Source: Sporosarcina oncorhynchi (GTDB taxonomy: Bacteria; Bacillota; Bacilli; Bacillales_A; Planococcaceae). From it: a DNA stretch of 64,000 nucleotides. Location of the stretch: the NCBI RefSeq assembly GCF_033304615.1, contig NZ_CP129118.1:988001-1052000 (forward strand), written 5' to 3'. A program made the translations under genes and the position numbers. Position 1 is the stretch's first letter, and every line of letters begins with the position of its first letter. Below are positions 1-64,000 of this stretch, one piece after another. Below the pieces are notes generated by a model. That model saw nothing but the letters and a program-made list of their open reading frames with translations, did no database searches and was not told the DNA's origin.

Positions 1-137
1 ACGGAGTGAGTATGGGTGCGGTTATGGACTTTTGTAGTGAGCTTTGGACTTTTGCGAATGGATTTGGAGTTTTACATTGAGTTTTGGAGTTCTTCGGACA
101 GTTTTGGAGTTATGTGAGACGTTATGGACATTTGATA
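1..137. repeat. Degenerate ~20-nt tandem array (TGGACTTTT type), left edge
   Basis: About six imperfect units of roughly 20 nt share a core resembling TTTGGACTTTT or TTATGGACTTTT (around 22, 41, 63, 83, 102 and 121) separated by about ten variable bases. The same core recurs at 3700-3812. No gene is visible on either strand. The array may extend beyond the window edge. Confidence 0.7.
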
Positions 138-146
138 GATTTTTAG

Positions 147-174
147 ATCTCCTGCGCGAGCGGGGGATTTTTTT
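147..174 (+). terminator. Rho-independent terminator
   Basis: A GC-rich stem (CTCCTGC paired with GCGGGGG, GCGA loop) is followed by seven T. It would end transcription of a gene lying left of the window. Confidence 0.7.
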
Positions 175-286
175 AGTGGGCAAATAGTAGAGTGTATGAA
201 AAAATTACGCGCTGTCTCACACGCAAGCCCATTCTTTTGATACAATGAAGAGTAAATAAGCTTTCGGGATGGGATGGTGCCGGGTG

Positions 287-1456
287 ATGAGTGAACAAGT
301 ACTGATGGATCTAGTAAAAGCGGTTGCTTTATTTTTCTTGAATCCAGTCTGGTTAGTTGCGGTAGTCGCCGCGGTCGGACTTGGGTATTTCCGTGTAAAG
401 CGAGAGCGGCGAAGCTTTCATGTTCGTCTGCATCCCGGTTTAACGGAGATGAAAAGAGTGCTGGCTGAATCGTGGTTACCTGCACTCGTGTTATCTGTAC
501 TGATTTCCGGAGTTGGCCTCACTGTCGATGCAAGTTGGTTAGTACTTGTATCAGCATTGGCAATTGTTTCGATGATGACATTTTATTATCAATCCGCCTC
601 ACCGATTTATTTCGCGGCACTTGCTTTCTTCGGACTGTACGCAATGCAACAGTTTGCGGGTGATTTCAATTTCCGTGGCTGGTCGCCGGCTGATGTCGAT
701 CTGTTTGGAGAAATAGCGTTGACGGTTCCGGTTATAGCAGGCTTGCTGCTAATTGCAGAAGGATATCTTGTCCGTAAGAAGGCGGCGGCTTATGCATCGC
801 CGTTTCTGACGAAAACGAATCGTGGATTACGGGCAGCTACGTTTCTGTCAAAACGCCTTTGGTTATTGCCAGTTGTTTTCTTAGTGCCGGGTGATTTCAT
901 GACAGCGTTCGCCCCGTACTGGCCGCAATTTACGCTAGGTGCAACGGCGTTTAGTTTTGTGCCTGTTCCGCTTATTATTGGCTTTTCACAAGTTGCACGG
1001 TCAAGTTATCCCGAATTGTTATTTCCGAAAATGGGACAGGCAATCGGTTCGCTTGGTATAATCGTTGTCGTTTTCGGAGCGTTTGCATGGTGGATGCCGA
1101 TTGTCGGCTGGGTAGCACTTGTTATCGGCGTTATTGGCAGAATGATGGTGACGATTATCGTCGCGGTTAAAGAACGAAAAGGTGGTTTCATCGCAGCTCC
1201 TCAATCGGCAGGCGTCGTTATCGCGGGGATCTTGCCTGAGTCGCCAGGGGCAAAACTTGGTCTCGTACCCGGCGAGTGCATTCGAAGTGTGAACGGAATC
1301 CAAGTGTCAAATGAAAAAGAATTGTATGATGCTATTCAAGTAAACGCGGCACATTGTCGTCTGCAAGTAATCGGACGTGACGGAGAAGTCCGGCTCATGC
1401 AGCAAGTGTTATTCCGTCATGACCACCACCGGTTAGGATTGCTTGTCGTCCGTTAA
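287..1456 (+). CDS. minJ: MinJ-like cell-division topology protein (polytopic membrane + PDZ)
   Basis: This 389-aa protein has several hydrophobic segments over its first ~300 residues and a C-terminal PDZ domain of about 85 residues (GVVIAGILPESPGAKLGL, then SVNGIQV). MinJ of B. subtilis has the same layout and length; it bridges DivIVA to MinCD at poles and septa. The following gene is csbA, which fits the Bacillus neighbourhood. ATG 287 (MSEQVL) is preferred to an upstream in-frame ATG at 269; neither has a strong SD. Other PDZ membrane proteins of this shape exist, so the name rests on architecture and context. Confidence 0.75.
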   Translation: MSEQVLMDLVKAVALFFLNPVWLVAVVAAVGLGYFRVKRERRSFHVRLHPGLTEMKRVLAESWLPALVLSVLISGVGLTVDASWLVLVSALAIVSMMTFYYQSASPIYFAALAFFGLYAMQQFAGDFNFRGWSPADVDLFGEIALTVPVIAGLLLIAEGYLVRKKAAAYASPFLTKTNRGLRAATFLSKRLWLLPVVFLVPGDFMTAFAPYWPQFTLGATAFSFVPVPLIIGFSQVARSSYPELLFPKMGQAIGSLGIIVVVFGAFAWWMPIVGWVALVIGVIGRMMVTIIVAVKERKGGFIAAPQSAGVVIAGILPESPGAKLGLVPGECIRSVNGIQVSNEKELYDAIQVNAAHCRLQVIGRDGEVRLMQQVLFRHDHHRLGLLVVR

Positions 1457-1478
1457 GCCATAAAAGGAGTTAAGCAAA

Positions 1479-1748
1479 ATGGATCTCGCTACATTGGAAA
1501 CAAAATTACTGCTAGCACTCATTCTTCCTGGGTTACTCGTCGTCTTTTTCACGCGCGTGACATTCCACCATATTGTCGGACTCGTTTTGACAATTGCGCT
1601 CATTGCCGCTTCGATTTATGCAGGCTATACACATACATGGATATTGTATGTGGCGGATGCGTTGTCACTCACTGTAGGCTTTTGGTACGCGACGCGTATG
1701 GTGAAGAGGGCGAGAGAGCATGAACATGAACATGAGGAAGTTGAATAA
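1479..1748 (+). CDS. csbA: CsbA family small membrane protein
   Basis: This 89-aa protein has three hydrophobic segments and the CsbA-type stretch LPGLLVVFFTRVTF near residues 17-30, followed by AASIYAGYTHTW. The tail is charged and His/Glu-rich (REHEHEHEEVE). CsbA is a sigma-B controlled membrane protein of unknown function in B. subtilis. The gene lies 22 nt after minJ behind a clear SD (AAAAGGAG). The promoter, if separate, would be inside minJ; I saw no convincing sigma-B site. Confidence 0.85.
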   Translation: MDLATLETKLLLALILPGLLVVFFTRVTFHHIVGLVLTIALIAASIYAGYTHTWILYVADALSLTVGFWYATRMVKRAREHEHEHEEVE

Positions 1749-1760
1749 ATGAACGATATG

Positions 1761-1787
1761 CCGCTCCGTTTAGGGGGCGGTTTTTTT
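1761..1787 (+). terminator. Terminator of minJ-csbA
   Basis: Hairpin CCGCTCC...GGGGGCGG is followed by seven T. Confidence 0.8.
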
Positions 1788-1849
1788 GATGGGTGCGGGT
1801 GGCTCGTAGTTGCGTAGCATCCGGATTGTATGACGCGATTAACACAAAA

Positions 1850-1873
1850 GAAAAACCGCCTGAGAGACGGTTT
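1850..1873 (-). terminator. Terminator of azlCD
   Basis: On the minus strand AAACCGTC pairs with GGCGGTTT and is followed by a T-rich run. It lies directly after the azlD stop. Confidence 0.7.
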
Positions 1874-1877
1874 CCAT

Positions 1878-2186
1878 TTACATGAATAAGCTATAGACGG
1901 CGAGCACTCCGATTGTTCCAAGGACGACGGGCATGAGGCCGCCGCCGAGATAGGCGATGAGGAATGCGGTTACCGTTCCGATAATGCCGAATAAGATATT
2001 GCCTTCTTGGACGAAGAGGATTGCGGGAAAGATGAGCGCTCCGAGTACGGCGTAGGGAATGTTGCTAAGTACGCCACTAATGATGGGTGGCAGTTCTTTG
2101 CCGTCCAGGAATGTGAGCGGAATCATTCTAGGGATGTAGGTGACGAGTGCCATGCCGAATAGCATCCACCAGTATGTTGGTCCCAT
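1878..2186 (-). CDS. azlD: AzlD branched-chain amino acid export subunit
   Basis: This 102-aa protein of four hydrophobic segments has the AzlD signature near its start (GMALVTYIPRMIPL) and the usual family length. AzlD is the small partner of AzlC; together they export branched-chain amino acids, and azaleucine in B. subtilis. Its ATG overlaps the azlC stop by one base (TAATG) and is served by an AAAGGAGG-like SD inside azlC, so translation is coupled. Confidence 0.92.
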   Translation of the reverse strand: MGPTYWWMLFGMALVTYIPRMIPLTFLDGKELPPIISGVLSNIPYAVLGALIFPAILFVQEGNILFGIIGTVTAFLIAYLGGGLMPVVLGTIGVLAVYSLFM

Positions 2187-2914
2187 TAGTCAACCTCCTT
2201 TTCAATTTGAAAGGCTGCGGGATTTTTGCCCCGTCTGGCATAGATGATTTCAATTAAAATCGATGAGCCGAGTGTCGCAACGAGTATCGCCCATCCGGTC
2301 GGAAGGAGTCCTGTGAAATAGATGAGGCAATGGATGACAGCTGCAAGAGCAGCAAGCATGACGACTTTTCGGTTGCCTTTTGCTGATGGCACAAGCAGAC
2401 CGATGAACATGGCGTAAAGCGCGATGGACATGGCGATTTGCAGGAATTCGGGCAGATTGGCGCCGACGAAATGACCGATTGCGGTGAAGGCAACCCAGCT
2501 GCCATAGGCAATGCTTGCGACACCGAATGCAAAGGCAGATGTGATTTTTTCGTCCTCTTTGCGTGTTGCGAGTACAGAGAACGTCTCGTCGGTAATACCG
2601 AAAGCATAGGCAGCTTTTACGATTTTCGGTGCACGTTGCATCTTTTCATTAAGTGAAGCCGTCATAAGAAAGTGTCGGATGTTGACGACGAACGTATTGA
2701 TGACGATTGTGACGGGATCGACGTTCAGTTTGATGAGACTGAGTGTCATGTATTGAGCGGCTCCGGCGTAGACGAAGATGCTCATAGCAGTCGCTTCAAT
2801 GAATGACAGTCCGGTTGTTTTAGCGAGCAGACCGAAAGCGAGTGCGACAGGGAAATAACCAATCGCTATTGTGGAACCGGCTTTGATACCGGAAGTAAAC
2901 TGACTTTTGTACAT
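2186..2914 (-). CDS. azlC: AzlC branched-chain amino acid exporter
   Basis: This 242-aa polytopic protein has the AzlC core (AIGYFPVALAFGLLA, YAGAAQYM, NIRHFLM, TDETF). It is first gene of the azlC-azlD pair and the large subunit of the exporter. The start MYKSQF gives the normal length, with a modest SD. No AzlB-type regulator lies next to it. A short divergent intergenic region separates it from the TVP38-family gene. Confidence 0.93.
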   Translation of the reverse strand: MYKSQFTSGIKAGSTIAIGYFPVALAFGLLAKTTGLSFIEATAMSIFVYAGAAQYMTLSLIKLNVDPVTIVINTFVVNIRHFLMTASLNEKMQRAPKIVKAAYAFGITDETFSVLATRKEDEKITSAFAFGVASIAYGSWVAFTAIGHFVGANLPEFLQIAMSIALYAMFIGLLVPSAKGNRKVVMLAALAAVIHCLIYFTGLLPTGWAILVATLGSSILIEIIYARRGKNPAAFQIEKEVD

Positions 2915-3063
2915 GTTGTCACATCTTTCTCATATGTATGGTTGTAAATTATACTATATTTTCCCGTTTTGGTGGTATTCTTATAGGGAATGCTTGTACA
3001 TAAGGATAGCTTGTTCGATTAATAATAGACCGTCAAATGCTGACATGACAAGGGTGTATGTGT

Positions 3064-3687
3064 ATGGAAGATTGGTTGAGTGTTGATAAGATTATCGAGT
3101 TGGCAGAGCAATATAAAGCGCTTGGGCCGTTTTTTGGTCTGTTGCCACCGTTCATAGAATCTTTTTTGCCTTTTTTACCGTTGTTCGTTTTTGTGTTCGC
3201 AAATTCGGCAGCATATGGCTTATGGTATGGATTTATCTTATCATGGGTTGGGACCGTTGCGGGTTCATATGTCGTTTTTTTAATTATTCGAAAGTATGGT
3301 AGGAAACGACTTTTGCGTTTTCTGACGAAACATAAACGTGTGCAACAGCTTATTGGCTGGGTGGAGCGGAACGGCTTCGGCCCGCTGTTCATCCTGATTT
3401 GTTTTCCGTTCACACCTTCCGCGCTCGTAAATCTTGTTGCAGGTCTGTCGAATATGAAGAAGAAAAGTTATTTAATTGTCCTCATGGCTGGGAAGCTCGT
3501 GATGATTTTCACAATTAGTTTCATCGGCTATGATTTGAAGGCATTGCTGACACAACCGATTCGGACTGGAATTGTGCTTGGCATCATCGTTTTGTTATGG
3601 CTTGTCGGCAAATGGTTCGAGAAGCGGATTGATAAGCGGGTGGAGGAGGAATCGAGCACGCTTTTCCAAGGGGAAGATGAGGAGTGA
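3064..3687 (+). CDS. TVP38/TMEM64 (VTT domain) membrane protein, YhjE-like
   Basis: This ~207-aa protein carries the VTT/DedA-superfamily pattern: a re-entrant segment (GLLPPFIESFLPFLP), then ILICFPFTPSALVNLVAGLS. Four to five hydrophobic segments and a charged C-terminus follow. In B. subtilis yhjE lies near addAB, as here. The function is unsettled; eukaryotic and DedA relatives are scramblases or lipid-carrier flippases. Start 3064 has better SD spacing (AAGGG) than the ATG at 3058. Confidence 0.8.
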   Translation: MEDWLSVDKIIELAEQYKALGPFFGLLPPFIESFLPFLPLFVFVFANSAAYGLWYGFILSWVGTVAGSYVVFLIIRKYGRKRLLRFLTKHKRVQQLIGWVERNGFGPLFILICFPFTPSALVNLVAGLSNMKKKSYLIVLMAGKLVMIFTISFIGYDLKALLTQPIRTGIVLGIIVLLWLVGKWFEKRIDKRVEEESSTLFQGEDEE

Positions 3688-3696
3688 TTTGTAGTT

Positions 3697-3812
3697 GCCT
3701 TTGGACTTTTCGGGGGAGTTATGGACTTTTGTAGGTGACTTTGAACTTTTCGAAGCAGTTATGGACTTTTACAAGGATATATGGACTTCTGTAGCCGGCT
3801 TTGGACTTTTCG
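3697..3812. repeat. Degenerate ~20-nt tandem array (TGGACTTTT type)
   Basis: Six units of about 20 nt begin TTTGGACTTTT or TTATGGACTTTT (3700, 3719, 3740, 3759, 3780 and 3800, approximately), directly after the TVP38-family stop codon. They are related in core to the array at 1-137. The rest of the gap to addB holds a possible promoter with TACAAT near 3891. Confidence 0.7.
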
Positions 3813-3984
3813 TGTTGCCATCACGTTTTCAGGATAAAAGAATAGGTACATCTAGTTAGTGTAATTAGTTCCTGTCCACCTCATCTTTCGGTACAATGAA
3901 AGGTAGGTTGATAGGGACTATTTTTATGTAATCACAGATTTGATCTATACATGTAAAGACGGAAATGAATGAGGGGGATTTGAC

Positions 3985-6900
3985 ATGTCATTGCGTTTCA
4001 TTACCGGCAGGGCCGGAACAGGGAAGACGACGATGATTGAACGGGAGATTGCGGCTGAGCTTGAGCGTGATCCGCTCGGGGAAGCAATCATTCTAATTGT
4101 GCCGGACCAGATGTCCTATTCTATGGAGCATAGTTTGTCCGTCAAATTCGGGTTGAACGGGATGATTCGTGCACAAGTGTCGACGTTTAAACGGCTTGCG
4201 TGGCGCGTGTTGCAGGAAACGGGTGGCATTACACGCAAGGAGGTCGACGGGTTCGGCTATCGTATGCTTGTCCGGAGTGTGCTGGAAGAAAATCGGGATG
4301 AGTTGAAGTTGTTTCGTCAAGCAGCAGATAAGCGTGGGTTCACCGAGAGAATCGGCGATCTGATGAAGGAGTTCAGCAGATACTGTCTGGACACGCCAAC
4401 ACTTACGCTTCTTCAAGATAGTCTGTCAAAAGGGAATGCTCCGCGCACTTTGCAAGACAAAGTAAGTGATCTAGTGTTGCTTGTCAGTAAAATAGAAGAA
4501 AAACTCGGGACTACTTACGTAGATAGTGAAGGGCATCTCGCGTTATTGGCTTCGCAGATTAAACACGCAGAGCTGATTGAAAGAGCTGAGATTTATATCG
4601 ACGGATTCGAAAGCTTTACGGCGCGTGAATATGAGATCATTACAGAATTGATGAAGCATGGCAACCGGGTGACCGTTGTGCTGCCGATGGAATCCGATTT
4701 GTCGGGACACGCCGATCACGAACTGTTTTTCAATGCCGTACGGTCTTCCATGAAACTGCGGGAAATCGCACGGGAAGAGTCGATTGAAATCGAAGAGCAA
4801 ATTCATCTTGAAGAAGCGTTGCGATTCACAAACGCCGAGCTTCGTCATTTCGAGCGAGAATTCGAGAATTATCCGCCTGTTGAGCATGCATCTGAAGGAG
4901 CGGTCACACTTATCGAAGCGACGGACCGTCGTGCAGAAGTGCACGCGGTAGCACGGCATATCCGCAAACTTGTGATGGACGGGCATCGTTATAAAGGATT
5001 GTCGATTTTGTATCGTCAACCTGACGTGTATGACGAACTGATCGAAACAATTTTTTCTCAGTATGATATACCTGTCTTTATTAGCCGAAAAAAACCGATG
5101 TTGCATCATCCACTTATCGAATTCACACGATCTATATTGGAAGTCGTAACGTCAGGCTGGTCTTATGAGTCCGTGTTTCGAGCGGTGAAGACGGATCTCT
5201 TCTTTCCTCATGGGGAAGACAAGCTAATTTGGCGGGAGCGTGCGGACAGGCTCGAGAATTATGTACTGGCAAACGGTATTCACGGCAACCGTTGGCAAGA
5301 TGACGACAGATGGAAAGTGAAGAGATATCGCGGGTTGGAACTGCATACGAATGTGCAGACCGATGAGGAATTGCAAATGGAGCAGGAATTGCATCTCATC
5401 CGTGATGTTGTGCGTGAACCACTTTCAGCGTTTGCCGCTCAGCTGAAAAGCGCAAAGACAGGACGACAAAAAGCAGAAGCGCTGTTTACGTTTATGGAGT
5501 CTTTGCACGTTTTCGAAAAGATTATCGATTTACGGGCGGAGGAGGAGCGCGCGGGGAAAATGCTAAGCGCGACGGAGCATGATCAGGCATGGAATTCGTG
5601 GGTCAATGTGCTCGACCAGTTTGTGCTCATGTTCGGTGACAAAGAAATAGCACTTAAAGAAGCGGCGAGAATTTTAGATGAAGGATTGGATACGCTTGAA
5701 TTCACACGAATTCCACCTTCATTGGATCAGGTGACGGTGACGACGATTGAACTTTCCAGCTTGATGGATATCGATGTCGTTTTCGTTATCGGCGTAAATG
5801 ACGGCGTGTTGCCCCAACGGATCGATGCGGAAGGAATCCTATCCGATTCGGACAGGGAATGGTTCACGATGAATGGGATCGAATTGGCCCCTTCATCTAA
5901 AACGAAGTTGATGGATGAATCTTATATGGCATACAGGGCATTCACATCAGCACGGGAAAAGCTGTTCATCTCGTATCCTGGAGCGGACGAAGAAGGAAAG
6001 TCGCTGTTGCCGTCCCTTTATATCCCACGGGTTCAGCAATTGCTCTCCGGAGTGGCAATCCACACAGCCGTCACAGACCCGTCGGAACTGCTAGATGAAG
6101 ACGAACAGGCTGATTATATTATTCATCCGCGAACAGCACTGCCTTATATCGCTACGAAAGTGAAAGAAGCTGAACAAACGGGCGGTATCGAGTCTGCCGA
6201 ATGGCTTGCGGTGCTGAACTATTACGAGGAGGATCCGCTTTGGTCATCAGTACTTCGTTATATTACCCGCTCGATGCATGCTGGCAATAAAACCGAACGG
6301 CTCGCTCCGCAGCTGACAGAAGGTTTATATGGGAAAACATTCGTTTCAAGTGTGTCACGTGTCGAATCCTATTACAGCTGTCCGTTCCAGCATTTTGCGT
6401 CTTATGGACTGGGGTTACAAGAACGAATGGAATATACACTCGAAGCACCGTCGATCGGTGATCTGTTCCATGCGGCATTGAAATGGATTTCAGATGAAGT
6501 CAACAGGACAGGCATTTCATGGTCAGAGTTATCGAAAGCGCAATGCTGGCAACTGGCAAGAGACGCGATGGATTATATTACACCAATGTTTTTCAACCGG
6601 ATTCTTCTGTCGACGCAACGCTACCATTACATTAGGCGGAAGTTGACGCATATTTTGACGCGGACGATTTTCGCGCTTGGTAAGCAAGCGACGACAAGTC
6701 TCTTTAAGCCGATTGCGATTGAAGCGGCATTCGGGCCAGGTGAACAGTTGCCGCCACTTGAAATCCCGTTACGACGCGGCAATCAGATGAACTTGCGCGG
6801 TCGTATCGACAGAGTGGATGCGACTGAAATTGACGGTAAAAAGTATTTGCGGATCGTCGACTATAAATCATCTGCCCAGCAACTGGATCTGACCGATGTC

Positions 6901-7479
6901 TATTATGGCATTTCCTTGCAGATGTTGACGTATTTAGATGTTGCCGTCGAACATGCGGAAGAATGGATTGGATTCAAAGCGGATCCAGCAGGCGTGCTCT
7001 ATTTGCATATCCACAATCCGATGATCCGGACGGAAATCGAATTGACGGAAGAATTGATTGAACAAGAAATCCTGAAATCGTATAAAATGCGCGGCTACCT
7101 GCTCGATGATCCGGAAGTCGTCACGGGTATGGATGCACAAATCGGCAAGACGTCATCTGTTATTCCCGCCTCGTTCAAGACGGACGGCTCGTTTACGAAA
7201 GCGTCGAAGGTGTTGTCGACGGAAGATTTACACACCGTCAGGAAATTCGTCAGGCATAGACACCAGCAAGCGGGAGACGGGATGCTGGCAGGCGATACAC
7301 GCGTATATCCATACAAACTAAAGGATAAAATGCCTTGCCAGTTTTGTTCGTATCGGTCGGTTTGCCAATTTGACCCGACAGACCCTGATCAGGCTTATAG
7401 ACAGTACGAGTCGATGGATTCTGAGCAATCACTCGAAAAAATGCGGAAGGACGTGACAGATGATGGACATTCCAGTTAA
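3985..7479 (+). CDS. addB: AddB, ATP-dependent helicase/nuclease subunit B
   Basis: This 1164-aa protein has an N-terminal Walker A (GRAGTGKTT, residues 8-16), the degenerate helicase fold of AddB and a C-terminal RecB-type nuclease domain (GRIDRVDATEIDG...LRIVDYKSS). Four cysteines expected for the iron-sulphur staple are present: one in SYYSCPFQHF near residue 798 and three in CQFCSYRSVC near 1116-1125. AddAB resects double-strand breaks to Chi sites for RecA loading. SD GAGGGGGAT precedes the ATG. It overlaps addA by 20 nt. Confidence 0.97.
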   Translation: MSLRFITGRAGTGKTTMIEREIAAELERDPLGEAIILIVPDQMSYSMEHSLSVKFGLNGMIRAQVSTFKRLAWRVLQETGGITRKEVDGFGYRMLVRSVLEENRDELKLFRQAADKRGFTERIGDLMKEFSRYCLDTPTLTLLQDSLSKGNAPRTLQDKVSDLVLLVSKIEEKLGTTYVDSEGHLALLASQIKHAELIERAEIYIDGFESFTAREYEIITELMKHGNRVTVVLPMESDLSGHADHELFFNAVRSSMKLREIAREESIEIEEQIHLEEALRFTNAELRHFEREFENYPPVEHASEGAVTLIEATDRRAEVHAVARHIRKLVMDGHRYKGLSILYRQPDVYDELIETIFSQYDIPVFISRKKPMLHHPLIEFTRSILEVVTSGWSYESVFRAVKTDLFFPHGEDKLIWRERADRLENYVLANGIHGNRWQDDDRWKVKRYRGLELHTNVQTDEELQMEQELHLIRDVVREPLSAFAAQLKSAKTGRQKAEALFTFMESLHVFEKIIDLRAEEERAGKMLSATEHDQAWNSWVNVLDQFVLMFGDKEIALKEAARILDEGLDTLEFTRIPPSLDQVTVTTIELSSLMDIDVVFVIGVNDGVLPQRIDAEGILSDSDREWFTMNGIELAPSSKTKLMDESYMAYRAFTSAREKLFISYPGADEEGKSLLPSLYIPRVQQLLSGVAIHTAVTDPSELLDEDEQADYIIHPRTALPYIATKVKEAEQTGGIESAEWLAVLNYYEEDPLWSSVLRYITRSMHAGNKTERLAPQLTEGLYGKTFVSSVSRVESYYSCPFQHFASYGLGLQERMEYTLEAPSIGDLFHAALKWISDEVNRTGISWSELSKAQCWQLARDAMDYITPMFFNRILLSTQRYHYIRRKLTHILTRTIFALGKQATTSLFKPIAIEAAFGPGEQLPPLEIPLRRGNQMNLRGRIDRVDATEIDGKKYLRIVDYKSSAQQLDLTDVYYGISLQMLTYLDVAVEHAEEWIGFKADPAGVLYLHIHNPMIRTEIELTEELIEQEILKSYKMRGYLLDDPEVVTGMDAQIGKTSSVIPASFKTDGSFTKASKVLSTEDLHTVRKFVRHRHQQAGDGMLAGDTRVYPYKLKDKMPCQFCSYRSVCQFDPTDPDQAYRQYESMDSEQSLEKMRKDVTDDGHSS

Positions 7480-10400
7480 ACCGGAAGACGTGACGTTCAC
7501 GGATGCCCAGTGGAAAGCGATATGGGCGACGGGGAAAGATATCCTCGTTTCTGCAGCAGCCGGTTCCGGAAAGACGAAAGTGCTCATTACGCGCATGATC
7601 GAGAAAGTGTTGAATGAAAAAAATCCAATCGATGTCGATGAGTTGCTTGTTGTCACATTCACAAACGCGGCAGCCGCAGAAATGCGCCATCGTATGGCAG
7701 AAGCGTTGGAAGAGGCAATCGCTGCGAAACCGGATTCGATTCATCTACGCAGACAATTAAGTCTGTTGAATAAAGCGCAAATATCGACATTGCACTCATT
7801 TTGTTTAAATGTTGTTCGACAATACGCCTATTTACTCGACATCGATCCAGGATTCCGGATTGCAGATACGACTGAAGCGGCATTGCTACGCGACGATACG
7901 GTCGGTGAAGTGCTGGAGGATGCTTACAATGCGGAAGATCCAGAAGCGATGTACAGACTTGCAGACAGCTTTACGTCAGACCGTAATGACCAGTCGATTG
8001 AGACACTCATCGACAGGCTCTATGATTATTCCCGCGTCCATCCGTCCCCAGAACGCTGGTTGCGCATGTTGCCGATGGAATACGAAATCGGAGAAGATGC
8101 AGTTATCGATGAACTCGATTTCATCGGTCCGCTTAAAACGGCGATTCGCCATACGCTTGAAGAAGCAATCGCTTTGACGACTGATATGAAACGGACAGCA
8201 GAAATGCCGGAAGGGCCGGAACCGCTTATACCGACAGCGGAAGCGGATTTGCAGTGGCTGCTCGAAGCGAAAAGACGGATCGAAGAAGGTTCTTGGGAAG
8301 ATACGTACACGTTCTTCGGTTCACTAAAATGGGTGAAGGCAGGCACAATCAGAAAAGACAGCTGTGATGAGGAACTGGCAAAGCGGGCGAAAGGTTTGCG
8401 CGATTCCGTGAAGAAAATTATCAATACGCTGAAGGAATCCTATTTCACAAGAACACCCGCCCGTCTGCTTGATGAGATTCGGTTTATGGCACCGATGATG
8501 CATACACTTGTCGGTTTAGTCATTGATTTTGGGGAGCGTTACGGGCAAGTGAAGATGGAAAAAGGGCTCGTCGACTTCTCGGACTTGGAACATTTCGCAC
8601 TGAAGATTCTTGCGGTCGAAACAGAAGGGCAATTGGCACCGTCAGATATCGCTGCCGATTATTTAAATCGGTTTGCGGAAGTATTAGTTGACGAATACCA
8701 AGACACGAACTTGCTGCAGGAAGCGATCATTCAATTGGTGAAGCGGGGCGGTGAAGCGGATGGTAACTTGTTTATGGTAGGCGACGTGAAACAGTCGATT
8801 TACCGATTCCGACTCGCTGAACCGGGGCTGTTTCTTGGAAAGTACACCCGTTTCACGACGGACGATACAGATCGAGGATTGAAAATCGATTTGAACGCCA
8901 ATTTCAGAAGTCGGAAAGAAGTACTCGATGCGACGAATTTCATCTTCTCCCAAGTGATGGGTGAGCGTGTTGGCGAAGTTGAGTACGACGAAGCTGCTGC
9001 TTTGAAATATGGGGCACGGTATCCAGAAAAAGAGACAGCCGCATCATTGACGCTACTTTACGAAACGGATGACGATGGGCTGGAAGTAGAGGCGGATGAG
9101 CTAACAGGACAGACATTGAAGCATTCCCAGGCAGAAGCGCGATATATGATTAAGCGCATTAACGAACTGATGAATTCGGGCGCGGAAGTGACGGATGCCT
9201 TCACGGATAAGCGCAGGCCGCTTGCCTATCGTGATATCGTCATCCTTATGCGTTCGATGACGTGGTCTGGAGCAATCGCGGAAGAGTTCAAGCTTGCTGG
9301 TATACCAATCTATGCAGAATTGTCACGCGGCTATTTTGAAGCAATCGAAGTGATGATCATGCTCAACACATTACGAGTCATCGACAATCCGTATCAGGAC
9401 ATTGCACTTGCTTCGGTGTTGCGCGCACCGTTCGTTGGGATGACCGAAAACGAATTGGCTCAAGTACGACTCGTCGCAAAAAACAAACCATTCTACGAAG
9501 CGCTCAAGCTGTTCATGGCGAGCGGTGGAGCAGGGGTTACGCCAAGTACACAGGAAAAAATGCAACGGTTTTTCTTGCTGTTCGAAGACTGGCGCAATCT
9601 CGCTCGACGGGGTTCGTTATCGGAACTGATCTGGCAAGTGTATTCGGATACGCACTACTACGAAATCGTCGGCGCCATGCCAAACGGCAAACAGCGGCAG
9701 GCGAATTTGCGTGCATTGCATGACCGAGCAGTCGACTATGAGAAGACCTCATTCCGCGGATTGTTCCGTTTCCTCCGGTTCATCGATCGGATGCAAAAGC
9801 GCGGCGATGATCTCGGTACGGCCCGGTTTGTCAGTAATACGGAAGACGTCGTACGTATAATGACGATTCATTCGTCTAAGGGTCTTGAGTTTCCGTATGT
9901 ATTTATTGCAGGAACAGGTCGGAAGTTCAATAAGATGGATTTCAATGAACCGTATTTATTCGATCAGCATTTCGGTTTGGCGGTTAAAGCAATCGATCCT
10001 GAACTACGCATTACGTATACGTCACTGCCGTTCCTTGCGATGAAAGAAAAAAAGGAACTGGAAATGCGCGCGGAAGAGATGCGTGTACTGTATGTGGCGA
10101 TGACAAGGGCGAAAGAGCATTTGGAAATGATTGCGTCTGTGAAGGATATCGAAAAAACAATCGTCAAATGGCAAGATGCGCAGCTACTCGAACATGGCTC
10201 GATGTTGCCCGAATATACTCGGTCACGTGCGAATGGGTATCTCGACTGGATCGGCCCTGCGATTGCCCGGCATGCCGATTTCGGGAAGTTCGGTGTCATG
10301 TACGGCGGTGAATTGATGGACGATCACTCTAGATGGGAGATTTCCGCCCACCCGATTTCGTCATTCCTCGTTTACGATCAACAGGAAGAAGCGGACAGTT

Positions 10401-11173
10401 CAGTCGAACATGCAAAAAAGGAACTGGCTGTCGAATCAGAATGGCCGCTCGAAGTGAAACGCAGATTTGACTATGTCTATCCCCATCTTCATTCTGTACA
10501 AAAACGATCCAAACAGACCGTGAGTGAACTGAAACGGATCTCCCAACTTGAGCAGGAATCCGAAATGGATAATTTCTTCTCAACGCGAGACGATGAAGTC
10601 AGTACACCGTATTTACATGAGCGACCTGCATTCATGCAGTCGAGATCCTTATCGGGCGCTGAAATCGGAACAGCGATGCATACGATTATGCAGCATATCG
10701 ATTTATCGGTGCCGTATACTGCCGAGGAGGTCCAACAGTTCGTAGCGGAGCTTGCAACACGTCAATTATTGACAGAGAAAGAAGTAGCAAGCATTCATAC
10801 TGAAGCGGTCGTATCGTTCTTTGAGACGCCGATTTTCAAAAGACTCCAAGCATCTGGAAGGGTGCTACGGGAATTGCCCTTCACATACGCCTATGACGGT
10901 AGTGACGGTGATCATCAACTATTGCAAGGGATTGCGGACTGTTTATTCAAAGAAGAGGACGGATGGGTTTTACTCGACTATAAAACAGACAGAATTCAAC
11001 ATGAATCCGCAACTGAAGAACGGTTGACGGCAGTAATGCAGAAACGATATGGTATCCAGTTAAACTTGTATAAAAAAGCGATAGAATCAATAACTTCGAT
11101 ACACATTAAAGAGATGGTCCTCTATTTGTTTGACGGGGGAAAGGCTGTAGCGATTAGGGAGGAATTAGTTTGA
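7460..11173 (+). CDS. addA: AddA, ATP-dependent helicase/nuclease subunit A
   Basis: This 1237-aa UvrD/Rep-type helicase has a Walker A near residue 32 (SAAAGSGKTKVL), Walker B (LVDEYQDTN), helicase motif IV-VI sequences (HSSKGLEFPYVF, LYVAMTRAKEHL) and a C-terminal nuclease motif (GIADCLF...LLDYKTD). It is the motor subunit partnering AddB. Two adjacent ATG codons (7460, 7463) follow GGAAGGA, and it begins inside addB. The length is normal for the family. Confidence 0.97.
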   Translation: MMDIPVKPEDVTFTDAQWKAIWATGKDILVSAAAGSGKTKVLITRMIEKVLNEKNPIDVDELLVVTFTNAAAAEMRHRMAEALEEAIAAKPDSIHLRRQLSLLNKAQISTLHSFCLNVVRQYAYLLDIDPGFRIADTTEAALLRDDTVGEVLEDAYNAEDPEAMYRLADSFTSDRNDQSIETLIDRLYDYSRVHPSPERWLRMLPMEYEIGEDAVIDELDFIGPLKTAIRHTLEEAIALTTDMKRTAEMPEGPEPLIPTAEADLQWLLEAKRRIEEGSWEDTYTFFGSLKWVKAGTIRKDSCDEELAKRAKGLRDSVKKIINTLKESYFTRTPARLLDEIRFMAPMMHTLVGLVIDFGERYGQVKMEKGLVDFSDLEHFALKILAVETEGQLAPSDIAADYLNRFAEVLVDEYQDTNLLQEAIIQLVKRGGEADGNLFMVGDVKQSIYRFRLAEPGLFLGKYTRFTTDDTDRGLKIDLNANFRSRKEVLDATNFIFSQVMGERVGEVEYDEAAALKYGARYPEKETAASLTLLYETDDDGLEVEADELTGQTLKHSQAEARYMIKRINELMNSGAEVTDAFTDKRRPLAYRDIVILMRSMTWSGAIAEEFKLAGIPIYAELSRGYFEAIEVMIMLNTLRVIDNPYQDIALASVLRAPFVGMTENELAQVRLVAKNKPFYEALKLFMASGGAGVTPSTQEKMQRFFLLFEDWRNLARRGSLSELIWQVYSDTHYYEIVGAMPNGKQRQANLRALHDRAVDYEKTSFRGLFRFLRFIDRMQKRGDDLGTARFVSNTEDVVRIMTIHSSKGLEFPYVFIAGTGRKFNKMDFNEPYLFDQHFGLAVKAIDPELRITYTSLPFLAMKEKKELEMRAEEMRVLYVAMTRAKEHLEMIASVKDIEKTIVKWQDAQLLEHGSMLPEYTRSRANGYLDWIGPAIARHADFGKFGVMYGGELMDDHSRWEISAHPISSFLVYDQQEEADSSVEHAKKELAVESEWPLEVKRRFDYVYPHLHSVQKRSKQTVSELKRISQLEQESEMDNFFSTRDDEVSTPYLHERPAFMQSRSLSGAEIGTAMHTIMQHIDLSVPYTAEEVQQFVAELATRQLLTEKEVASIHTEAVVSFFETPIFKRLQASGRVLRELPFTYAYDGSDGDHQLLQGIADCLFKEEDGWVLLDYKTDRIQHESATEERLTAVMQKRYGIQLNLYKKAIESITSIHIKEMVLYLFDGGKAVAIREELV

Positions 11174-12363
11174 AAGTGGCACCAACAATGATTGGAAAAA
11201 GAATAGAAGCATTGGATATGCTGCGAGGTTTCTCGCTTCTCGGGATTTTCATTGCCAATATGCTTGTGTTCCACTCACCTTATTTTTATATCGATCCACA
11301 TACGTATTTCACGACGCCAAGTGACGTTATGTCATTCAAATTAGTAAATATATTTGTGGAAGCAAGTTTTTATCCGATATTTGCGATGATGTTCGGGTAT
11401 GGATTGAATATGCAGTATGAGAAAGCGATCGCCGCTAATCGGCCGTATGCACCTCTTATGGCAAAACGAATGGGCATTTTGATGGCGTTTGGACTTATTC
11501 ACGCACTGTTCATTTGGTCGGGCGACATCTTGTTTACGTATGCATTGATGGGTTTCATCATGATTATCGTTGTACGCATTCCGAAAAAATGGCTTATGCC
11601 GCTTGCGGTGCTTGTTTATGCGATCCCAACAGGGCTGCTTATAACAGGGACATACTTCTTGACAAAAGCAGCGCCTGGAAAACTAATGGAAGGGTTTGCG
11701 GATATCCAGCAGATTGAGCGTGCGATTACGGCATACGGCCACGGCTCATATGGAGAAGCGCTCGCTTTCCGCGTGACAGAGTGGTTGCTTATCGGTTTGC
11801 CTTCCGTTTTCATGGGCGTGTTTATGGTACTTCCGTTAATCATAATCGGTACTGCTTTTTCGAAATATAAACTGTTTGAACGTGCGGCAGAGTGGAAAGG
11901 CCGGATTGCCATCGTGACAATAATTGCGTTGGCAATCGGCGTTACATTGAAATCATTGCCGTATATGGATGTGAATGCCTATTACAATACGCTGATTCAG
12001 CAATTAGTCGGCGGCCCGATTTTGGCGCTCGGTTATGCAGGCCTTATCATTCTGCTTTGTCAGATCGGTCTGTTCTTGACGGTTTTCAGACCAATCGCTA
12101 GCGCAGGCCGCATGTCACTAACAACCTATTTAAGTCAGTCGATCATCGCTACATTGTTGTTCAATCATTACGGAGCAGGATTGTACGGGAAAGTCGATAT
12201 TGAGACAGGTACATTAATGGCTGTCGGTATCTTCGTCTTGCAAGTGATTTTTGCCCAACTATGGTTTATGAAATTTAAGATGGGCCCGTTTGAATGGATC
12301 TGGCGTAAAGGAACATATGGGAAGAATTTGACGAAAAAAGAGGATAATGCACAATTGTTGTAG
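11170..12363 (+). CDS. DUF418 family membrane protein (YxaH/YeiB-like)
   Basis: This 397-aa polytopic protein begins with the DUF418 signature (RIEALDMLRGFSLLGIFIANML) and ends with the conserved C-terminal block (GRMSLTTYLSQSIIATLLF, GPFEWIWR). The TTG start overlaps the addA stop (TTGA) behind SD AGGGAGGA, so it is co-translated with addA. The biochemical role is unknown; transport or acyltransfer has been suggested for relatives. A functional link to AddAB is not implied by the sequence. Confidence 0.85.
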   Translation: MKVAPTMIGKRIEALDMLRGFSLLGIFIANMLVFHSPYFYIDPHTYFTTPSDVMSFKLVNIFVEASFYPIFAMMFGYGLNMQYEKAIAANRPYAPLMAKRMGILMAFGLIHALFIWSGDILFTYALMGFIMIIVVRIPKKWLMPLAVLVYAIPTGLLITGTYFLTKAAPGKLMEGFADIQQIERAITAYGHGSYGEALAFRVTEWLLIGLPSVFMGVFMVLPLIIIGTAFSKYKLFERAAEWKGRIAIVTIIALAIGVTLKSLPYMDVNAYYNTLIQQLVGGPILALGYAGLIILLCQIGLFLTVFRPIASAGRMSLTTYLSQSIIATLLFNHYGAGLYGKVDIETGTLMAVGIFVLQVIFAQLWFMKFKMGPFEWIWRKGTYGKNLTKKEDNAQLL

Positions 12364-12456
12364 AAAAGAAAGAGGACAGAAAAGATAGGGATCGGTTGGA
12401 CAACTATGCATTGACTGTCAAAAGTGAACTACACATTAGGAAGGATGGGCTTGTAC

Positions 12457-13356
12457 ATGAAACTGTTATCGTTCCGGTATGAAGGGAAAACATTATTTGG
12501 TCCCAAAGTGAAAAAAGAGGAAGCGGTCTGGAATGTGTCCGCCATTGCTGAAGCTGTCGGCGATCAAGATTTCCCTTCAACAATTATTGAAGGCATCGAA
12601 CAAGGTCTGCAGTTTGTTGAGAAAATGCGCAAACTGGCTGAACAAGCACAGACGTTAGAAAATCCGGAGCAGTTCAAATATGACTTTTCATCAATCGAGT
12701 GGCTATCGCCAATTCCACGCACGCCGAAAAATGTCTTGTGCGTCGGTAAAAACTATGCAGATCATGCAGCGGAAATGGGTGGAGACGCTCCGCCTGAAAA
12801 ACTGATGATCTTTACGAAGGCACCAACTGCAATTGCTGCGGATGAACAAGATCTTCCTGTTCACGCTGCTATTACGGAGAACCTTGATTATGAAGGGGAA
12901 TTAGCGATTGTCATTAGTAAAAAAGGATCCAACATACCGAAACAGCTGGCGTATGACCATATTTTTGGCTATACAATCGCAAATGATGTGACAGCACGTG
13001 ATGTGCAATACGCGCACAAGCAATTTTTCCTTGGTAAAAGCCTAGATGGTTCATGCCCGATGGGTCCGTATATCGTCACGAAAGATGAAATTCCGAAGCC
13101 GCAAAACCTTTCGATTGTAACGAAAGTGAACGATGAGGTCCGTCAAAATGGCAATACGGCCGATATGATTTTTAAAGTTGATGAACTGATTGCAGAAATC
13201 TCGAAATATGTAACACTTGAAGCAGGAGATGTCATTTTAACAGGCACGCCTGCGGGAGTCGGAAAAGGGATGAACCCGCCGACATTCTTGAAATCCGGTG
13301 ATACTGTAAAAATTTCAGTCGAAGGAATTGGAACGCTTGTGAACCGATTCAAATGA
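12457..13356 (+). CDS. Fumarylacetoacetate hydrolase family protein (YisK-like)
   Basis: This 299-aa protein has the FAH fold motifs: NVLCVGKNYADHAAEMG near residue 80-100, the metal-site region LDYEGELAIVI (Glu-x-Glu), NDVTARD and LTGTPAGVG. Related enzymes hydrolyse or decarboxylate beta-keto acids; B. subtilis YisK acts on oxaloacetate-type substrates. The following yisL homologue matches the yisK-yisL neighbourhood. ATG 12457 (MKLLSF) is chosen because AGGAAGG lies 11 nt upstream; an in-frame GTG at 12424 lacks an SD. Confidence 0.85.
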   Translation: MKLLSFRYEGKTLFGPKVKKEEAVWNVSAIAEAVGDQDFPSTIIEGIEQGLQFVEKMRKLAEQAQTLENPEQFKYDFSSIEWLSPIPRTPKNVLCVGKNYADHAAEMGGDAPPEKLMIFTKAPTAIAADEQDLPVHAAITENLDYEGELAIVISKKGSNIPKQLAYDHIFGYTIANDVTARDVQYAHKQFFLGKSLDGSCPMGPYIVTKDEIPKPQNLSIVTKVNDEVRQNGNTADMIFKVDELIAEISKYVTLEAGDVILTGTPAGVGKGMNPPTFLKSGDTVKISVEGIGTLVNRFK

Positions 13357-13428
13357 GCTGAATTCCTATTGGAACGAGTTATTGTGTGATAATATTAGAG
13401 GGTAGTTACTATAAATGAGGTGAAACGT

Positions 13429-13803
13429 TTGGACTTTTTATCAAACACAACCCATTTTCATATTTTCACATGGGTTGTCGGCATTATCGTATTTCTAGTA
13501 TCCGCTGTAATGGCAAAAGGATCTAAAGGGAAGAAAATTACACATATGATCGCGCGTCTATTCTATGTGCTTATCCTTATCTCTGGCGTTTTCCTTTTCA
13601 TCAAAGGAATGGATTACGGAAAAGGCATGGAATACGGCTTCAAGTTCTTGCTTGGCCTATTGACAATCGGTATGATGGAAATGGTTTTAGTACGTTCGGA
13701 AAAAGGAAAGAAAGTAACAACGTTCTGGATTTTGTTCTTTGTCTTCCTATTTTTAACAATGTTCCTCGGTTTTAAATTGCCGATGGGTATTGAACTGTTC
13801 TAA
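13429..13803 (+). CDS. yisL: YisL/UPF0344 membrane protein
   Basis: This protein of about 124 residues has four hydrophobic segments and the UPF0344 pattern (HFHIFTWVVGIIVFLVS, KITHMIARLFYVLILISG, LTIGMMEMVL, LGFKLPMGIELF). The function is unknown. A TTG at 13429 sits 5-6 nt after SD GAGGTGA; the upstream GTG at 13420 lies inside that SD, so the TTG is the likely start. It probably forms a unit with the next small gene. Confidence 0.88.
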   Translation: MDFLSNTTHFHIFTWVVGIIVFLVSAVMAKGSKGKKITHMIARLFYVLILISGVFLFIKGMDYGKGMEYGFKFLLGLLTIGMMEMVLVRSEKGKKVTTFWILFFVFLFLTMFLGFKLPMGIELF

Positions 13804-13836
13804 TCAACCGTTAACCAACGGAAAGGAGATGGACAA

Positions 13837-13953
13837 ATGGCAATCGGTTCAGGTGCACTCTTATTACTGTTGCTTTTCGTAATGATGGCCCTGTTTGCGA
13901 TATCCGTCATTATCTCTTTCCGTAAATCACGTAACAATGTTGATGAAGATTAA
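13837..13953 (+). CDS. 38-aa single-span membrane peptide
   Basis: An unrecognised small gene encodes one transmembrane helix of about 20 residues (ALLLLLLFVMMALFAISVII) and a basic-then-acidic tail (SFRKSRNNVDED). SD GAAAGGAGAT lies 6 nt upstream of ATG and a terminator starts 4 nt after the stop, so it is framed as a real gene. It follows yisL by 33 nt and is probably co-transcribed. It may be an accessory peptide to a membrane complex; nothing in the sequence gives the role. Confidence 0.75.
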   Translation: MAIGSGALLLLLLFVMMALFAISVIISFRKSRNNVDED

Positions 13954-13956
13954 TAA

Positions 13957-13990
13957 AGAATCCGTCGATGCATATTCGACGGATTCTTTT
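13957..13990 (+). terminator. Terminator after the 38-aa gene
   Basis: An 11-bp stem GAATCCGTCGA/TCGACGGATTC is followed by TTTT. Confidence 0.85.
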
Positions 13991-14140
13991 AATTTGCTGA
14001 ATTTAATCGAGATTCGAATTCAATCTTTCACAAATTAGACTCATTTTTAATCGCATCGTGCATTTTTTATTTCATTACATGGCGGCGAACAGTTCCTTTT
14101 GTTAAAATGGCTACAGATAGCTTGTTAGGGAGGACTCTTT

Positions 14141-15583
14141 TTGAAAATCAGACAATTGGTTGGCTTGGCCGCCATTATTTTATTATGCATCACATCTGTA
14201 ATGCCAGCAGCTGTTTCTGCAGACACCGGTAAGAACCTGGAAAACGAAAGTATTTATGATTTGCTCGTAGACCGTTTCAACAATGGTGACCGCTCAAATG
14301 ACGTAGACGTCAACACACAAGATCGACATGCGTTTAATGGTGGGGACTTTATCGGGATTCAAGCACGTCTGCAACATATTCTTGATATGAATTTCACGGT
14401 TGTTTCCATTGGTCCAATATTTAAAACTGAAACGTATGATGGCAATCAAGTCTTGACGTACGATGAACTCGAACCGCATTTTGGTACGCAAGAAGAATTC
14501 CACAAACTTGTGAAAGAGATCCATGATAAGAAGTTAAAGGTCATTGCAGATTTCCCGATGGGACAAGTGAGTGCAGATCATGTTTGGACGAAGGAAAATA
14601 AGTCTAAATTCATCTACTCTGCGAATGGTACAGTTGACTGGGATACAAAAGATCCGGCTGTCCGTGAAGCGCTGATTGATGCGGTTACGAATTTCGTTTC
14701 AACATACGATTTGGATGGTATTCGACTCACAAAGATTGAAGGTATTGAGAAGGCCTTTCTGAATGAGATGATTGCAGCAATCCATACAGCGCAAGAAGGA
14801 GCTTACGTCATTACAAATGAGGAAAGCGATGCAGATTTTGACTTGACGCCTAGCGTTGAAAAAATGGATGTGCTCCATCAGTCCTTTACAAAAACCGATG
14901 CAGACTCTTCACATATCGACTATTTTCTTGAAAATAGCGATAAGCATATTATCCAGCTAGATGATTTAACAGGACCGCGTTTAACATACGATATGGTCGA
15001 AGCGAGAATGTTCCCTCCGACAAGATGGAAAGTGGCGGCGACAGCATTATTCACGTTGCCGGGTATTCCACTTATGACATACGGAACGGAAATTGCTGTC
15101 AACGGGAAGGAAGCACCTGACAGCCACCCGTTGTTCAACTTCAAAACGGATATGGAGTTTAAAGAGCTAATTGGGAACTTGAACTTGTTGCGCAACAAAT
15201 CGGACACCATTCGTAACGGTGAGTTCAAAATGCTTTATAACAAAGACGGATTTATGATCTATACGCGATCCTCCGAAGAAGAAACATGGATGATTGCCGT
15301 TAATAACACATCTAAGACAGTACATGTAGACATTCCTGCTGAAGAAATCGGTGTCAATAAAAAATTGCGCGGCGTATTGAACCAAGATTTGATTAGAGAA
15401 TCTGATGACGGTCTTTTCCGCGTCGTACTCGACAGAGAATTGGCGGAAGTCTATATTGCGGATGAAGATAAAGGATTCAATACACCCTATCTCATCGCAT
15501 CTCTTCTCGTCTATATCATCTTTTTAACATTCTTGTTCCTTGTCATCAAAAAAGGAAGAGAAAGAAGACGCGACAAAAAGTAA
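14141..15583 (+). CDS. Membrane-anchored GH13-like protein with lost catalytic residues
   Basis: This 480-aa secreted protein has a signal peptide (cleavage probably after AVSA near residue 27), a GH13 (beta/alpha)8 domain (IYDLLVDRFNNGD at 38-50) and a C-terminal transmembrane helix (about 453-472) with a basic tail. Family regions are recognisable but altered. Region I reads ADFPMGQVSADH (136-147) without Asn-His. Region II DGIRLTKIE (192-200) has Thr197 where the nucleophile Asp belongs. Region IV reads LDDLTGPR (273-280) instead of DNHD. It is therefore likely a pseudoenzyme binding glycan or protein outside the membrane. TTG start with SD AGGGAGGA. Confidence 0.8.
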   Translation: MKIRQLVGLAAIILLCITSVMPAAVSADTGKNLENESIYDLLVDRFNNGDRSNDVDVNTQDRHAFNGGDFIGIQARLQHILDMNFTVVSIGPIFKTETYDGNQVLTYDELEPHFGTQEEFHKLVKEIHDKKLKVIADFPMGQVSADHVWTKENKSKFIYSANGTVDWDTKDPAVREALIDAVTNFVSTYDLDGIRLTKIEGIEKAFLNEMIAAIHTAQEGAYVITNEESDADFDLTPSVEKMDVLHQSFTKTDADSSHIDYFLENSDKHIIQLDDLTGPRLTYDMVEARMFPPTRWKVAATALFTLPGIPLMTYGTEIAVNGKEAPDSHPLFNFKTDMEFKELIGNLNLLRNKSDTIRNGEFKMLYNKDGFMIYTRSSEEETWMIAVNNTSKTVHVDIPAEEIGVNKKLRGVLNQDLIRESDDGLFRVVLDRELAEVYIADEDKGFNTPYLIASLLVYIIFLTFLFLVIKKGRERRRDKK

Positions 15584-15586
15584 ATA

Positions 15587-15637
15587 AAAAATGCCTTTTC
15601 AACGTAGACCGCAATCTCGTTGAAAAGGCATTTTTTT
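15587..15637. terminator. Bidirectional terminator
   Basis: A long stem AAATGCCTTTTCAACG/CGTTGAAAAGGCATTT has A and T tracts on both sides, between the convergent GH13-like and degV genes. Confidence 0.9.
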
Positions 15638-15639
15638 AA

Positions 15640-16497
15640 TTAGTCGGTATTGAGTTTATTCAAAAAGAACAGGGCAATTGTGCCTGGTCCAGCATGTGAG
15701 CCGATAACGGAACCAATCATATGAATATCAATGCTCTTCGGTTTGAACCGCTCCTCGATCATCGTTTTCACTTCAAGTGCAGTTTCCATATCGTCTCCGT
15801 GGCTAATTGCAATTCGCTGTTCCGATAAGTTCACTCCACGTTCATCCATCAAATCCATCATTCGTCTGAATACTTTTTTACGTCCGCGGTGTTTTTCGAT
15901 GGGCACGAGCTTGCCGCTTTCGACATGTAATAATGGCTTAATATTGAGTAATCCGCCAATGAAAGCACTCGCTTTGGATACACGTCCGCCTTTTGCAAGA
16001 TAATCAAGATCTTCGACAGTAAACAAATGCTCCATATGTGCGGCCATATGACGAATCTTCCGTTCAATCGACCGGACGTCTTCACCCGCGTCACGTAGTC
16101 GCACGGCTTCTTTGACAAGTAACCCGTAGCCTGCAGAAGCGCAGCGGGAGTCGATAATAATCATGTTCATAGAAGGATTGCCTTCTTTAACCTGATCCCG
16201 CATCATCACCGCTGTGTTATATGTTCCTGACAATTCGGAAGAGAAGGCAATGTACAAACCATCCTCGTCTGACTTGGCAAGTTCCTTCCATTTGGAAAGA
16301 AGGTACTCGGGGGAAGCTTGTGATGTTTTAGGATGCTTTCCGTCACGGATCGCGTCAAACACTTCTTTTGAATCAATTTCAATGACGTCCGCATACTCAT
16401 CCTGACCGATTAAAACCGATAAAGGAATGAGCGTTACATCATTGTCGTCAAAAAACGACTTTGGCAAATCAGAACCACTATCTGCAAAAATTCTCAT
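15640..16497 (-). CDS. DegV family fatty-acid-binding protein (FakB type)
   Basis: This 285-aa DegV protein has the family landmarks: DSGSDLP at 6-12, TSQASPEYL near 58-66, FSSELSGTYNTA near 85-96 and the C-terminal GSVIGSHAGPGTIALFF. DegV proteins bind acyl chains and present them to the FakA kinase. It is first of the yitS-yitU-yitV-yitW style block; fakA is not in the window. SD GAGGGA precedes the ATG. Confidence 0.9.
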   Translation of the reverse strand: MRIFADSGSDLPKSFFDDNDVTLIPLSVLIGQDEYADVIEIDSKEVFDAIRDGKHPKTSQASPEYLLSKWKELAKSDEDGLYIAFSSELSGTYNTAVMMRDQVKEGNPSMNMIIIDSRCASAGYGLLVKEAVRLRDAGEDVRSIERKIRHMAAHMEHLFTVEDLDYLAKGGRVSKASAFIGGLLNIKPLLHVESGKLVPIEKHRGRKKVFRRMMDLMDERGVNLSEQRIAISHGDDMETALEVKTMIEERFKPKSIDIHMIGSVIGSHAGPGTIALFFLNKLNTD

Positions 16498-16507
16498 TTC
16501 ATATCCC

Positions 16508-17332
16508 TCACTTTATATGTTTTGTTAATAGTAATCTCTCGTTTAATACTTCCGCGATCCCGTCTTCATTGTTTGAAAGCGTCACTTCATTTGCAATGGA
16601 TTTCAACCGATCAATCCCATTTCCCATGGCGACACCGTGTCCTGCATAATCAATCATTTCAAGGTCATTATCTTCATCACCGAAAGCAATAATACGTTCT
16701 TTCGGGATATGAAGCCATTTGGCAACTTGTGAAATGCCAACTGCCTTATGCAAACCGTGTCGGACGATTTCGATAATGTCAAAAGGCGCTCCCCAACGTC
16801 TATGGTCAATCACTTCCGCGTGTACGTCGGCCAAGTGTTTGCGGATCGGTTCGACATGAGGGGAATCTGCCTGGATTAGCAAACTTGTTGGCTCAACGCG
16901 TAAGGATGTACGAATATCGCCTTGTGTAATGACGGGATTCCCAAATGTCAAAATATCCATGATTTTTTCATCGTGATATTGCATATACACATCATCCATG
17001 ACTTCGGCAACGATATTATGAAATCGATAATCTTGCATTGCATCGACAACATCATTCACTACAGGCAATGAAATCGTTTCATGGAAAGTCTGCCACGAAC
17101 GGTCTTTTGGATGGTGGACAAATGCTCCATTGAAATTTACAATCGGTGTCTTCAAACCTAGTTGATGATAGTAGGTAGAACTGGCCCGGTACGGTCTTCC
17201 TGTAGCAATCATTACATAATGTCCTTGCTCTTCGGCAAGTTTTAATGTGTGCGCAGTTTTTTCTGAAATGATTTTTTCATCTGTTAGTAATGTCCCATCC
17301 AGATCGAGGACGATTAGATGCGGTTTCATCAT
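16508..17332 (-). CDS. Cof-type HAD phosphatase (YitU-like)
   Basis: This 274-aa haloacid dehalogenase phosphatase has DLDGTLL (motif I, residues 9-15), ATGRPYR (motif II) and IIAFGDEDNDLEMIDYAGHGVAMGNG (motifs III-IV), with a type IIB cap between. Such enzymes dephosphorylate sugar phosphates, FMN-type or pyridoxal phosphates; the substrate cannot be read. It is upstream of degV by 10 nt and so in one operon. SD AAGGGGG sits 6 nt before the first of two ATG codons. Confidence 0.9.
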   Translation of the reverse strand: MMKPHLIVLDLDGTLLTDEKIISEKTAHTLKLAEEQGHYVMIATGRPYRASSTYYHQLGLKTPIVNFNGAFVHHPKDRSWQTFHETISLPVVNDVVDAMQDYRFHNIVAEVMDDVYMQYHDEKIMDILTFGNPVITQGDIRTSLRVEPTSLLIQADSPHVEPIRKHLADVHAEVIDHRRWGAPFDIIEIVRHGLHKAVGISQVAKWLHIPKERIIAFGDEDNDLEMIDYAGHGVAMGNGIDRLKSIANEVTLSNNEDGIAEVLNERLLLTKHIK

Positions 17333-17517
17333 TTAGCCCCCTTATGAAAATAGGCATAATCCACATAGGGATAATGCGTACTAATGAGATATTGTCCTAG
17401 TATCTAGTTTAGCGTTATCCATAGGAGCAAGTCAAAAAATTCCGTCATAGAAGTGTACTTTTTGTTTTTCTAGTAAAACTTTGTTACGATTTAGAAAACG
17501 ATATAGAAGGTGCTTGC

Positions 17518-18279
17518 ATGATTGTTAAAGAGGAAAATTGGGGTTCAATCCCTTTATTAAATATTGTAGATGAAAGCCATGATGCGAGCGATCTTCCGAC
17601 AGTGATTTTCTTGCACGGGTTTACAAGTGCGAAAGAGCATAATCTCCATTACGCATTCAACTTGGCGAAAAAAGGCGTCCGTGTCTTGTTGCCTGAAGCC
17701 CATTTGCACGGCGTACGAAGTGAAGATTTGGATGAAGTTCAACTAAGCCTCCGTTTTTGGGAGATTGTGCTAACATCGATTGAAGAGATGGCTGTCTTGC
17801 ATGAAGAATTGCGCAAGCGGGGAGTTACCAAAATAGGTATGGCAGGCACGTCAATGGGTGGCATTACGACGCTCGGTTGCCTGACTGCGTATCCATGGAT
17901 AGACGTCGCAGCCATTATGATGGGAACGCCAGGCTTTGTGGAACTTGCGAAAGCACAAATGTCGGAATTCGAAAGACGTGGTTTTAAGCTGCCAATTACC
18001 GATGAAGAACGCAAAACGCTGCTTAACACGCTGGGTATGTTTGACCTGACAAAGCAACGGGAAAAACTGAATCAGCGACCAGTGTTTTTCTGGCACGGTG
18101 AAAACGATACAACAGTGCCTTTTGCACCAACCCATAATTTTTATAAGGCGGCAAAGAAAGATTATGCTGAAATGCCTGAGCGGTTTGAGTTCATGACGGA
18201 TAGTATTGCAGGACATGCTGTTACGCGTTCAGGAATGCTCAAGTCCGTAGATTGGCTCGCAAGTTATTTGAATGAATAG
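17518..18279 (+). CDS. yitV: YitV-like alpha/beta-hydrolase (esterase)
   Basis: This 253-aa alpha/beta-hydrolase has the oxyanion region FLHGFTSAKEH (31-41), the nucleophile elbow GTSMGG near residue 115 and probable catalytic Asp in HGENDTTVP and His in AGHAVT. It belongs to the prolyl-oligopeptidase-like esterases; the substrate is unknown. It is transcribed divergently from the HAD/degV pair, and the next gene is yitW, as in B. subtilis. Confidence 0.88.
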   Translation: MIVKEENWGSIPLLNIVDESHDASDLPTVIFLHGFTSAKEHNLHYAFNLAKKGVRVLLPEAHLHGVRSEDLDEVQLSLRFWEIVLTSIEEMAVLHEELRKRGVTKIGMAGTSMGGITTLGCLTAYPWIDVAAIMMGTPGFVELAKAQMSEFERRGFKLPITDEERKTLLNTLGMFDLTKQREKLNQRPVFFWHGENDTTVPFAPTHNFYKAAKKDYAEMPERFEFMTDSIAGHAVTRSGMLKSVDWLASYLNE

Positions 18280-18328
18280 AGTAACCTTGCTATGATGAAC
18301 ATAGAATTGAACGGAAAGGGGAATTTCA

Positions 18329-18637
18329 ATGAATGAAGATATGAAGGGCAGCCTAATGGGTGCGCTTGAAAACGTCATCGACCCGGAGCTCGGCGTTGAC
18401 ATAGTGAATTTGGGACTTGTTTATGATGTTGAATTGAACGAGGAAGAAACAGCTGTCGTTACAATGACGTTGACATCAATGGGCTGTCCGATGGGGCCGC
18501 AAATCGTTGCCAACATTAAACAAGAGCTTATGGAATTGCCTGAAGTAAAAGATGTAGATGTAAATATTGTCTGGAACCCGCCATGGTCCCGTGATAATAT
18601 GTCGCGCTACGCGAAAATGGCACTTGGCGTGCGCTAA
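18329..18637 (+). CDS. yitW: YitW/MIP18 (DUF59) iron-sulphur assembly protein
   Basis: This 102-aa DUF59 protein has the family sequence VIDPELGVDIVNLGLVYDV (16-34) and the conserved cysteine in SMGCPMGP (about residue 52). DUF59 proteins help mature Fe-S proteins (SufT-like). SD AAAGGGGA precedes ATG. It lies 49 nt after yitV and is probably co-transcribed. Confidence 0.92.
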   Translation: MNEDMKGSLMGALENVIDPELGVDIVNLGLVYDVELNEEETAVVTMTLTSMGCPMGPQIVANIKQELMELPEVKDVDVNIVWNPPWSRDNMSRYAKMALGVR

Positions 18638-18710
18638 TAGATTGGTTATGAAGACTGGATGACGTATTGTCATTCAGTCTTTTATTATAGAAAAAAACTG
18701 TGCGAATTGC

Positions 18711-18739
18711 TTTACTATGCACTAAAATCGTTTTATAAT
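18711..18739 (+). promoter_or_regulatory. Sigma-A promoter of clpB
   Basis: TTTACT at 18711-18716, a 17-nt spacer and a perfect TATAAT at 18734-18739. Confidence 0.7.
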
Positions 18740-18745
18740 TGAATT

Positions 18746-18762
18746 AATCAAAGATAGTCAAA
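18746..18762 (+). promoter_or_regulatory. CtsR operator
   Basis: AATCAAA-GAT-AGTCAAA matches the CtsR consensus RGTCAAA-NAN-RGTCAAA with a single mismatch. It starts 6 nt after the -10 box, over the expected transcription start, so CtsR binding would block transcription. Confidence 0.8.
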
Positions 18763-18786
18763 GTCAAATATATGAGGTGAGTGTTT

Positions 18787-20928
18787 ATGAGAATGGACAG
18801 TACACAGGAAGACCAACGTACACCGCTTGAGCAATTTGGACGGAATCTTGTAGAAGATGTGAAAAACGGTAAAATGGATCCCGTCATTGGCCGGGATGAA
18901 GAAATCCGAAATGTTGTTCGAATTTTATCAAGAAAAACGAAGAACAATCCGGTCCTAATCGGTGAGCCGGGTGTCGGTAAAACGGCGATTGTCGAAGGGC
19001 TTGCACAACGTATTGTCAAAGGTGACGTTCCTGAAGGCTTAAAAGACCGTCAAATTTTCGAGTTGGATATGAGCTCATTGATCGCGGGTGCTAAATACCG
19101 CGGAGAATTTGAAGAACGATTAAAAGGTGTTCTGAAGCAAGTGAAGGACAGTGATGGAGAAATCATCCTTTTCATCGATGAAATCCATACAATCGTTGGA
19201 GCCGGTAAGACGGAAGGCGCGATGGATGCCGGCAATATGCTAAAACCGATGCTTGCGAGAGGCGAACTGTATTGTATCGGTGCGACAACACTCGATGAAT
19301 ACCGCATGTATATCGAAAAGGATCCTGCATTGGAGCGTCGTTTCCAACAGGTGCTTGTACGTGAGCCGTCAGTCGAAGATACGATTTCAATTTTACGTGG
19401 TTTAAAAGAGCGTTTTGAACTGCATCACGGTGTACGTATTCATGACCGTGCATTGGTGGCAGCGGCGACATTATCTGACCGTTATTTGACAGAACGATTC
19501 ATGCCGGACAAAGCGATCGACTTAATGGATGAGGCAAGTGCGATGATTCGTACCGAAATAGACTCTATGCCGCAAGAATTGGATTCTGTCACACGCAGAA
19601 TCATGCAACTTGAAATTGAGGAACAGGCACTCCGAAAAGAAAAGGATGCCATTAGTCAGACGCGGCTAGAAACGTTGCGTATCGAATTGCAGGAGTTAAA
19701 AGATTCTTCTGCAGACATGCGTGAACAATGGAACAAAGAAAAAGAAGCATTAAAAGGAATCCAAGCTAAACGTGAAGATTTAGATCGCTATAAGCGGGAA
19801 TTGGAAGATGCCCAAAATCGGTCCGATTTGAACAAAGCGGCTGAATTGCAATACGGTAAAATTCCTAACTTGGAGAAAGAGCTTCATGAACTGGAAGCTT
19901 TGTTGAAAAGCAATGACGATAGCCGGTTGCTGCGGGAAGAAGTGACCGAAGACGAAATCGCGATGATTGTTGCACGATGGACTGGCATTCCAGTAACGAA
20001 ACTTGTCGAAGGTGAACGCGATAAACTGCTCAGATTGCGTGAAACATTGGAAGAACGGGTCATTGGCCAAGACGATGCCGTTCAGCTCGTCACGGAAGCT
20101 GTCTGGCGTGCCCGCTCAGGCATTAAAGATCCGAACAAGCCAATCGGTTCGTTTTTGTTTCTTGGTCCGACAGGTGTCGGTAAAACGGAACTTGCCAAAA
20201 CATTGGCTGCAACATTATTTGATTCCGAAGATCATTTCATCCGCATCGACATGTCCGAATACATGGAGAAACATAGCGTCTCCCGCCTCGTCGGTGCACC
20301 TCCAGGCTATATCGGTTATGAAGAGGGTGGACAATTGACGGAAGCCGTCCGCAGGAATCCCTACTCTGTCGTACTGTTAGATGAAATTGAAAAAGCGCAT
20401 CCTGATGTCTCCAATATTTTGCTTCAAATTCTAGATGACGGTCGCATTACGGATAGTCAGGGAAGACTCGTCAACTTCACGAATACCGTCGTCATCATGA
20501 CATCCAATATTGGCTCCGCTTATTTACTCAAAGGACAATTTGATTCTGATGAGCACGCAGCCGAAGATCTAGTCATGGCTGAATTACGAAGCCATTTTAA
20601 ACCTGAACTATTGAACCGGATGGACGACATTATCATCTTCCATTCATTATCAGGCAACACATTCAGCTTGATTGCCCGTAAAATGCTAGAAGACCTCGTT
20701 AAGCGCGTTGACGAGCAAGACATTGACCTCACTTACACAGACGATGTTCTTGACTGGATCGTCCAGGAAGGAACAGACGCCGATTTTGGCGCAAGACCAT
20801 TGAAGCGATTCATCCAGCGCTACATCGAAACAGCCGTAGCGAAAGAAATCATCAAAGGAGACCTGCTGGAAGGACAAAAATTGATGCTTTCTATGATTGA
20901 TGGGCAACTGCAAGTGATAAAAAGCTGA
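18787..20928 (+). CDS. clpB: ClpB-type disaggregase lacking the N-terminal domain
   Basis: This 713-aa AAA+ protein begins at NBD1: [22 protein letters not shown], Walker A GEPGVGKT (59-66) and FIDEIHT. The ClpB middle coiled coil follows ([15 protein letters not shown]... to about residue 390), then NBD2 with GPTGVGKT (460-467). It has no IGF/L ClpP-docking loop and no zinc finger, so it is ClpB, not ClpC or ClpE. Full ClpB has ~150 extra N-terminal residues; only 149 nt separate it from yitW, so no remnant fits. ATG 18787 follows SD GAGGTGA by 6 nt. A CtsR box sits in the promoter. Confidence 0.88.
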
Positions 20929-20935
20929 GAAAATG

Positions 20936-20984
20936 AAAAACCGCTGCACCAGTCGGATGTGAAGACTGGCGTAGCGGTTTTTTT
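20936..20984 (+). terminator. Terminator of clpB
   Basis: AAACCGCT...AGCGGTTT forms the stem, with an inner CCAGTC/GACTGG extension and a T-run. Confidence 0.85.
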
Positions 20985-21046
20985 ATGTACTTTTGTACTT
21001 GTAACGGTATGTTGATAGATTTGGCGAGCCATACAACACATCATAC

Positions 21047-21075
21047 AAAAAACCGCCCCAATGAAAGGACGGTTT
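21047..21075 (-). terminator. Terminator of the DUF2929 gene
   Basis: On the minus strand AAACCGTCC pairs with GGGCGGTTT and is followed by T. Confidence 0.75.
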
Positions 21076-21083
21076 CCGTATAA

Positions 21084-21269
21084 TTAAAGATCTGCTACTT
21101 CTCCATCTGGAATAATTGCTGAAATCACAATTATCATCACACCAAGTGCAACCGATGCGACAATTCCAGCCATAAAGTCAAACGTTGGAATGCCGGCAAT
21201 CGATCCAGCAACATAGTTCAACATCGTCACTAGGAAGAATGCCCAGACAAATGCCATAATATATTTCAT
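21084..21269 (-). CDS. DUF2929 (YjzD-like) small membrane protein
   Basis: This 61-aa protein has two hydrophobic helices separated by IAGIPTFDF and an acidic tail (PDGEVADL), as in the DUF2929 family found near fabH in Bacillus. The function is unknown. ATG 21269 (MKYIMAF) lies 5 nt after SD AGAGGTGA; an upstream GTG overlaps the SD and is rejected. Confidence 0.82.
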   Translation of the reverse strand: MKYIMAFVWAFFLVTMLNYVAGSIAGIPTFDFMAGIVASVALGVMIIVISAIIPDGEVADL

Positions 21270-21380
21270 CAGAATCACCTCTACATAACTATTTCATCAT
21301 TCATCATACCATAGCACAACTAAGCAATAAACTAAATTATGCATCCATCCTATATTGTTTGGCTAAATCGTGTCCGTATG

Positions 21381-21409
21381 TTGAAAAAAAACGTCAACTC
21401 TTCTATAAT
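21381..21409 (+). promoter_or_regulatory. Sigma-A promoter of fabH
   Basis: TTGAAA (21381-21386), a 17-nt spacer and TATAAT (21404-21409). Confidence 0.8.
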
Positions 21410-21425
21410 TAACACCAGGTACTAA
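21409..21425 (+). promoter_or_regulatory. FapR operator
   Basis: TTAACACCAGGTACTAA is a 17-bp imperfect palindrome. The right half GGTACTAA matches the FapR consensus (TTAGTACC-N-GGTACTAA) perfectly and the left half has two mismatches. It begins at the last base of the -10 box. FapR with malonyl-CoA controls fatty acid genes in Bacillales. Confidence 0.8.
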
Positions 21426-21455
21426 TAATAGATAATAAGGAACGGGGTATGTGAA

Positions 21456-22388
21456 ATGAATGTAGGGATTATAGGCATCGGGAAATATGTTCCGCCGCAT
21501 ATTGTCACGAATAAAGACTTAGAAGCACGCATGGATACGACAGATGAATGGATCCGTACACGTACAGGCATTGAAGAACGACGGATAGCGGACGCTGATA
21601 CAGATACATCAGACATGGCTTATCATGCAGCTGTCAGTGCGATAGAGAACTCAGGTCTTCATCATGAAGATATCGATATGATACTCGTAGCAACTGTTAC
21701 AGGCGACAGACGATTCCCATCAGTGGCAACAATGATTCAAGAACGCCTGGGCATCGTTGGCTGTGCGGCAATGGATATTTCGGCGGCATGTGCAGGATTT
21801 ATGTACGGAGTCGTGACGGCGAAACATTTCATCGACGCAGGCACTTATAAAAATATTTTAGTCGTGGGTGTCGAGAAACTTTCAAAAATTACTAATTGGG
21901 AAGACCGTAATACAGCAGTGCTTTTTGGTGATGGTGCTGGTGCTGCAGTTATTAGTGAAGTGAGTGAAGGTCGAGGAATTTTATCGTTTGAACTCGGTGC
22001 TGACGGAAGGGGCGGCAAACATCTGTATCAAGATGAATTCCTTCATATGAACGGCCGTGAAGTATTCAAATTTGCCGTCAGACAGATGGGTGAATCCGCT
22101 GTGAACGTTACTAAAAAAGCAGGTCTGACAACAGATGATGTCGATTACCTTATCCCGCACCAAGCAAATATACGAATTATGGAAGCATCCCGGGAACGTC
22201 TTGGATTGCCTGTTGAGAAAATGTCCAAAACCGTTCATAAATACGGCAATACGTCTGCAGCATCCATTCCGATTTCATTGGTGGATGATTTAGCAGAAGG
22301 TCGCGTGAAAGATGATGACATTATTGTTCTTGTCGGATTCGGCGGAGGACTTACTTGGGGTGCCCTTTGTATTAAATGGGGAAAATAA
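21456..22388 (+). CDS. fabH: 3-oxoacyl-ACP synthase III
   Basis: This 310-aa initiating condensing enzyme joins acyl-CoA primers to malonyl-ACP. The catalytic triad is visible: Cys112 in [10 protein letters not shown], His235 in IPHQANIRI and Asn near 265 in KYGNTSAAS. The C-terminal [10 protein letters not shown] is typical. It is followed by fabF after 145 nt, in which AACCTTTT/AAAAGGTT (about 22425-22467) could form a weak intercistronic hairpin. It is regulated by the FapR box upstream. Confidence 0.97.
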
Positions 22389-22533
22389 TTGGTTAATGCT
22401 ATATAATGTATAAGGATATGAAAACCTTTTGTTATTCTGATTGGCTAAGATTGTCTAAAAGGTTATAGTTTTGATGAAAATAACGATATTCAATTGATAA
22501 TAATGAGATGGTAAATGAAGGGGAGATTTTAGA

Positions 22534-23769
22534 ATGGAAAAACGTCGTGTTGTCGTCACAGGAGTCGGAGCTGTATCGCCGGTTGGTAATTCTGCAGAAG
22601 AATCTTGGGAAGCGGTATTGGCTGGAAAGTCCGGAATTGGCCCGCTTACAAGATTGGACAGTGATCAGTTTCCGGTGAAAGTGGCAGCAGAAGTGAAAGA
22701 TTTTGATATTGAAACGTATTTATCACGAAAAGATGCTCGCAAAATGGATCGCTTTACGCATTATGCAATGGCAGCATCCATTATGGCGATGAAAGACGCT
22801 AATCTGGAGTTGGATGAAGAAACAGGTCTGCGGACAGGTGTATGGATCGGTTCAGGTATCGGTGGAATGGAAACGCATGAACAACAGTTCAAGATTTTCA
22901 TGGAAAAAGGCTATCGACGTGTGAGTCCATTCTTCGTACCGATGATGATTCCTGACATGGCATCCGGTCAAGTATCCATCCATTTTGGCGCAAAAGGCAT
23001 CAACTCATGTACGGTCACTGCTTGTGCATCGGGAACGAATTCAATTGGTGATGCATTTGAAGTCATCAAACGGGGAGACGCAGATGTTATGATCACGGGC
23101 GGTGCTGAAGCGCCAATTACAACGATGTCAGTGGCAGGCTTTTGTTCAAACACAGCATTGTCGTTGAACCCGGATCCTGCAACAGCTTCACGTCCTTTTG
23201 ATAAAGAGCGCGATGGGTTTGTCATCGGAGAAGGTGCTGGTATCCTAATCCTTGAAGAATATGAACATGCGGTAAAGCGCGGAGCAAAAATCTATGCGGA
23301 GCTAGTCGGTTATGGTTCTACAGGAGACGCTCATCATATTACAGCTCCAGCACCAGAAGGCGAAGGTGGAGCGCGTGCAATGATTCAGGCGCTGGAAGAA
23401 GCAGAAATTTCTCCGGACAAAATCGATTATATTAACGCACACGGGACAAGTACGCCTTATAATGATTTATTCGAAACAATGGCAGCTAAGACGGTCTTTG
23501 GCGAACACGCATACAAACTTGCGATGAGCTCGACGAAATCGATGACAGGCCATCTCCTTGGCGCTGCAGGTGGACTTGAAGCGATCTTCACAGTGAAAGC
23601 ACTGGAAGAAGGAATTTTGCCACCGACAATGAATTATGTAAATGCGGATCCCGATTGTGATTTGGATTATGTGCCGAATGAAGCTAGAAAAGCCGAAATC
23701 CATTATGCAATGAGTAATTCACTCGGTTTCGGTGGTCATAATGCATCCCTTGTTTTCAAGAAAATCTAA
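22534..23769 (+). CDS. fabF: 3-oxoacyl-ACP synthase II
   Basis: This 411-aa elongating condensing enzyme has the KAS I/II triad Cys164 (TACASGTNS), His in [11 protein letters not shown] near residue 304 and His in [10 protein letters not shown] near 340, plus the terminal [14 protein letters not shown]. It extends acyl-ACP with malonyl-ACP. SD AAGGGGAG precedes the ATG. It likely shares the fabH promoter. Confidence 0.97.
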
Positions 23770-23802
23770 TCTACCAATAGATACCTTAAAATAGCAAATA
23801 GG

Positions 23803-23842
23803 AAAGCTCCCCTTTTGGACATTCTAAAAGGGGAGCTTTCAT
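23803..23842 (+). terminator. Terminator of fabHF
   Basis: A perfect stem AAAGCTCCCCTTTT/AAAAGGGGAGCTTT is followed by a short T-rich stretch. Confidence 0.85.
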
Positions 23843-23877
23843 TCATATAGTGGACGAAAAGCAAAAGGGCGATGTAT

Positions 23878-25438
<1,561 letters not shown>

Positions 25439-25491
25439 CTATTCAATCGTTTTTCCCTTTGCTAGAATGTATGATAGAGAGGAAGTGCATT

Positions 25492-26697
25492 ATGAAAAAG
25501 ATGAAATTTATCAGCTCCTTATTACTTGCTGGAGCGATTGCTATACCGCAAGTTGCGCAAGCTGAAGAGTCAGTTTCGACTATTGAATTTGCTGAACGTA
25601 CATATGGATTTGAAATGATCGAAGAACAACTGGTAGCAAGTTCCAAACTATACCGATATGATTCCGGTTTAACATTCGACTATCCGGATGCGGTTAGAGG
25701 AATCTACGTGACGGGTCATTCTGCGGGCGGTGCGAGATTTGAACGCTTATTGAAATTACTGAATACAACCGATTTGAATGCTATGGTTATCGATATTAAG
25801 GATGATTACGGAAACCTGACATATAAACCTGGCGAGGATTCCAAGTTTTTTGGGAGTGAAATCGGAAAACCGTACATAAAAGATCCACATCAAATGCTCG
25901 AAACACTTGAAGCTGAGAAAGTATATCCAATAGCGAGAATTGTCGTCTTCAAAGATAGTGTTTTGGCGGAGCAGAAACCAGAACTTTCATTCATGGATGG
26001 CAATGAAGTTTGGAAAAATGGCAGGGGAGAAGCTTTTGTCAATCCGTTTATGAAAGAAGTATGGGATCATAATATCGACATTGCAATTGAAGCTGCTAAA
26101 ATGGGCTTCCAGGAAATTCAATTTGACTATGTGCGTTTCCCTGAAGGATTTGAAAAACGTCACGACACACTCAAATTTTCGATGGATGACTATACAGATT
26201 CAGATCTGGATCCAGTTCAACGAAGAGTTGAAGCCGTCACGGATTTTGTAGCTTATGCAAAAGAACAACTGAAACCATATGATGTAGACGTTTCAGTCGA
26301 TATATTCGGTTATTCTGCAACATTGCCGGAAGCGCCTGGAATCGGCCAGAACTTCTCTAAAATTTCGGAGAATGTGGATGTTATTTCTTCTATGATTTAT
26401 CCGAGTCACTGGACATCGTATTTTGGAATCGCGAAACCGGATCTTGAGCCATACAAACTTGTCGCTGAATATGCGAAAGTTGAAAATGCAAAACTTGGTG
26501 AATTAGAAAATCCGCCTATTTCACGCCCGTGGTTGCAAGATTTCAGCGCACCTTGGTTAGGATCTGGCAATTTCCTTCGATACGGTAAAAACGAAGTAGA
26601 AGCTCAAATTAAAGCATTGAAAGACAATGGAATCGATGAATATCTTTTATGGAATGCTGGAAATAATTACACAGAAGGCGTCAATTTTAAACAATGA
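25492..26697 (+). CDS. Secreted putative glycoside hydrolase (DUF4015)
   Basis: This 401-aa protein has a signal peptide (MKKMKFISSLLLAGAIAIPQ, AQA cleavage near 24) and a DUF4015-type TIM-barrel domain: RGIYVTGHSAGG near residue 73, MVIDIKDDYGNLTY, EIQFDYVRFPEG and MIYPSHW. The acidic residues of IDIKDD and QFDYVRFPE are candidate active-site residues by family analogy. The substrate is unknown, possibly an envelope polysaccharide. ATG 25492 follows SD AGAGGAAG. Confidence 0.82.
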   Translation: MKKMKFISSLLLAGAIAIPQVAQAEESVSTIEFAERTYGFEMIEEQLVASSKLYRYDSGLTFDYPDAVRGIYVTGHSAGGARFERLLKLLNTTDLNAMVIDIKDDYGNLTYKPGEDSKFFGSEIGKPYIKDPHQMLETLEAEKVYPIARIVVFKDSVLAEQKPELSFMDGNEVWKNGRGEAFVNPFMKEVWDHNIDIAIEAAKMGFQEIQFDYVRFPEGFEKRHDTLKFSMDDYTDSDLDPVQRRVEAVTDFVAYAKEQLKPYDVDVSVDIFGYSATLPEAPGIGQNFSKISENVDVISSMIYPSHWTSYFGIAKPDLEPYKLVAEYAKVENAKLGELENPPISRPWLQDFSAPWLGSGNFLRYGKNEVEAQIKALKDNGIDEYLLWNAGNNYTEGVNFKQ

Positions 26698-26703
26698 TAC
26701 TCA

Positions 26704-26738
26704 TTTCCGGGAGATATATACGTTTCCCGGAAATTTTT
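26704..26738 (+). terminator. Terminator of the DUF4015 gene
   Basis: Stem TTTCCGGG/CCCGGAAA is followed by TTTTT. From here to 27076 there is no gene; the stretch holds the spx control region. Confidence 0.8.
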
Positions 26739-26960
26739 CTGCGTTTTATGAAACTTTTTCCTATGCTATTTCGTACTACTGTATAAGGAACAAAAATTCT
26801 AAATGAGAAAATCTTTTTTGAAATGAAGATGTTTATAAAAATATTCCAGCGGGTATAGTACTACAAGGAATATAAAACAGATCTTAATTCGTTATAAACT
26901 CAATAATATTGCGGAAATGTGACAATGTAGAACCACTTTTCACTTTGTTGTTAAAAAGTG

Positions 26961-26989
26961 TATTCATTGAGAATGAATATGTGTATAAT
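26961..26989 (+). promoter_or_regulatory. spx promoter region with a perfect palindrome
   Basis: TATAAT at 26984-26989 is a strong -10 box. The -35/spacer segment is occupied by a perfect 8+3+8 palindrome, TATTCATTGAGAATGAATA (26961-26979), a likely operator. No good -35 hexamer exists, which suggests activator dependence or an alternative promoter. Confidence 0.5.
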
Positions 26990-27076
26990 AAGAGTTGAGA
27001 ACAGTAATTTAAAATTATTCTAATTTAGTTTTACTAATACAAATTGGGCAAGCAGAATGAAAGGAAGTGTCAGCGA

Positions 27077-27475
27077 ATGGGAGTTACACTATTTACCTCA
27101 CCTAGTTGCACATCATGTAGAAAAGCAAAGGCATGGTTAGAAGAGCATGACATACCATACTCCGAGCGTAATATATTTTCAGAACCATTGAATATTGATG
27201 AAATCAAACAAATTCTCCGCATGACGGAAGATGGTACTGATGAAATTATTTCAACTCGTTCTAAGATTTTCCAAAAACTGAATGTGGATGTTGAAAGTTT
27301 ACCTCTACAACGGTTATATGAATTAATCCAAGAACATCCAGGTCTTTTGAGAAGACCAATCATACTAGATGAAAAAAGACTTCAGGTAGGGTATAATGAA
27401 GATGAAATCAGACGCTTCCTACCGAGAAAAGTTAGGGCCTATCAGCTGCTTGAAGCGCGGCGTATGGTTAACTAA
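27077..27475 (+). CDS. spx: Spx, redox-stress transcriptional regulator
   Basis: This 132-aa ArsC-fold protein is nearly identical to B. subtilis Spx: the thiol switch CTSC near residues 11-14, [19 protein letters not shown] and [19 protein letters not shown]. It binds the RNA polymerase alpha C-terminal domain under thiol stress and is degraded by ClpXP with the adaptor SpxH, also encoded here. ATG 27077 has SD AAAGGAAG. It is monocistronic, with a terminator after it. Confidence 0.97.
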
Positions 27476-27489
27476 TAGAACAATTAATA

Positions 27490-27541
27490 AAGCTGATAGG
27501 GAGTTGACGGGCGTTTCGCCATGATCCTATCAGCTTTTTTT
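27490..27541 (+). terminator. Terminator of spx
   Basis: Stem AAGCTGATAGG/CCTATCAGCTT is followed by a run of T. The rest of the gap to mecA (27542-27785) holds the mecA promoter and about 140 nt of leader. Confidence 0.85.
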
Positions 27542-27617
27542 ATCCAATTTTGGCGGAATTTCCGTCTAAAAGGTCCATCGAGAAGCGGTTTTTCAAAAAC
27601 ATAAACAATTCTATTCC

Positions 27618-27646
27618 TTGCTTTGCAGGCGGATGTTCTCTACAAT
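27618..27646 (+). promoter_or_regulatory. Promoter of mecA
   Basis: TTGCTT (27618-27623), 17-nt spacer, TACAAT (27641-27646). Confidence 0.65.
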
Positions 27647-27785
27647 TCTAATATCATGAGACCATCTATGAGGAAACCCTTTCAAAAACACGAGGGCGGT
27701 CATATAGTAAGTGTAAGCATTGCAGGATACATGCAAAATAAGAAATGGGCAATTAGCCTGTTCGCAGGGAAGGGAGAGAGTAGGG

Positions 27786-28442
27786 ATGGAAATAGAGCGT
27801 GTCAATGATAATACCGTAAAGTTTTATTTATCGTATGTAGACATAGAGGAACGAGGTTTTACACGGGAAGAAGTGTGGTATAACCGTGATAAAAGCGAAG
27901 AGCTATTCTGGGAAATGATGGACGAAGTGAATGATGAGACCGAGTTTGAAATCGAAGGTCCATTATGGATTCAAGTCCATGCGATGAATAATGGAATTGA
28001 AGTCACCGTTACCCGTGCCCAGTTATCAGATGAAGAAGGTTCTGAGGAAAATTTCGGAATGGTTGATCCACGCAAGCATTATCACCCTGATCCGTCAATG
28101 TTCGAAGATCCCGAAAAGCTTATGAGTGAATTGAATGATGAGCCTGTCATGTGGGATTCCGATATGTTTGTTTTTGATGAGTTTGAAAATCTTATCCAAC
28201 TGTCCAAAAAAGAACTTCCATATGCAGTCGAGACATCTCTCTATTCATTCGAAGATAAATTCTATATGCATGTCATTTTTGATGAAGAGCAGATGACGGA
28301 CGATGATAAATCTGACTACTGCAGCATCGTTTCAGAATATGGCATCGTTTCACAAATAACGATTCATCGATTAGAGGAATACGGTAAAATCATTATCGAC
28401 TCCGATGTTATGTCGACAATTGAAACATTTTTCAGCGAATGA
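27786..28442 (+). CDS. mecA: MecA, ClpC adaptor
   Basis: This 218-aa protein has the MecA N-terminal substrate-binding domain (MEIERVNDNTVKFYLSYVDI), an acidic linker rich in Asp/Glu and the C-terminal ClpC-binding domain (ETSLYSFEDKFYMHVIF, then LEEYGKIII). MecA assembles ClpC hexamers and targets ComK-like substrates. The length equals B. subtilis MecA. ATG 27786 is chosen because it gives the conserved start; an upstream frame has no homology. Confidence 0.95.
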   Translation: MEIERVNDNTVKFYLSYVDIEERGFTREEVWYNRDKSEELFWEMMDEVNDETEFEIEGPLWIQVHAMNNGIEVTVTRAQLSDEEGSEENFGMVDPRKHYHPDPSMFEDPEKLMSELNDEPVMWDSDMFVFDEFENLIQLSKKELPYAVETSLYSFEDKFYMHVIFDEEQMTDDDKSDYCSIVSEYGIVSQITIHRLEEYGKIIIDSDVMSTIETFFSE

Positions 28443-28483
28443 TTTCTGTGAATGATACTTCTTTTCTTTGTTAGATTCATACA

Positions 28484-28523
28484 CCAAGCTGTTTCCTTCC
28501 TTCGGGTGGTAACAGCTTTTTTT
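28484..28523 (+). terminator. Terminator of mecA
   Basis: AAGCTGTT/AACAGCTT stem with inner pairing, then T-run. Confidence 0.8.
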
Positions 28524-28547
28524 GCGGTTTATATTCCTCACGGCAAC

Positions 28548-28576
28548 TTGCCTTTTATTCAGTAAATTCGTATAAT
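28548..28576 (+). promoter_or_regulatory. Promoter of coiA
   Basis: TTGCCT (28548-28553), exactly 17 nt, TATAAT (28571-28576). The predicted transcript starts near 28583, only a base or so before the SD AAAGGAG (28584-28590). Confidence 0.75.
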
Positions 28577-28598
28577 TATCGTGAAAGGAGTGAGTTTC

Positions 28599-29744
28599 AT
28601 ACTAACAGCTAGTTTGAAAGATGGTCAACTTGTCGTCCTTACGGCTGAGCGAGAACGATCGGCTTTACGTGAATGGAGGAGGACGGAACGATTTTACTGT
28701 CCATTATGCCGTAAAGCGGTCCATTTAAAAGTCGGTGATATCGTTATCCCACATTTTGCTCATGAAAAGCGTTCAGCTTGCACACAATCATTCTCTGAAG
28801 GTGAGTCGCCGCAACATCTCAACGGCAAGCGTCTGTTATTCGAATTGTTAAGCGCACGTGCTGAAAAAGTCATCCTGGAACCGGTCATCCAGGAAGTATC
28901 TCAACGGCCAGATTTACTTGTCACAAACGGAGCAATTCAAACCCCTATTGAATTCCAATGCAGTACCATCCCCCTATCACTATTGCAATCACGTACAGAA
29001 GGATTTCGAAGTATCGGCATGGACCCTGAATGGATCTTGCATACACCGAAGAAACTCCTTCATCAACGATACGGCATCGGCGTATTCCAACTTACTAAAT
29101 TTCAAGAGTGGTTTATGACTACTATCCCCCTTGAAAGCCGTTACTTGCTGACGTTTAATCCCCAAACAAAGACATTCCATTATTTTAGCCATTTACTGCA
29201 TGTCGCAGGACAACGTTATATCGGCATACACCAAAGTCTTCCTATACGATTTCAACATTTTCCTTTCGTCTTGCCTAAACCACCTAGTATGGTCGATCTG
29301 ACTGACTATGCAGCTCGCTACAGTTCCATGCGAGAAGATGGATTAAAACAAAGCATCTTATTAAACCGCAAAGGTGTACAAAACCCTTTCCTGAGAAGCT
29401 GTTATGAGTTAAGGACTGTTCCTGTGCAACTTCCACATTGGATAGGGGTGCCAACTACTAAGAGTGAAGCATTCCGGGAAGCGGATTATGAGTGGCAGTT
29501 ACGATTAATTCATTTCATGCGAAGGGAGGGGGTGGCAATCTCTCATATCAGAACGAGGCATTTTGAACGTTTTGTCTATCAATTCTCTGATTCTTCGTCA
29601 GATAAAATAGATGCTTGCCGTGAGTACATTGAATTTCTTATTCAAAAAAAGTTTGGTTTACAGTTGCAGAAAACTGAATGTAAGGAAAATTTGATAATGA
29701 CACTAATTTCAGCGAGATTTCTTGCAAGTAAAGCGCAAAATTGA
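28599..29744 (+). CDS. coiA: CoiA competence protein, apparent AUA start
   Basis: This protein of about 381 residues has the CoiA N-terminal zinc-ribbon-like element (FYCPLCRKAVHLKVG...IPHFAHEK) and a nuclease-like core (QRPDLLV, IEFQCSTIPLSLLQSR). CoiA supports recombination of incoming DNA in competence. Similarity begins at ILTASLKDGQLVVLTAE, where relatives start MLTA; the first codon is ATA at 28599, 8 nt after SD AAAGGAG. GTG at 28581 would lie before or at the predicted transcript start and GTG at 28590 overlaps the SD. The order mecA-coiA-pepF is conserved. Confidence 0.85.
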   Translation: MLTASLKDGQLVVLTAERERSALREWRRTERFYCPLCRKAVHLKVGDIVIPHFAHEKRSACTQSFSEGESPQHLNGKRLLFELLSARAEKVILEPVIQEVSQRPDLLVTNGAIQTPIEFQCSTIPLSLLQSRTEGFRSIGMDPEWILHTPKKLLHQRYGIGVFQLTKFQEWFMTTIPLESRYLLTFNPQTKTFHYFSHLLHVAGQRYIGIHQSLPIRFQHFPFVLPKPPSMVDLTDYAARYSSMREDGLKQSILLNRKGVQNPFLRSCYELRTVPVQLPHWIGVPTTKSEAFREADYEWQLRLIHFMRREGVAISHIRTRHFERFVYQFSDSSSDKIDACREYIEFLIQKKFGLQLQKTECKENLIMTLISARFLASKAQN

Positions 29745-29795
29745 GATAATGAAAAAGATTCGATATACGAAGCAATAGGACAGGGAGGATTTTGA

Positions 29796-31616
29796 ATGAC
29801 TACTGAAACTAAAAACAAAGTATTAACGCGCGATGAAGTGAAAGTTGATGAAACTTGGCGCTTGGAAGACATTTTTGCATCCGATGACGTTTGGGAGCAA
29901 GAATTCAAAGAAATTGAGAAGTTGAATGAAAAAGCGGGATCATTCAAAGATACATTGAATGATAGCCCTGAAGCATTATTTGAAGCCCTCACTTTCCGCG
30001 ATGAAATTTATGCAAAGCTGAGCAAAGTATATACGTATTCACACTTGAAAAGTGACCAAGATACGACCAACAGTTTCTATCAGGCGATGGAGAGCCGTGC
30101 GAAAACGTTAGCGACAAAAGTTTCGACAGCGCTTTCATATATCACGCCGGAACTGATGAGTATTCCCGAAGATAAGCTGGCTGATTTGGTTAACAACAAT
30201 GACAAACTGAAATTATACAAACAAGAATTTGAATCGATGAATGCGCATCGTCCTCATATCCTGCCTGCTGAGCAGGAAGCTTTGCTTGCTCAGGTGAGTG
30301 AAGTGACTGGCAGTCCGTCAGAAACTTTCAGCATGTTAAATAACGCTGATTTAACATTCCCGATGGTGAAAGATGAAGAAGGCGAAGAAGTGGAACTTTC
30401 TCATGGGCGCTATATCCGTTTCCTAGAGAGCAAAGACTCTAGTGTACGTGAAGGTGCTTTCAAAGCGATGTACAGCAAGTATGGCGAGTTTAAGAACACA
30501 TTCGCATCGACATTGAGTGGAACTGTTAAATCCCATAACGTGAACGCGACAATCCGTAAATATTCATCAGCACGGGAAGCGGCATTGTCAAACAACCATA
30601 TTCCGGAGCAAGTATATGATAATCTTGTTGAAACGATTAACAAGAATATCGGCCTGCACCACCGTTATGTAGCATTGCGTAAGAAAGTATTGGAATTGAA
30701 CGAACTTCATATGTGGGACATGTTCGCTCCGATGGTAAAGGACGTCGAAATGAAGATGCCATACGAAGAAGCGAAGAATACAATGCTAGATAGCTTCCAT
30801 CCACTGGGCGAAGAGTATACGTCCATCGTTAAGGAAGGCCTCGATAACCGCTGGGTCGATGTTCGCGAAAACAAAGGGAAGCGTTCAGGCGCATACTCTT
30901 CCGGAACATACGGTACAAACCCTTATATCTTAATGAACTGGCAGGATAACGTGGATAATATGTTCACATTGGCACATGAATTCGGTCACAGTGTCCATAG
31001 TTACTATTCACGCAACAACCAGCCATATAATTATGCGGGCTATTCCATTTTCGTAGCTGAAGTCGCTTCAACAGTGAACGAAGCACTGCTAAATGATTAT
31101 CTATTGAAAACGATCGACGATGAACAGAAACGGATTTACTTGCTGAATCACTGGCTTGAAGGTTTCCGTGGCACTGTGTTCCGTCAGACGATGTTTGCTG
31201 AGTTCGAACACCTTATCCACAAGCTCGACCAGGATGGTGTCGCTTTAACTGCAGACAAACTATCTGAAGAATACGCCGCACTGAACAAGAAGTACTTCGG
31301 CGATGCAGTTGAACAAGATGCTGAAATCGCATTGGAGTGGGCGCGTATCCCTCACTTCTATTACAATTACTATGTGTACCAATATGCGACAGGATTTAGT
31401 GCTGCGGTAGCACTGAGCCACCAGATTTTATCTGAAGGGCAACCTGCTGTAGATCGTTACATCAATAACTTCTTGAAAGCAGGCTCTTCTGATTATCCGA
31501 TTGAAGTATTGAAAGCAGCAGGTGTTGATATGACAAGTGCTGCTCCAATCGAAGAAGCATGCCGTGTATTTGAAGAACGTTTGAATGAGCTGGAAGAACT
31601 GCTTAACAAACAATAA
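29796..31616 (+). CDS. pepF: Oligoendopeptidase F
   Basis: This 606-aa M3-family zinc peptidase cleaves short peptides in the cytosol. The zinc site is His394-Glu-x-x-His398 in LAHEFGHSVHSYY, with the distal Glu in FVAEVASTVNEALL. The length is standard. SD AGGGAGGA precedes ATG. It is followed by a terminator and then the RoxS locus. Confidence 0.96.
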   Translation: MTTETKNKVLTRDEVKVDETWRLEDIFASDDVWEQEFKEIEKLNEKAGSFKDTLNDSPEALFEALTFRDEIYAKLSKVYTYSHLKSDQDTTNSFYQAMESRAKTLATKVSTALSYITPELMSIPEDKLADLVNNNDKLKLYKQEFESMNAHRPHILPAEQEALLAQVSEVTGSPSETFSMLNNADLTFPMVKDEEGEEVELSHGRYIRFLESKDSSVREGAFKAMYSKYGEFKNTFASTLSGTVKSHNVNATIRKYSSAREAALSNNHIPEQVYDNLVETINKNIGLHHRYVALRKKVLELNELHMWDMFAPMVKDVEMKMPYEEAKNTMLDSFHPLGEEYTSIVKEGLDNRWVDVRENKGKRSGAYSSGTYGTNPYILMNWQDNVDNMFTLAHEFGHSVHSYYSRNNQPYNYAGYSIFVAEVASTVNEALLNDYLLKTIDDEQKRIYLLNHWLEGFRGTVFRQTMFAEFEHLIHKLDQDGVALTADKLSEEYAALNKKYFGDAVEQDAEIALEWARIPHFYYNYYVYQYATGFSAAVALSHQILSEGQPAVDRYINNFLKAGSSDYPIEVLKAAGVDMTSAAPIEEACRVFEERLNELEELLNKQ

Positions 31617-31624
31617 GCCATTTG

Positions 31625-31668
31625 AAAAAGACTGACTAAGCCTGTTTACAGACTAAGTCAGTCTTTTT
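31625..31668 (+). terminator. Terminator of pepF
   Basis: Stem AAAAAGACTGACT/AGTCAGTCTTTTT with T-run. Confidence 0.9.
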
Positions 31669-31802
31669 CTCTATCTGTCTGGTAGTTATATCTATATAAT
31701 TTTATAGTAAGCGCTTTCTTTTAGTGTATAGAAGAATACCAATGTTTTTTGTAATCAATAATCTTATAGGTAAGGTGTTACAAGAGCTTTTCATTTGTGA
31801 CA

Positions 31803-31824
31803 TTCATGTGAAACTTCATGTGAA
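31803..31824 (+). promoter_or_regulatory. Tandem TTCATGTGAA sites upstream of RoxS
   Basis: Two identical TTCATGTGAA decamers (31803-31812 and 31815-31824) lie 12 nt apart, about 40-60 nt upstream of the RNA start. Their position fits binding of a response regulator such as ResD, which activates RoxS in B. subtilis. The protein assignment is inference. Confidence 0.5.
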
Positions 31825-31861
31825 ATGTTGATGTTACTATTATTTTATGATAAGTTATAGA

Positions 31862-31877
31862 TGTGAAATAAATCACA
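31862..31877 (+). promoter_or_regulatory. Rex/FNR-type palindrome at the RoxS start
   Basis: TGTGAAATAAATCACA has perfect TGTGA/TCACA arms with a 6-nt centre, as in Rex and FNR operators. It overlaps the expected transcription start. Rex represses roxS in B. subtilis, so Rex is favoured; FNR shares the arms. It may equally be just the conserved RNA 5' end. Confidence 0.5.
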
Positions 31878-31975
31878 AACCAAACATACACCCCTTTTGT
31901 TTGAACGTGAACATTTCTCCCATTCCCTTTATAAAGAGCATCCCTCTCCCCCAGGAGCGGATGCTCTTTTTGTTT
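31862..31975 (+). ncRNA. roxS: RoxS/RsaE small regulatory RNA
   Basis: This ~114-nt RNA closely follows RsaE/RoxS in order and sequence: GAAATAAATCAC, AACATACACCCCTTTTGTTTG, GAACGTGAA, then TTTCTCCCATTCCC. It ends in a terminator hairpin (AGAGCATCC/GGATGCTCT, 31935-31967, then T-run). The C-rich UCCC-type loops are the known seed regions that pair with Shine-Dalgarno sequences of TCA-cycle, respiration and redox mRNAs. The terminator loop adds another C-rich stretch (CTCTCCCCC). The position between pepF and spxH agrees with what I recall for Staphylococcus. The 5' end is approximate. Confidence 0.9.
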
Positions 31976-31995
31976 TTATATGCATTTTTTCCATA

Positions 31996-32130
31996 GCGGA
32001 ACGTATTGCGAGCGCAACGTAATAGTTCCGCGTAACAGAAGCATCCAGCGTAGCGACACAATCAAATTCTTCTGCAACGCAACCATCCAGTACAGTAACA
32101 CAATCAAACCCGGGTAACGCAACCCAACTA
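31996..32130. repeat. Hairpin plus ~41-nt degenerate direct repeats
   Basis: An inverted repeat GCGGAAC...GTTCCGC (31996-32002 / 32025-32031, with further pairing inside) is followed by two ~41-nt imperfect repeats. These share ATCCAG, ACACAATCAAA and AACGCAA (32041-32082 and 32083-32124). There is no coding frame on either strand. It lies between RoxS and the spxH terminator. Confidence 0.5.
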
Positions 32131-32172
32131 CGACATCAAGCTTTCGTAATTTAATCTAAAGCTAACTACAAT

Positions 32173-32213
32173 AAAAACCGGATGAAGGAAAACAATCGTT
32201 TTCTTCATCCGGT
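32173..32213 (-). terminator. Terminator of spxH
   Basis: A long stem ACCGGATGAAG/CTTCATCCGGT with inner GAAAAC/GTTTTC; the T-run is on the minus strand. Confidence 0.88.
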
Positions 32214-32233
32214 CTATAGTAAAAGGGCATTAT

Positions 32234-33040
32234 TCATTTACGTCTGCGCCATAATGTACGGTCCTTAAAAGGCAGTCTTTCGAGATTTTGAAGAAGCAAT
32301 TGTTTCTTCAATTCGCGTTCAGCGCTTTTCTCGGGAATATGATAGATCTCAGCAATCTCTTTCGTCGCGAGTGAATCGAAACGTCCAAAAAGCTCTGGGA
32401 GAGTAGGGGGTGCGTCGGGAGTAATCGAATAACCCACCATCTCTTCAAGAATCTGTTCATAGATTTCATACGAATGGAGACCGTTTACTTTCAATCCTTC
32501 ATCTTCAATATTTTCATTAAAGAAAACGAAAGAAGGCGCATCTACGACTTCCATTTCATTCGCCAAGTACAAATCGACTTGTAATGAGCGCATGACGTGC
32601 GGTGATGAGAAGTCTAGTACAAATTCGTCTACATCCAGGCCGAGATTTTCTGCGATTTCAACGAGAACTGAAAAGGACAGGACATTTCGGGATTTTAAAT
32701 ACGTATATTCAAAAATCTTTGATAGAAAACGGAATCCTGCACGCTTTCCCTGGAACTCAGCCGCTTTCATCGCGATGCTTGGGAAAGCGGGATGGTGCTT
32801 ATCACAGGAAGTGACGTCGTCTCTATTGCCGAAGTAGGATAAGTTCATCTTCGGTAAAGAGGTAAGGAGTGCGATTTTTAAAGTGAAGTAGCGCTCGTAT
32901 TCTACTTGTAATTTTCGGAGTAAAGGTTGTAATGCCCAACTTTTACTGCATAACGGGTCAACGAATACATAGATTTCAATTGGCTTTGACAGTGGAACGG
33001 ATGAGGTAATGCTGTTTACCAAAATGGTCTCTTGATTCAC
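32234..33040 (-). CDS. spxH: SpxH (YjbH), ClpXP adaptor for Spx, with Cys-x-x-Ser site
   Basis: This 268-aa DsbA-like protein has the YjbH core: KPIEIYVFVDPLC at 19-31, AAEFQGKRAGFRFL, then PSFVFFNENIEDEGLKV. SpxH presents Spx to ClpXP. The thioredoxin-like site is Cys31-Ser-Lys-Ser34, so the second Cys usual in B. subtilis is replaced. The short N-terminus lacks the His/Cys-rich metal-binding stretch. The start is GTG; it overlaps the yjbI stop by 4 nt (GTGA) and is co-translated. Confidence 0.9.
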   Translation of the reverse strand: MNQETILVNSITSSVPLSKPIEIYVFVDPLCSKSWALQPLLRKLQVEYERYFTLKIALLTSLPKMNLSYFGNRDDVTSCDKHHPAFPSIAMKAAEFQGKRAGFRFLSKIFEYTYLKSRNVLSFSVLVEIAENLGLDVDEFVLDFSSPHVMRSLQVDLYLANEMEVVDAPSFVFFNENIEDEGLKVNGLHSYEIYEQILEEMVGYSITPDAPPTLPELFGRFDSLATKEIAEIYHIPEKSAERELKKQLLLQNLERLPFKDRTLWRRRK

Positions 33041-33429
33041 TGCTCTTCCCCCTCGCTTCTATTCACCATATGATTCGCAGTTAACGCGAGCCGTTGATAA
33101 TACACTTCACGAAGAGGTCCTTCCAATCCGACATCGTCCATAGCTTCCGCCATGCATGCGAGCCATGCTTTTGCCCGCGTTGGTGTTATAGGAAAAGGCA
33201 TATGACGCGCTTTCATCATCGGATGGCCGTGCTCTTCCGTGAAAAGGTTCGGTCCGCCTAAATATTGTGTTTGAAATTGTATCTGTTTTCGTGCTGTCTC
33301 CGTCAAATCTGCCGGGAAAATCGGGAAAAGATCAGGATGGACAGCCACTTTATCATAAAAACGTTCAATGAGTTCCGACAGCTTTTCAGCGCCGATCTCC
33401 TCATAAGGAATCAAAGGTTTTCGAGTCAT
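33037..33429 (-). CDS. yjbI: Truncated haemoglobin YjbI
   Basis: This 130-aa group II truncated globin has PYEEIGAEKLSELIERFYDKV, QIQFQTQYLGGP and HPMMKARHMPFPITPTRAKAWL, in which His of KARHMPF is the likely proximal ligand. It may bind oxygen or protect against oxidants; it is linked to SpxH function in B. subtilis. ATG 33429 follows SD AAAGGAG; a longer upstream frame is not conserved. Confidence 0.92.
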   Translation of the reverse strand: MTRKPLIPYEEIGAEKLSELIERFYDKVAVHPDLFPIFPADLTETARKQIQFQTQYLGGPNLFTEEHGHPMMKARHMPFPITPTRAKAWLACMAEAMDDVGLEGPLREVYYQRLALTANHMVNRSEGEEQ

Positions 33430-33521
33430 GTATGTCAATCTCCTTTGCTCTGACTGTATGGGTATTTTATCAACCATACAAATCTTTCACAAACATATTG
33501 CCTTATGCGAGTCATATGTTG

Positions 33522-34226
33522 TTAGATTTCAAAACGATTATAATAGCTTAGCACCTTCGTTACATATTGCTGTGTTTCTTTAAATGGCGGGATTCCGCCG
33601 TACTTCTTCACATTGCCGGGACCGGCGTTATAGGCGGCAAGTGCAAGCTCGACATTGCCGAACTGATCGAGCATCTGTCGCATATACTTTGCTCCACCCA
33701 TAATGTTCTGTTTGGGATCGAAACTATCGGTTACACCTAATAATCTTGCAGTTCCGGGCATCAATTGCATGAGACCGGCTGCACCAGCACCGCTTACTAC
33801 GGAATTATTAAAGTTGGATTCCTGTTTGATGACTGATTTAATGAGGTTCACTGGCAATTGATAACGTTGAGCTGCCTCTTTAATAATATCATTATATGAA
33901 TGGCCTTCATGATTATCCGAATTTCCGCCTGAGTAAGTCATTCCGGCTTTACTAAGTGCCGCTGATAGATTGGCAGGCATATATACATTATTCAACCCTT
34001 CATACCGCAGGCTGTCCATCTGCTGAAGACTGCCGAGCATGCCGAAAGCCTGTTGTTGAAGAGCACCGGGAATTGAAGACGATTCTGTAGTGCTTGTAAG
34101 CATTTCATTAATCATCGAGTTGAATAATGATGAAGTGGAATCCTGTCCACTCGCATAATTTTGAACGGAACCGAGTGTCTGCATAGCTTGTATATCCATT
34201 AATGAGCGTATAGCGCGGGTATCCAT
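33522..34226 (-). CDS. Lytic transglycosylase (SLT domain), YjbJ-like
   Basis: This 234-aa protein has a C-terminal lysozyme-like SLT domain: the catalytic Glu in [21 protein letters not shown], then [14 protein letters not shown] and [18 protein letters not shown]. It cleaves peptidoglycan glycan strands to 1,6-anhydro products. No clear signal peptide is visible; the N-terminus is low-complexity (Ser/Gln-rich). ATG 34226 with SD AAGGGATG is preferred over a longer frame. Confidence 0.87.
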
Positions 34227-34370
34227 TGCGTTACATCCCTTCTCTGAAACAATCTGTAGTTGCTTATGATTCAAGTATAGCAAGTTCTGTGCAAAAACGC
34301 ATGTTACAGACTGCATCAGCGCTTGTCATATGGTAGACTGAACCTATGATCATTGAAAGGAAGAAGACTT

Positions 34371-34763
34371 ATGCGAATTCAAAATCGAGTGACAAAAGGA
34401 CAACAGCATAATGATACAATCCGGTTCCATCTGGACGGGAGTGCCGAGCAACCCTTGGGGAAACCTGCAGGGAAAATGATTACCGATTCAGATGAAATGT
34501 CTTTCGTTTATCTGATGGACGATATAGAAGGTTATGCACATATTCATTTCCCTCGAGAAGTATGGGCATATATGGTGGAAGCGCTTCGCAACGAAGAAGA
34601 ACCGATGCTTCAATGGAACGACAGAAGCATACCACTGCCAGGTTTCATAGAAGAACTGACGATGCTCATTTACAATATTGAAGGCAATGACAATTATGGA
34701 GAGGCATTTACAACTGCCGTCGAGCAGGAGTTCCAAGCCATCCTTCAAAGTATTGAGATTTAG
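34371..34763 (+). CDS. yjbL: UPF0738 family protein (YjbL-like)
   Basis: This 130-aa acidic protein has the UPF0738 pattern (RIQNRVTKGQQHND, SFVYLMDDIEGYAHIHFP, PLPGFIEELTMLIYNIEGN) and sits directly before relQ, as in Bacillus. No biochemical function is known. ATG 34371 lies 9-10 nt after SD AAAGGAAG. Confidence 0.87.
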   Translation: MRIQNRVTKGQQHNDTIRFHLDGSAEQPLGKPAGKMITDSDEMSFVYLMDDIEGYAHIHFPREVWAYMVEALRNEEEPMLQWNDRSIPLPGFIEELTMLIYNIEGNDNYGEAFTTAVEQEFQAILQSIEI

Positions 34764-34778
34764 TCTGGAGGGGTACTG

Positions 34779-35456
34779 ATGAAGGAGTGGAAACAATTTC
34801 TCGAGCCATATAAGCAAGCCGTGGCGGAATTGAAAGTGAAATTCAAAGGTTTACGTGCTCAATATGAATTGGAAGGCGTCCATATGCCCGTGGAGTTTGT
34901 AACGGGACGAGTCAAGCCTCTTGCTAGCATCTATGACAAGACACTTGAAAAGGATATTCCTTTTAAACCATCTGCTGAACTGGCGGAAGAACTACCGGAT
35001 ATTGCAGGGTTGCGCATCATGTGTCAGTTTGTAGACGATATCGGTAAAGTTGTTGCGACTTTACGCAAAAGGACGGACTTGTGTGTAATTGAGGAAAGGG
35101 ATTATATATCCCACAAAAAGCCGAGTGGTTATCGTTCCTACCATATGATTATTGAATATCCCGTTCAAACAATTCATGGCGGAAAAACGATACTCGCAGA
35201 AATCCAGATTCGGACATTGGCGATGAATTTCTGGGCATCCATTGAGCATTCATTGAATTATAAATACCAAGGTGAATTGCCGAATGAAATCAGACACCGT
35301 TTGGAACGCGCGGCAGAAGCGGCTTTTAGACTTGATGAAGAAATGTCCCTGATCCGCGATGAAATCCATGATGCACAACAATATTTCAGCGCCTATAAAG
35401 AGACCGCTGATCGCGATTATAACGAGACGAAACGAAAGGGGGAGGAAGAACGATGA
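34779..35456 (+). CDS. relQ: RelQ small alarmone synthetase
   Basis: This 225-aa (p)ppGpp synthetase consists of the Rel/Spo synthetase domain alone, without hydrolase or TGS domains: [36 protein letters not shown] and the Glu of [18 protein letters not shown]. It makes alarmone from ATP plus GDP/GTP as a tetramer. SD TGGAGGGG precedes ATG. Its stop overlaps nadK (ATGA). Confidence 0.95.
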
Positions 35457-36253
35457 AATTCGCGGTTCAGACACGAAACGATTCCATTTCGAATCGTTTA
35501 AAGGATGAAGCTGTCGATTATTTGACGGACTTCGGTCTTGTGCTAGATGAAGAAGAGCCAGAAATCGTCCTCTCCATCGGAGGAGACGGAACATTACTTC
35601 ATGCTTTTCACAAGCATATTCATCGGCTGAAAGATACGGCTTTTATAGGTATCCACACAGGCCATCTAGGTTTCTATGCGGATTGGAAGCCTGAAGAGAT
35701 GGAGAAACTTGTCCTTTCAATTGCACGCAAGGAATATGAAGTCATAGAATATCCTTTGCTTGAAGTGACGATTAATTATCGTCATAGTGATAAGGTGACA
35801 ACATACTTGGCACTCAATGAATCAACTGTTAAATCACCAGAAGTGACACTCGTTATGGATGTTGAGCTGAATGGTGTTCATTTTGAGCGGTTCCGTGGTG
35901 ACGGGTTATGTATGTCGACACCTTCAGGCTCTACCGCTTATAATAAAGCACTTGGCGGGGCAATCATCCATCCGTCATTGCCGGCCATCCAATTAACAGA
36001 AATGGCCTCCATCAATAATCGGGTATTCAGGACAGTTGGTTCGCCGTTAGTTCTACCTGCCCATCATAGTTGTATTTTAACGCCTGTGAAAGGCCCCGAT
36101 TTTATGGTGACAATTGATCATTTACAACTTTTGCATAAAGACGTGAAGTCGATTGAATACAAAGTTGCACAGGAAAAGGTGCGTTTCGGCAGATTCCGTC
36201 CATTCCCGTTTTGGACACGCGTACATGATTCGTTCATAGCAAACGATGATTAA
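35453..36253 (+). CDS. nadK: NAD kinase
   Basis: This 266-aa enzyme phosphorylates NAD to NADP. Key motifs are [10 protein letters not shown] near residue 43, the Asn-Glu of LALNESTVK and [21 protein letters not shown]. It is coupled to relQ by a 4-nt overlap behind AAGGGGGAGGA and to the next gene by 8 nt, so these three form one translational unit. Confidence 0.96.
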
Positions 36254-37178
36254 CAATCGATTTACTATGGATTTTGTGATGGATGGACAGATGATGTTAC
36301 TAAGGGATTTCCTGCAAATGAAAGGTATTTCAAAAAGGACATTGACGGCCGTCAAATATGACGGTGGGAAATTACTCGTCAACGGCGTAGAACAGACCGT
36401 TCGGCATACGTTAAAAACAGGCGATATCGTCACAGTCCATTTCCCGATTGAACAGGTGAGCGAGGGGCTTACACCAGAAACCGGTCCGCTCACGATCATC
36501 TATGAAGACGAAGCCTTGTTAATTATTGATAAACCTGCGGGGCAAGGGACGATTCCATCAAGGGATCAGCCGGCAGGCACAGTCGCAAATTTTGTAGCAG
36601 GCAAATTCAATGTGGAACGCGTTCCGTCTACCGTTCATGTTGTGACTCGACTAGACCGGGACACATCAGGGCTTATATGTATCGCAAAAAACCGCCATAT
36701 CCACCATCTGTTAAGTGAACAGATGAAAACGGCAGGTTTTAACCGACGATATATGGCACTAGTCGAAGGGGAACTGGCGATTGAACAGCTTGTTATCGAG
36801 CAGCCAATCGGTCGGAAAGACGGAAGTATAATTGAACGGACGGTAAGAGCAGATGGTCAATATGCAAGGACGGATATTGAAGTGACAGGCATGTTCAAAC
36901 AACAGGATACACACTATGCCGCACTGTCCGTCAAGCTTCACACAGGTCGTACACACCAGATTCGGGTGCATATGCAGTGGCTCGGCAATCCTCTTGTAGG
37001 CGATGATTTATATGGCGGCTCGCAGAAGTTGCTGGACAGACAAGCATTGCATTGTTCGTCGATTGGATTCGTACATCCTCTCACAAATAAACAAATGCAA
37101 TTTGATAGTGGATTTCCTGCAGATATAGTGGCATTGATAAAAGAAGAATACCAATTAGAAAAGAGTAGTTTCTGCTAA
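36246..37178 (+). CDS. RluD-family pseudouridine synthase (YjbO-like)
   Basis: This 310-aa protein has an S4-like N-terminal RNA-binding segment ([20 protein letters not shown]... [18 protein letters not shown]) and the RluA-type catalytic domain. The catalytic Asp is in [25 protein letters not shown] and [11 protein letters not shown] follow. It isomerises uridines in 23S rRNA or tRNA; the exact site is not readable. It follows nadK with overlap. Confidence 0.92.
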
Positions 37179-37260
37179 CTGACTAAGCAACGTCGATGGC
37201 ATGGTCCACTTACGACTTGAAAAAAGTTATGCATATCGGTTTGAAAAGGAAGGTGTAGCC

Positions 37261-38634
37261 ATGACAGTGAATGAAGAACTTCGAGAAGAAAATAGTGTGG
37301 ATGAAGCAAAATTACTCGACTCCCTCGAAAAAAATGATATAAAAGCATTTCGTGAAGAATATTTAAGTCTTCACCCTTATGACCGTGCAATTTTTTATGA
37401 AAATGTTAATACTAGCCATCGGAAAACAATGTATTTCTATCTATCTCCAAAAGAGCTGGCTGAGATTTTTGAAACAAGTGAAATAGATGAAAGCGAGTAT
37501 AAACAGTTCCTTCAGGAGATGGACACGACGTATGCGGCAGATATGATTTCATACATGTTCGTCGATAACGCGGTAGATGTCCTGAAAGAACTTGATAAAC
37601 TTCATATCGCCAGCTATTTGACCCTTATGAATAAAGATTCGGCAGCGCAAATCAAAGCACTCTTGCATTACGAAGAATATACAGCTGGTTCCATCATGAC
37701 AACGGAATATGTTTCAATACCACAGAATTCCACAGTTCGATCGGCTATGACGATTCTTCGCAATGAAGCGCCGGCTGCTGAAACAATTTACTACATTTTT
37801 GTCGTTGATGAAGACAACCATTTGACAGGTGTCGTTTCACTTCGTGATTTGATCATTACTGATGAAGACACACTGATCCAGTCGATTATGAACGACCGCG
37901 TTGTCAGTGTATTCGTTTCAGATGACCAGGAAGATGTTGCACGTACAACACAAGATTACAACTTACTGGCAGTACCCGTTGTCGATTTCCAGCACCATAT
38001 GCTTGGAATTATTACAGTCGATGACATTCTCGACGTCATCGATGAAGAAGCCTCCGATGACTATTCTAAACTTGCCGCTGTTTCAAATATGGACTCGTTT
38101 GATAAGACATCATTATCGGCTGCAAAGAAAAGGATTCCTTGGCTGCTCATTTTATTAGTACTAGGTATGCTTACGGCAAATTTGATTGACTTGTTCACAG
38201 ATACAATTTCACAAGTTGCACTACTTGCTGCTTTCATCCCGTTGATTGCCGGTACAGCCGGAAACAGTGGAACACAAGCGCTGGCGGTTGCTGTCCGTGG
38301 TATTGCAACACGCGATATTGAAGATGAGAGCAAGTTCAAGCTACTGCTACGTGAAGCAGGAACAGGATTGATTACAGGAATTGTATGTGCTGTTTTTGTG
38401 GTAGGTCTCATCTTCGTTTGGAAGCATGAATTTATCATTGCCTTATTGGTTGGAGCAGCTATTTTAGTCTCCATTTTTGTTGCAACAATTTCAGGATCGT
38501 TCATCCCGTTGTTCATGCATAAGATGAAAATTGACCCTGCCGTTGCCTCTGGACCATTCATTACGACACTAAATGACCTCATCAGTATCATCATCTATCT
38601 TGGTCTTGCGACTACGTTCCTTAGCAGCCTGTAG
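37261..38634 (+). CDS. mgtE: MgtE magnesium transporter
   Basis: This 457-aa protein has an N-terminal helical superfamily domain (residues about 25-130), two CBS domains (TTEYVSIPQNSTV... VVSLRDLI; VVSVFVSDDQ... ITVDDILDVI) and a C-terminal five-helix channel (PLIAGTAGNSGTQALAVAVRG, DPAVASGPFITTLNDLISI). It is a Mg-gated Mg channel. ATG 37261 with SD GGAAGGTG gives the conserved start. No M-box is present in the 82-nt leader. Confidence 0.95.
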   Translation: MTVNEELREENSVDEAKLLDSLEKNDIKAFREEYLSLHPYDRAIFYENVNTSHRKTMYFYLSPKELAEIFETSEIDESEYKQFLQEMDTTYAADMISYMFVDNAVDVLKELDKLHIASYLTLMNKDSAAQIKALLHYEEYTAGSIMTTEYVSIPQNSTVRSAMTILRNEAPAAETIYYIFVVDEDNHLTGVVSLRDLIITDEDTLIQSIMNDRVVSVFVSDDQEDVARTTQDYNLLAVPVVDFQHHMLGIITVDDILDVIDEEASDDYSKLAAVSNMDSFDKTSLSAAKKRIPWLLILLVLGMLTANLIDLFTDTISQVALLAAFIPLIAGTAGNSGTQALAVAVRGIATRDIEDESKFKLLLREAGTGLITGIVCAVFVVGLIFVWKHEFIIALLVGAAILVSIFVATISGSFIPLFMHKMKIDPAVASGPFITTLNDLISIIIYLGLATTFLSSL

Positions 38635-38647
38635 ATGGATGGAATGC

Positions 38648-38675
38648 ACTTCGGTCCCTTTAGGCGCATATACTA
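38648..38675 (+). promoter_or_regulatory. Sigma-K type promoter of cotO
   Basis: AC (38648-38649), 17 nt, CATATACTA (38667-38675), matching sigma-K AC-N16/17-CATANNNTA. The predicted start is near 38682, at the SD of cotO. Confidence 0.7.
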
Positions 38676-38695
38676 CGGAAAAAGGGGGAGAAACT

Positions 38696-39091
38696 ATTTC
38701 CTATCCACATCCGTTACTGTTTGTGCAAGGGCCACCTGTTTTTGTGAAGGTGAAAATGGTTGAGGAAGAGAGTACGTCGGTATTTATCATCAATCATCAT
38801 ACAGAGAAAGAGACGCTTGAAGTTCATCCATCCTCCGTCAATGAATTGGAAACGGTAGCAGTTGGAACGAATTCGGCCATTCGACAAAAGATTGATTATT
38901 TAAGTCGTCCATTTCAAAAACAAGCTTATCACCCGCTTCAATTTATTGTTGAAGGGAAAACGGTAAAAGGTGATATTCAAAAGGTTCAGGATTCGACAAT
39001 CTGGATAGAGTTGGATGATGAAGTGACTGAAGTGGACATCGAGAAAATTGAAGATGTGTTGTGGAGAGGTCAATCATTCGATCAAACATAA
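38696..39091 (+). CDS. cotO: CotO-like spore coat protein, apparent AUU start
   Basis: This protein of about 131 residues resembles CotO: an N-terminal YPHPLLFVQGPP block, an acidic/polar centre and the C-terminal domain PLQFIVEGKTVKGDIQKVQDSTIWI...EVDIEKIEDVLW. CotO is a morphogenetic coat protein made in the mother cell. SD AAAGGGGGAG ends 5 nt before an in-frame ATT at 38696. The nearest upstream ATG (38639) overlaps the mgtE end and lies before the predicted sigma-K transcript start, so ATT is the best start. cotZ lies next to it. Confidence 0.7.
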   Translation: MSYPHPLLFVQGPPVFVKVKMVEEESTSVFIINHHTEKETLEVHPSSVNELETVAVGTNSAIRQKIDYLSRPFQKQAYHPLQFIVEGKTVKGDIQKVQDSTIWIELDDEVTEVDIEKIEDVLWRGQSFDQT

Positions 39092-39093
39092 GC

Positions 39094-39126
39094 AAGACAG
39101 GACAGAAAGTTGTCCTGTCTTTTTTG
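39094..39126 (+). terminator. Terminator of cotO
   Basis: AAGACAGGACA/TGTCCTGTCTT stem, T-run. Confidence 0.9.
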
Positions 39127-39142
39127 TACCAAAACGTACAGG

Positions 39143-39173
39143 AAAATGCCCGACCAGTCTAGCCGGTCGGGCA
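39143..39173 (-). terminator. Terminator of cotZ
   Basis: TGCCCGACC/GGTCGGGCA stem, with TTTT on the minus strand. Confidence 0.75.
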
Positions 39174-39197
39174 AATTAAGCATTACAGGTCATGCGG

Positions 39198-39755
39198 TCA
39201 GTCTTCGTCGCAATCGATGAAAACGTCTTTCACACATTGGATTCCACAGAAACACGTCAGATCCACCGTTACACAAGCACCAGTTGCAGCAAATCTTTCT
39301 ACGAGACATACTGCATCAAGGTCTAATTTCCCGCCTTTGAAGAGGTCAACTCTACGTCCTCTTGCATCAAGTGGTTCAAGAACTTGCAATGTTGCACAGC
39401 AATTGTCAAAGATTCTTTGTACTCTGAAGAAAACTGAGAAACATGTCGCACAGTCCCTATGACTTTGGTCCGTCGAAGTTGCTTCCGCCTCTTCGGCAAA
39501 CCTTCTATTTCTTTTGAACATTGCTTTGAATGGATCGCCTTTTTCATTCATCAACATGAATACACGTGTGTTCGCACGTTGTCTAGTAGGACTTACCAGG
39601 CTACCGAGCGGAGTAAGGAAACAATCGGTTTTACAATCGTCGCAATCAAGATCATCTCTGATATCTTGCACACGCTTAATGGCACGCACCACTTCACAAA
39701 TACAGTTATCGTTGTGGCGTGCACTGCCGACGTCGTCATTTCTTCCACATCCCAT
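39198..39755 (-). CDS. cotZ: CotY/CotZ family spore coat/crust protein
   Basis: This 185-aa cysteine-rich protein has CICEVV near the start, DCDDCKTDCFLTPL, FFRVQRIFDNCCATLQVLEPLD and CVTVDLTCFCGIQCV at the C-terminus, all CotY/CotZ hallmarks. These proteins crosslink and self-assemble into the outer coat or crust. SD AAAAGGAGGTGG. A sigma-K type -10 lies 30 nt upstream. It is convergent with cotO. Confidence 0.92.
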   Translation of the reverse strand: MGCGRNDDVGSARHNDNCICEVVRAIKRVQDIRDDLDCDDCKTDCFLTPLGSLVSPTRQRANTRVFMLMNEKGDPFKAMFKRNRRFAEEAEATSTDQSHRDCATCFSVFFRVQRIFDNCCATLQVLEPLDARGRRVDLFKGGKLDLDAVCLVERFAATGACVTVDLTCFCGIQCVKDVFIDCDED

Positions 39756-39784
39756 TCATTCCACCTCCTTTTCTCAACTCCTTA

Positions 39785-39793
39785 TACTTTATG
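39785..39793 (-). promoter_or_regulatory. Sigma-K type -10 of cotZ
   Basis: CATAAAGTA on the minus strand matches CATANNNTA. The AC of the -35 is at non-ideal spacing (15 nt). Confidence 0.45.
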
Positions 39794-39830
39794 CGTCTGT
39801 TGTATTAGGTCTAGGGCAAACATCACGATA

Positions 39831-39861
39831 TGAATAAAAAACAAGTGGCATTGGCATACTG
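39831..39861 (+). promoter_or_regulatory. Sigma-G promoter of the lipoprotein-spoVA operon
   Basis: TGAATA (39831-39836), 18 nt, CATACTG (39855-39861). This matches the sigma-G consensus TGAATA-N17/18-CATACTA at all but the last base, and forespore expression is expected for spoVA genes. Confidence 0.8.
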
Positions 39862-39874
39862 TTAAAAAAAGGGG

Positions 39875-40276
39875 ATGTTCATTATACGTCATTTACTGCT
39901 TATTCTTAGTCTGGTCTTATTGCTTGCGGGATGTGTCCCTAATGAATTCAGAATCGACAATCGTACCGATTTAAATAGCAGCCAAGCAGAGGAATTGATA
40001 AAAGATGATAATCGCATAAAGGGAGCTGCGGCATTATTCTATGAAGACCATCTGATTGCGGGTATCCGAGTCAAGACTTTTTCTAGATTCAATAAACGAA
40101 AAATTGCTACCGAATTGGAAAAATCCTTGAAGGAAGTATATCCTGATTTATCCATACTCGTATCAGCAGACAGTAAAATACTAACAGAAACGACAAAATT
40201 AATGCTTGAAAAAGAGGATGAAAACGTCAAAGAAGATATACATGAGCTAATTGATTTGGTGGAGGAAGAGACCTAA
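39875..40276 (+). CDS. YhcN/YlaJ-type sporulation lipoprotein
   Basis: This 131-133-aa lipoprotein has a signal ending in lipobox LLAGC (Cys near residue 22) and the YhcN/YlaJ-like domain (RIKGAAALFYEDHLIAGIRVKTFSRFNKRKIATELEKSL). Such proteins sit in the spore inner membrane. The ATG at 39875 touches the SD (AAAGGGG) with no spacing; the in-frame ATT at 39881 has 6-nt spacing and may be the true start. It overlaps spoVAC (TAATG) and is driven by the sigma-G promoter. Confidence 0.75.
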   Translation: MFIIRHLLLILSLVLLLAGCVPNEFRIDNRTDLNSSQAEELIKDDNRIKGAAALFYEDHLIAGIRVKTFSRFNKRKIATELEKSLKEVYPDLSILVSADSKILTETTKLMLEKEDENVKEDIHELIDLVEEET

Positions 40277-40731
40277 TGGATAAAAAAAAATATGCGAAAA
40301 TCGAACAAGGAATTACGCCCCCTACACCTATACTTAAAAACGTCATCAGAGCATTTCTCACTGGCGGAACGATTTGTCTGATCGCACAATTCATAGCGGT
40401 GTTTTATATGACTTTCTTCGACTTTACTGAACGAACTGCTAGCAATCCGACGGTGGCAACAATGATTTTCTTATCTATGTTGTTGACGGGTTTCGGGTTA
40501 TACAAAAGAATTGGTCAATTTGGTGGTGCGGGTGGTGCGGTACCGATAACGGGTTTTGGAAATGCGGTCATTTCCGCTGCTATTGAACATAAATCGGAAG
40601 GCTATGTGCTTGGTGTAGGTGGCAATATGTTCAAGCTTGCCGGTTCGGTCATTCTGTTCGGCGTCTTTTCGGCTTTTCTTGTCGCTCTTATTAAGACAAT
40701 TCTAGTGAAACTTGGCGTTGTTTCATGGTGA
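40276..40731 (+). CDS. spoVAC: SpoVAC, spore DPA channel protein
   Basis: This 151-aa membrane protein has the SpoVAC core (TPILKNVIRAFLTGGTICLIAQ, TGFGLYKRIGQFGGAGGAVPITGFGNAV, EGYVLGVGGNMFKLAG). It forms a mechanosensitive channel for dipicolinic acid in the spore inner membrane. SD GGTGGAGGA lies inside the upstream gene. The stop overlaps spoVAD by 7 nt. Confidence 0.97.
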   Translation: MDKKKYAKIEQGITPPTPILKNVIRAFLTGGTICLIAQFIAVFYMTFFDFTERTASNPTVATMIFLSMLLTGFGLYKRIGQFGGAGGAVPITGFGNAVISAAIEHKSEGYVLGVGGNMFKLAGSVILFGVFSAFLVALIKTILVKLGVVSW

Positions 40732-41726
40732 AGACAGGCTTGTTAACGTTTCCTTCCCTTCCTGCCATCGCAACAACGGGTGTGACCGCGGGGCCTTTAG
40801 AAATGAAAAGCCCTTTTCATATCCATTTTGACAAAATTTATGAGGATGAAAGATGTGACGAGAAGACGAATGAACACGGACATGCGAAATTGATAGAAGA
40901 TGCTTGTATGATCGCGTTGAGTAAAATCGGGAAAGTACCAAGTGATGCTGATTTTTTACTTGTCGGCGATCTTGTCAACCAGATGACACCTTCGAATTTC
41001 TCGGCGACTACTATGGGCATACCTTATATAGGGCTCTTTTCAGCATGTGCTACATCGGTTTCGTCGTGGTTGCTTGCCGCATTACTAACCGAGTCAGGAA
41101 TGTCCAATCTCGCTGTAGCAGGGGCTGCAAGTCAACATAATTCGATTGAAAGGCAATTCCGTTATCCTATCGAATACGGAGCACAAAAAGCGGACACGGC
41201 TCAATGGACCGTTACAGCAGCAGGTATCGCCACAATTACACCATATAAAAAAGGGGTTCCTTCTATTGTATGTGGCACGATTGGTAAAGCGATTGATATG
41301 GGGATGACAGATCCTCTCAATATGGGTGCGGCAATGGCACCCGCTGCAGCGGATACATTAAAAAGGCATCTAGAAGGGCATGGAAAGCAAGCAAGTGATT
41401 ACGATTGCATCATGACCGGAGATCTAGGGAAAAATGGTTTTGCGATTTTTAGTAAGCTCATTCAAAACCAGGGGATAACCAATTTGGATAATTTCAGCGA
41501 TGCAGGTATGGAGTTCTATGGAAAAAACCCTGATTTCATGGCTGGAGCGAGCGGCGCGGGTTGCTCTTCTGCAGTTTATTTATCTGAAGTCTATACGAAA
41601 ATGCTATCACGTGAATACAAAAGGGTGCTTCTCATAGCAACAGGTGCTTTATTGTCACAGCTATCATTCCAACAAGGCGACACAATCCCTTCCATTGCAC
41701 ATGCGATAGAACTAACGATGAAATGA
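40725..41726 (+). CDS. spoVAD: SpoVAD, DPA-binding spore protein
   Basis: This 333-aa thiolase-fold protein binds dipicolinic acid on the inner membrane surface. Family sequences include ATTGVTAGPLEMKSP, FSACATSVSSWLLA and DYDCIMTGDLGKNGF. It starts within spoVAC with no strong SD of its own, so translation depends on coupling. Length is standard. Confidence 0.97.
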   Translation: MVKTGLLTFPSLPAIATTGVTAGPLEMKSPFHIHFDKIYEDERCDEKTNEHGHAKLIEDACMIALSKIGKVPSDADFLLVGDLVNQMTPSNFSATTMGIPYIGLFSACATSVSSWLLAALLTESGMSNLAVAGAASQHNSIERQFRYPIEYGAQKADTAQWTVTAAGIATITPYKKGVPSIVCGTIGKAIDMGMTDPLNMGAAMAPAAADTLKRHLEGHGKQASDYDCIMTGDLGKNGFAIFSKLIQNQGITNLDNFSDAGMEFYGKNPDFMAGASGAGCSSAVYLSEVYTKMLSREYKRVLLIATGALLSQLSFQQGDTIPSIAHAIELTMK

Positions 41727-41735
41727 GTGGTGTGA

Positions 41736-42098
41736 ATGTTTTCGATATATATAACTGCGTTCGTAGTAGGAGGACTGATCTGTGTCATTGGTCAATTGAT
41801 GTTTGACGTGGCCAAATTGACACCTGCACATACGTTGTGCACATTGGTTGTCATTGGCTCTGTCCTCGATGGAATCGGTCTTTATGAACCACTAATCGAC
41901 TTTGCTGGAACAGGCGCAACGATACCCATCACCTCTTTCGGCAATGCATTAACCCATGGTGCATTAGCCGAGGCTGAAAAACATGGTCTCATCGGAGTCC
42001 TCACCGGAATGTTCGAAGTGACAAGCTCAGGTATCAGTGCAGCCATCTTGTTCGCTTTTATTGCCGCAATCTTATTCAAACCAAAAGGCGACGTATAA
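41736..42098 (+). CDS. spoVAEb: SpoVAE(b), spore DPA channel protein
   Basis: This 120-aa membrane protein is related to SpoVAC ([33 protein letters not shown]). It is the third member of the AC-AD-AEb set, the minimum trio in clostridia and many Bacillales; spoVAA, AB, AEa and AF are not in the window. SD GGTGTGA, 9 nt after spoVAD. Confidence 0.95.
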
Positions 42099-42137
42099 AA
42101 AAATGTGCAAACGCCCCCTCCATCCTCCAACTATCTG

Positions 42138-42146
42138 CATACGATA
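42138..42146 (+). promoter_or_regulatory. Sigma-K type -10 before yjcZ-spoVIF
   Basis: CATACGATA matches CATANNNTA. No AC at standard -35 spacing was found, so it is tentative. Confidence 0.4.
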
Positions 42147-42170
42147 GATGGAAGGGAAGGAGGGATTTTT

Positions 42171-42335
42171 ATGTTCGGTGGATACAACGCTTACGGCGGC
42201 TGTGGCGGAGGTTATGGCGGCGGATACGGCGGCGGATGCGGCGGTTATGGAAGAAGCTCATATGGCGGTTCCACATTTGTACTGATCGTCGTCCTCTTCA
42301 TATTGCTAATCATTGTGGGCGCAACCTTTGTATAA
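42171..42335 (+). CDS. YjcZ-family Gly-rich sporulation peptide
   Basis: This 54-aa protein is a Gly/Tyr-rich N-terminal half (GYGGGYGGGCGGYG) followed by one transmembrane helix (FVLIVVLFILLIIVGATFV), the YjcZ/YuzJ arrangement. Members accumulate in spores; the role is unknown. SD AAGGAGGGA, and spoVIF follows 18 nt later. Confidence 0.88.
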   Translation: MFGGYNAYGGCGGGYGGGYGGGCGGYGRSSYGGSTFVLIVVLFILLIIVGATFV

Positions 42336-42353
42336 TGAGGGAGGAATGACAAT

Positions 42354-42605
42354 ATGAACGACTCTTTTTTTAAAAAAATAGAATCCAAGACCGGCGTTCC
42401 CATGGAAGAAGTATTCGCACTCGCGAATGCAATCCAACACGCCAACTTCAACGACGAACGTCAAGTCCGAAAAATCGTCCGTAAAGTAGGAAAACTAGCA
42501 AACAAAAACGTCCCCCAACACGTCGAAGATGACCTAGTCAACTCCATAGTCAAAAACGGAAGCTCCGTTAATATGGCCGACATCCAAAAAATGATGGGGA
42601 ACTAA
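42354..42605 (+). CDS. spoVIF: SpoVIF, stage VI sporulation protein F
   Basis: This 83-aa protein has the SpoVIF sequence pattern (FFKKIESKTGVPMEEVFALANAIQHANFNDERQVRKIV ... VNMADIQKMMG). SpoVIF guides assembly of GerE-dependent coat proteins in the mother cell. SD GAGGGAGGA. The stop is followed by three structured repeats before the terminator at 42967, so the repeats probably lie in its 3' UTR. Confidence 0.93.
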   Translation: MNDSFFKKIESKTGVPMEEVFALANAIQHANFNDERQVRKIVRKVGKLANKNVPQHVEDDLVNSIVKNGSSVNMADIQKMMGN

Positions 42606-42607
42606 CG

Positions 42608-42725
42608 AAAGCGAAGAAAGGCGTCTAGCTGCGACAGGCGTTGGAAGAATTGAAATAAAGGCGCCCTTTGCCTTTACTTCAATTCTGAAACGACCCGAGC
42701 AGCTGCCTTTCGTAGCTAGATGAAC
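42608..42725 (+). repeat. Structured repeat, copy 1
   Basis: This ~118-nt unit runs AAAGCGAAGAAAGGCGTCTA to ...TTTCGTAGCTAGATGAAC. Pairings: GAAAGGC/GCCTTTC (outer), AGCTGC/GCAGCT (inner) and a central hairpin AGAATTGAA..AAAGGC/GCCTTT..TTCAATTCT. The 3' tail AGCTAGA can instead pair with TCTAGCT. Confidence 0.85.
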
Positions 42726-42846
42726 AAAAGCGAAGGGCACCGTTCAGCCTCGACAAGCGCTGGAGCACTTGAAAAAAAGACGCTTTTTGTCTTTTCTTTC
42801 AAGTGTGAAGCGACTCGAGAGGCTGGCGCCCATAGCTAGCCGGACC
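42726..42846 (+). repeat. Structured repeat, copy 2 (divergent)
   Basis: A ~121-nt unit with the same layout and changed bases: GGGC/GCCC outer, AGCCTC/GAGGCT inner and central hairpin CACTTGAAA..AAAGAC/GTCTTT..TTTCAAGTG. The stems keep pairing despite sequence change relative to copies 1 and 3. Confidence 0.85.
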
Positions 42847-42966
42847 AAAAGCGAAGAAAGGCGTCTAGCTGCGACAGGCATAAGTCGAAGTTGCGAAGTG
42901 GCGGTTTTTGCCACGTAGCAACTTTGCTTATGACCCGAGCAACTGCCTTTCGTAGCTAGACGAAAC
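42847..42966 (+). repeat. Structured repeat, copy 3
   Basis: A ~120-nt unit almost identical to copy 1 at both ends (GAAGAAAGGCGTCTAGCTGC start, CTGCCTTTCGTAGCTAGACG end) but with an unrelated central hairpin: CATAAG..GAAGTTGC..GTGGC/GCCAC..GCAACTTT..CTTATG. Confidence 0.85.
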
Positions 42967-43003
42967 AAAAGCGGCTGCATACTACTACGCAGCCGCTTTT
43001 TTT
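42967..43003 (+). terminator. Terminator of yjcZ-spoVIF-repeats
   Basis: AAAAGCGGCTGCA..TGCGTAGT loop region..GCAGCCGCTTTT with a T-run. The 43004-43210 stretch beyond it shows no gene or clear element. Confidence 0.88.
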
Positions 43004-43210
43004 ATATGAAAAATCGAATCTTGCTACATAGATTGCTAACAGAATCCAAATTTGCAGAAACTATCAAAATAAATTGCGTCAGTGAAATCGCAGTCACTTG
43101 AAATTATACTTACAGAATGCGCCTCGCTGAACTATAAATCATTGCTTTAACTATGAAACTAACAAACAATTGAAAATTAATGTTTCGCATTCTACAAATA
43201 AGGGTATATC

Positions 43211-43219
43211 CATATAGTA
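43211..43219 (+). promoter_or_regulatory. Sigma-K type -10
   Basis: CATATAGTA matches CATANNNTA; AC lies 15 nt upstream rather than 16-17. It is 33 nt before the start of the next gene. Confidence 0.45.
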
Positions 43220-43251
43220 AGTATCTAAAAATGTGAAAAGAGGTGTGGGAA

Positions 43252-43557
43252 ATGGGTTATCTATTACCAATCCAACCAATTCAATCTGAAATGTATGCAA
43301 ACCGTCTTAATCAAGTTAATAATCGCTTCGCTTATATTGACCGTGTGGAAAAAGTTGATTTTGACACTGAAGTCCTTGGGCAATTTAAGGATTCGATGAA
43401 CGATGAGCGAGAACAGGCAGCTGAGGAGCGGGAAATGATAACTGAAAATCCCCGCCCTCCCTACTTGAAAGGATTCATCTACCCGAACCCGGCGAATTTG
43501 TCGCCTGAGATTTCCATCGTAGTAGGAAAAGGGCTTGCAGTAAATGAATACGCCTAA
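43252..43557 (+). CDS. Unrecognised 101-aa protein, possibly sporulation-linked
   Basis: This is a soluble hydrophilic protein starting MGYLLPIQPIQSEMYANR, with an acidic Glu-rich middle (NDEREQAAEEREMITE) and PRPPYLKGFIYPNPANLSPE near the C-terminus. I do not recognise a characterised family. ATG 43252 lies 5-6 nt after SD GAGGTG. A CATANNNTA element upstream and its position beside spoVIF suggest mother-cell expression; that is inference. Confidence 0.75.
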   Translation: MGYLLPIQPIQSEMYANRLNQVNNRFAYIDRVEKVDFDTEVLGQFKDSMNDEREQAAEEREMITENPRPPYLKGFIYPNPANLSPEISIVVGKGLAVNEYA

Positions 43558-43573
43558 GCTCACAGACAGTATG

Positions 43574-43621
43574 AAAAAGCAGATGTGTAACCGGAAAACC
43601 GGATTCACATCTGCTTTTTTA
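43574..43621 (+). terminator. Terminator (bidirectional)
   Basis: AAAAAGCAGATGTG/CACATCTGCTTTTTT with inner CCGG pairs; serves the 101-aa gene and possibly yjcF. Confidence 0.88.
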
Positions 43622-43628
43622 TTGTTGA

Positions 43629-44069
43629 TTAAGAATTAATTTCTTTTACCATAGCCCGATGCGGAATATCTGCATCCATGAACTCCGGTGAATTAACCGT
43701 ATATCCAAGTTTTTCATAAAAGGGAATCGCATACGATTGAGCATTGAGTACGATTTTAGTCATACCAGATGACTCAGCATCTTTTTCAAGCGCATTCATT
43801 ATCAAAAAGCCAAGATGCTGACCGCGGTACTCTTGTAAAATACAAACTCGTTCAACTTTTGCAATACCTGTATCGATTTCACGGATACGTCCAGCACCGA
43901 TGGGCTGCTCATCATCGTAAACGATGAAATGTTTGGCAGACTTATCAAATTCATCAATTTCCAAACTAATTGGCACACCTTGCTCCTCAACAAACACTTT
44001 CGTTCTCACATAAAATGCATCATCCCGCTCAATGTCTGAGCGGGCGATTTTTACATCAATCAACTTCAA
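43629..44069 (-). CDS. yjcF: GNAT acetyltransferase YjcF-like
   Basis: This 146-aa GNAT-fold protein has the acetyl-CoA loop in VERVCILQEYRGQHLGFLIMNALEKDA near 71-97 and the N-terminal VRTKVFVEEQGVP. The substrate is unknown. It overlaps yjcG by 4 nt and ends the yjcH-yjcG-yjcF series. Confidence 0.88.
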   Translation of the reverse strand: MKLIDVKIARSDIERDDAFYVRTKVFVEEQGVPISLEIDEFDKSAKHFIVYDDEQPIGAGRIREIDTGIAKVERVCILQEYRGQHLGFLIMNALEKDAESSGMTKIVLNAQSYAIPFYEKLGYTVNSPEFMDADIPHRAMVKEINS

Positions 44070-44581
44070 TTATCCTCGTCAAGGCGGAACGTTTCATAAA
44101 CTGTCCAAGAACCGTCCTCAAGTTGATAGAGAAGGTGGATGCGATCGATGATTTCGGTATGATCCACACCAATCATCTTCAATTGACCGATGATATCGTC
44201 ATGCTCTCCCGAATTCAGTTTTTGTGCAATCGTAATATGTGGAACAAAAGAGAATTCAGATGGAGCTCCAAAGAAATCTTCATTCAAGTCTTTATGAAGT
44301 GCAAGTAAATCTTCATTGGGTGTCACTTTAAAGAAAATTGTATTCGTAATAGGTGCAAAAGTGCTTACTTTTGATACTTGCAGTTCAAAAGGTTTGTTTT
44401 TGTTAGTAACTTCACGTATAGCAGATGCTACATGCTCGATTTCTTTATCGTTCGCTTCAAAAACGCTTTTCACCGTCATGTGTGGCGTGATTAGCGCATA
44501 ATGTGGGTCATACCGTTTTCTGTACCCATTCGCCAAGTCTTGAAGTTTCTTCGATGGGAACGCTACAATACCGTATTTCAT
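44066..44581 (-). CDS. yjcG: 2H phosphoesterase, YjcG/LigT-like
   Basis: This 171-aa protein has two HxTx motifs: HMTVKS near residue 34 and HITIAQ near 115, the catalytic pair of the 2H phosphoesterase superfamily (LigT/ThpR-like). It likely acts on cyclic phosphodiester or 2'-5' RNA ends. The length fits YjcG. Confidence 0.92.
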   Translation of the reverse strand: MKYGIVAFPSKKLQDLANGYRKRYDPHYALITPHMTVKSVFEANDKEIEHVASAIREVTNKNKPFELQVSKVSTFAPITNTIFFKVTPNEDLLALHKDLNEDFFGAPSEFSFVPHITIAQKLNSGEHDDIIGQLKMIGVDHTEIIDRIHLLYQLEDGSWTVYETFRLDEDN

Positions 44582-44667
44582 AATGAAAGACCTCCTCGTA
44601 AAATGTTTGACGCATACATCATATAGCCAATTATAGCAGAATCATTTGCATTTTGTCCGAATTGGCA

Positions 44668-45393
44668 TTAATCATATTGAAACGATTGTTTAATAGCCCG
44701 TCGGATATCCTGTTGCCAATACTTCCAAGTGTGGTCCCCTTTAAATTCTTCATAGAAGTAGGAAAACCCTTTTCTTTTAATTAATTCATTTAATTGTCGG
44801 TTAGGTGTAAGGAAATCACGGATACCATCTTCCGTTGTTTTGACTTCGGTTTCACCTTCGCCGATCACATGATAGATTGAAAAAGAGGATGTGTCTTGCA
44901 GTGCTTCAACTTTTTCCATGACTGAATCATCGACGTATGGGGAATGGAGAATTACCTTACCAAAACAATTCGGATATTTTAAAGCGGTGAGCAATGAAAT
45001 TGTCGCCGCTAATGAATCGCCAATTAGCCCCCTGCCGGCTCCTACCTGATAAGTTGGATAATTTTCGTCAATGTACGGGACAAGTTCATGGGCGAGGAAT
45101 CGAATATAAGCTTCATGCCGGTCGCCTTCCGGATGATACATTCTTCTGCGTTCGCTGACACTTTTATAGGGAATGCCAACGACGATCATATTATCGATTT
45201 CACCGTCGTTCACCAGTTCATCTGCCACTCGTCCAATCCTTCCATATTGGAAATAATCTTTTCCGTCGGATGCGATTAGCACAGAGTACTTATATAAGGG
45301 TGAATATTGGTGAGGTAGATGAATCAGTAACTGCATGTCTTCGTCAAGTGCTTGACTATAAAAATTCACTTCTTCAATTTTTCCATATTCCAT
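44668..45393 (-). CDS. yjcH: Esterase D-type hydrolase, YjcH-like
   Basis: This 241-aa alpha/beta-hydrolase of the esterase-D group has SVLIASDGKDYFQYGR near 38-53, the nucleophile Ser in GLIGDSLAATIS near 127-138 and a C-terminal FKGDHTWKYW with the catalytic His. The substrate is unknown; enterochelin-esterase relatives exist. Same order relative to yjcG as in Bacillus, read in the opposite direction here. Confidence 0.88.
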   Translation of the reverse strand: MEYGKIEEVNFYSQALDEDMQLLIHLPHQYSPLYKYSVLIASDGKDYFQYGRIGRVADELVNDGEIDNMIVVGIPYKSVSERRRMYHPEGDRHEAYIRFLAHELVPYIDENYPTYQVGAGRGLIGDSLAATISLLTALKYPNCFGKVILHSPYVDDSVMEKVEALQDTSSFSIYHVIGEGETEVKTTEDGIRDFLTPNRQLNELIKRKGFSYFYEEFKGDHTWKYWQQDIRRAIKQSFQYD

Positions 45394-45588
45394 GAGTTAG
45401 TTCCTCCTTGATGTTTCATGTACGAAGATTGTAACACAAGGTGTTCTATAGGTATAATGCTTAAAAGCGCAATACGATTCTATATGTGTAATCCGGTACG
45501 AAAGGATAAGGGCAATAGAATGGTCATCTTGCCTATTGCTGTCATAGTATAGTTGATAAGCGATAGGCCGAATAGGAGGAGAAAGTTT

Positions 45589-46158
45589 ATGTTTAACGGA
45601 AAAAACATTGTTCATTCAGATGTTGTCACAAAAGCAACTCACGAAGCATTGGCCCGAAGAGGGGTGACGCTTGAAGATATTGCGAAAATTGTTTATGAAA
45701 TGCAAGTCCCTTATAATGAAGGGCTTGATCTCGCGGAATGTGTCGACTCCATTGAAAAGGTCCTAATGAAAAGAGAACTGCAGCACGCAATTCTTGTTGG
45801 TATCGAATTGGATGAGTTAGCAGAACAGGGTAAATTGTCTGCACCGCTTCAGCAAATTGTTGAATCTGACGAAGGTCTGTTCGGCGTGGATGAAACAATC
45901 GCTCTAGGAGCGGTGTTCACATACGGCTCGATTGCCGTCACAACATTTGGTCACTTAGATAAAAATAAAATTGGCATTATCAATGACCTGGATACGAAAA
46001 AAGGAATCGGCGTCCATACATTCTTGGATGATCTTGTGGCTAGTATCGCATCGTGTGCTGCTTCGCGGCTGGCGCATCGTAAACGGGATCTTGAAGAAGC
46101 GGGCATTACGTATAAAGAAGCATATAAATTAAAAAACAAACAGCCGGACCAACAATAA
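45589..46158 (+). CDS. Phosphatidylglycerophosphatase A family (YutG/YpjQ-like)
   Basis: This 189-aa PgpA-family protein has EALARRGVTLEDIAKIVYEMQ and the conserved core GIINDLDTKKGIGVHTFLDDLVASIASCAASRLAH. The domain removes phosphate from phosphatidylglycerol phosphate in proteobacteria; Bacillus members are soluble and less certain. ATG 45589 has SD TAGGAGGAGA. Confidence 0.85.
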   Translation: MFNGKNIVHSDVVTKATHEALARRGVTLEDIAKIVYEMQVPYNEGLDLAECVDSIEKVLMKRELQHAILVGIELDELAEQGKLSAPLQQIVESDEGLFGVDETIALGAVFTYGSIAVTTFGHLDKNKIGIINDLDTKKGIGVHTFLDDLVASIASCAASRLAHRKRDLEEAGITYKEAYKLKNKQPDQQ

Positions 46159-46166
46159 TACGCTGA

Positions 46167-46206
46167 TGGGAGATTTGGGTACCCTGTACCCGTCTTCCTT
46201 TTTTTC
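46167..46206 (+). terminator. Terminator of pgpA-like gene
   Basis: GGGAGATTTGGGTAC/GTACCCGTCTTCC stem, T-run. Confidence 0.75.
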
Positions 46207-46254
46207 TTGTGTGATTGAAATCGCTTGCAATGTACTGATAATTTGTAAGAAACA

Positions 46255-46285
46255 TTGACAAATGAATAAGCATTCATGGTAGAAT
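46255..46285 (+). promoter_or_regulatory. Promoter with palindromic operator, TRAP operon
   Basis: A perfect TTGACA (46255-46260) and TAGAAT (46280-46285) flank a palindrome ATGAATAAGCATTCAT (46262-46277) that fills a 19-nt spacer. A dimeric repressor, for example TetR/FadR type, would occlude RNA polymerase. The regulator is not in the window. Confidence 0.6.
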
Positions 46286-46334
46286 GAATTTTAGCTAGAA
46301 AACTACTATATAGCAAAAAGGGGAGAACGATTGT

Positions 46335-47312
46335 ATGAATAAAAGAAGTATCCGCATTCTTGCTCTAGTCTCAATGATCGCATTGCTAGTTCTATCAGCA
46401 TGTGGCAAAGACGATGCAGATAAAGGCACTGATTCAGCTGATAGTAAAAAAGAATACGATTATCTATCTGTATTGACAGGTGGAACACAAGGAACTTATT
46501 ATGCACTAGGTGGAGCACTGGCTGACATCATTGGTAAGGAAACAGGCATTAATACAACTGCTGAAGTTTCACAAGCATCTGCTGCAAACATGACTGCTCT
46601 TAAAGACGGAAGTGCTGAAATCGCTTTCGTACAGACAGACATCGCATATTATGCGTCTAAAGGTGAAATGATGTTCAACGGAGAAGTGATCGATTCAGTA
46701 TCAGCTATCGGTGCACTTTATCCTGAAACGGTACAACTTGTTACACTTGAAAAATCAGGCATTAAGACGTTTGAAGATCTAAAAGGCAAAAAAGTTTCAG
46801 TTGGAGCACCTGGTTCAGGTACATATGCTAACGCTGAACAACTTCTTGAAATCCACGGATTGACGATGGACGATATCCAACCTCAAGATTTGGATTTTGG
46901 TGAATCCACAGATAGCATACAAGCAGGTCAAATCGATGCAGCATTCATCACGGCAGGTACACCTACAGCGGCTGTTGAAGCTTTGAATGCTAATGCTAAA
47001 GTATTTGTCGTTCCAGTAACAGACGAAAAAGCTGACGAATTGATTGCGAAGTATCAGTATTACGCGAAAGAAGTAATTCCTGCTGGAACATACGGCATCG
47101 CTGAAGAAACACCGACAGTTTCTGTTGGAGCAATGCTAGTTATCCAAAACGATGTTCCTGAAGATCTTGCATATAAAATTACAAAAGCAATTTATGACAA
47201 TGCGGGCAAATTGACACACCCGAAAGGCGCATTGATTAAAAAGGAAACAGGCCTTGATGGAATCGGTATTCCAGTACACCCAGGTGCACAAAAATACTTT
47301 GACGAAAAATAA
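46335..47312 (+). CDS. TAXI-type TRAP transporter solute-binding lipoprotein
   Basis: This 325-aa lipoprotein has lipobox LLVLSAC (Cys near 22) and the TAXI family core (LSVLTGGTQGTYYALGGALADII, VSQASAANMTALKDGSAEIAFVQ, KKVSVGAPGSGTYANAEQLLE). It captures a carboxylate, often glutamate or a C4 acid, for the TRAP permease downstream. SD AAAAGGGGAG. It is first gene of a three-gene operon. Confidence 0.95.
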   Translation: MNKRSIRILALVSMIALLVLSACGKDDADKGTDSADSKKEYDYLSVLTGGTQGTYYALGGALADIIGKETGINTTAEVSQASAANMTALKDGSAEIAFVQTDIAYYASKGEMMFNGEVIDSVSAIGALYPETVQLVTLEKSGIKTFEDLKGKKVSVGAPGSGTYANAEQLLEIHGLTMDDIQPQDLDFGESTDSIQAGQIDAAFITAGTPTAAVEALNANAKVFVVPVTDEKADELIAKYQYYAKEVIPAGTYGIAEETPTVSVGAMLVIQNDVPEDLAYKITKAIYDNAGKLTHPKGALIKKETGLDGIGIPVHPGAQKYFDEK

Positions 47313-47407
47313 GACTCTGCAACTAGAGAAATAAGAAAAGCGGGGCGGTGAGGCATTTAGCCTTAGCCGTCCCATTCTTAATTACGGAATAGAAAGGGAG
47401 ATGATGG

Positions 47408-47929
47408 ATGAATTTGAAAAAACTACCCCTCCCTGTTCTTTTCGTTATCCTGCTTATCGGCCTCGCCTATTTTTTCTTGCCCATACATAAGGTGTTCACC
47501 TTTACGGAATATCGATCTGATCATCCGGAAACCTTTTATGTCAAGCTGAAGGATGAAAAGGAATTTCAGATCCGATATGTCCACTCCATATTTCTTACCG
47601 ACGTTATTGAAAACTACGAGATAACGGATGATAATGCCGTTCGTATGCGCTCCATGCAATATGAAGATGTTGGAATTGGATTGCCCGGTTATGCCGAAGA
47701 AGGTGAAACATTAGATTTTACCAATGGAATGTATACGCTTACTTATGATCAAAACGTCATCGATTCGTTCGTTCTGTTTGTAGGCGATGTCGATGCGAAG
47801 CTAGCATTTAGATATAACGGTAAGGAAATAGATTTAAAACACTATTTGACAAGAGGAAAGTCGTACACATTCCAAGTGGAGCGGCAATCGATCTTTCAAA
47901 AAATGAGAGGAGTTAACATGAATGGCTAA
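47408..47929 (+). CDS. DUF1850 protein of the TRAP operon
   Basis: This 173-aa protein has one N-terminal transmembrane helix (PVLFVILLIGLAYFFLP) and an extracytoplasmic DUF1850 domain (FQIRYVHSIFLTDVIENYEI, GVGLPGYAEEGE-like block). DUF1850 genes typically sit between TAXI binding protein and fused permease; the role is unknown. It overlaps the permease gene by 8 nt. Confidence 0.88.
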   Translation: MNLKKLPLPVLFVILLIGLAYFFLPIHKVFTFTEYRSDHPETFYVKLKDEKEFQIRYVHSIFLTDVIENYEITDDNAVRMRSMQYEDVGIGLPGYAEEGETLDFTNGMYTLTYDQNVIDSFVLFVGDVDAKLAFRYNGKEIDLKHYLTRGKSYTFQVERQSIFQKMRGVNMNG

Positions 47930-49967
47930 TAATAAAAAGCACCATGAAGGATCTTTGATCGACTCACAAGTTGACCATGGCGAGCAACTGACGGAAGAAC
48001 AACAGCTCGAACTTCTTCAAAAATACGATCCTGAATCAAATACGCGCAATTTATCTGGTATTTTTAAAGTAATTGTCTTTGCTGGATTATTATTATTTTC
48101 ATTGTTCCAGTTATACACATCTATCGGGACTCCATTTACGGCATATATTCAACGTTCCATTCACTTAGGATTCGCGTTGTCTTTAATATTCCTATTATTC
48201 CCGGCTGTTAAGAAGCCTGGCGTAAAACGAAACAAAGTACCGTTTTACGATGTAATTCTGTCGCTACTCTCAGTGGCAGTCGGTTTATATTGGCCGCTGT
48301 TTTATACTGATTTGGTCTACCGAGTAGGAAGAGTCTCGGAAATGGATTTAATTATAGGGATTTTGGCGGTACTCTTAACACTTGAAGCCGCTAGACGTGC
48401 AGTCGGTTTACCGATAACGATTATTTCTGCTGTGTTCTTGGTGTATGCATTCTTCGGGCCCTATTTTCCGGGCTTCTTAGCGCACCGAGGTCAGGATATC
48501 AAAAACCTTATCCAGCTATTGTTCTTTACAACAGATGGAATCTTAGGAACACCGATTAGTGTGTCTGCGACTTTCATCTTTGTCTTCCTGCTTTTCGGTG
48601 CCTTCCTTGTGAAGACAGGAGTCGGTAATTACTTCAACGACTTGGCGATTGTTCTTGCCGGCCGACTAACGGGAGGGCCCGCTAAGGTTGCCATTTTCTC
48701 AAGTGCATTGCAAGGAACGATTTCAGGAAGTTCAGTTGCAAACGTTGTCGGTTCAGGTTCTTATACGATTCCGATGATGAAAAAACTAGGATACCGTAAA
48801 GAGTTTGCGGGAGGGGTGGAGGCTGCTGCTTCAACGGGCGGACAAATCATGCCTCCGATTATGGGAGCTGCCGCTTTCCTGATGGTTGAATTCATTGGTG
48901 GAGTCACCTACTGGGAAATAGCCAAAGCTGCTGCAATTCCTGCTTTGCTATATTTCACTGGAATTTGGATCATGACACACTTTGAAGCAAAACGCGTCGG
49001 ACTTCAGGGAATGTCACCTGATCAAATTCCGGACCGTAAAGCTACATTGAAAAAGATTTACTTGCTGTTGCCGATTCTGGGAATTATTCTCTTCTTGTTG
49101 TTCGGTATTCCAACAATGAAAGCTGCACTTTTAGGTATCGTCTTAACATTGGTTGTCAGCTTCTTTGATAAATCGACGAGACTTGGTTTCAAAGATATTA
49201 TTATGGCGCTTGTAGATGGAGCACGAACTGCATTAGCCGTAGCAGCTGCAACAGCTTGTGCTGGTATTATCGTCGGTGTCGTCGTGAAGACGGGTCTTGG
49301 ACTAAGCCTAGCGAACGGACTCGTTTCAGCAGCAGGCGGAAATATTCTCTTAACGTTAATCTTCACGATGCTTGCAGCGATTATATTAGGAATGGGTTCG
49401 CCGACAACGGCAAACTATGTCATCACATCAACGATTGCCGCACCTGCAATTATCTTATTATTGATGGGTGGAGAAATGGGGCCTGGTGTAGCAGTTCCTG
49501 TCGTAGTGGCAATATCTGCTCACATGTTCGTATTCTATTTTGGAATCATTGCGGACATTACGCCGCCAGTCGCTCTAGCAGCATTCGCGGCATCCGGAAT
49601 ATCCGGTGGGGATCCGATCAAAACAGGTTTCACTTCAGCAAAGCTCGCGATTGCGGCGTTCATCATTCCTTATATGTTCGTCTTCAATCCAGCATTGCTC
49701 ATGATTGACTCGTCGTTGTTCGAGATTATCTGGGTCACCTTCACCGCAATTGTAGGAATGATTGCTATAGGGGCCGGGATGATCGGGTTCTGGTATCGAA
49801 AGTGTAATTGGATTGAACGGGTGATAATTGCCGGTACGGGTTTACTATTAATTTATCCAGAGACATTAACGGATATCATTGGTTTGTCTTTGTTTACTGT
49901 ACTGCTCCTTATCCAATTGAAAACGAAAGACAAGAACGACAAAAACAAGGTTGCCGTAGCATCCTAA
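47922..49967 (+). CDS. Fused TRAP transporter permease (DctQM)
   Basis: This 681-aa permease joins a small 4-helix DctQ-like part (to about residue 180) to a DctM large domain with GTISGSSVANVVGSGSYTIP, EAAASTGGQIMPPIMGAAAFLM and GMGSPTTANYVITS. It imports substrate with Na+ or H+. SD AAATGAGAGGAG lies inside the DUF1850 gene. Confidence 0.95.
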   Translation: MANNKKHHEGSLIDSQVDHGEQLTEEQQLELLQKYDPESNTRNLSGIFKVIVFAGLLLFSLFQLYTSIGTPFTAYIQRSIHLGFALSLIFLLFPAVKKPGVKRNKVPFYDVILSLLSVAVGLYWPLFYTDLVYRVGRVSEMDLIIGILAVLLTLEAARRAVGLPITIISAVFLVYAFFGPYFPGFLAHRGQDIKNLIQLLFFTTDGILGTPISVSATFIFVFLLFGAFLVKTGVGNYFNDLAIVLAGRLTGGPAKVAIFSSALQGTISGSSVANVVGSGSYTIPMMKKLGYRKEFAGGVEAAASTGGQIMPPIMGAAAFLMVEFIGGVTYWEIAKAAAIPALLYFTGIWIMTHFEAKRVGLQGMSPDQIPDRKATLKKIYLLLPILGIILFLLFGIPTMKAALLGIVLTLVVSFFDKSTRLGFKDIIMALVDGARTALAVAAATACAGIIVGVVVKTGLGLSLANGLVSAAGGNILLTLIFTMLAAIILGMGSPTTANYVITSTIAAPAIILLLMGGEMGPGVAVPVVVAISAHMFVFYFGIIADITPPVALAAFAASGISGGDPIKTGFTSAKLAIAAFIIPYMFVFNPALLMIDSSLFEIIWVTFTAIVGMIAIGAGMIGFWYRKCNWIERVIIAGTGLLLIYPETLTDIIGLSLFTVLLLIQLKTKDKNDKNKVAVAS

Positions 49968-49968
49968 T

Positions 49969-50016
49969 GAAAAAGCGATCACGATTGTCTGAAAAGACAG
50001 CCGTGATCGCTTTTTT
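49969..50016 (+). terminator. Terminator of TRAP operon
   Basis: AAAGCGATCACG..GTCTG/CAGAC..CGTGATCGCTTT stem with T-run. Confidence 0.88.
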
Positions 50017-50100
50017 CTGTTGGCTGTTTTCGTATAGATTGTTGCTTTCTTGACCAGACTTTTACAAGGTTGGCATAATGCGGTTAGGAGGCGTTCTACT

Positions 50101-51108
50101 ATGTGGTTGGATATATATGAGGACTTCAGCGAATTACCAAAATCGGAGCAAATAGCATTGTTTGAAGCGATGAAACAGGACTTGTTTCCTGATGAGCCAG
50201 ATAAAATTACAAAACTACTCAAAAGCATTCGTGAAGCCCGATTCGCTTCTGGTTTGGGTTGTGTTCATTGTGGAAGCACATCGGTTAAACGGAACGGCAA
50301 ATATCGTTCAAGACAACGTTATCTCTGTAATGATTGCGGGAAATCTTTCAATGATATGACCAATACGCCATTTTCAGGTTCACGCTATCCCGCAAAATGG
50401 GTGAAGTACATTGAATTAATGGTAGAAGGACACACGCTACCGAAAATCGCTGAAAGGTTAAACATTCATATTTCTACCGCATTCTATTGGAGACATAAAA
50501 TCTTGAACGCATTAGGCAGTCTTGGATTTAACCAATTGTTAGGTATCGTTGAAAGTGATGAAACCTTTTTTCGTGAATCTATGAAAGGTAGACAAGTCAC
50601 TCATAGAAAAGCCAAGAAACGTGGAGAGAAAGACACGAAAAGAGGTATTTCTAACCTAAAAATTGCTGTTGTAGTGGCACAAGACCGCAATGGTAGTGTG
50701 ATTGCTCGGAAAGCAGGTACAGGTCGCGTAAGAGCCGAAGAAATTGACACAGTGATAGGTGAGTATATTCACCCGTCTGCCTTGTTATGTACTGATACCG
50801 CAACTAATTATAAGAAATTCGCAAGAATAAAAGGGTTGCAACACGAAACGGTCAATGAACGACAAAAACAGCGTGTTAAGAAAGGCATCTATCACATTCA
50901 ACACGTCAATAACTTCCATAATCGCTTAAAGACTTGGATGGAACGATTTCAAGGCGTTGCGACAAAGTATCTGGATAATTACCTTTACTGGTTCCGATGG
51001 CTTGATAAGGGGAAAGACTTGGCATTTGAAAAACGAGTTGAGCAAATGCTTATTTCAGCGTGTCAAAAATCGAACAGCATAACAGTAGAAATGCTGAAAG
51101 CAATATAG
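50101..51108 (+). mobile_element. IS1595-family (ISXO2-like) transposase
   Basis: This 335-aa transposase has an N-terminal zinc ribbon (CVHCGSTSVKRNG... YLCNDCGKSF), a helix-turn-helix-like segment (TLPKIAERLNIHISTAFYWRHKIL) and an ISXO2 catalytic domain with Asp in GIVESDETFF, Asp in LLCTDTATNYKKF and the HVNNFHNRLKTWMERFQGVATKYLDNYLYWFRW block. It appears intact. I could not find matching terminal inverted repeats, so element ends are undefined. SD TAGGAGG. Confidence 0.88.
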
Positions 51109-51109
51109 A

Positions 51110-51137
51110 AACCACCTCAAATACTTAAAGGTGGTCC
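51110..51137 (-). terminator. Possible terminator of the 146-aa gene
   Basis: ACCACCT/AGGTGGT stem; the minus strand continues TTTCTATATT. It could alternatively be part of the IS end. Confidence 0.5.
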
Positions 51138-51142
51138 ATTCC

Positions 51143-51583
51143 TTAATGATTTTCTTCTTGGATTTCATCTTCTATAAGTTTAATGAGTGTTGATGATTCT
51201 TCGGAGGTCAAAGTTTGGGTTCTGCCTTCATATTTTACTTGATGGTTGAAGATGATAATCCCGCCACTCGGATAATACCCGACATTTTTAATATGCATGA
51301 TATAGAGTGGTTCTTCGTCAATATCAACGGAAGTCGTCGTTATATTATTTGATTTTAAATTCTCCAGGACAGAAGAAAGTTGTTTTATAAAATCCTTTTC
51401 GTCTGTCACTTTTTGTTTATTTGTTTTGTATTCAATCAATTCTATACTCTCAATGTTTTTATAAGTAATTTCTTCCTCTGAGAATAAACGTTCCATAGAA
51501 TCCCCTGTATTTCTAGTGAAAACAACAACTAAAGTTATGGCAATAGTCACAATAACAGCGATAGTTATAACCTTATTTTTCAT
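51143..51583 (-). CDS. Unrecognised membrane-anchored 146-aa protein
   Basis: An N-terminal signal-anchor (VITIAVIVTIAITLVVVF) is followed by a ~120-residue extracytoplasmic domain rich in Lys/Glu/Ile, with KNIESIELIEYKT, DEEPLYIMHIKNVGYYPSGGIIIFN and an acidic tail. I do not recognise the family. SD AGAGGAGGG. Its AT-rich composition and place between a transposase and unrelated transporters suggest accessory DNA. Confidence 0.7.
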   Translation of the reverse strand: MKNKVITIAVIVTIAITLVVVFTRNTGDSMERLFSEEEITYKNIESIELIEYKTNKQKVTDEKDFIKQLSSVLENLKSNNITTTSVDIDEEPLYIMHIKNVGYYPSGGIIIFNHQVKYEGRTQTLTSEESSTLIKLIEDEIQEENH

Positions 51584-51738
51584 TTAAACCCTCCTCTGAA
51601 CAAACCGTTTCCGTTTGTTTAATATTATTTCCTTTAAGCTCCATCTTCTTATTATATATCTTTTCTAACAATTTATTCAATACCTTTAAAAACAACAAAC
51701 TTTGCGAAAACAGCCTTTCTGTTACATCGCAAATTAGC

Positions 51739-52644
51739 TCAGACACCGACTAAAAAAAGAACGATTGGTATCGTAATGATGCTCGTGAGTGTCGTGATAA
51801 ATGTGGTGAATGAAACGAGATCCGGTTCAGTATTAAATTGCAACGCGAAAATCGTTGTATTGGCGGCCGCCGGCATGGCGGCTTGAATAATCAAGACGCT
51901 CTTCAACAAGTCGTTCACCGGAAGAAATAATAAAATAAGCAAAGCGATAATCGGTGAAGCAACCATACGTATAATGGATACTGCAGTCACATAGCAATAG
52001 TTAACTTTTTTTCTGGCCATCACTGCCAGCTGCATTCCAAGAACGAGCATCACTGTCGGAATTGAAGCATCCGCAATTAGACTAATTCCTTCCATTAATG
52101 AAGAAGGAAGAGTCAAATGAAATACTTGGAAAAAGAGTCCGAGGGCTGCTGCGTAAATGAGTGGCATACGGACAACGCGTTGAAGAGCATCACGCCACGT
52201 CGCTTTTTCTGAACCGCCGATCGAAGCGAAGAATATACCAAAGGAATTCATAAGCAGTGATTGAAAGACCATCATGATAACAGCATAATCAAAACCGATG
52301 GAGCCTAAAGCAAAAAGTACGACCGGGGCTCCGTAGTTCCCGCTGTTCATGAAGACCCCTCCTAAAATCATCGCAGAACGTTCGGAACGCGTAGCCTTCA
52401 TCACTTTGGCGATGATCCAGATGATCACAAATAAGATGAACGAAAGTAGTAAGCTGAAAAGAATTATGTAGAAATAGTCCCAAGTTAAAGGATTGCTGTA
52501 AAAAGTGCGGAAAGCCAGAAAAGGCGACATTAAATAAAGAGCAGCTGTTGAAATAGATTTGATATCGAAGCCGATCAGTTTCTGTCCGATGAATCCGATT
52601 GCAAAAATGAAAAACACAGGAAAAATGATTAATAATAGACTCAT
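51739..52644 (-). CDS. AEC family transporter (auxin efflux carrier-like)
   Basis: This 301-aa protein has about ten transmembrane helices in two halves and AEC features (LYLMSPFLAFRTFY, GGVFMNSGNYGAPVVLFALG, SIPTVMLVLGMQLA, IIQAAMPAAANTTIFALQF). Bacterial relatives move malate or other small anions. It is a single gene divergent from the ABC ATPase. Confidence 0.9.
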   Translation of the reverse strand: MSLLLIIFPVFFIFAIGFIGQKLIGFDIKSISTAALYLMSPFLAFRTFYSNPLTWDYFYIILFSLLLSFILFVIIWIIAKVMKATRSERSAMILGGVFMNSGNYGAPVVLFALGSIGFDYAVIMMVFQSLLMNSFGIFFASIGGSEKATWRDALQRVVRMPLIYAAALGLFFQVFHLTLPSSLMEGISLIADASIPTVMLVLGMQLAVMARKKVNYCYVTAVSIIRMVASPIIALLILLFLPVNDLLKSVLIIQAAMPAAANTTIFALQFNTEPDLVSFTTFITTLTSIITIPIVLFLVGV

Positions 52645-52794
52645 AGCATCTTGCTCCTATCGCGCATGATATCGTAAGGGATTATCCGTAGTATATATGA
52701 AAACGACGACTGTTGAATAGTGGAAACCAATCTACTATAATAAGAGTATAGTCGAAAAGATCAGAAATTTGGAATTGTATAGGAAGTAGGGGAA

Positions 52795-53685
52795 ATGATG
52801 CTTACGTTAACAAATGTAAAAATCTCTTATGGCGACAGAGTTATTTTGGACGATTTGGATTTCACAGCAAAAATTGGGGAAATCATTGGCGTTGCTGCAC
52901 CAAACGGAACAGGTAAGACTACCATGTTCAATGTCATTGCGAATTTCGTGCGGCCGGATTCAGGTAAAGTGCTTTTTGATGGGAAATATACATATAAGAA
53001 TGAAAAAGAAGAATTGATTATTCATAAAAAATTAGCAACTTTTCCTGAACAAAAAGATCTGTTTGAAGAATTATCGGGCATAGACCATTTGAAGTTGTAT
53101 GCAAATATGTGGAACGGCTCGACAAAAAATGTCACGGCTATTATTGAACGGTTACAAATGGGACATTATGTAAAACGTAAAGTTCGGACCTATTCACTCG
53201 GAATGCGTCAACGCCTCTGTTTTGCAATGATGATGGCGGCGGATACACCCGTCATGCTCATGGATGAAGTGATGAATGGATTGGATGTTGATAATGTCGC
53301 GCTCATTTCGGAATGTCTGTTAGAGATGAAGAGAGACAAATTGATTTTTGTTGCTTCTCATTTGTTGGAAAACCTCGATTTATATGCAGATCGTGTCATT
53401 TTCTTAAAAGCAGGTAAGATTGTCCACGAACTGCGATTTACGAACGACAATGAAACATATCTGAAGCTTGAAATGAATTTGGACGAATATGAAAAGTTAT
53501 GTAAGGACGTTACTTTACCAGAAGGACATATCTTTATTGCGGAGCGGCTTTTATGTCTCCCTTTTGCTGGAATTAACATAGCGGAACAGACAAAGTGGAT
53601 TGAGCGTATGCTCATAGATAACGACAGCGAAATGAAAATCGGACCACTTGGAACAGTTGAATATTATGAAAAGTATTATGCCTAA
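52795..53685 (+). CDS. ABC transporter ATP-binding protein, orphan
   Basis: This 296-aa ATPase has Walker A APNGTGKTT near 38-46, a variant signature YSLGMRQRL (SLGM in place of SGGQ) near 133-141, Walker B PVMLMDEVMNGLD near 154-166 and a switch His in VASHLLE. The last ~80 residues form an extra C-terminal domain, as in BcrA/YxlF-type exporters. No permease gene adjoins it, and a terminator follows at once. The partner is unknown. Confidence 0.9.
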   Translation: MMLTLTNVKISYGDRVILDDLDFTAKIGEIIGVAAPNGTGKTTMFNVIANFVRPDSGKVLFDGKYTYKNEKEELIIHKKLATFPEQKDLFEELSGIDHLKLYANMWNGSTKNVTAIIERLQMGHYVKRKVRTYSLGMRQRLCFAMMMAADTPVMLMDEVMNGLDVDNVALISECLLEMKRDKLIFVASHLLENLDLYADRVIFLKAGKIVHELRFTNDNETYLKLEMNLDEYEKLCKDVTLPEGHIFIAERLLCLPFAGINIAEQTKWIERMLIDNDSEMKIGPLGTVEYYEKYYA

Positions 53686-53710
53686 CTAGTACAATCAAAT
53701 GAAAACAGTC

Positions 53711-53744
53711 ACAAAAAAGTGCTTATCAATAAAGCACTTTTTTT
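53711..53744 (+). terminator. Terminator of ABC gene
   Basis: AAAAAAGTGCTT/AAGCACTTTTTT with T-run. Confidence 0.85.
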
Positions 53745-53794
53745 CTGTCTATACTACAATTAGGATAACGATATCATTGAAGGGAATTATTGCC

Positions 53795-55639
53795 GTGCAA
53801 CTAACGCTCACTTTTATCATTTTAGGGATTACGATTGTCTTATTCATGACCAATAAATTGCGTGCCGATCTTGTTGCAATGCTCGCATTACTGTCATTTG
53901 TTCTGACGGGAATTCTGTCTCCGGCCGAAGCACTGTCTGGCTTTTCCAATTCGGTCGTTATTATGATTGCAGCGCTCTTTATCATTGGAGCGGGCATCTT
54001 CCGAACAGGACTTGCACAAATGGCCGGTACGCTTTTGTTACGCTATTCAGGTGACAGTGAAAAAAGGTTGTTCATTCTCTTGCTCGTCATTGTTGCGTCT
54101 GTCGGTGCATTCATGAGCAATACGGGAACCGTCGCACTCATGTTGCCAATTGTCATTAGCATCGCAATCAGTATAAACAGTAGTCCAACAAAGTATTTAA
54201 TTCCATTATCGTATATGGCTAGTTTTTCAGGATTGCTTACGTTAATCGCATCACCTCCCAATCTAATTATTAGCCAGCAACTTGTAGACAATGGGTTTGA
54301 GCGATTGAGTTTTTTTCAGATTACGCCGATTGGCATCATCGGTGTCATTGTCGGTATAATTTACTTGTACGCGGTGCGCAATACATTACTCCCTAAAGGA
54401 AAGAAATCATCAAGTTCAAGCGATCATCAGAAGCTGTCAATTAAACAGCTGGTCAGTGATTATCAGTTGGGGGATAACTTATTCCAAGTGAAAGTTCCTG
54501 TAGAATCTGATTTAGTAGGAAAACGGTTGGCGCAATTGAAAATACCGGCAACGTATCAATTGTGCATATTGAAAATTAGTAGGAAGTCTACGGAAGGCTT
54601 GAATTTATTACCGATGACGTATCAGGAAATGGCTGGACCTACGACTGTTATTCAGGCAAAAGACCTTTTGTACATCCAAGGCTCAGGCGTTAATCTTCAG
54701 AGATTTATGGACGATTACGAATTGCAGGTGGAGGATGGGGAATCGGAAGCAGGGCAATTGGTGTCTAAACAAATGGGGATAGCGGAAGTGCTGCTCACGC
54801 CACATTCCAGCTTCATCAATGAAACATTAAGAAGCATTAGCTTCCGTGAAAAATACAACGTGAATATTTTAGGCATTAACCGTCAAGGCGAATATGTTGC
54901 GAAAGATATGTCCAAGCAAAAATTGAAGTTTGGCGATGCCTTGCTTGTCCAAGGCTCATGGGATTCCATCGAAATGCTTGCGAAGGAGACGCGGAATGTC
55001 GTTGTTATCGGCCAACCGAAAGAACATGCCAGTATGGCGGCGGCAAGTGGAAAAGCAGCCATTGCGGGAATCATCATGCTATTGGTCGTCGGATTAATGG
55101 TGCTTGAAGTATTCCCCGCGGTCATTTCGGTATTGATTGGCGCGGCACTTATGATTTTGACAGGTTGCGTTAGAAATATGGATGATGCTTATGGACAGAT
55201 TAACTGGGAAAGTATCATTTTAATAGGTGCGATGCTGCCGATGGCGACGGCACTCGAAAACACTGGAGGCATGCAGTTGTTGTCGGAAGGGATTATCCAA
55301 GTACTGGGGGGCGTCGGGCCGCTTGGTGTGTTGGCAGGTATTTTTTTCTTAACGATGCTATTTGGTCAATTCATCAGTAACACAGCAACTGCGGTTTTAT
55401 TTGCCCCAATCGGGTTGAGTGCCGCAATTAGCATCGGTGTAAGTCCATATCCATTTCTTATTGCTGTAGCAGTAGGCGCAAGTATGGCCTTCTCAACACC
55501 TGTCGCATCACCAACGAATGCTTTAGTCATGACAGCAGGAAACTATCAATTCAAGGACTTCGTGAAAATCGGTGTCCCATTACAATTCATCATGTTCATC
55601 GTCATGATGATTGCCATACCATTACTATTTCCATTCTAA
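53795..55639 (+). CDS. SLC13-type permease with RCK_C (TrkA-C) domains
   Basis: This ~614-aa polytopic carrier has N-terminal helices (LTFIILGITIVLFM...VVIMIAALFIIGAGIFRTG, SNTGTVALMLPIVIS), a central cytosolic stretch with two TrkA-C-like modules (FQVKVPVESDLVGKRLAQLKIP; AEVLLTPHSSFINETLRSISF) and C-terminal helices with FISNTATAVLFAPIGLSAA. Relatives move sulphate or dicarboxylates with Na+. GTG 53795 follows SD GAAGGGA; a longer frame upstream runs through the preceding terminator. Confidence 0.88.
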   Translation: MQLTLTFIILGITIVLFMTNKLRADLVAMLALLSFVLTGILSPAEALSGFSNSVVIMIAALFIIGAGIFRTGLAQMAGTLLLRYSGDSEKRLFILLLVIVASVGAFMSNTGTVALMLPIVISIAISINSSPTKYLIPLSYMASFSGLLTLIASPPNLIISQQLVDNGFERLSFFQITPIGIIGVIVGIIYLYAVRNTLLPKGKKSSSSSDHQKLSIKQLVSDYQLGDNLFQVKVPVESDLVGKRLAQLKIPATYQLCILKISRKSTEGLNLLPMTYQEMAGPTTVIQAKDLLYIQGSGVNLQRFMDDYELQVEDGESEAGQLVSKQMGIAEVLLTPHSSFINETLRSISFREKYNVNILGINRQGEYVAKDMSKQKLKFGDALLVQGSWDSIEMLAKETRNVVVIGQPKEHASMAAASGKAAIAGIIMLLVVGLMVLEVFPAVISVLIGAALMILTGCVRNMDDAYGQINWESIILIGAMLPMATALENTGGMQLLSEGIIQVLGGVGPLGVLAGIFFLTMLFGQFISNTATAVLFAPIGLSAAISIGVSPYPFLIAVAVGASMAFSTPVASPTNALVMTAGNYQFKDFVKIGVPLQFIMFIVMMIAIPLLFPF

Positions 55640-55640
55640 C

Positions 55641-55680
55641 AAAAACGGCGAGAGGGAAGGGTTCCTCTTGCCGTTTTTTT
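55641..55680 (+). terminator. Terminator of SLC13 gene
   Basis: AAAACGGCGAGAGGGAA/TTCCTCTTGCCGTTTT with T-run. Confidence 0.9.
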
Positions 55681-55762
55681 AATCAAGATTAATTTGTCAA
55701 AAGCATTTAGCGCGAGTGGATGTCTGGTAGAAGCTTATACTGTCCGCGACACTTATACGACC

Positions 55763-56095
55763 TATGTGCAAAACCGCTCAAGTTAGTAGGAAATCCGCTC
55801 AACCTATGTGGAAAACCGCTCAAGTTAGTAGGAAATCCGCTCAACCTGTGTGCAGAACCGCTCAAGTTAAGGTAAATCCGCTCAACCTATGTGAAAAACC
55901 GCTCAAGTTAGTAGGAAATCCGCTCAACCTATGCGCAAAACCGCTCAAGTTAAGGGAAATCCGCTCAACCTGTGTGGAAAACCGCTCAAGTTAAGGGAAA
56001 TCCGCTCAACCTATGTGCAAAACCGCTCAAGTTAGTAGGAAATCCGCTCAACCTATGTGCAAAACCGCTCAAGTTGTCAGGGGAACCGCTTGACC
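55763..56095. repeat. 21-nt periodic array, CCGCTCAA core
   Basis: Fifteen exact CCGCTCAA cores (first at 55774, then 55795, 55816, 55837, 55858, 55878, 55899, 55920, 55941, 55961, 55982 and on) plus one degenerate copy at the right end, spaced 21 nt (occasionally 20). Two half-unit types alternate: ACCGCTCAAGTTAGTAGGAA and TCCGCTCAACCTATGTGCAA. It lies between convergent genes. No real coding potential. Confidence 0.92.
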
Positions 56096-56127
56096 AATCC
56101 AAATCTAACCCAAGCTTTCAATTTCAA

Positions 56128-56991
56128 TCAATGAATCGCTGATTTAAAGTTTGTTCCGTGCGTTTCCTGTATATTGGTTATAGTCACGAACGCGGTTGGA
56201 TCGAACTCACGCACAATCTGTTTTAGTTTGGAGATTTCTAATCGGGTTATGACGACATAAATGACATCTTTTTCATTTTCATTGTATCCGCCCTTGCCGT
56301 GCAATAATGTAACATTTCTGCCAAGCCGTTGGGTAATGGCTGCGCTCAATTCTACATATTCATCCGAAACGATAATGACCGCTTTCGTATCTTCTAGACC
56401 TTGGATAATAATATCAATTGCTTTAGAAGCTATATAATAGGTTAGAATTGAGTACATTGCCTTCTCCCATGAGAGTACAAAACCAGCCCAACCAAATATG
56501 AAAATATTGAAAAACATGACGAATTCACCTACTGAAAAAGGAATTCTTCTTGTTAGTAAAATACCGAGTATTTCTGTCCCGTCCAGTGCACCTCCATTAC
56601 GTATAACGAGTCCGACCCCGGCCCCCAGAATAAGGCCACCGAATACAGTTGCAAGTAGAGGGTCTGTAACAAAAGGACCGACGGATTTCAAAGGGAATTC
56701 AATGACTGCTAATAAAACAATGGCAACAGATGAAGAGATGAAAAAGTTTTTCCCGATATGTTTATAGCCGAAAAACAAAAAAGGCAAGTTAATGACCAGT
56801 ATAAGAATCCCGAACGGTATGCCTGTCATGAAATTCAGGATGAGGGATATACCGATAATTCCGCCGTCAATGACTGAATTGGGAATAAGAAAAAGCTCTA
56901 ATGCAACTGCTGCAAGTGTAGCCCCGACCATAATGAAAAAATAGCGTTGTAGTAAACTCCTGAAAGACTCTTTTTTATGTTGTTTTGTCAC
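56128..56991 (-). CDS. YitT family membrane protein (DUF161/DUF2179)
   Basis: This 287-aa protein has five to six transmembrane helices ([55 protein letters not shown]) and a C-terminal cytosolic DUF2179 domain ([45 protein letters not shown]). The function is unknown. GTG 56991 is favoured because SD AAGGAG abuts the upstream TTG at 57000 but is 9 nt from the GTG. Confidence 0.9.
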
Positions 56992-57150
56992 AAAAGCCAA
57001 CTCCTTAAGTTGAAGCTAAATACTGTAAATCATACCATAGATCTTGCAATACAGCACTTGCTTTAGCCGGTTTCCTTGCTAACGTAGCAGTGATGAATTC
57101 GAGGTGTTAGAATAACTGTAGACATTTGCAACTAGAAAGGAAGTACATAG

Positions 57151-58263
57151 ATGAAAATCACTGAAATTGAAATTTTTGCGATCCACTTGCCATTGCACGA
57201 ACCGTTTGTCATTAGTTATGCATCCTACAATTATATGCCGTCCATTATCGTGAAATTGAAGACAGACAGCGGGCATACCGGTTACGGTGAAGCAGTTGCG
57301 GATGAGCATGTGACAGGAGAAAGTTGGGAAAGTACGTTTGCCATCCTGAAAAACACACTTGCTCCGGCCCTTATCGGTATGGACCCGACGCAAATGGAGA
57401 AAGTCCACGCTAAAATGGATGCCGAAATCTACGCAGTCCCGTCAGCGAAAGCTGCATTAGATATCGCTTGTTATGATGTTGTAGGTAAGGCATTAAGCGT
57501 CCCGGTCTATACAATGCTCGGAGGACGTTATCATGACGAATTTCCAATCACACATGTGTTGAGCATCGCGACGCCTGAGCATATGGCGAATGAAGCACAG
57601 CAGCGAATCGAAGAAGGATACCGCTCCTTGAAGATGAAAGTCGGTACGGATATAGCAGAAGATGTGAAAAGGATTCAAGCTGTGCGGGAACGTGTTGGTG
57701 AATCCATAGCCATCCGAGTTGATGTCAATCAAGGATGGGTAAACAGTTCTGCAACTTTACAAGCTTTGCGAAAACTGGACAGTTGCGATCTCGATTGGAT
57801 TGAACAACCTGTGAAAGCCGATGATATAGATGCGATGGTGGAAATTAAATCGAAGACATCCGTACCTGTCATGATCGATGAGGGTCTACGGGGCGTGCGT
57901 GAAATGCGAGAAATTATTTCTAAACGAGCAGCTGACAAAGTCAATATCAAATTGATGAAATGCGGCGGTATCTATCCAGCGATGAAGCTTGCTCATATGG
58001 CTGAAATGGCGGGAATCGAATGTCAAGTAGGCTCGATGGTAGAATCATCGGTCGGTTCGGCGGCTGGATTCCATGTTGCATTCTCAAAGAAGATTATGAC
58101 AAGTGTCGAATTGACCGGACCACTAAAATTTAGTGAAGATATCGGCAACTTAGAGTACAACGTACCTTTCATCCGTCTGAATGAAGAACCGGGACTTGGC
58201 GTTGAAGTAGATGAAGAAATTCTAAATAGACTTACGGTGTTTTCCGCAAAGGTGACAAAATGA
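57151..58263 (+). CDS. Dipeptide (L-Ala-D/L-Glu type) epimerase, enolase superfamily
   Basis: This 370-aa muconate-lactonizing subgroup enzyme has the catalytic Lys pair region SLKMKVG near 160-166, the metal ligands Asp in IRVDVNQGW, Glu in DWIEQP and Asp in MIDEGLRG, and the second catalytic Lys in VNIKLMKCGG. It most likely epimerises Ala-Glu or related dipeptides from murein. SD AAAGGAAG. It is coupled to the next gene by 4 nt. Confidence 0.88.
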   Translation: MKITEIEIFAIHLPLHEPFVISYASYNYMPSIIVKLKTDSGHTGYGEAVADEHVTGESWESTFAILKNTLAPALIGMDPTQMEKVHAKMDAEIYAVPSAKAALDIACYDVVGKALSVPVYTMLGGRYHDEFPITHVLSIATPEHMANEAQQRIEEGYRSLKMKVGTDIAEDVKRIQAVRERVGESIAIRVDVNQGWVNSSATLQALRKLDSCDLDWIEQPVKADDIDAMVEIKSKTSVPVMIDEGLRGVREMREIISKRAADKVNIKLMKCGGIYPAMKLAHMAEMAGIECQVGSMVESSVGSAAGFHVAFSKKIMTSVELTGPLKFSEDIGNLEYNVPFIRLNEEPGLGVEVDEEILNRLTVFSAKVTK

Positions 58264-58934
58264 ATACAGACATAACTTTGAATACTGGCAAGTCGGTTAC
58301 AATCAGGAAGATGGATGAACAGGATATATCGTCAATCATGGAGTTGCAAGAAAGTGTAATCGATTCTTTAACGGATCGTACGTTTCTTCAACCGCTCTCT
58401 GAAGAAGAATTTCTTTTTATACTGCAAGGAAACGGCCTGATGATTGGTGCATATGATGCTGCTAAACTAATTGCTTTCCGTGCAATGCTTGAGCCGGAAA
58501 TCGATGAAGACCATTTAGGGTGGGATGCGGGACTTGCGGAATCCGAACTGTCTTCAGTACTTTATTCCGAAGTTTCGAATGTACATCCTGATTATCGGGG
58601 GCATAGTTTACAAAGGATTCTCGGAAATGTATTGATGAAACAAATCGACAGAAGCCGGCATCGCTATATTGTTGCAACAGTAGCTCCTTTTAATATTGCC
58701 AGTTTAAAAGACAAGTTTTCGCTTGGTATGTATATTATTTCATTGAAAGAGAAGTATGGCGGCCTAATCAGGTATACCTTTCTAAAAGATCTTAAAGGCA
58801 CTGAAAAAACGGAAGCTCCAGAATTCACTGTGGATATGGACGATATACTTCAACAGCAGGAATTCATGCGTAAAGGTCTCATTGGAATACGCATTAAAGA
58901 AGAAGAAGGAAAATGGAAAGTGATTTATTGCTAG
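58260..58934 (+). CDS. GNAT family acetyltransferase
   Basis: This 224-aa GNAT-fold protein has an N-terminal TIRKMDEQDISSIMELQESV typical of the first strand and helix, and NVHPDYRGHSLQRILGNVLM near 107-126 as the acetyl-CoA loop. It starts within the epimerase stop (ATGA), so the two probably work on related dipeptide or amino acid substrates; that link is inference. Confidence 0.82.
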   Translation: MNTDITLNTGKSVTIRKMDEQDISSIMELQESVIDSLTDRTFLQPLSEEEFLFILQGNGLMIGAYDAAKLIAFRAMLEPEIDEDHLGWDAGLAESELSSVLYSEVSNVHPDYRGHSLQRILGNVLMKQIDRSRHRYIVATVAPFNIASLKDKFSLGMYIISLKEKYGGLIRYTFLKDLKGTEKTEAPEFTVDMDDILQQQEFMRKGLIGIRIKEEEGKWKVIYC

Positions 58935-59141
58935 CTTCGTACGAAAGCTGAAAAAATCATCCTCGGGTAAATAAACTATTTTCAGTGTTTAGGTATAAAG
59001 ACTCCTGGTCAGTGTCTCTTTTTATAAACAGTTTTAAATCAGGTGCTAATAGCTCATTTTTCACGACTTCCTAAGAAATCCTATACGTATAGAGTTTACT
59101 AGCCTATAATATGAAATGGTCTACATCTTAGGAGGATTAAC

Positions 59142-60830
59142 ATGAGATTTTCAGTGCAAAAGAAATTGTGGGGTGGATTTTTATCGTTAGTTATACTCAT
59201 GGTGATTGCCGGAGTATTGAACTATATGTCAATCCCTCGAATAAGTGAAAAGTATGAATATTTAATGGATGACAGAATGGAGAAAGTCATCCTGCTTGAA
59301 CAGCTATCAACCAACCAAAACGAACTATCTAATGACATGCGGGGCTATCTACTATATAAAGAATTGTCATATTTGAAAAACCGAAGAACTCAATTAGAAT
59401 CTTTCAATGAAAAGTTGGCTGTTTTAGATTCCTCTTTACATAGTGAAGAAAGCCGTGCTTTATTGGAAGGAATTCAAGCTGCTTCCGTCAAATATGCAGA
59501 GCACACAGAATCCGCAATCAGTTCATTTAACAATGCTAAAGATGACGAAGCGGTCGAATCTGCAAGAAAAGCTGAAAAATATCAGATAGAAATCACGAAA
59601 TTGGCGAAAGATCTGATCGATTTCCAGCGTGGTCAAATGGAAGTAACAAAAAATGAAGTGGCTTCATCATTAAAATGGACAGGTATTTTTATGTTGGGCG
59701 TCACTTTGTTGAGTGTCCTTTTGAGCATCCTGATCGCTTCATTAATTAGCAGAACGATTACTAAGCCTGTTGGATTGATGACAGAAGCGCTAGAACATAT
59801 TGCGAAAGGAAACATTGCAATAGAGCCGTTAAACATTAAGAACAAAGATGAAATCGGTGAAATGGCGGATGCATTCAATGAAATGTCAGTAGATTTACGG
59901 AATGTGATTACTGAAACTAGGGATGCCGCTATTCAGCTAGCTGCACAGTCAGAACAGCTGACAGCAAGTTCAGAAGAGAGCCTTGCTGCTTCTGAAATGG
60001 TTGCGGAAATTGCAGAGAAGAATTTGCTCGCAAGTGATATGCAAGTGAATGTCGTTAACGAATCTTCCGCGGCGATGGCTGAAATGGCAAATGGCATCGC
60101 TCAAATCACCGAAGATAATGATGCAATGCTTGCTTCTACTTCTGAAGTGTCCCGTCTTGTGGGAGAAGGCGCGGAATTCATGAACGAAGTGACAAGCCAG
60201 ATGTCCACTATTTCTTCATCGATCTCACAGTCATCCGCTATTATCAACGACTTGGCTGAGCATTCTCAAAATATCCGAAACGTGACAGGCATGATTAGCG
60301 GTATCGCCGAGCAAACGAATCTTCTTGCTTTAAACGCTGCGATTGAAGCAGCACGTGCAGGAGAACAGGGCAAAGGATTCGCAGTCGTTGCGAATGAAGT
60401 ACGTAATTTGGCCGAGCAATCGAAATCGTCTGCTGAAGAAATTGAGCGGATGATAGAGACGGTCATCCGAAATGTTGCTTTGGCGGTTGATAGTTCAGAG
60501 GATGGAACGCGCAGAGTCAAAGAAGGACTCGGCATCACCGAGAAGACGAGTCGAGTATTTGATCAGATTGAAACGGCATCAAGTGATGTGAGTGGAAAAG
60601 TCCAGACGGTTTCTGTAGCGATTGAGCAAATCCGTGCAATGTCCGACAGTGTTGCAGAAGGTGCGAAGAAAATACAGGAGCTAGCCGTTCAAGCGTCAGC
60701 TGAAGCACAATCGACGAGTGCCGCAACTGAAGAACAATTGGCATCCAATCAAGAAATCACGTCAAGCGCACAGGTGCTATCTGAAGTTGCTGAAAAACTG
60801 CAAAATGACATGGGACATTTTACAGTTTAA
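59142..60830 (+). CDS. Methyl-accepting chemotaxis protein
   Basis: This 562-aa receptor has TM1 about 11-30, an extracellular four-helix sensor (about 31-180), TM2 about 181-205, HAMP ([22 protein letters not shown]) and the cytosolic signalling coiled coil whose tip reads [20 protein letters not shown] then [18 protein letters not shown]. The ligand is unknown. SD TAGGAGGA. Monocistronic. Confidence 0.95.
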
Positions 60831-60877
60831 TATGATTGGATAAAAGGGAAAGCGTAATGTTGCGTACTTCCTCTAAC

Positions 60878-60917
60878 ACACAAAACCTGACTGCATATCG
60901 CAGTCAGGTTTTTGTGT
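60878..60917 (+). terminator. Terminator of the MCP gene
   Basis: ACAAAACCTGACTGC/GCAGTCAGGTTTTTGT stem and T-run. Confidence 0.88.
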
Positions 60918-61035
60918 AATCAGAAAAATGTGTGTTGCTCAAATCATTTCGCAATGCTACAATCAGTTTCCGATATCATTTCGTACGAGATAGCTAATGA
61001 AAAATTCTGAATACGCGTACAGGGGGAACTGTCCA

Positions 61036-63279
61036 ATGCAGCAACATCCTGATTTTGAGTTCGAAAGTGAACGACTCGATTATACGAAGCATTACATGAA
61101 AAAGTTGCTGGAAGAGACGCAGCGCACTGTCTCAACTTCAAAAGATGAAATACGCCGTGCGACAGCCGACCTGGAATACTTGGATTCTAGTTTAAGTTAT
61201 ATTAACATCCTGACGAATACCCGGTTTTTCGAGATGGCTCGTTCACAGAAGGAAGGCTTGGAGGCAGTACAGCAGAGACCCTATTTTGCTCGAATCCATT
61301 TTCAGGCGAGGGGCGAGAAAGATGAAATTCTCTATATTGGGAAAACGTCTGTCTTTCATCAAGAAACGCAGGAACCGATTATCGTCGATTGGCGTTCACC
61401 CGTAGCGAATGTCTACTACGACGGCAGGCTTGGAGATTTAACTTACAAAGTTCGTGACGAGGAGATTAGCGGGCATCTGTTTTCAAAAAGGCAATTTAAA
61501 ATTGAGGAAGGCGAACTGCTGGATATAATGGATGTCGATCTGACGACGAATGATGAGCTGCTGCAAGATGCACTGTCAGGTAAAGCAGACACACGGCTAA
61601 CGGAAATCGTTTCGACGATCCAGGCGGAGCAGAATGAGATCATTCGGGCGAATCTGAAGCAACCGATTATCGTTCAGGGGGCGGCAGGAAGTGGAAAGAC
61701 GACCATCGCTCTCCATAGAATTTCCTATTTTCTCTATACGATGGGAGAAGACTTTCCTTCCAATAAATTAATGATCTTAGCACCGAGCAAGCTGTTCATG
61801 GATTATATAGGGGATGTCCTTCCGGAACTAGGTGTCGGCGAGATTTGTCAGACGACATTTGCTGACTATGTAGTCGATGCTACAGGATTGAAGTTGAAAA
61901 TGAAAGATCCGAATGGCTTGCTAGAGCACCTGACCGCAAAGGGTGCTGACAGCGAGAAAATCGCCATCAGCAGAGTAAAAGGGACTCTTGACTACAGAAA
62001 TATTATGGAAGCCTACATCAAAAAGCTTGAACAACAAATGGCCACACAGTTTGAAGATGTCTTTATTGAGAAATACCGTGTCATGCGTGGAAGCCGTCTG
62101 AGGAAGTTATTTCTTGAAGACTTCAAATACATGCCTCTTGAGAAAAGAGTCGAACGGATCAAATTGATCATGCAAGCGGAAGTGAATCGAAAACGTAAAC
62201 AGCTATATACGCTACTGTCTGATAAGTATGAGGAAGCGCTCGATAAAGCACTTTACGGCATCCGGGATGATAAAAAGCGGAAAGCAAGAATTACGAGGAT
62301 TATGGACGAACGTGATGAGCGTCTGCCGTTCATTGAAAAAGAGGGAAAGAAAACCGTTTCTACTTATATGCGGAAGTTCAAAAAATTTAACGTTAAGAAA
62401 TTATACAGGGAGTGGCTATCAGACCCAGCGTTGCATGATGAGTTGGCAAGTGACTGGTCACAACACAAGAAGAATATGTTTTTCTCGACACATCAGAAAG
62501 AGTCATGGGAGCTAGAGGATTTAGCGGCTCTCTATTATTTGCATGCCCGATTGAAAGGAATCGCGGATGAATGGAAAATGCGTGTCGTCTTCATCGACGA
62601 AGTGCAGGATTACAGTGAGTTCCAGCTGGCCGCACTGCAAGACGGACTTGAAACGGATATGTTCACAATGGTGGGAGACTTGGCCCAAGGAATACATAGC
62701 TACAGGGCTTTAACTTCATGGGATCCCGTTAAGAAATTATTTCCACGAGCAACTTATATGACGCTCCAAAAAAGTTACCGGACTACAATCGAAATTATGC
62801 AGTTGGCGAACAAAGTGCTTCAGCAGATGGACGAAGAGTTGCCGTTAGTGGAACCAGTTGTCCGTCATGGACGTGAACCCGAAATGTATAATATGGTCAA
62901 CCTCGATGTTAAAAAGGTGGATGAAATTTATCAATCAATTGTAGAGCGTGGTCATCATTCAATTGCGTTCATCTGCAAAACACGTGTGGAAGCATCAAAA
63001 ATTCATAAGACACTAGAAGGTGCGGGCATACCCGTGCAATTGTTAGGGGAAGAATCGGATATAGCTAGGAATTGTCTCCTTATTGTTCCTAGTCACTTAT
63101 CAAAAGGTTTAGAGTTCGACGCAGTTATCATTGGGTCATTTGACGACCCATTTACGAATCATCCGATTGACCGTAAATTGTTATATGTAGCAATGACAAG
63201 ACCGATGCATGAGCTGCATATTCTATCTAGCACAATCACAAGCATCATATTCAATAATACAGAGAAAAGCATTCAGTAG
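61036..63279 (+). CDS. helD: HelD, RNA polymerase recycling helicase
   Basis: This 747-aa UvrD-like ATPase has a long N-terminal coiled coil (residues about 5-70, HYMKKLLEETQRTVSTSKDEI), Walker A GAAGSGKTT near residue 218, Walker B VVFIDEVQDYSEFQ and C-terminal motifs SKGLEFDAVIIG and LLYVAMTRPMHELH. HelD removes stalled RNA polymerase from DNA. ATG 61036 sits 6 nt after SD AGGGGGAA; ATG 60997 lacks an SD. Confidence 0.93.
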   Translation: MQQHPDFEFESERLDYTKHYMKKLLEETQRTVSTSKDEIRRATADLEYLDSSLSYINILTNTRFFEMARSQKEGLEAVQQRPYFARIHFQARGEKDEILYIGKTSVFHQETQEPIIVDWRSPVANVYYDGRLGDLTYKVRDEEISGHLFSKRQFKIEEGELLDIMDVDLTTNDELLQDALSGKADTRLTEIVSTIQAEQNEIIRANLKQPIIVQGAAGSGKTTIALHRISYFLYTMGEDFPSNKLMILAPSKLFMDYIGDVLPELGVGEICQTTFADYVVDATGLKLKMKDPNGLLEHLTAKGADSEKIAISRVKGTLDYRNIMEAYIKKLEQQMATQFEDVFIEKYRVMRGSRLRKLFLEDFKYMPLEKRVERIKLIMQAEVNRKRKQLYTLLSDKYEEALDKALYGIRDDKKRKARITRIMDERDERLPFIEKEGKKTVSTYMRKFKKFNVKKLYREWLSDPALHDELASDWSQHKKNMFFSTHQKESWELEDLAALYYLHARLKGIADEWKMRVVFIDEVQDYSEFQLAALQDGLETDMFTMVGDLAQGIHSYRALTSWDPVKKLFPRATYMTLQKSYRTTIEIMQLANKVLQQMDEELPLVEPVVRHGREPEMYNMVNLDVKKVDEIYQSIVERGHHSIAFICKTRVEASKIHKTLEGAGIPVQLLGEESDIARNCLLIVPSHLSKGLEFDAVIIGSFDDPFTNHPIDRKLLYVAMTRPMHELHILSSTITSIIFNNTEKSIQ

Positions 63280-63330
63280 TTTCAATGCTACTAATACGAG
63301 TAAAAGGTTTCCAAATGGAGATCTTTTTTA

Positions 63331-63468
63331 TTGCCGAAAAGTGATAGAAAGTATGTAGCCACAACTGGCACTGGAATACTAGCCGATATGCTGCTGCACC
63401 ATTCGAGAAAGTTTGAAGTGACCATAGAGGCTGCTGAAGAAGATGGATATTTTATAATGATAAAGTGA
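63331..63468 (+). CDS. Doubtful 45-aa ORF, possible HPr-like remnant
   Basis: TTG 63331 opens a short frame (MPKSDRKYVATTGTGILADM...RKFEVTIEAAEEDGYF). The stretch TGILA..LLHHSRKFEVTIEA weakly resembles the HPr/Crh segment TGIHARPA...KF, but the phosphorylatable His/Arg and half the domain are missing. SD GGAG is 10 nt upstream. The rest of 63280-63600 shows nothing recognisable. Confidence 0.25.
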   Translation: MPKSDRKYVATTGTGILADMLLHHSRKFEVTIEAAEEDGYFIMIK

Positions 63469-63600
63469 AGTTGAAAATTTATCGTTTAACCAATTTAAAG
63501 TAGCGAAGTGACTCACTAATATCCACAATTGACTAAAAGCGCATGTGGTTTTTAACTCAACAGAGCAACTTGAATATTGGGAAAGATAGGTTGTCCTATT

Positions 63601-64000
63601 TCACTCAAAAACATCATACAAATAAATTCTCAGATTTTCACTGGAGTCAACAGTTGCGAGTAGTACTTCTGGTAATTTCACGTTGTAATTAATGAATCTA
63701 TTTTGCAACCAATCCAGATCCTTGCCTACAAGTTTCAATGTATTAATTTCAATTATCCCTTCTTTAACGACCGTGACAGGAAAGGAAAATGGAGCCGAAA
63801 TCAGTTGCAATGATGCTTGCGTCACGACTTGATGCTGTGGATGTAGGAAAAAGGAAATGCTACCATCTGATTCCCACAACGCTAATGCGACTTTTTGAAC
63901 TTCTTCAATTTGAGATTTACGCAGTTCGGATAATAAATGATCAATTGTTATTCTCGCTTTTTTGATGTTTTGATAAATTAATTCACCATTCTTTATGAGC
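63601..64000 (-). CDS. DUF421 family protein, C-terminal part (runs off window)
   Basis: The frame is open from the right edge to a stop at 63601 (about 132 residues). It matches the cytosolic C-terminal domain of DUF421/YetF-type membrane proteins: LIKNGELIYQNIKKARITIDHLLSELRKSQIEEVQKVALALWESDGSISFFL by parts. The usual three N-terminal helices would lie beyond 64000. YetF-type proteins are spore or envelope membrane proteins of unknown function. Confidence 0.75.
   Translation of the reverse strand, partial: LIKNGELIYQNIKKARITIDHLLSELRKSQIEEVQKVALALWESDGSISFFLHPQHQVVTQASLQLISAPFSFPVTVVKEGIIEINTLKLVGKDLDWLQNRFINYNVKLPEVLLATVDSSENLRIYLYDVFE

Follow-up and report, generated by a model that had tools for sequence, protein, structure and literature searches.

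Three tandem repeats behind spoVIF of Sporosarcina oncorhynchi belong to an apparently unnamed family of folded DNA repeats in relatives of Bacillus

Three tandem repeats that follow the spoVIF gene of Sporosarcina oncorhynchi are members of a large and apparently unnamed family of folded DNA repeats, each about 120 bases long, in many relatives of Bacillus. They were noticed in a stretch of 64,000 nucleotides, the whole of which is referred to here as the window. We think it fairly likely that the family is a small structured interspersed repeat of the Bacilli resembling REP or BOX, which is non-autonomous and sits at the 3' ends of genes. The repeat is probably mobile; its mover, and any function that it has as RNA, we infer. 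It is of interest that a strongly covarying structured repeat, present in 18 sampled families of Bacilli, appears to be nameless both in Rfam and in those portions of the literature that our searches reached.

Results

Three structured repeats lie between spoVIF and its terminator

The spoVIF gene (42354..42605, + strand; 83 aa, identified from the ORF list and a match to Pfam PF14069, E 8.7e-24) ends with a TAA stop codon at 42603-42605, 2 nt 5' of the first repeat. Copy 1 (42608..42720, + strand, 113 nt) has a type I core, GCGTTGGAA..TGAAACGACCCGAG, and matches the covariance model described below with 124.3 bits (E 7e-29 in its own genome); the arms of its stem A (42616-42622 with 42705-42711, + strand) and stem B (42627-42632 with 42699-42704, + strand) were located by reading the sequence. 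A spacer (42721..42726, + strand, taken from the sequence) leads to copy 2 (42727..42840, + strand, 114 nt, type I core; 111.5 bits and alignments), and a second spacer (42841..42847, + strand, likewise from the sequence) to copy 3 (42848..42960, + strand, 113 nt), which has the type II core GGCATAAG..CTTATGACCCGAG and was placed by a model match of 115 bits and by alignments. All three copies were among the sequences from which the model was built, and the names type I, type II, stem A and stem B were coined in the present analysis. Copy 3 is followed by a tail, CGAAACAAAAGCGG, that is like the start of a further unit and runs directly into the spoVIF terminator hairpin at about 42967-43000, the terminator as a whole lying at about 42967-43003 (tail and terminator together, 42961..43003, + strand). 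A possible decayed copy with a type I-like core, GGCACTGGA..GAAGTGACC, lies at 63338..63447 (+ strand), where the model match is weak (29.6 bits, E 0.001 in the genome).

The first-pass annotation had described three tandem structured copies between the spoVIF stop codon and the terminator. They are indeed present, all on the same strand with start-to-start spacings of 119 and 121 nt, and they fold far beyond dinucleotide shuffles, with z of -6.8, -4.9 and -5.7 for copies 1, 2 and 3 on the + strand and -7.8, -6.2 and -6.2 on the other strand. Their place between stop codon and terminator supports the proposal that the tract is transcribed with spoVIF. Stems A and B of copy 2 are unlike those of the other copies, and copy 2 also carries the double change GACAAGC/GACTCGA. 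The replacement of AGCTGC/GCAGCT in stem B by AGCCTC/GAGGCT is as had been claimed; the change in stem A, from GAAAGGC/GCCTTTC to GGGCACC/GGCGCCC, is real too, with a single A.C pair left mismatched. Stem B of copy 3 also contains one mismatch.

The repeat family is widespread in the Bacilli

The covariance model, of 36 base pairs, was made from own-genome copies, 24 of the 34 distinct copies having been aligned with MAFFT, and genomes were then searched with it as had been suggested. The S. oncorhynchi genome (3.48 Mb) has 59 copies at E <= 0.1, the weakest of which are partial or decayed, and simple text matching assigned 33 to type I and 25 to type II, with 1 unassigned. Joining copies at gaps under 200 nt gave 26 clusters, of which 11 are single copies, 6 are pairs, 6 are triples, one has 4 copies and two have 7. 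Of the 33 steps from one start to the next, 28 measure 119-124 nt. In wider searches the model matched 36 of the 37 genomes searched in the genus, S. oncorhynchi among them, and 1 of 24 genomes from outside it (E <= 0.001), 146 of 200 genomes and 16 of 19 genera of the family, and 62 of 398 genomes, 34 of 145 genera and 18 families of the class (both at E <= 1e-4). A draw across the phylum gave matches in 5 of 398 genomes at E <= 1e-6, and all 5 belong to the same class. We call this class Bacilli on the basis of the named hosts among the matches listed, which, for a pattern requiring the type II core, include Sporosarcina, Planococcus/Planomicrobium, Jeotgalibacillus, Mesobacillus, Neobacillus, Bhargavaea, Peribacillus and Litchfieldia. 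The tract is thus not unique, and covariation is strong genome-wide, so that neither of the outcomes named beforehand as refuting was seen; for such a genome-wide covarying family, mobile miniature element and 3' UTR element, the two names originally offered, are both reasonable.

No Rfam family passes its gathering score on the copies, in keeping with the earlier statement that no named family was known. The sole gathering-level match in the window was a T-box leader elsewhere (25090-25317, - strand; RF00230, 118 bits), and an E-value search gave 18 matches that were all under their own gathering scores, led by STnc50 at the terminator (E 0.0007) and by trpB, which spans copy 3 as well as the terminator (E 0.007). 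Searches by topic and by sequence strings of open-licence PMC papers, within the text that these searches returned, gave no description that we recognised as this repeat family; the six papers in which a sequence string occurred were, by title, on unrelated subjects. A blastn search (E 1e-3) of 72,556 plasmid and 50,697 phage records with the window copies gave no match, nor did IMG/VR contain the exact type II pattern. The repeat resembles a MITE in being interspersed, under about 300 bp and, as judged from ORF lists, apparently non-coding; MITEs share terminal inverted repeats with an autonomous element, and at the ends of the present repeat pairing is limited to AGC/GCT and a variable stem. 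Of 120 clusters, 1 falls within a called ORF, ORFs under 900 nt that overlap an element having been left out of this count.

Variable stems carry fixed unpaired motifs

Each unit consists of an imperfect palindrome of ~113 nt and a spacer of 5-9 nt, ~120 bp in all, and is predicted to form one long hairpin. Outermost are an A-rich foot, AAAGCGGA, the three pairs AGC/GCT and a GGA/GNA internal loop. These are followed by stem A (7 pairs, very variable), a one-sided bulge of 4-5 nt (CGTTT-like) in the 5' arm, then stem B with its 6 variable pairs, a GACA/CGA loop, GG/CC and an extra-helical A. The core that comes next is either GCGYTGGAG..TGAARCGA (type I) or GCATAAG..CTTATGA (type II), and inside it are a long hairpin of variable sequence, the pairs GGC/GCC and, at the tip, GCYYTTT. 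The unpaired motifs that stay fixed are the GGA/GNA foot loop, the CGTTT-like bulge, the GACA/CGA loop, the extra-helical A and the GCYYTTT tip. A kink-turn was considered for the GACA/CGA loop and dropped, there being no 3-nt bulge.

Among the 24 own-genome copies, double-sided changes were found in 29 of the 36 pairs, with 212 double-sided cells compared with 65.3 +/- 7.0 in shuffles; 93.3% of pair cells are paired, and pairing falls to 29-42% when the partners are slid by 1-3 columns. Columns 28, 29, 31, 97 and 100-102 of the own-genome alignment, all outside the modelled stems, are invariant in 24 of 24 rows. Four alignments were used: A2 is the own-genome MAFFT alignment, A3 and A4 were fitted to the covariance model, and A5 is an independent MAFFT alignment of 75 copies, comprising window copy 1 and 74 of 79 listed copies, mostly from other species and genera. 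In the last of these, stem B is 95.8% paired (67% when shuffled) and stem A is 90% and 99% paired in its two length classes (62-69% when shuffled). The conservation of GACAGGCATAAG and CTTATGACCCGAG in A3 and A5 is partly imposed by the search pattern for the type II core. It had also been proposed that the 3' tail can pair with the 5' arm in an alternative fold; this pairing does exist in copies 1 and 3, and is the predicted optimum fold of copy 3, but it is not conserved across the 75 copies (65.8% paired, compared with 66.0% in shuffles) and was rejected as a conserved structure.

Wobble pairs are rare: in the 75 copies, stems A and B together contain 22 G.T/T.G and 11 A.C/C.A cells; outside the long hairpin, the model-fitted alignments A3 and A4 have 94 G.T/T.G and 52 A.C/C.A. 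The sense strand has the more stable predicted fold in 144 of 187 copies. We nevertheless dropped folding energy as a guide to the RNA strand, since the difference between the strands was -3.02 kcal/mol in the real copies and -2.95 kcal/mol in shuffles, and base composition may lie behind the wobble bias as well.

Covariation alone is no proof of RNA function. According to the excerpted text of PMC8794818, the two arms of a DNA inverted repeat can be brought back into agreement by template switching, which rewrites one after the other's sequence, and such correction could produce paired-arm changes with few wobble pairs. The original phrase for the pattern, selection on structure and not sequence, is therefore too strong and correct only in part: a number of bases outside the pairs never change although the stems do, and template switching can also change arms. 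The fixed unpaired motifs are unexplained by template switching and point to something that reads the folded unit. With its varying stems and fixed loops, the repeat is a good test case for distinguishing selection on structure from template-switch mutation.

Further structures were seen with some copies. A second, nested hairpin module, GCAGTC..CCGCGTCCTGCGG..GACTGC-ATGA-CCGGCATCCTGCCGG, lies inside or beside certain units (L006:748-820, L298, L129, L318), as in BOX; an exact pattern for one form of it had 0 matches in the S. oncorhynchi genome. By eye, a similar AT-rich palindromic stretch (about CARTTATCAAAGTTNAAAATTTTATACTTT) is found 3' of several Neobacillus- or Bacillus-like copies (L162, L154, L141, L172, L178), and may represent an additional part of the element there.

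The 5' end of the element abuts gene 3' ends

Gene boundaries for the counts that follow came from simple ORF calling. From 281 clusters we kept 209, dropping duplicates and those with under 260 nt of flank and adjusting ends by motif; orthologous sites of different species are counted separately in this set. A stop codon in the sense orientation lies 0-7 nt from the element 5' end in 71 of the 209 clusters, the mirror case being found in 4, and within -15..15 nt of the 5' end in 87, with 9 mirror cases. In the set of 120 clusters, a sense stop falls within -15..15 nt of the 5' end in 46, and the stop of an antisense gene at the 3' end in 5. This polarity of the element 5' end towards gene 3' ends is a new result, and is a strong tendency and no law. 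It calls for a mover or a function that is open to direct testing in harmless laboratory strains of Bacillus.

Stop codons are only part of the rule. In three rrn operons of S. oncorhynchi a copy starts 7 nt 3' of the 23S rRNA end, before 5S; because of these copies, the rule of placement is 'behind a gene', and effects on ribosomes cannot explain it, as there is no stop codon at these sites. S. thermotolerans (L104) has no copy behind 23S. Of the 102 clusters for which both neighbours were called, 62 are sense to the 5'-side gene and 40 antisense, so that a role in sense mRNA cannot be general. The 5' flank is A-rich, with A at -1 in 103, at -3 in 77 and at -4 in 72 of 120 clusters. On the other strand the AAA foot and this flank read as a U-rich tract, with a CCGCTTTTCTTA-like end that resembles a terminator; the figure obtained for the tract, 6.0 T in 9 nt, includes three T assigned beforehand for the AAA foot of the element, so that the measured part is about 3.0 of the 6 flanking bases.

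Neighbours that were confirmed are spoVIF, ACP, HU, FtsW/RodA, 23S and 5S, and there are others that we take, from reading the DNA, to be groEL, sigA, glpX, rpmH/rnpA and fabG. Among the sites of the element are rRNA operons and the ends of genes as central as those for ACP, HU, FtsW/RodA and spoVIF, and it should therefore matter for transcript ends, annotation and typing.

Copies come and go at orthologous sites

At the same sites, both presence and copy number vary between species. An element lies behind the spoVIF stop codon in 5 of 30 loci of the genus (from 68 genomes), with 3 copies in S. oncorhynchi, 2 in its closest relative and 1 in each of three others, one of which has a nested insert; one relative has a bare terminator and is a clean empty site. 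A regulatory role specific to spoVIF is unlikely because so few of these loci carry the element. Behind the FtsW/RodA gene (Pfam PF01098) there is a 7-unit array that is absent at the same site in Sporosarcina quadrami, and the site is also empty in a record titled Arthrobacter beigongshangensis. The gene at the filled site ends in TGA at the element edge, and its protein is one residue longer than that of S. quadrami and one residue shorter than that of the Arthrobacter-titled record. Records bearing this title (L133, L178) themselves carry the element, and L133 has a region that is 79-81% identical to the S. oncorhynchi genome; therefore the title or the assembly is probably wrong.

Upstream of acpP, 17 of 30 loci (from 68 genomes) have 1-6 matches, all antisense, one locus having partial matches only, and the element 5' end lies 16-33 nt before the matched coding start. 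Six species share this place and differ in stems and even in core type, and the acpP copies are no less compatible with a site that was fixed long ago than with fresh insertion. Upstream of hup, sense units occupy one place in 6 of 30 loci (again from 68 genomes); a seventh locus has an antisense partial match further upstream, and two more have apparent remnants.

A unit stands alone or in a head-to-tail array of as many as 7. In 72 clusters, which are arrays or have a trailing partial copy, the last bases of the 5' flank are seen again ahead of the following unit, whether whole or partial: the shared suffix averages 3.07 nt, compared with 1.55 nt when permuted (0 of 2000 permutations). At cluster ends the excess of shared bases is weak, 3.72 compared with 3.27 for clusters without a partial unit (n=69) and 3.83 compared with 3.31 for those with one (n=48), local composition being uncontrolled in both comparisons. 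Tandem duplication alone can also repeat flank bases, and no lone, fresh insertion was seen with a clean target-site duplication on its two sides.

In L296, L297, L300 and L101, a terminator beside the element (alone in L300) shares the stem A sequence, as if element remnants had turned into terminators, or the reverse. Copying of stem A from the local terminator was rejected as a rule, as the resemblance occurs only at spoVIF in two relatives and in L101 and is absent at the other terminators read; growth of the terminator from an element remnant is as likely as copying of stem A from the terminator.

A RAYT or Y1 transposase was rejected as a present partner at the loci tested

The partner search was made with PF01797. 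No element adjoins the one Y1 transposase gene of S. oncorhynchi. The 21 RAYT-type loci (own and 20 chosen, each 5.6-7 kb long) contained 0 elements, and of 31 Y1 loci of about 3.3 kb, own gene included, 1 had two elements. PF01797 had no match at E 1e-5 in 8 genomes of the same genus that have elements. Given the missing flanking copies and the missing PF01797, a RAYT/Y1 transposase was rejected as the present mover for the tested loci, and this partner search found no mover for the repeat.

Discussion

The repeat is like the REP, BIME and REPIN sequences of Gammaproteobacteria in being chromosomal, intergenic, present in tens of copies, hairpin-forming and of one strand polarity. It differs in its palindrome, which is 113 nt as against 20-40 nt in the excerpted description of REP (PMC3733652), in its head-to-tail arrays, where BIMEs are given alternating orientations in the excerpt of PMC2817692, and in its foot, which in the alignments read is AAAGCGGA..GNAGC and not an unpaired GTAG or CGTC tag. 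RAYT genes are flanked by REP copies, whereas the RAYT-type loci tested here lack flanking copies of the repeat. BOX is marked by boxA-boxB-boxC modules and SPRITE by an 18-bp duplex with a U tract. The BOX, RUP and SPRITE elements of Streptococcus pneumoniae, as the available text of PMC3049150 describes them, are alike in small size, secondary structure, repeated modules, clusters, nested insertions and a place near gene 3' ends; SPRITE, with AAAA/TTTT ends, is there called terminator-like and proposed to supply co-opted terminators near gene 3' ends. By these descriptions, which set the repeats apart, they are confined for the most part to pneumococcus and S. mitis, with S. suis added in the case of BOX, whereas ours occurs in 18 sampled families; it also shows, unlike them as described, covariation in all six helices (own genome). 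From Bacillaceae, the excerpts of PMC2267715 report two further intergenic repeats that form stem-loops, bcr1 of the Bacillus cereus group (147-167 bp) and Bhal-1 of B. halodurans (74 nt, 36 copies), which we compared with ours by description alone; Bhal-1 may be a relative. We liken the repeat to REP and BOX without counting it as a member of either, given the outcome at the RAYT loci examined and its different tag and size.

The reading that we favour, that of a non-autonomous interspersed repeat similar to REP and BOX, would work as follows. The repeat would spread rarely, its folded hairpin being recognised by some protein, would then multiply in place by tandem duplication, and would be tolerated best directly behind genes. 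A co-transcribed unit would form a strong hairpin 0-7 nt behind the stop codon, and such a hairpin should be a barrier to 3' exonucleases and may hold back ribosomes at termination, in the way reported for E. coli REPs. According to the excerpt of PMC12306157, which cites earlier work, some E. coli REPs lie no more than 15 nt from a stop codon, and REPs at this distance lower translation. The timing of insertions, like the mover and any effect at the level of RNA, is something that we infer.

A different account is that the repeat is a cis-acting RNA useful to the host, a structured 3' UTR element (a 5' leader at hup) kept by selection at the RNA level, which we regard as unlikely. Strong covariation, conserved GA-rich internal loops, the polarity to stop codons, the fixed place and orientation upstream of acpP (17/30) and hup (6/30) and the excess of G.T/T.G over A.C/C.A pairs (94 to 52, and 22 to 11) can all be read in its favour. 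However, presence per gene is patchy (5/30 at spoVIF), many copies are antisense, G.U pairs are rare and arrays range from 1 to 7 units, while the stability of the sense strand is fully accounted for by composition, as perhaps is the wobble bias too.

We give rather less credence to a class-wide hairpin mobile system, in which a recombinase or HUH-type enzyme would read the conserved bulged bases and insert units site-specifically and one-way at an A-rich core directly behind genes (at stop codons and the 23S 3' end), building head-to-tail arrays. The enzyme of such a system would probably be chromosomally encoded. If this were true, the Bacilli would have a hairpin mobile DNA system with no known transposase, and the unit would also be transcript punctuation on both strands.

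Integron attC sites, whose core sites are bound by a cognate integrase, are imperfect palindromes too; they combine stems of variable sequence with conserved bases outside the helix, and they have strand polarity. The repeat shares the variable stems, the extra-helical bases and the polarity, but is without gene cassettes, and no core-site motif was seen by eye. It is doubtful, and in our view improbable, that the repeat is a folded single-stranded DNA recombination site, like attC or an IS200 end, at which a recombinase would read the bulged bases and join units of ~120 bp at an A-rich core such as TAAG^AAAAGC beside gene ends. Invariant unpaired bases on variable stems, rare wobble and strict polarity fit this idea, as do the recurrence of 5' flank bases in spacers, the fact that 48 of 117 clusters are followed within 24 nt by what looks like the AAAGCG-like beginning of another unit and, by eye, several arrays that join a terminator itself beginning with AAAAGC; yet there is no linked recombinase, no attC core motifs were recognised by eye, and repeated flanks and partial end units also follow from tandem duplication alone.

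Least probable is a mostly passive palindrome, an old repeat without function and now immobile that was kept perfect by template-switch correction (a mechanism described in the excerpt of PMC8794818) and multiplied by slippage, since, for all that whole-arm changes with few wobble intermediates, the frequent sharing of stems at one locus and decayed and partial copies agree with it, neither the conserved loops and bulge in a model that matches 18 families nor the sharp polarity to gene ends would be expected.

The window also contains a repeat of another kind, a tandem array of the 42-nt unit ACCTATGTGCAAAACCGCTCAAGTTAGTAGGAAATCCGCTCA at 55760-56075, and CCGCTCAAC repeats similar to this array also flank an element cluster in L009.
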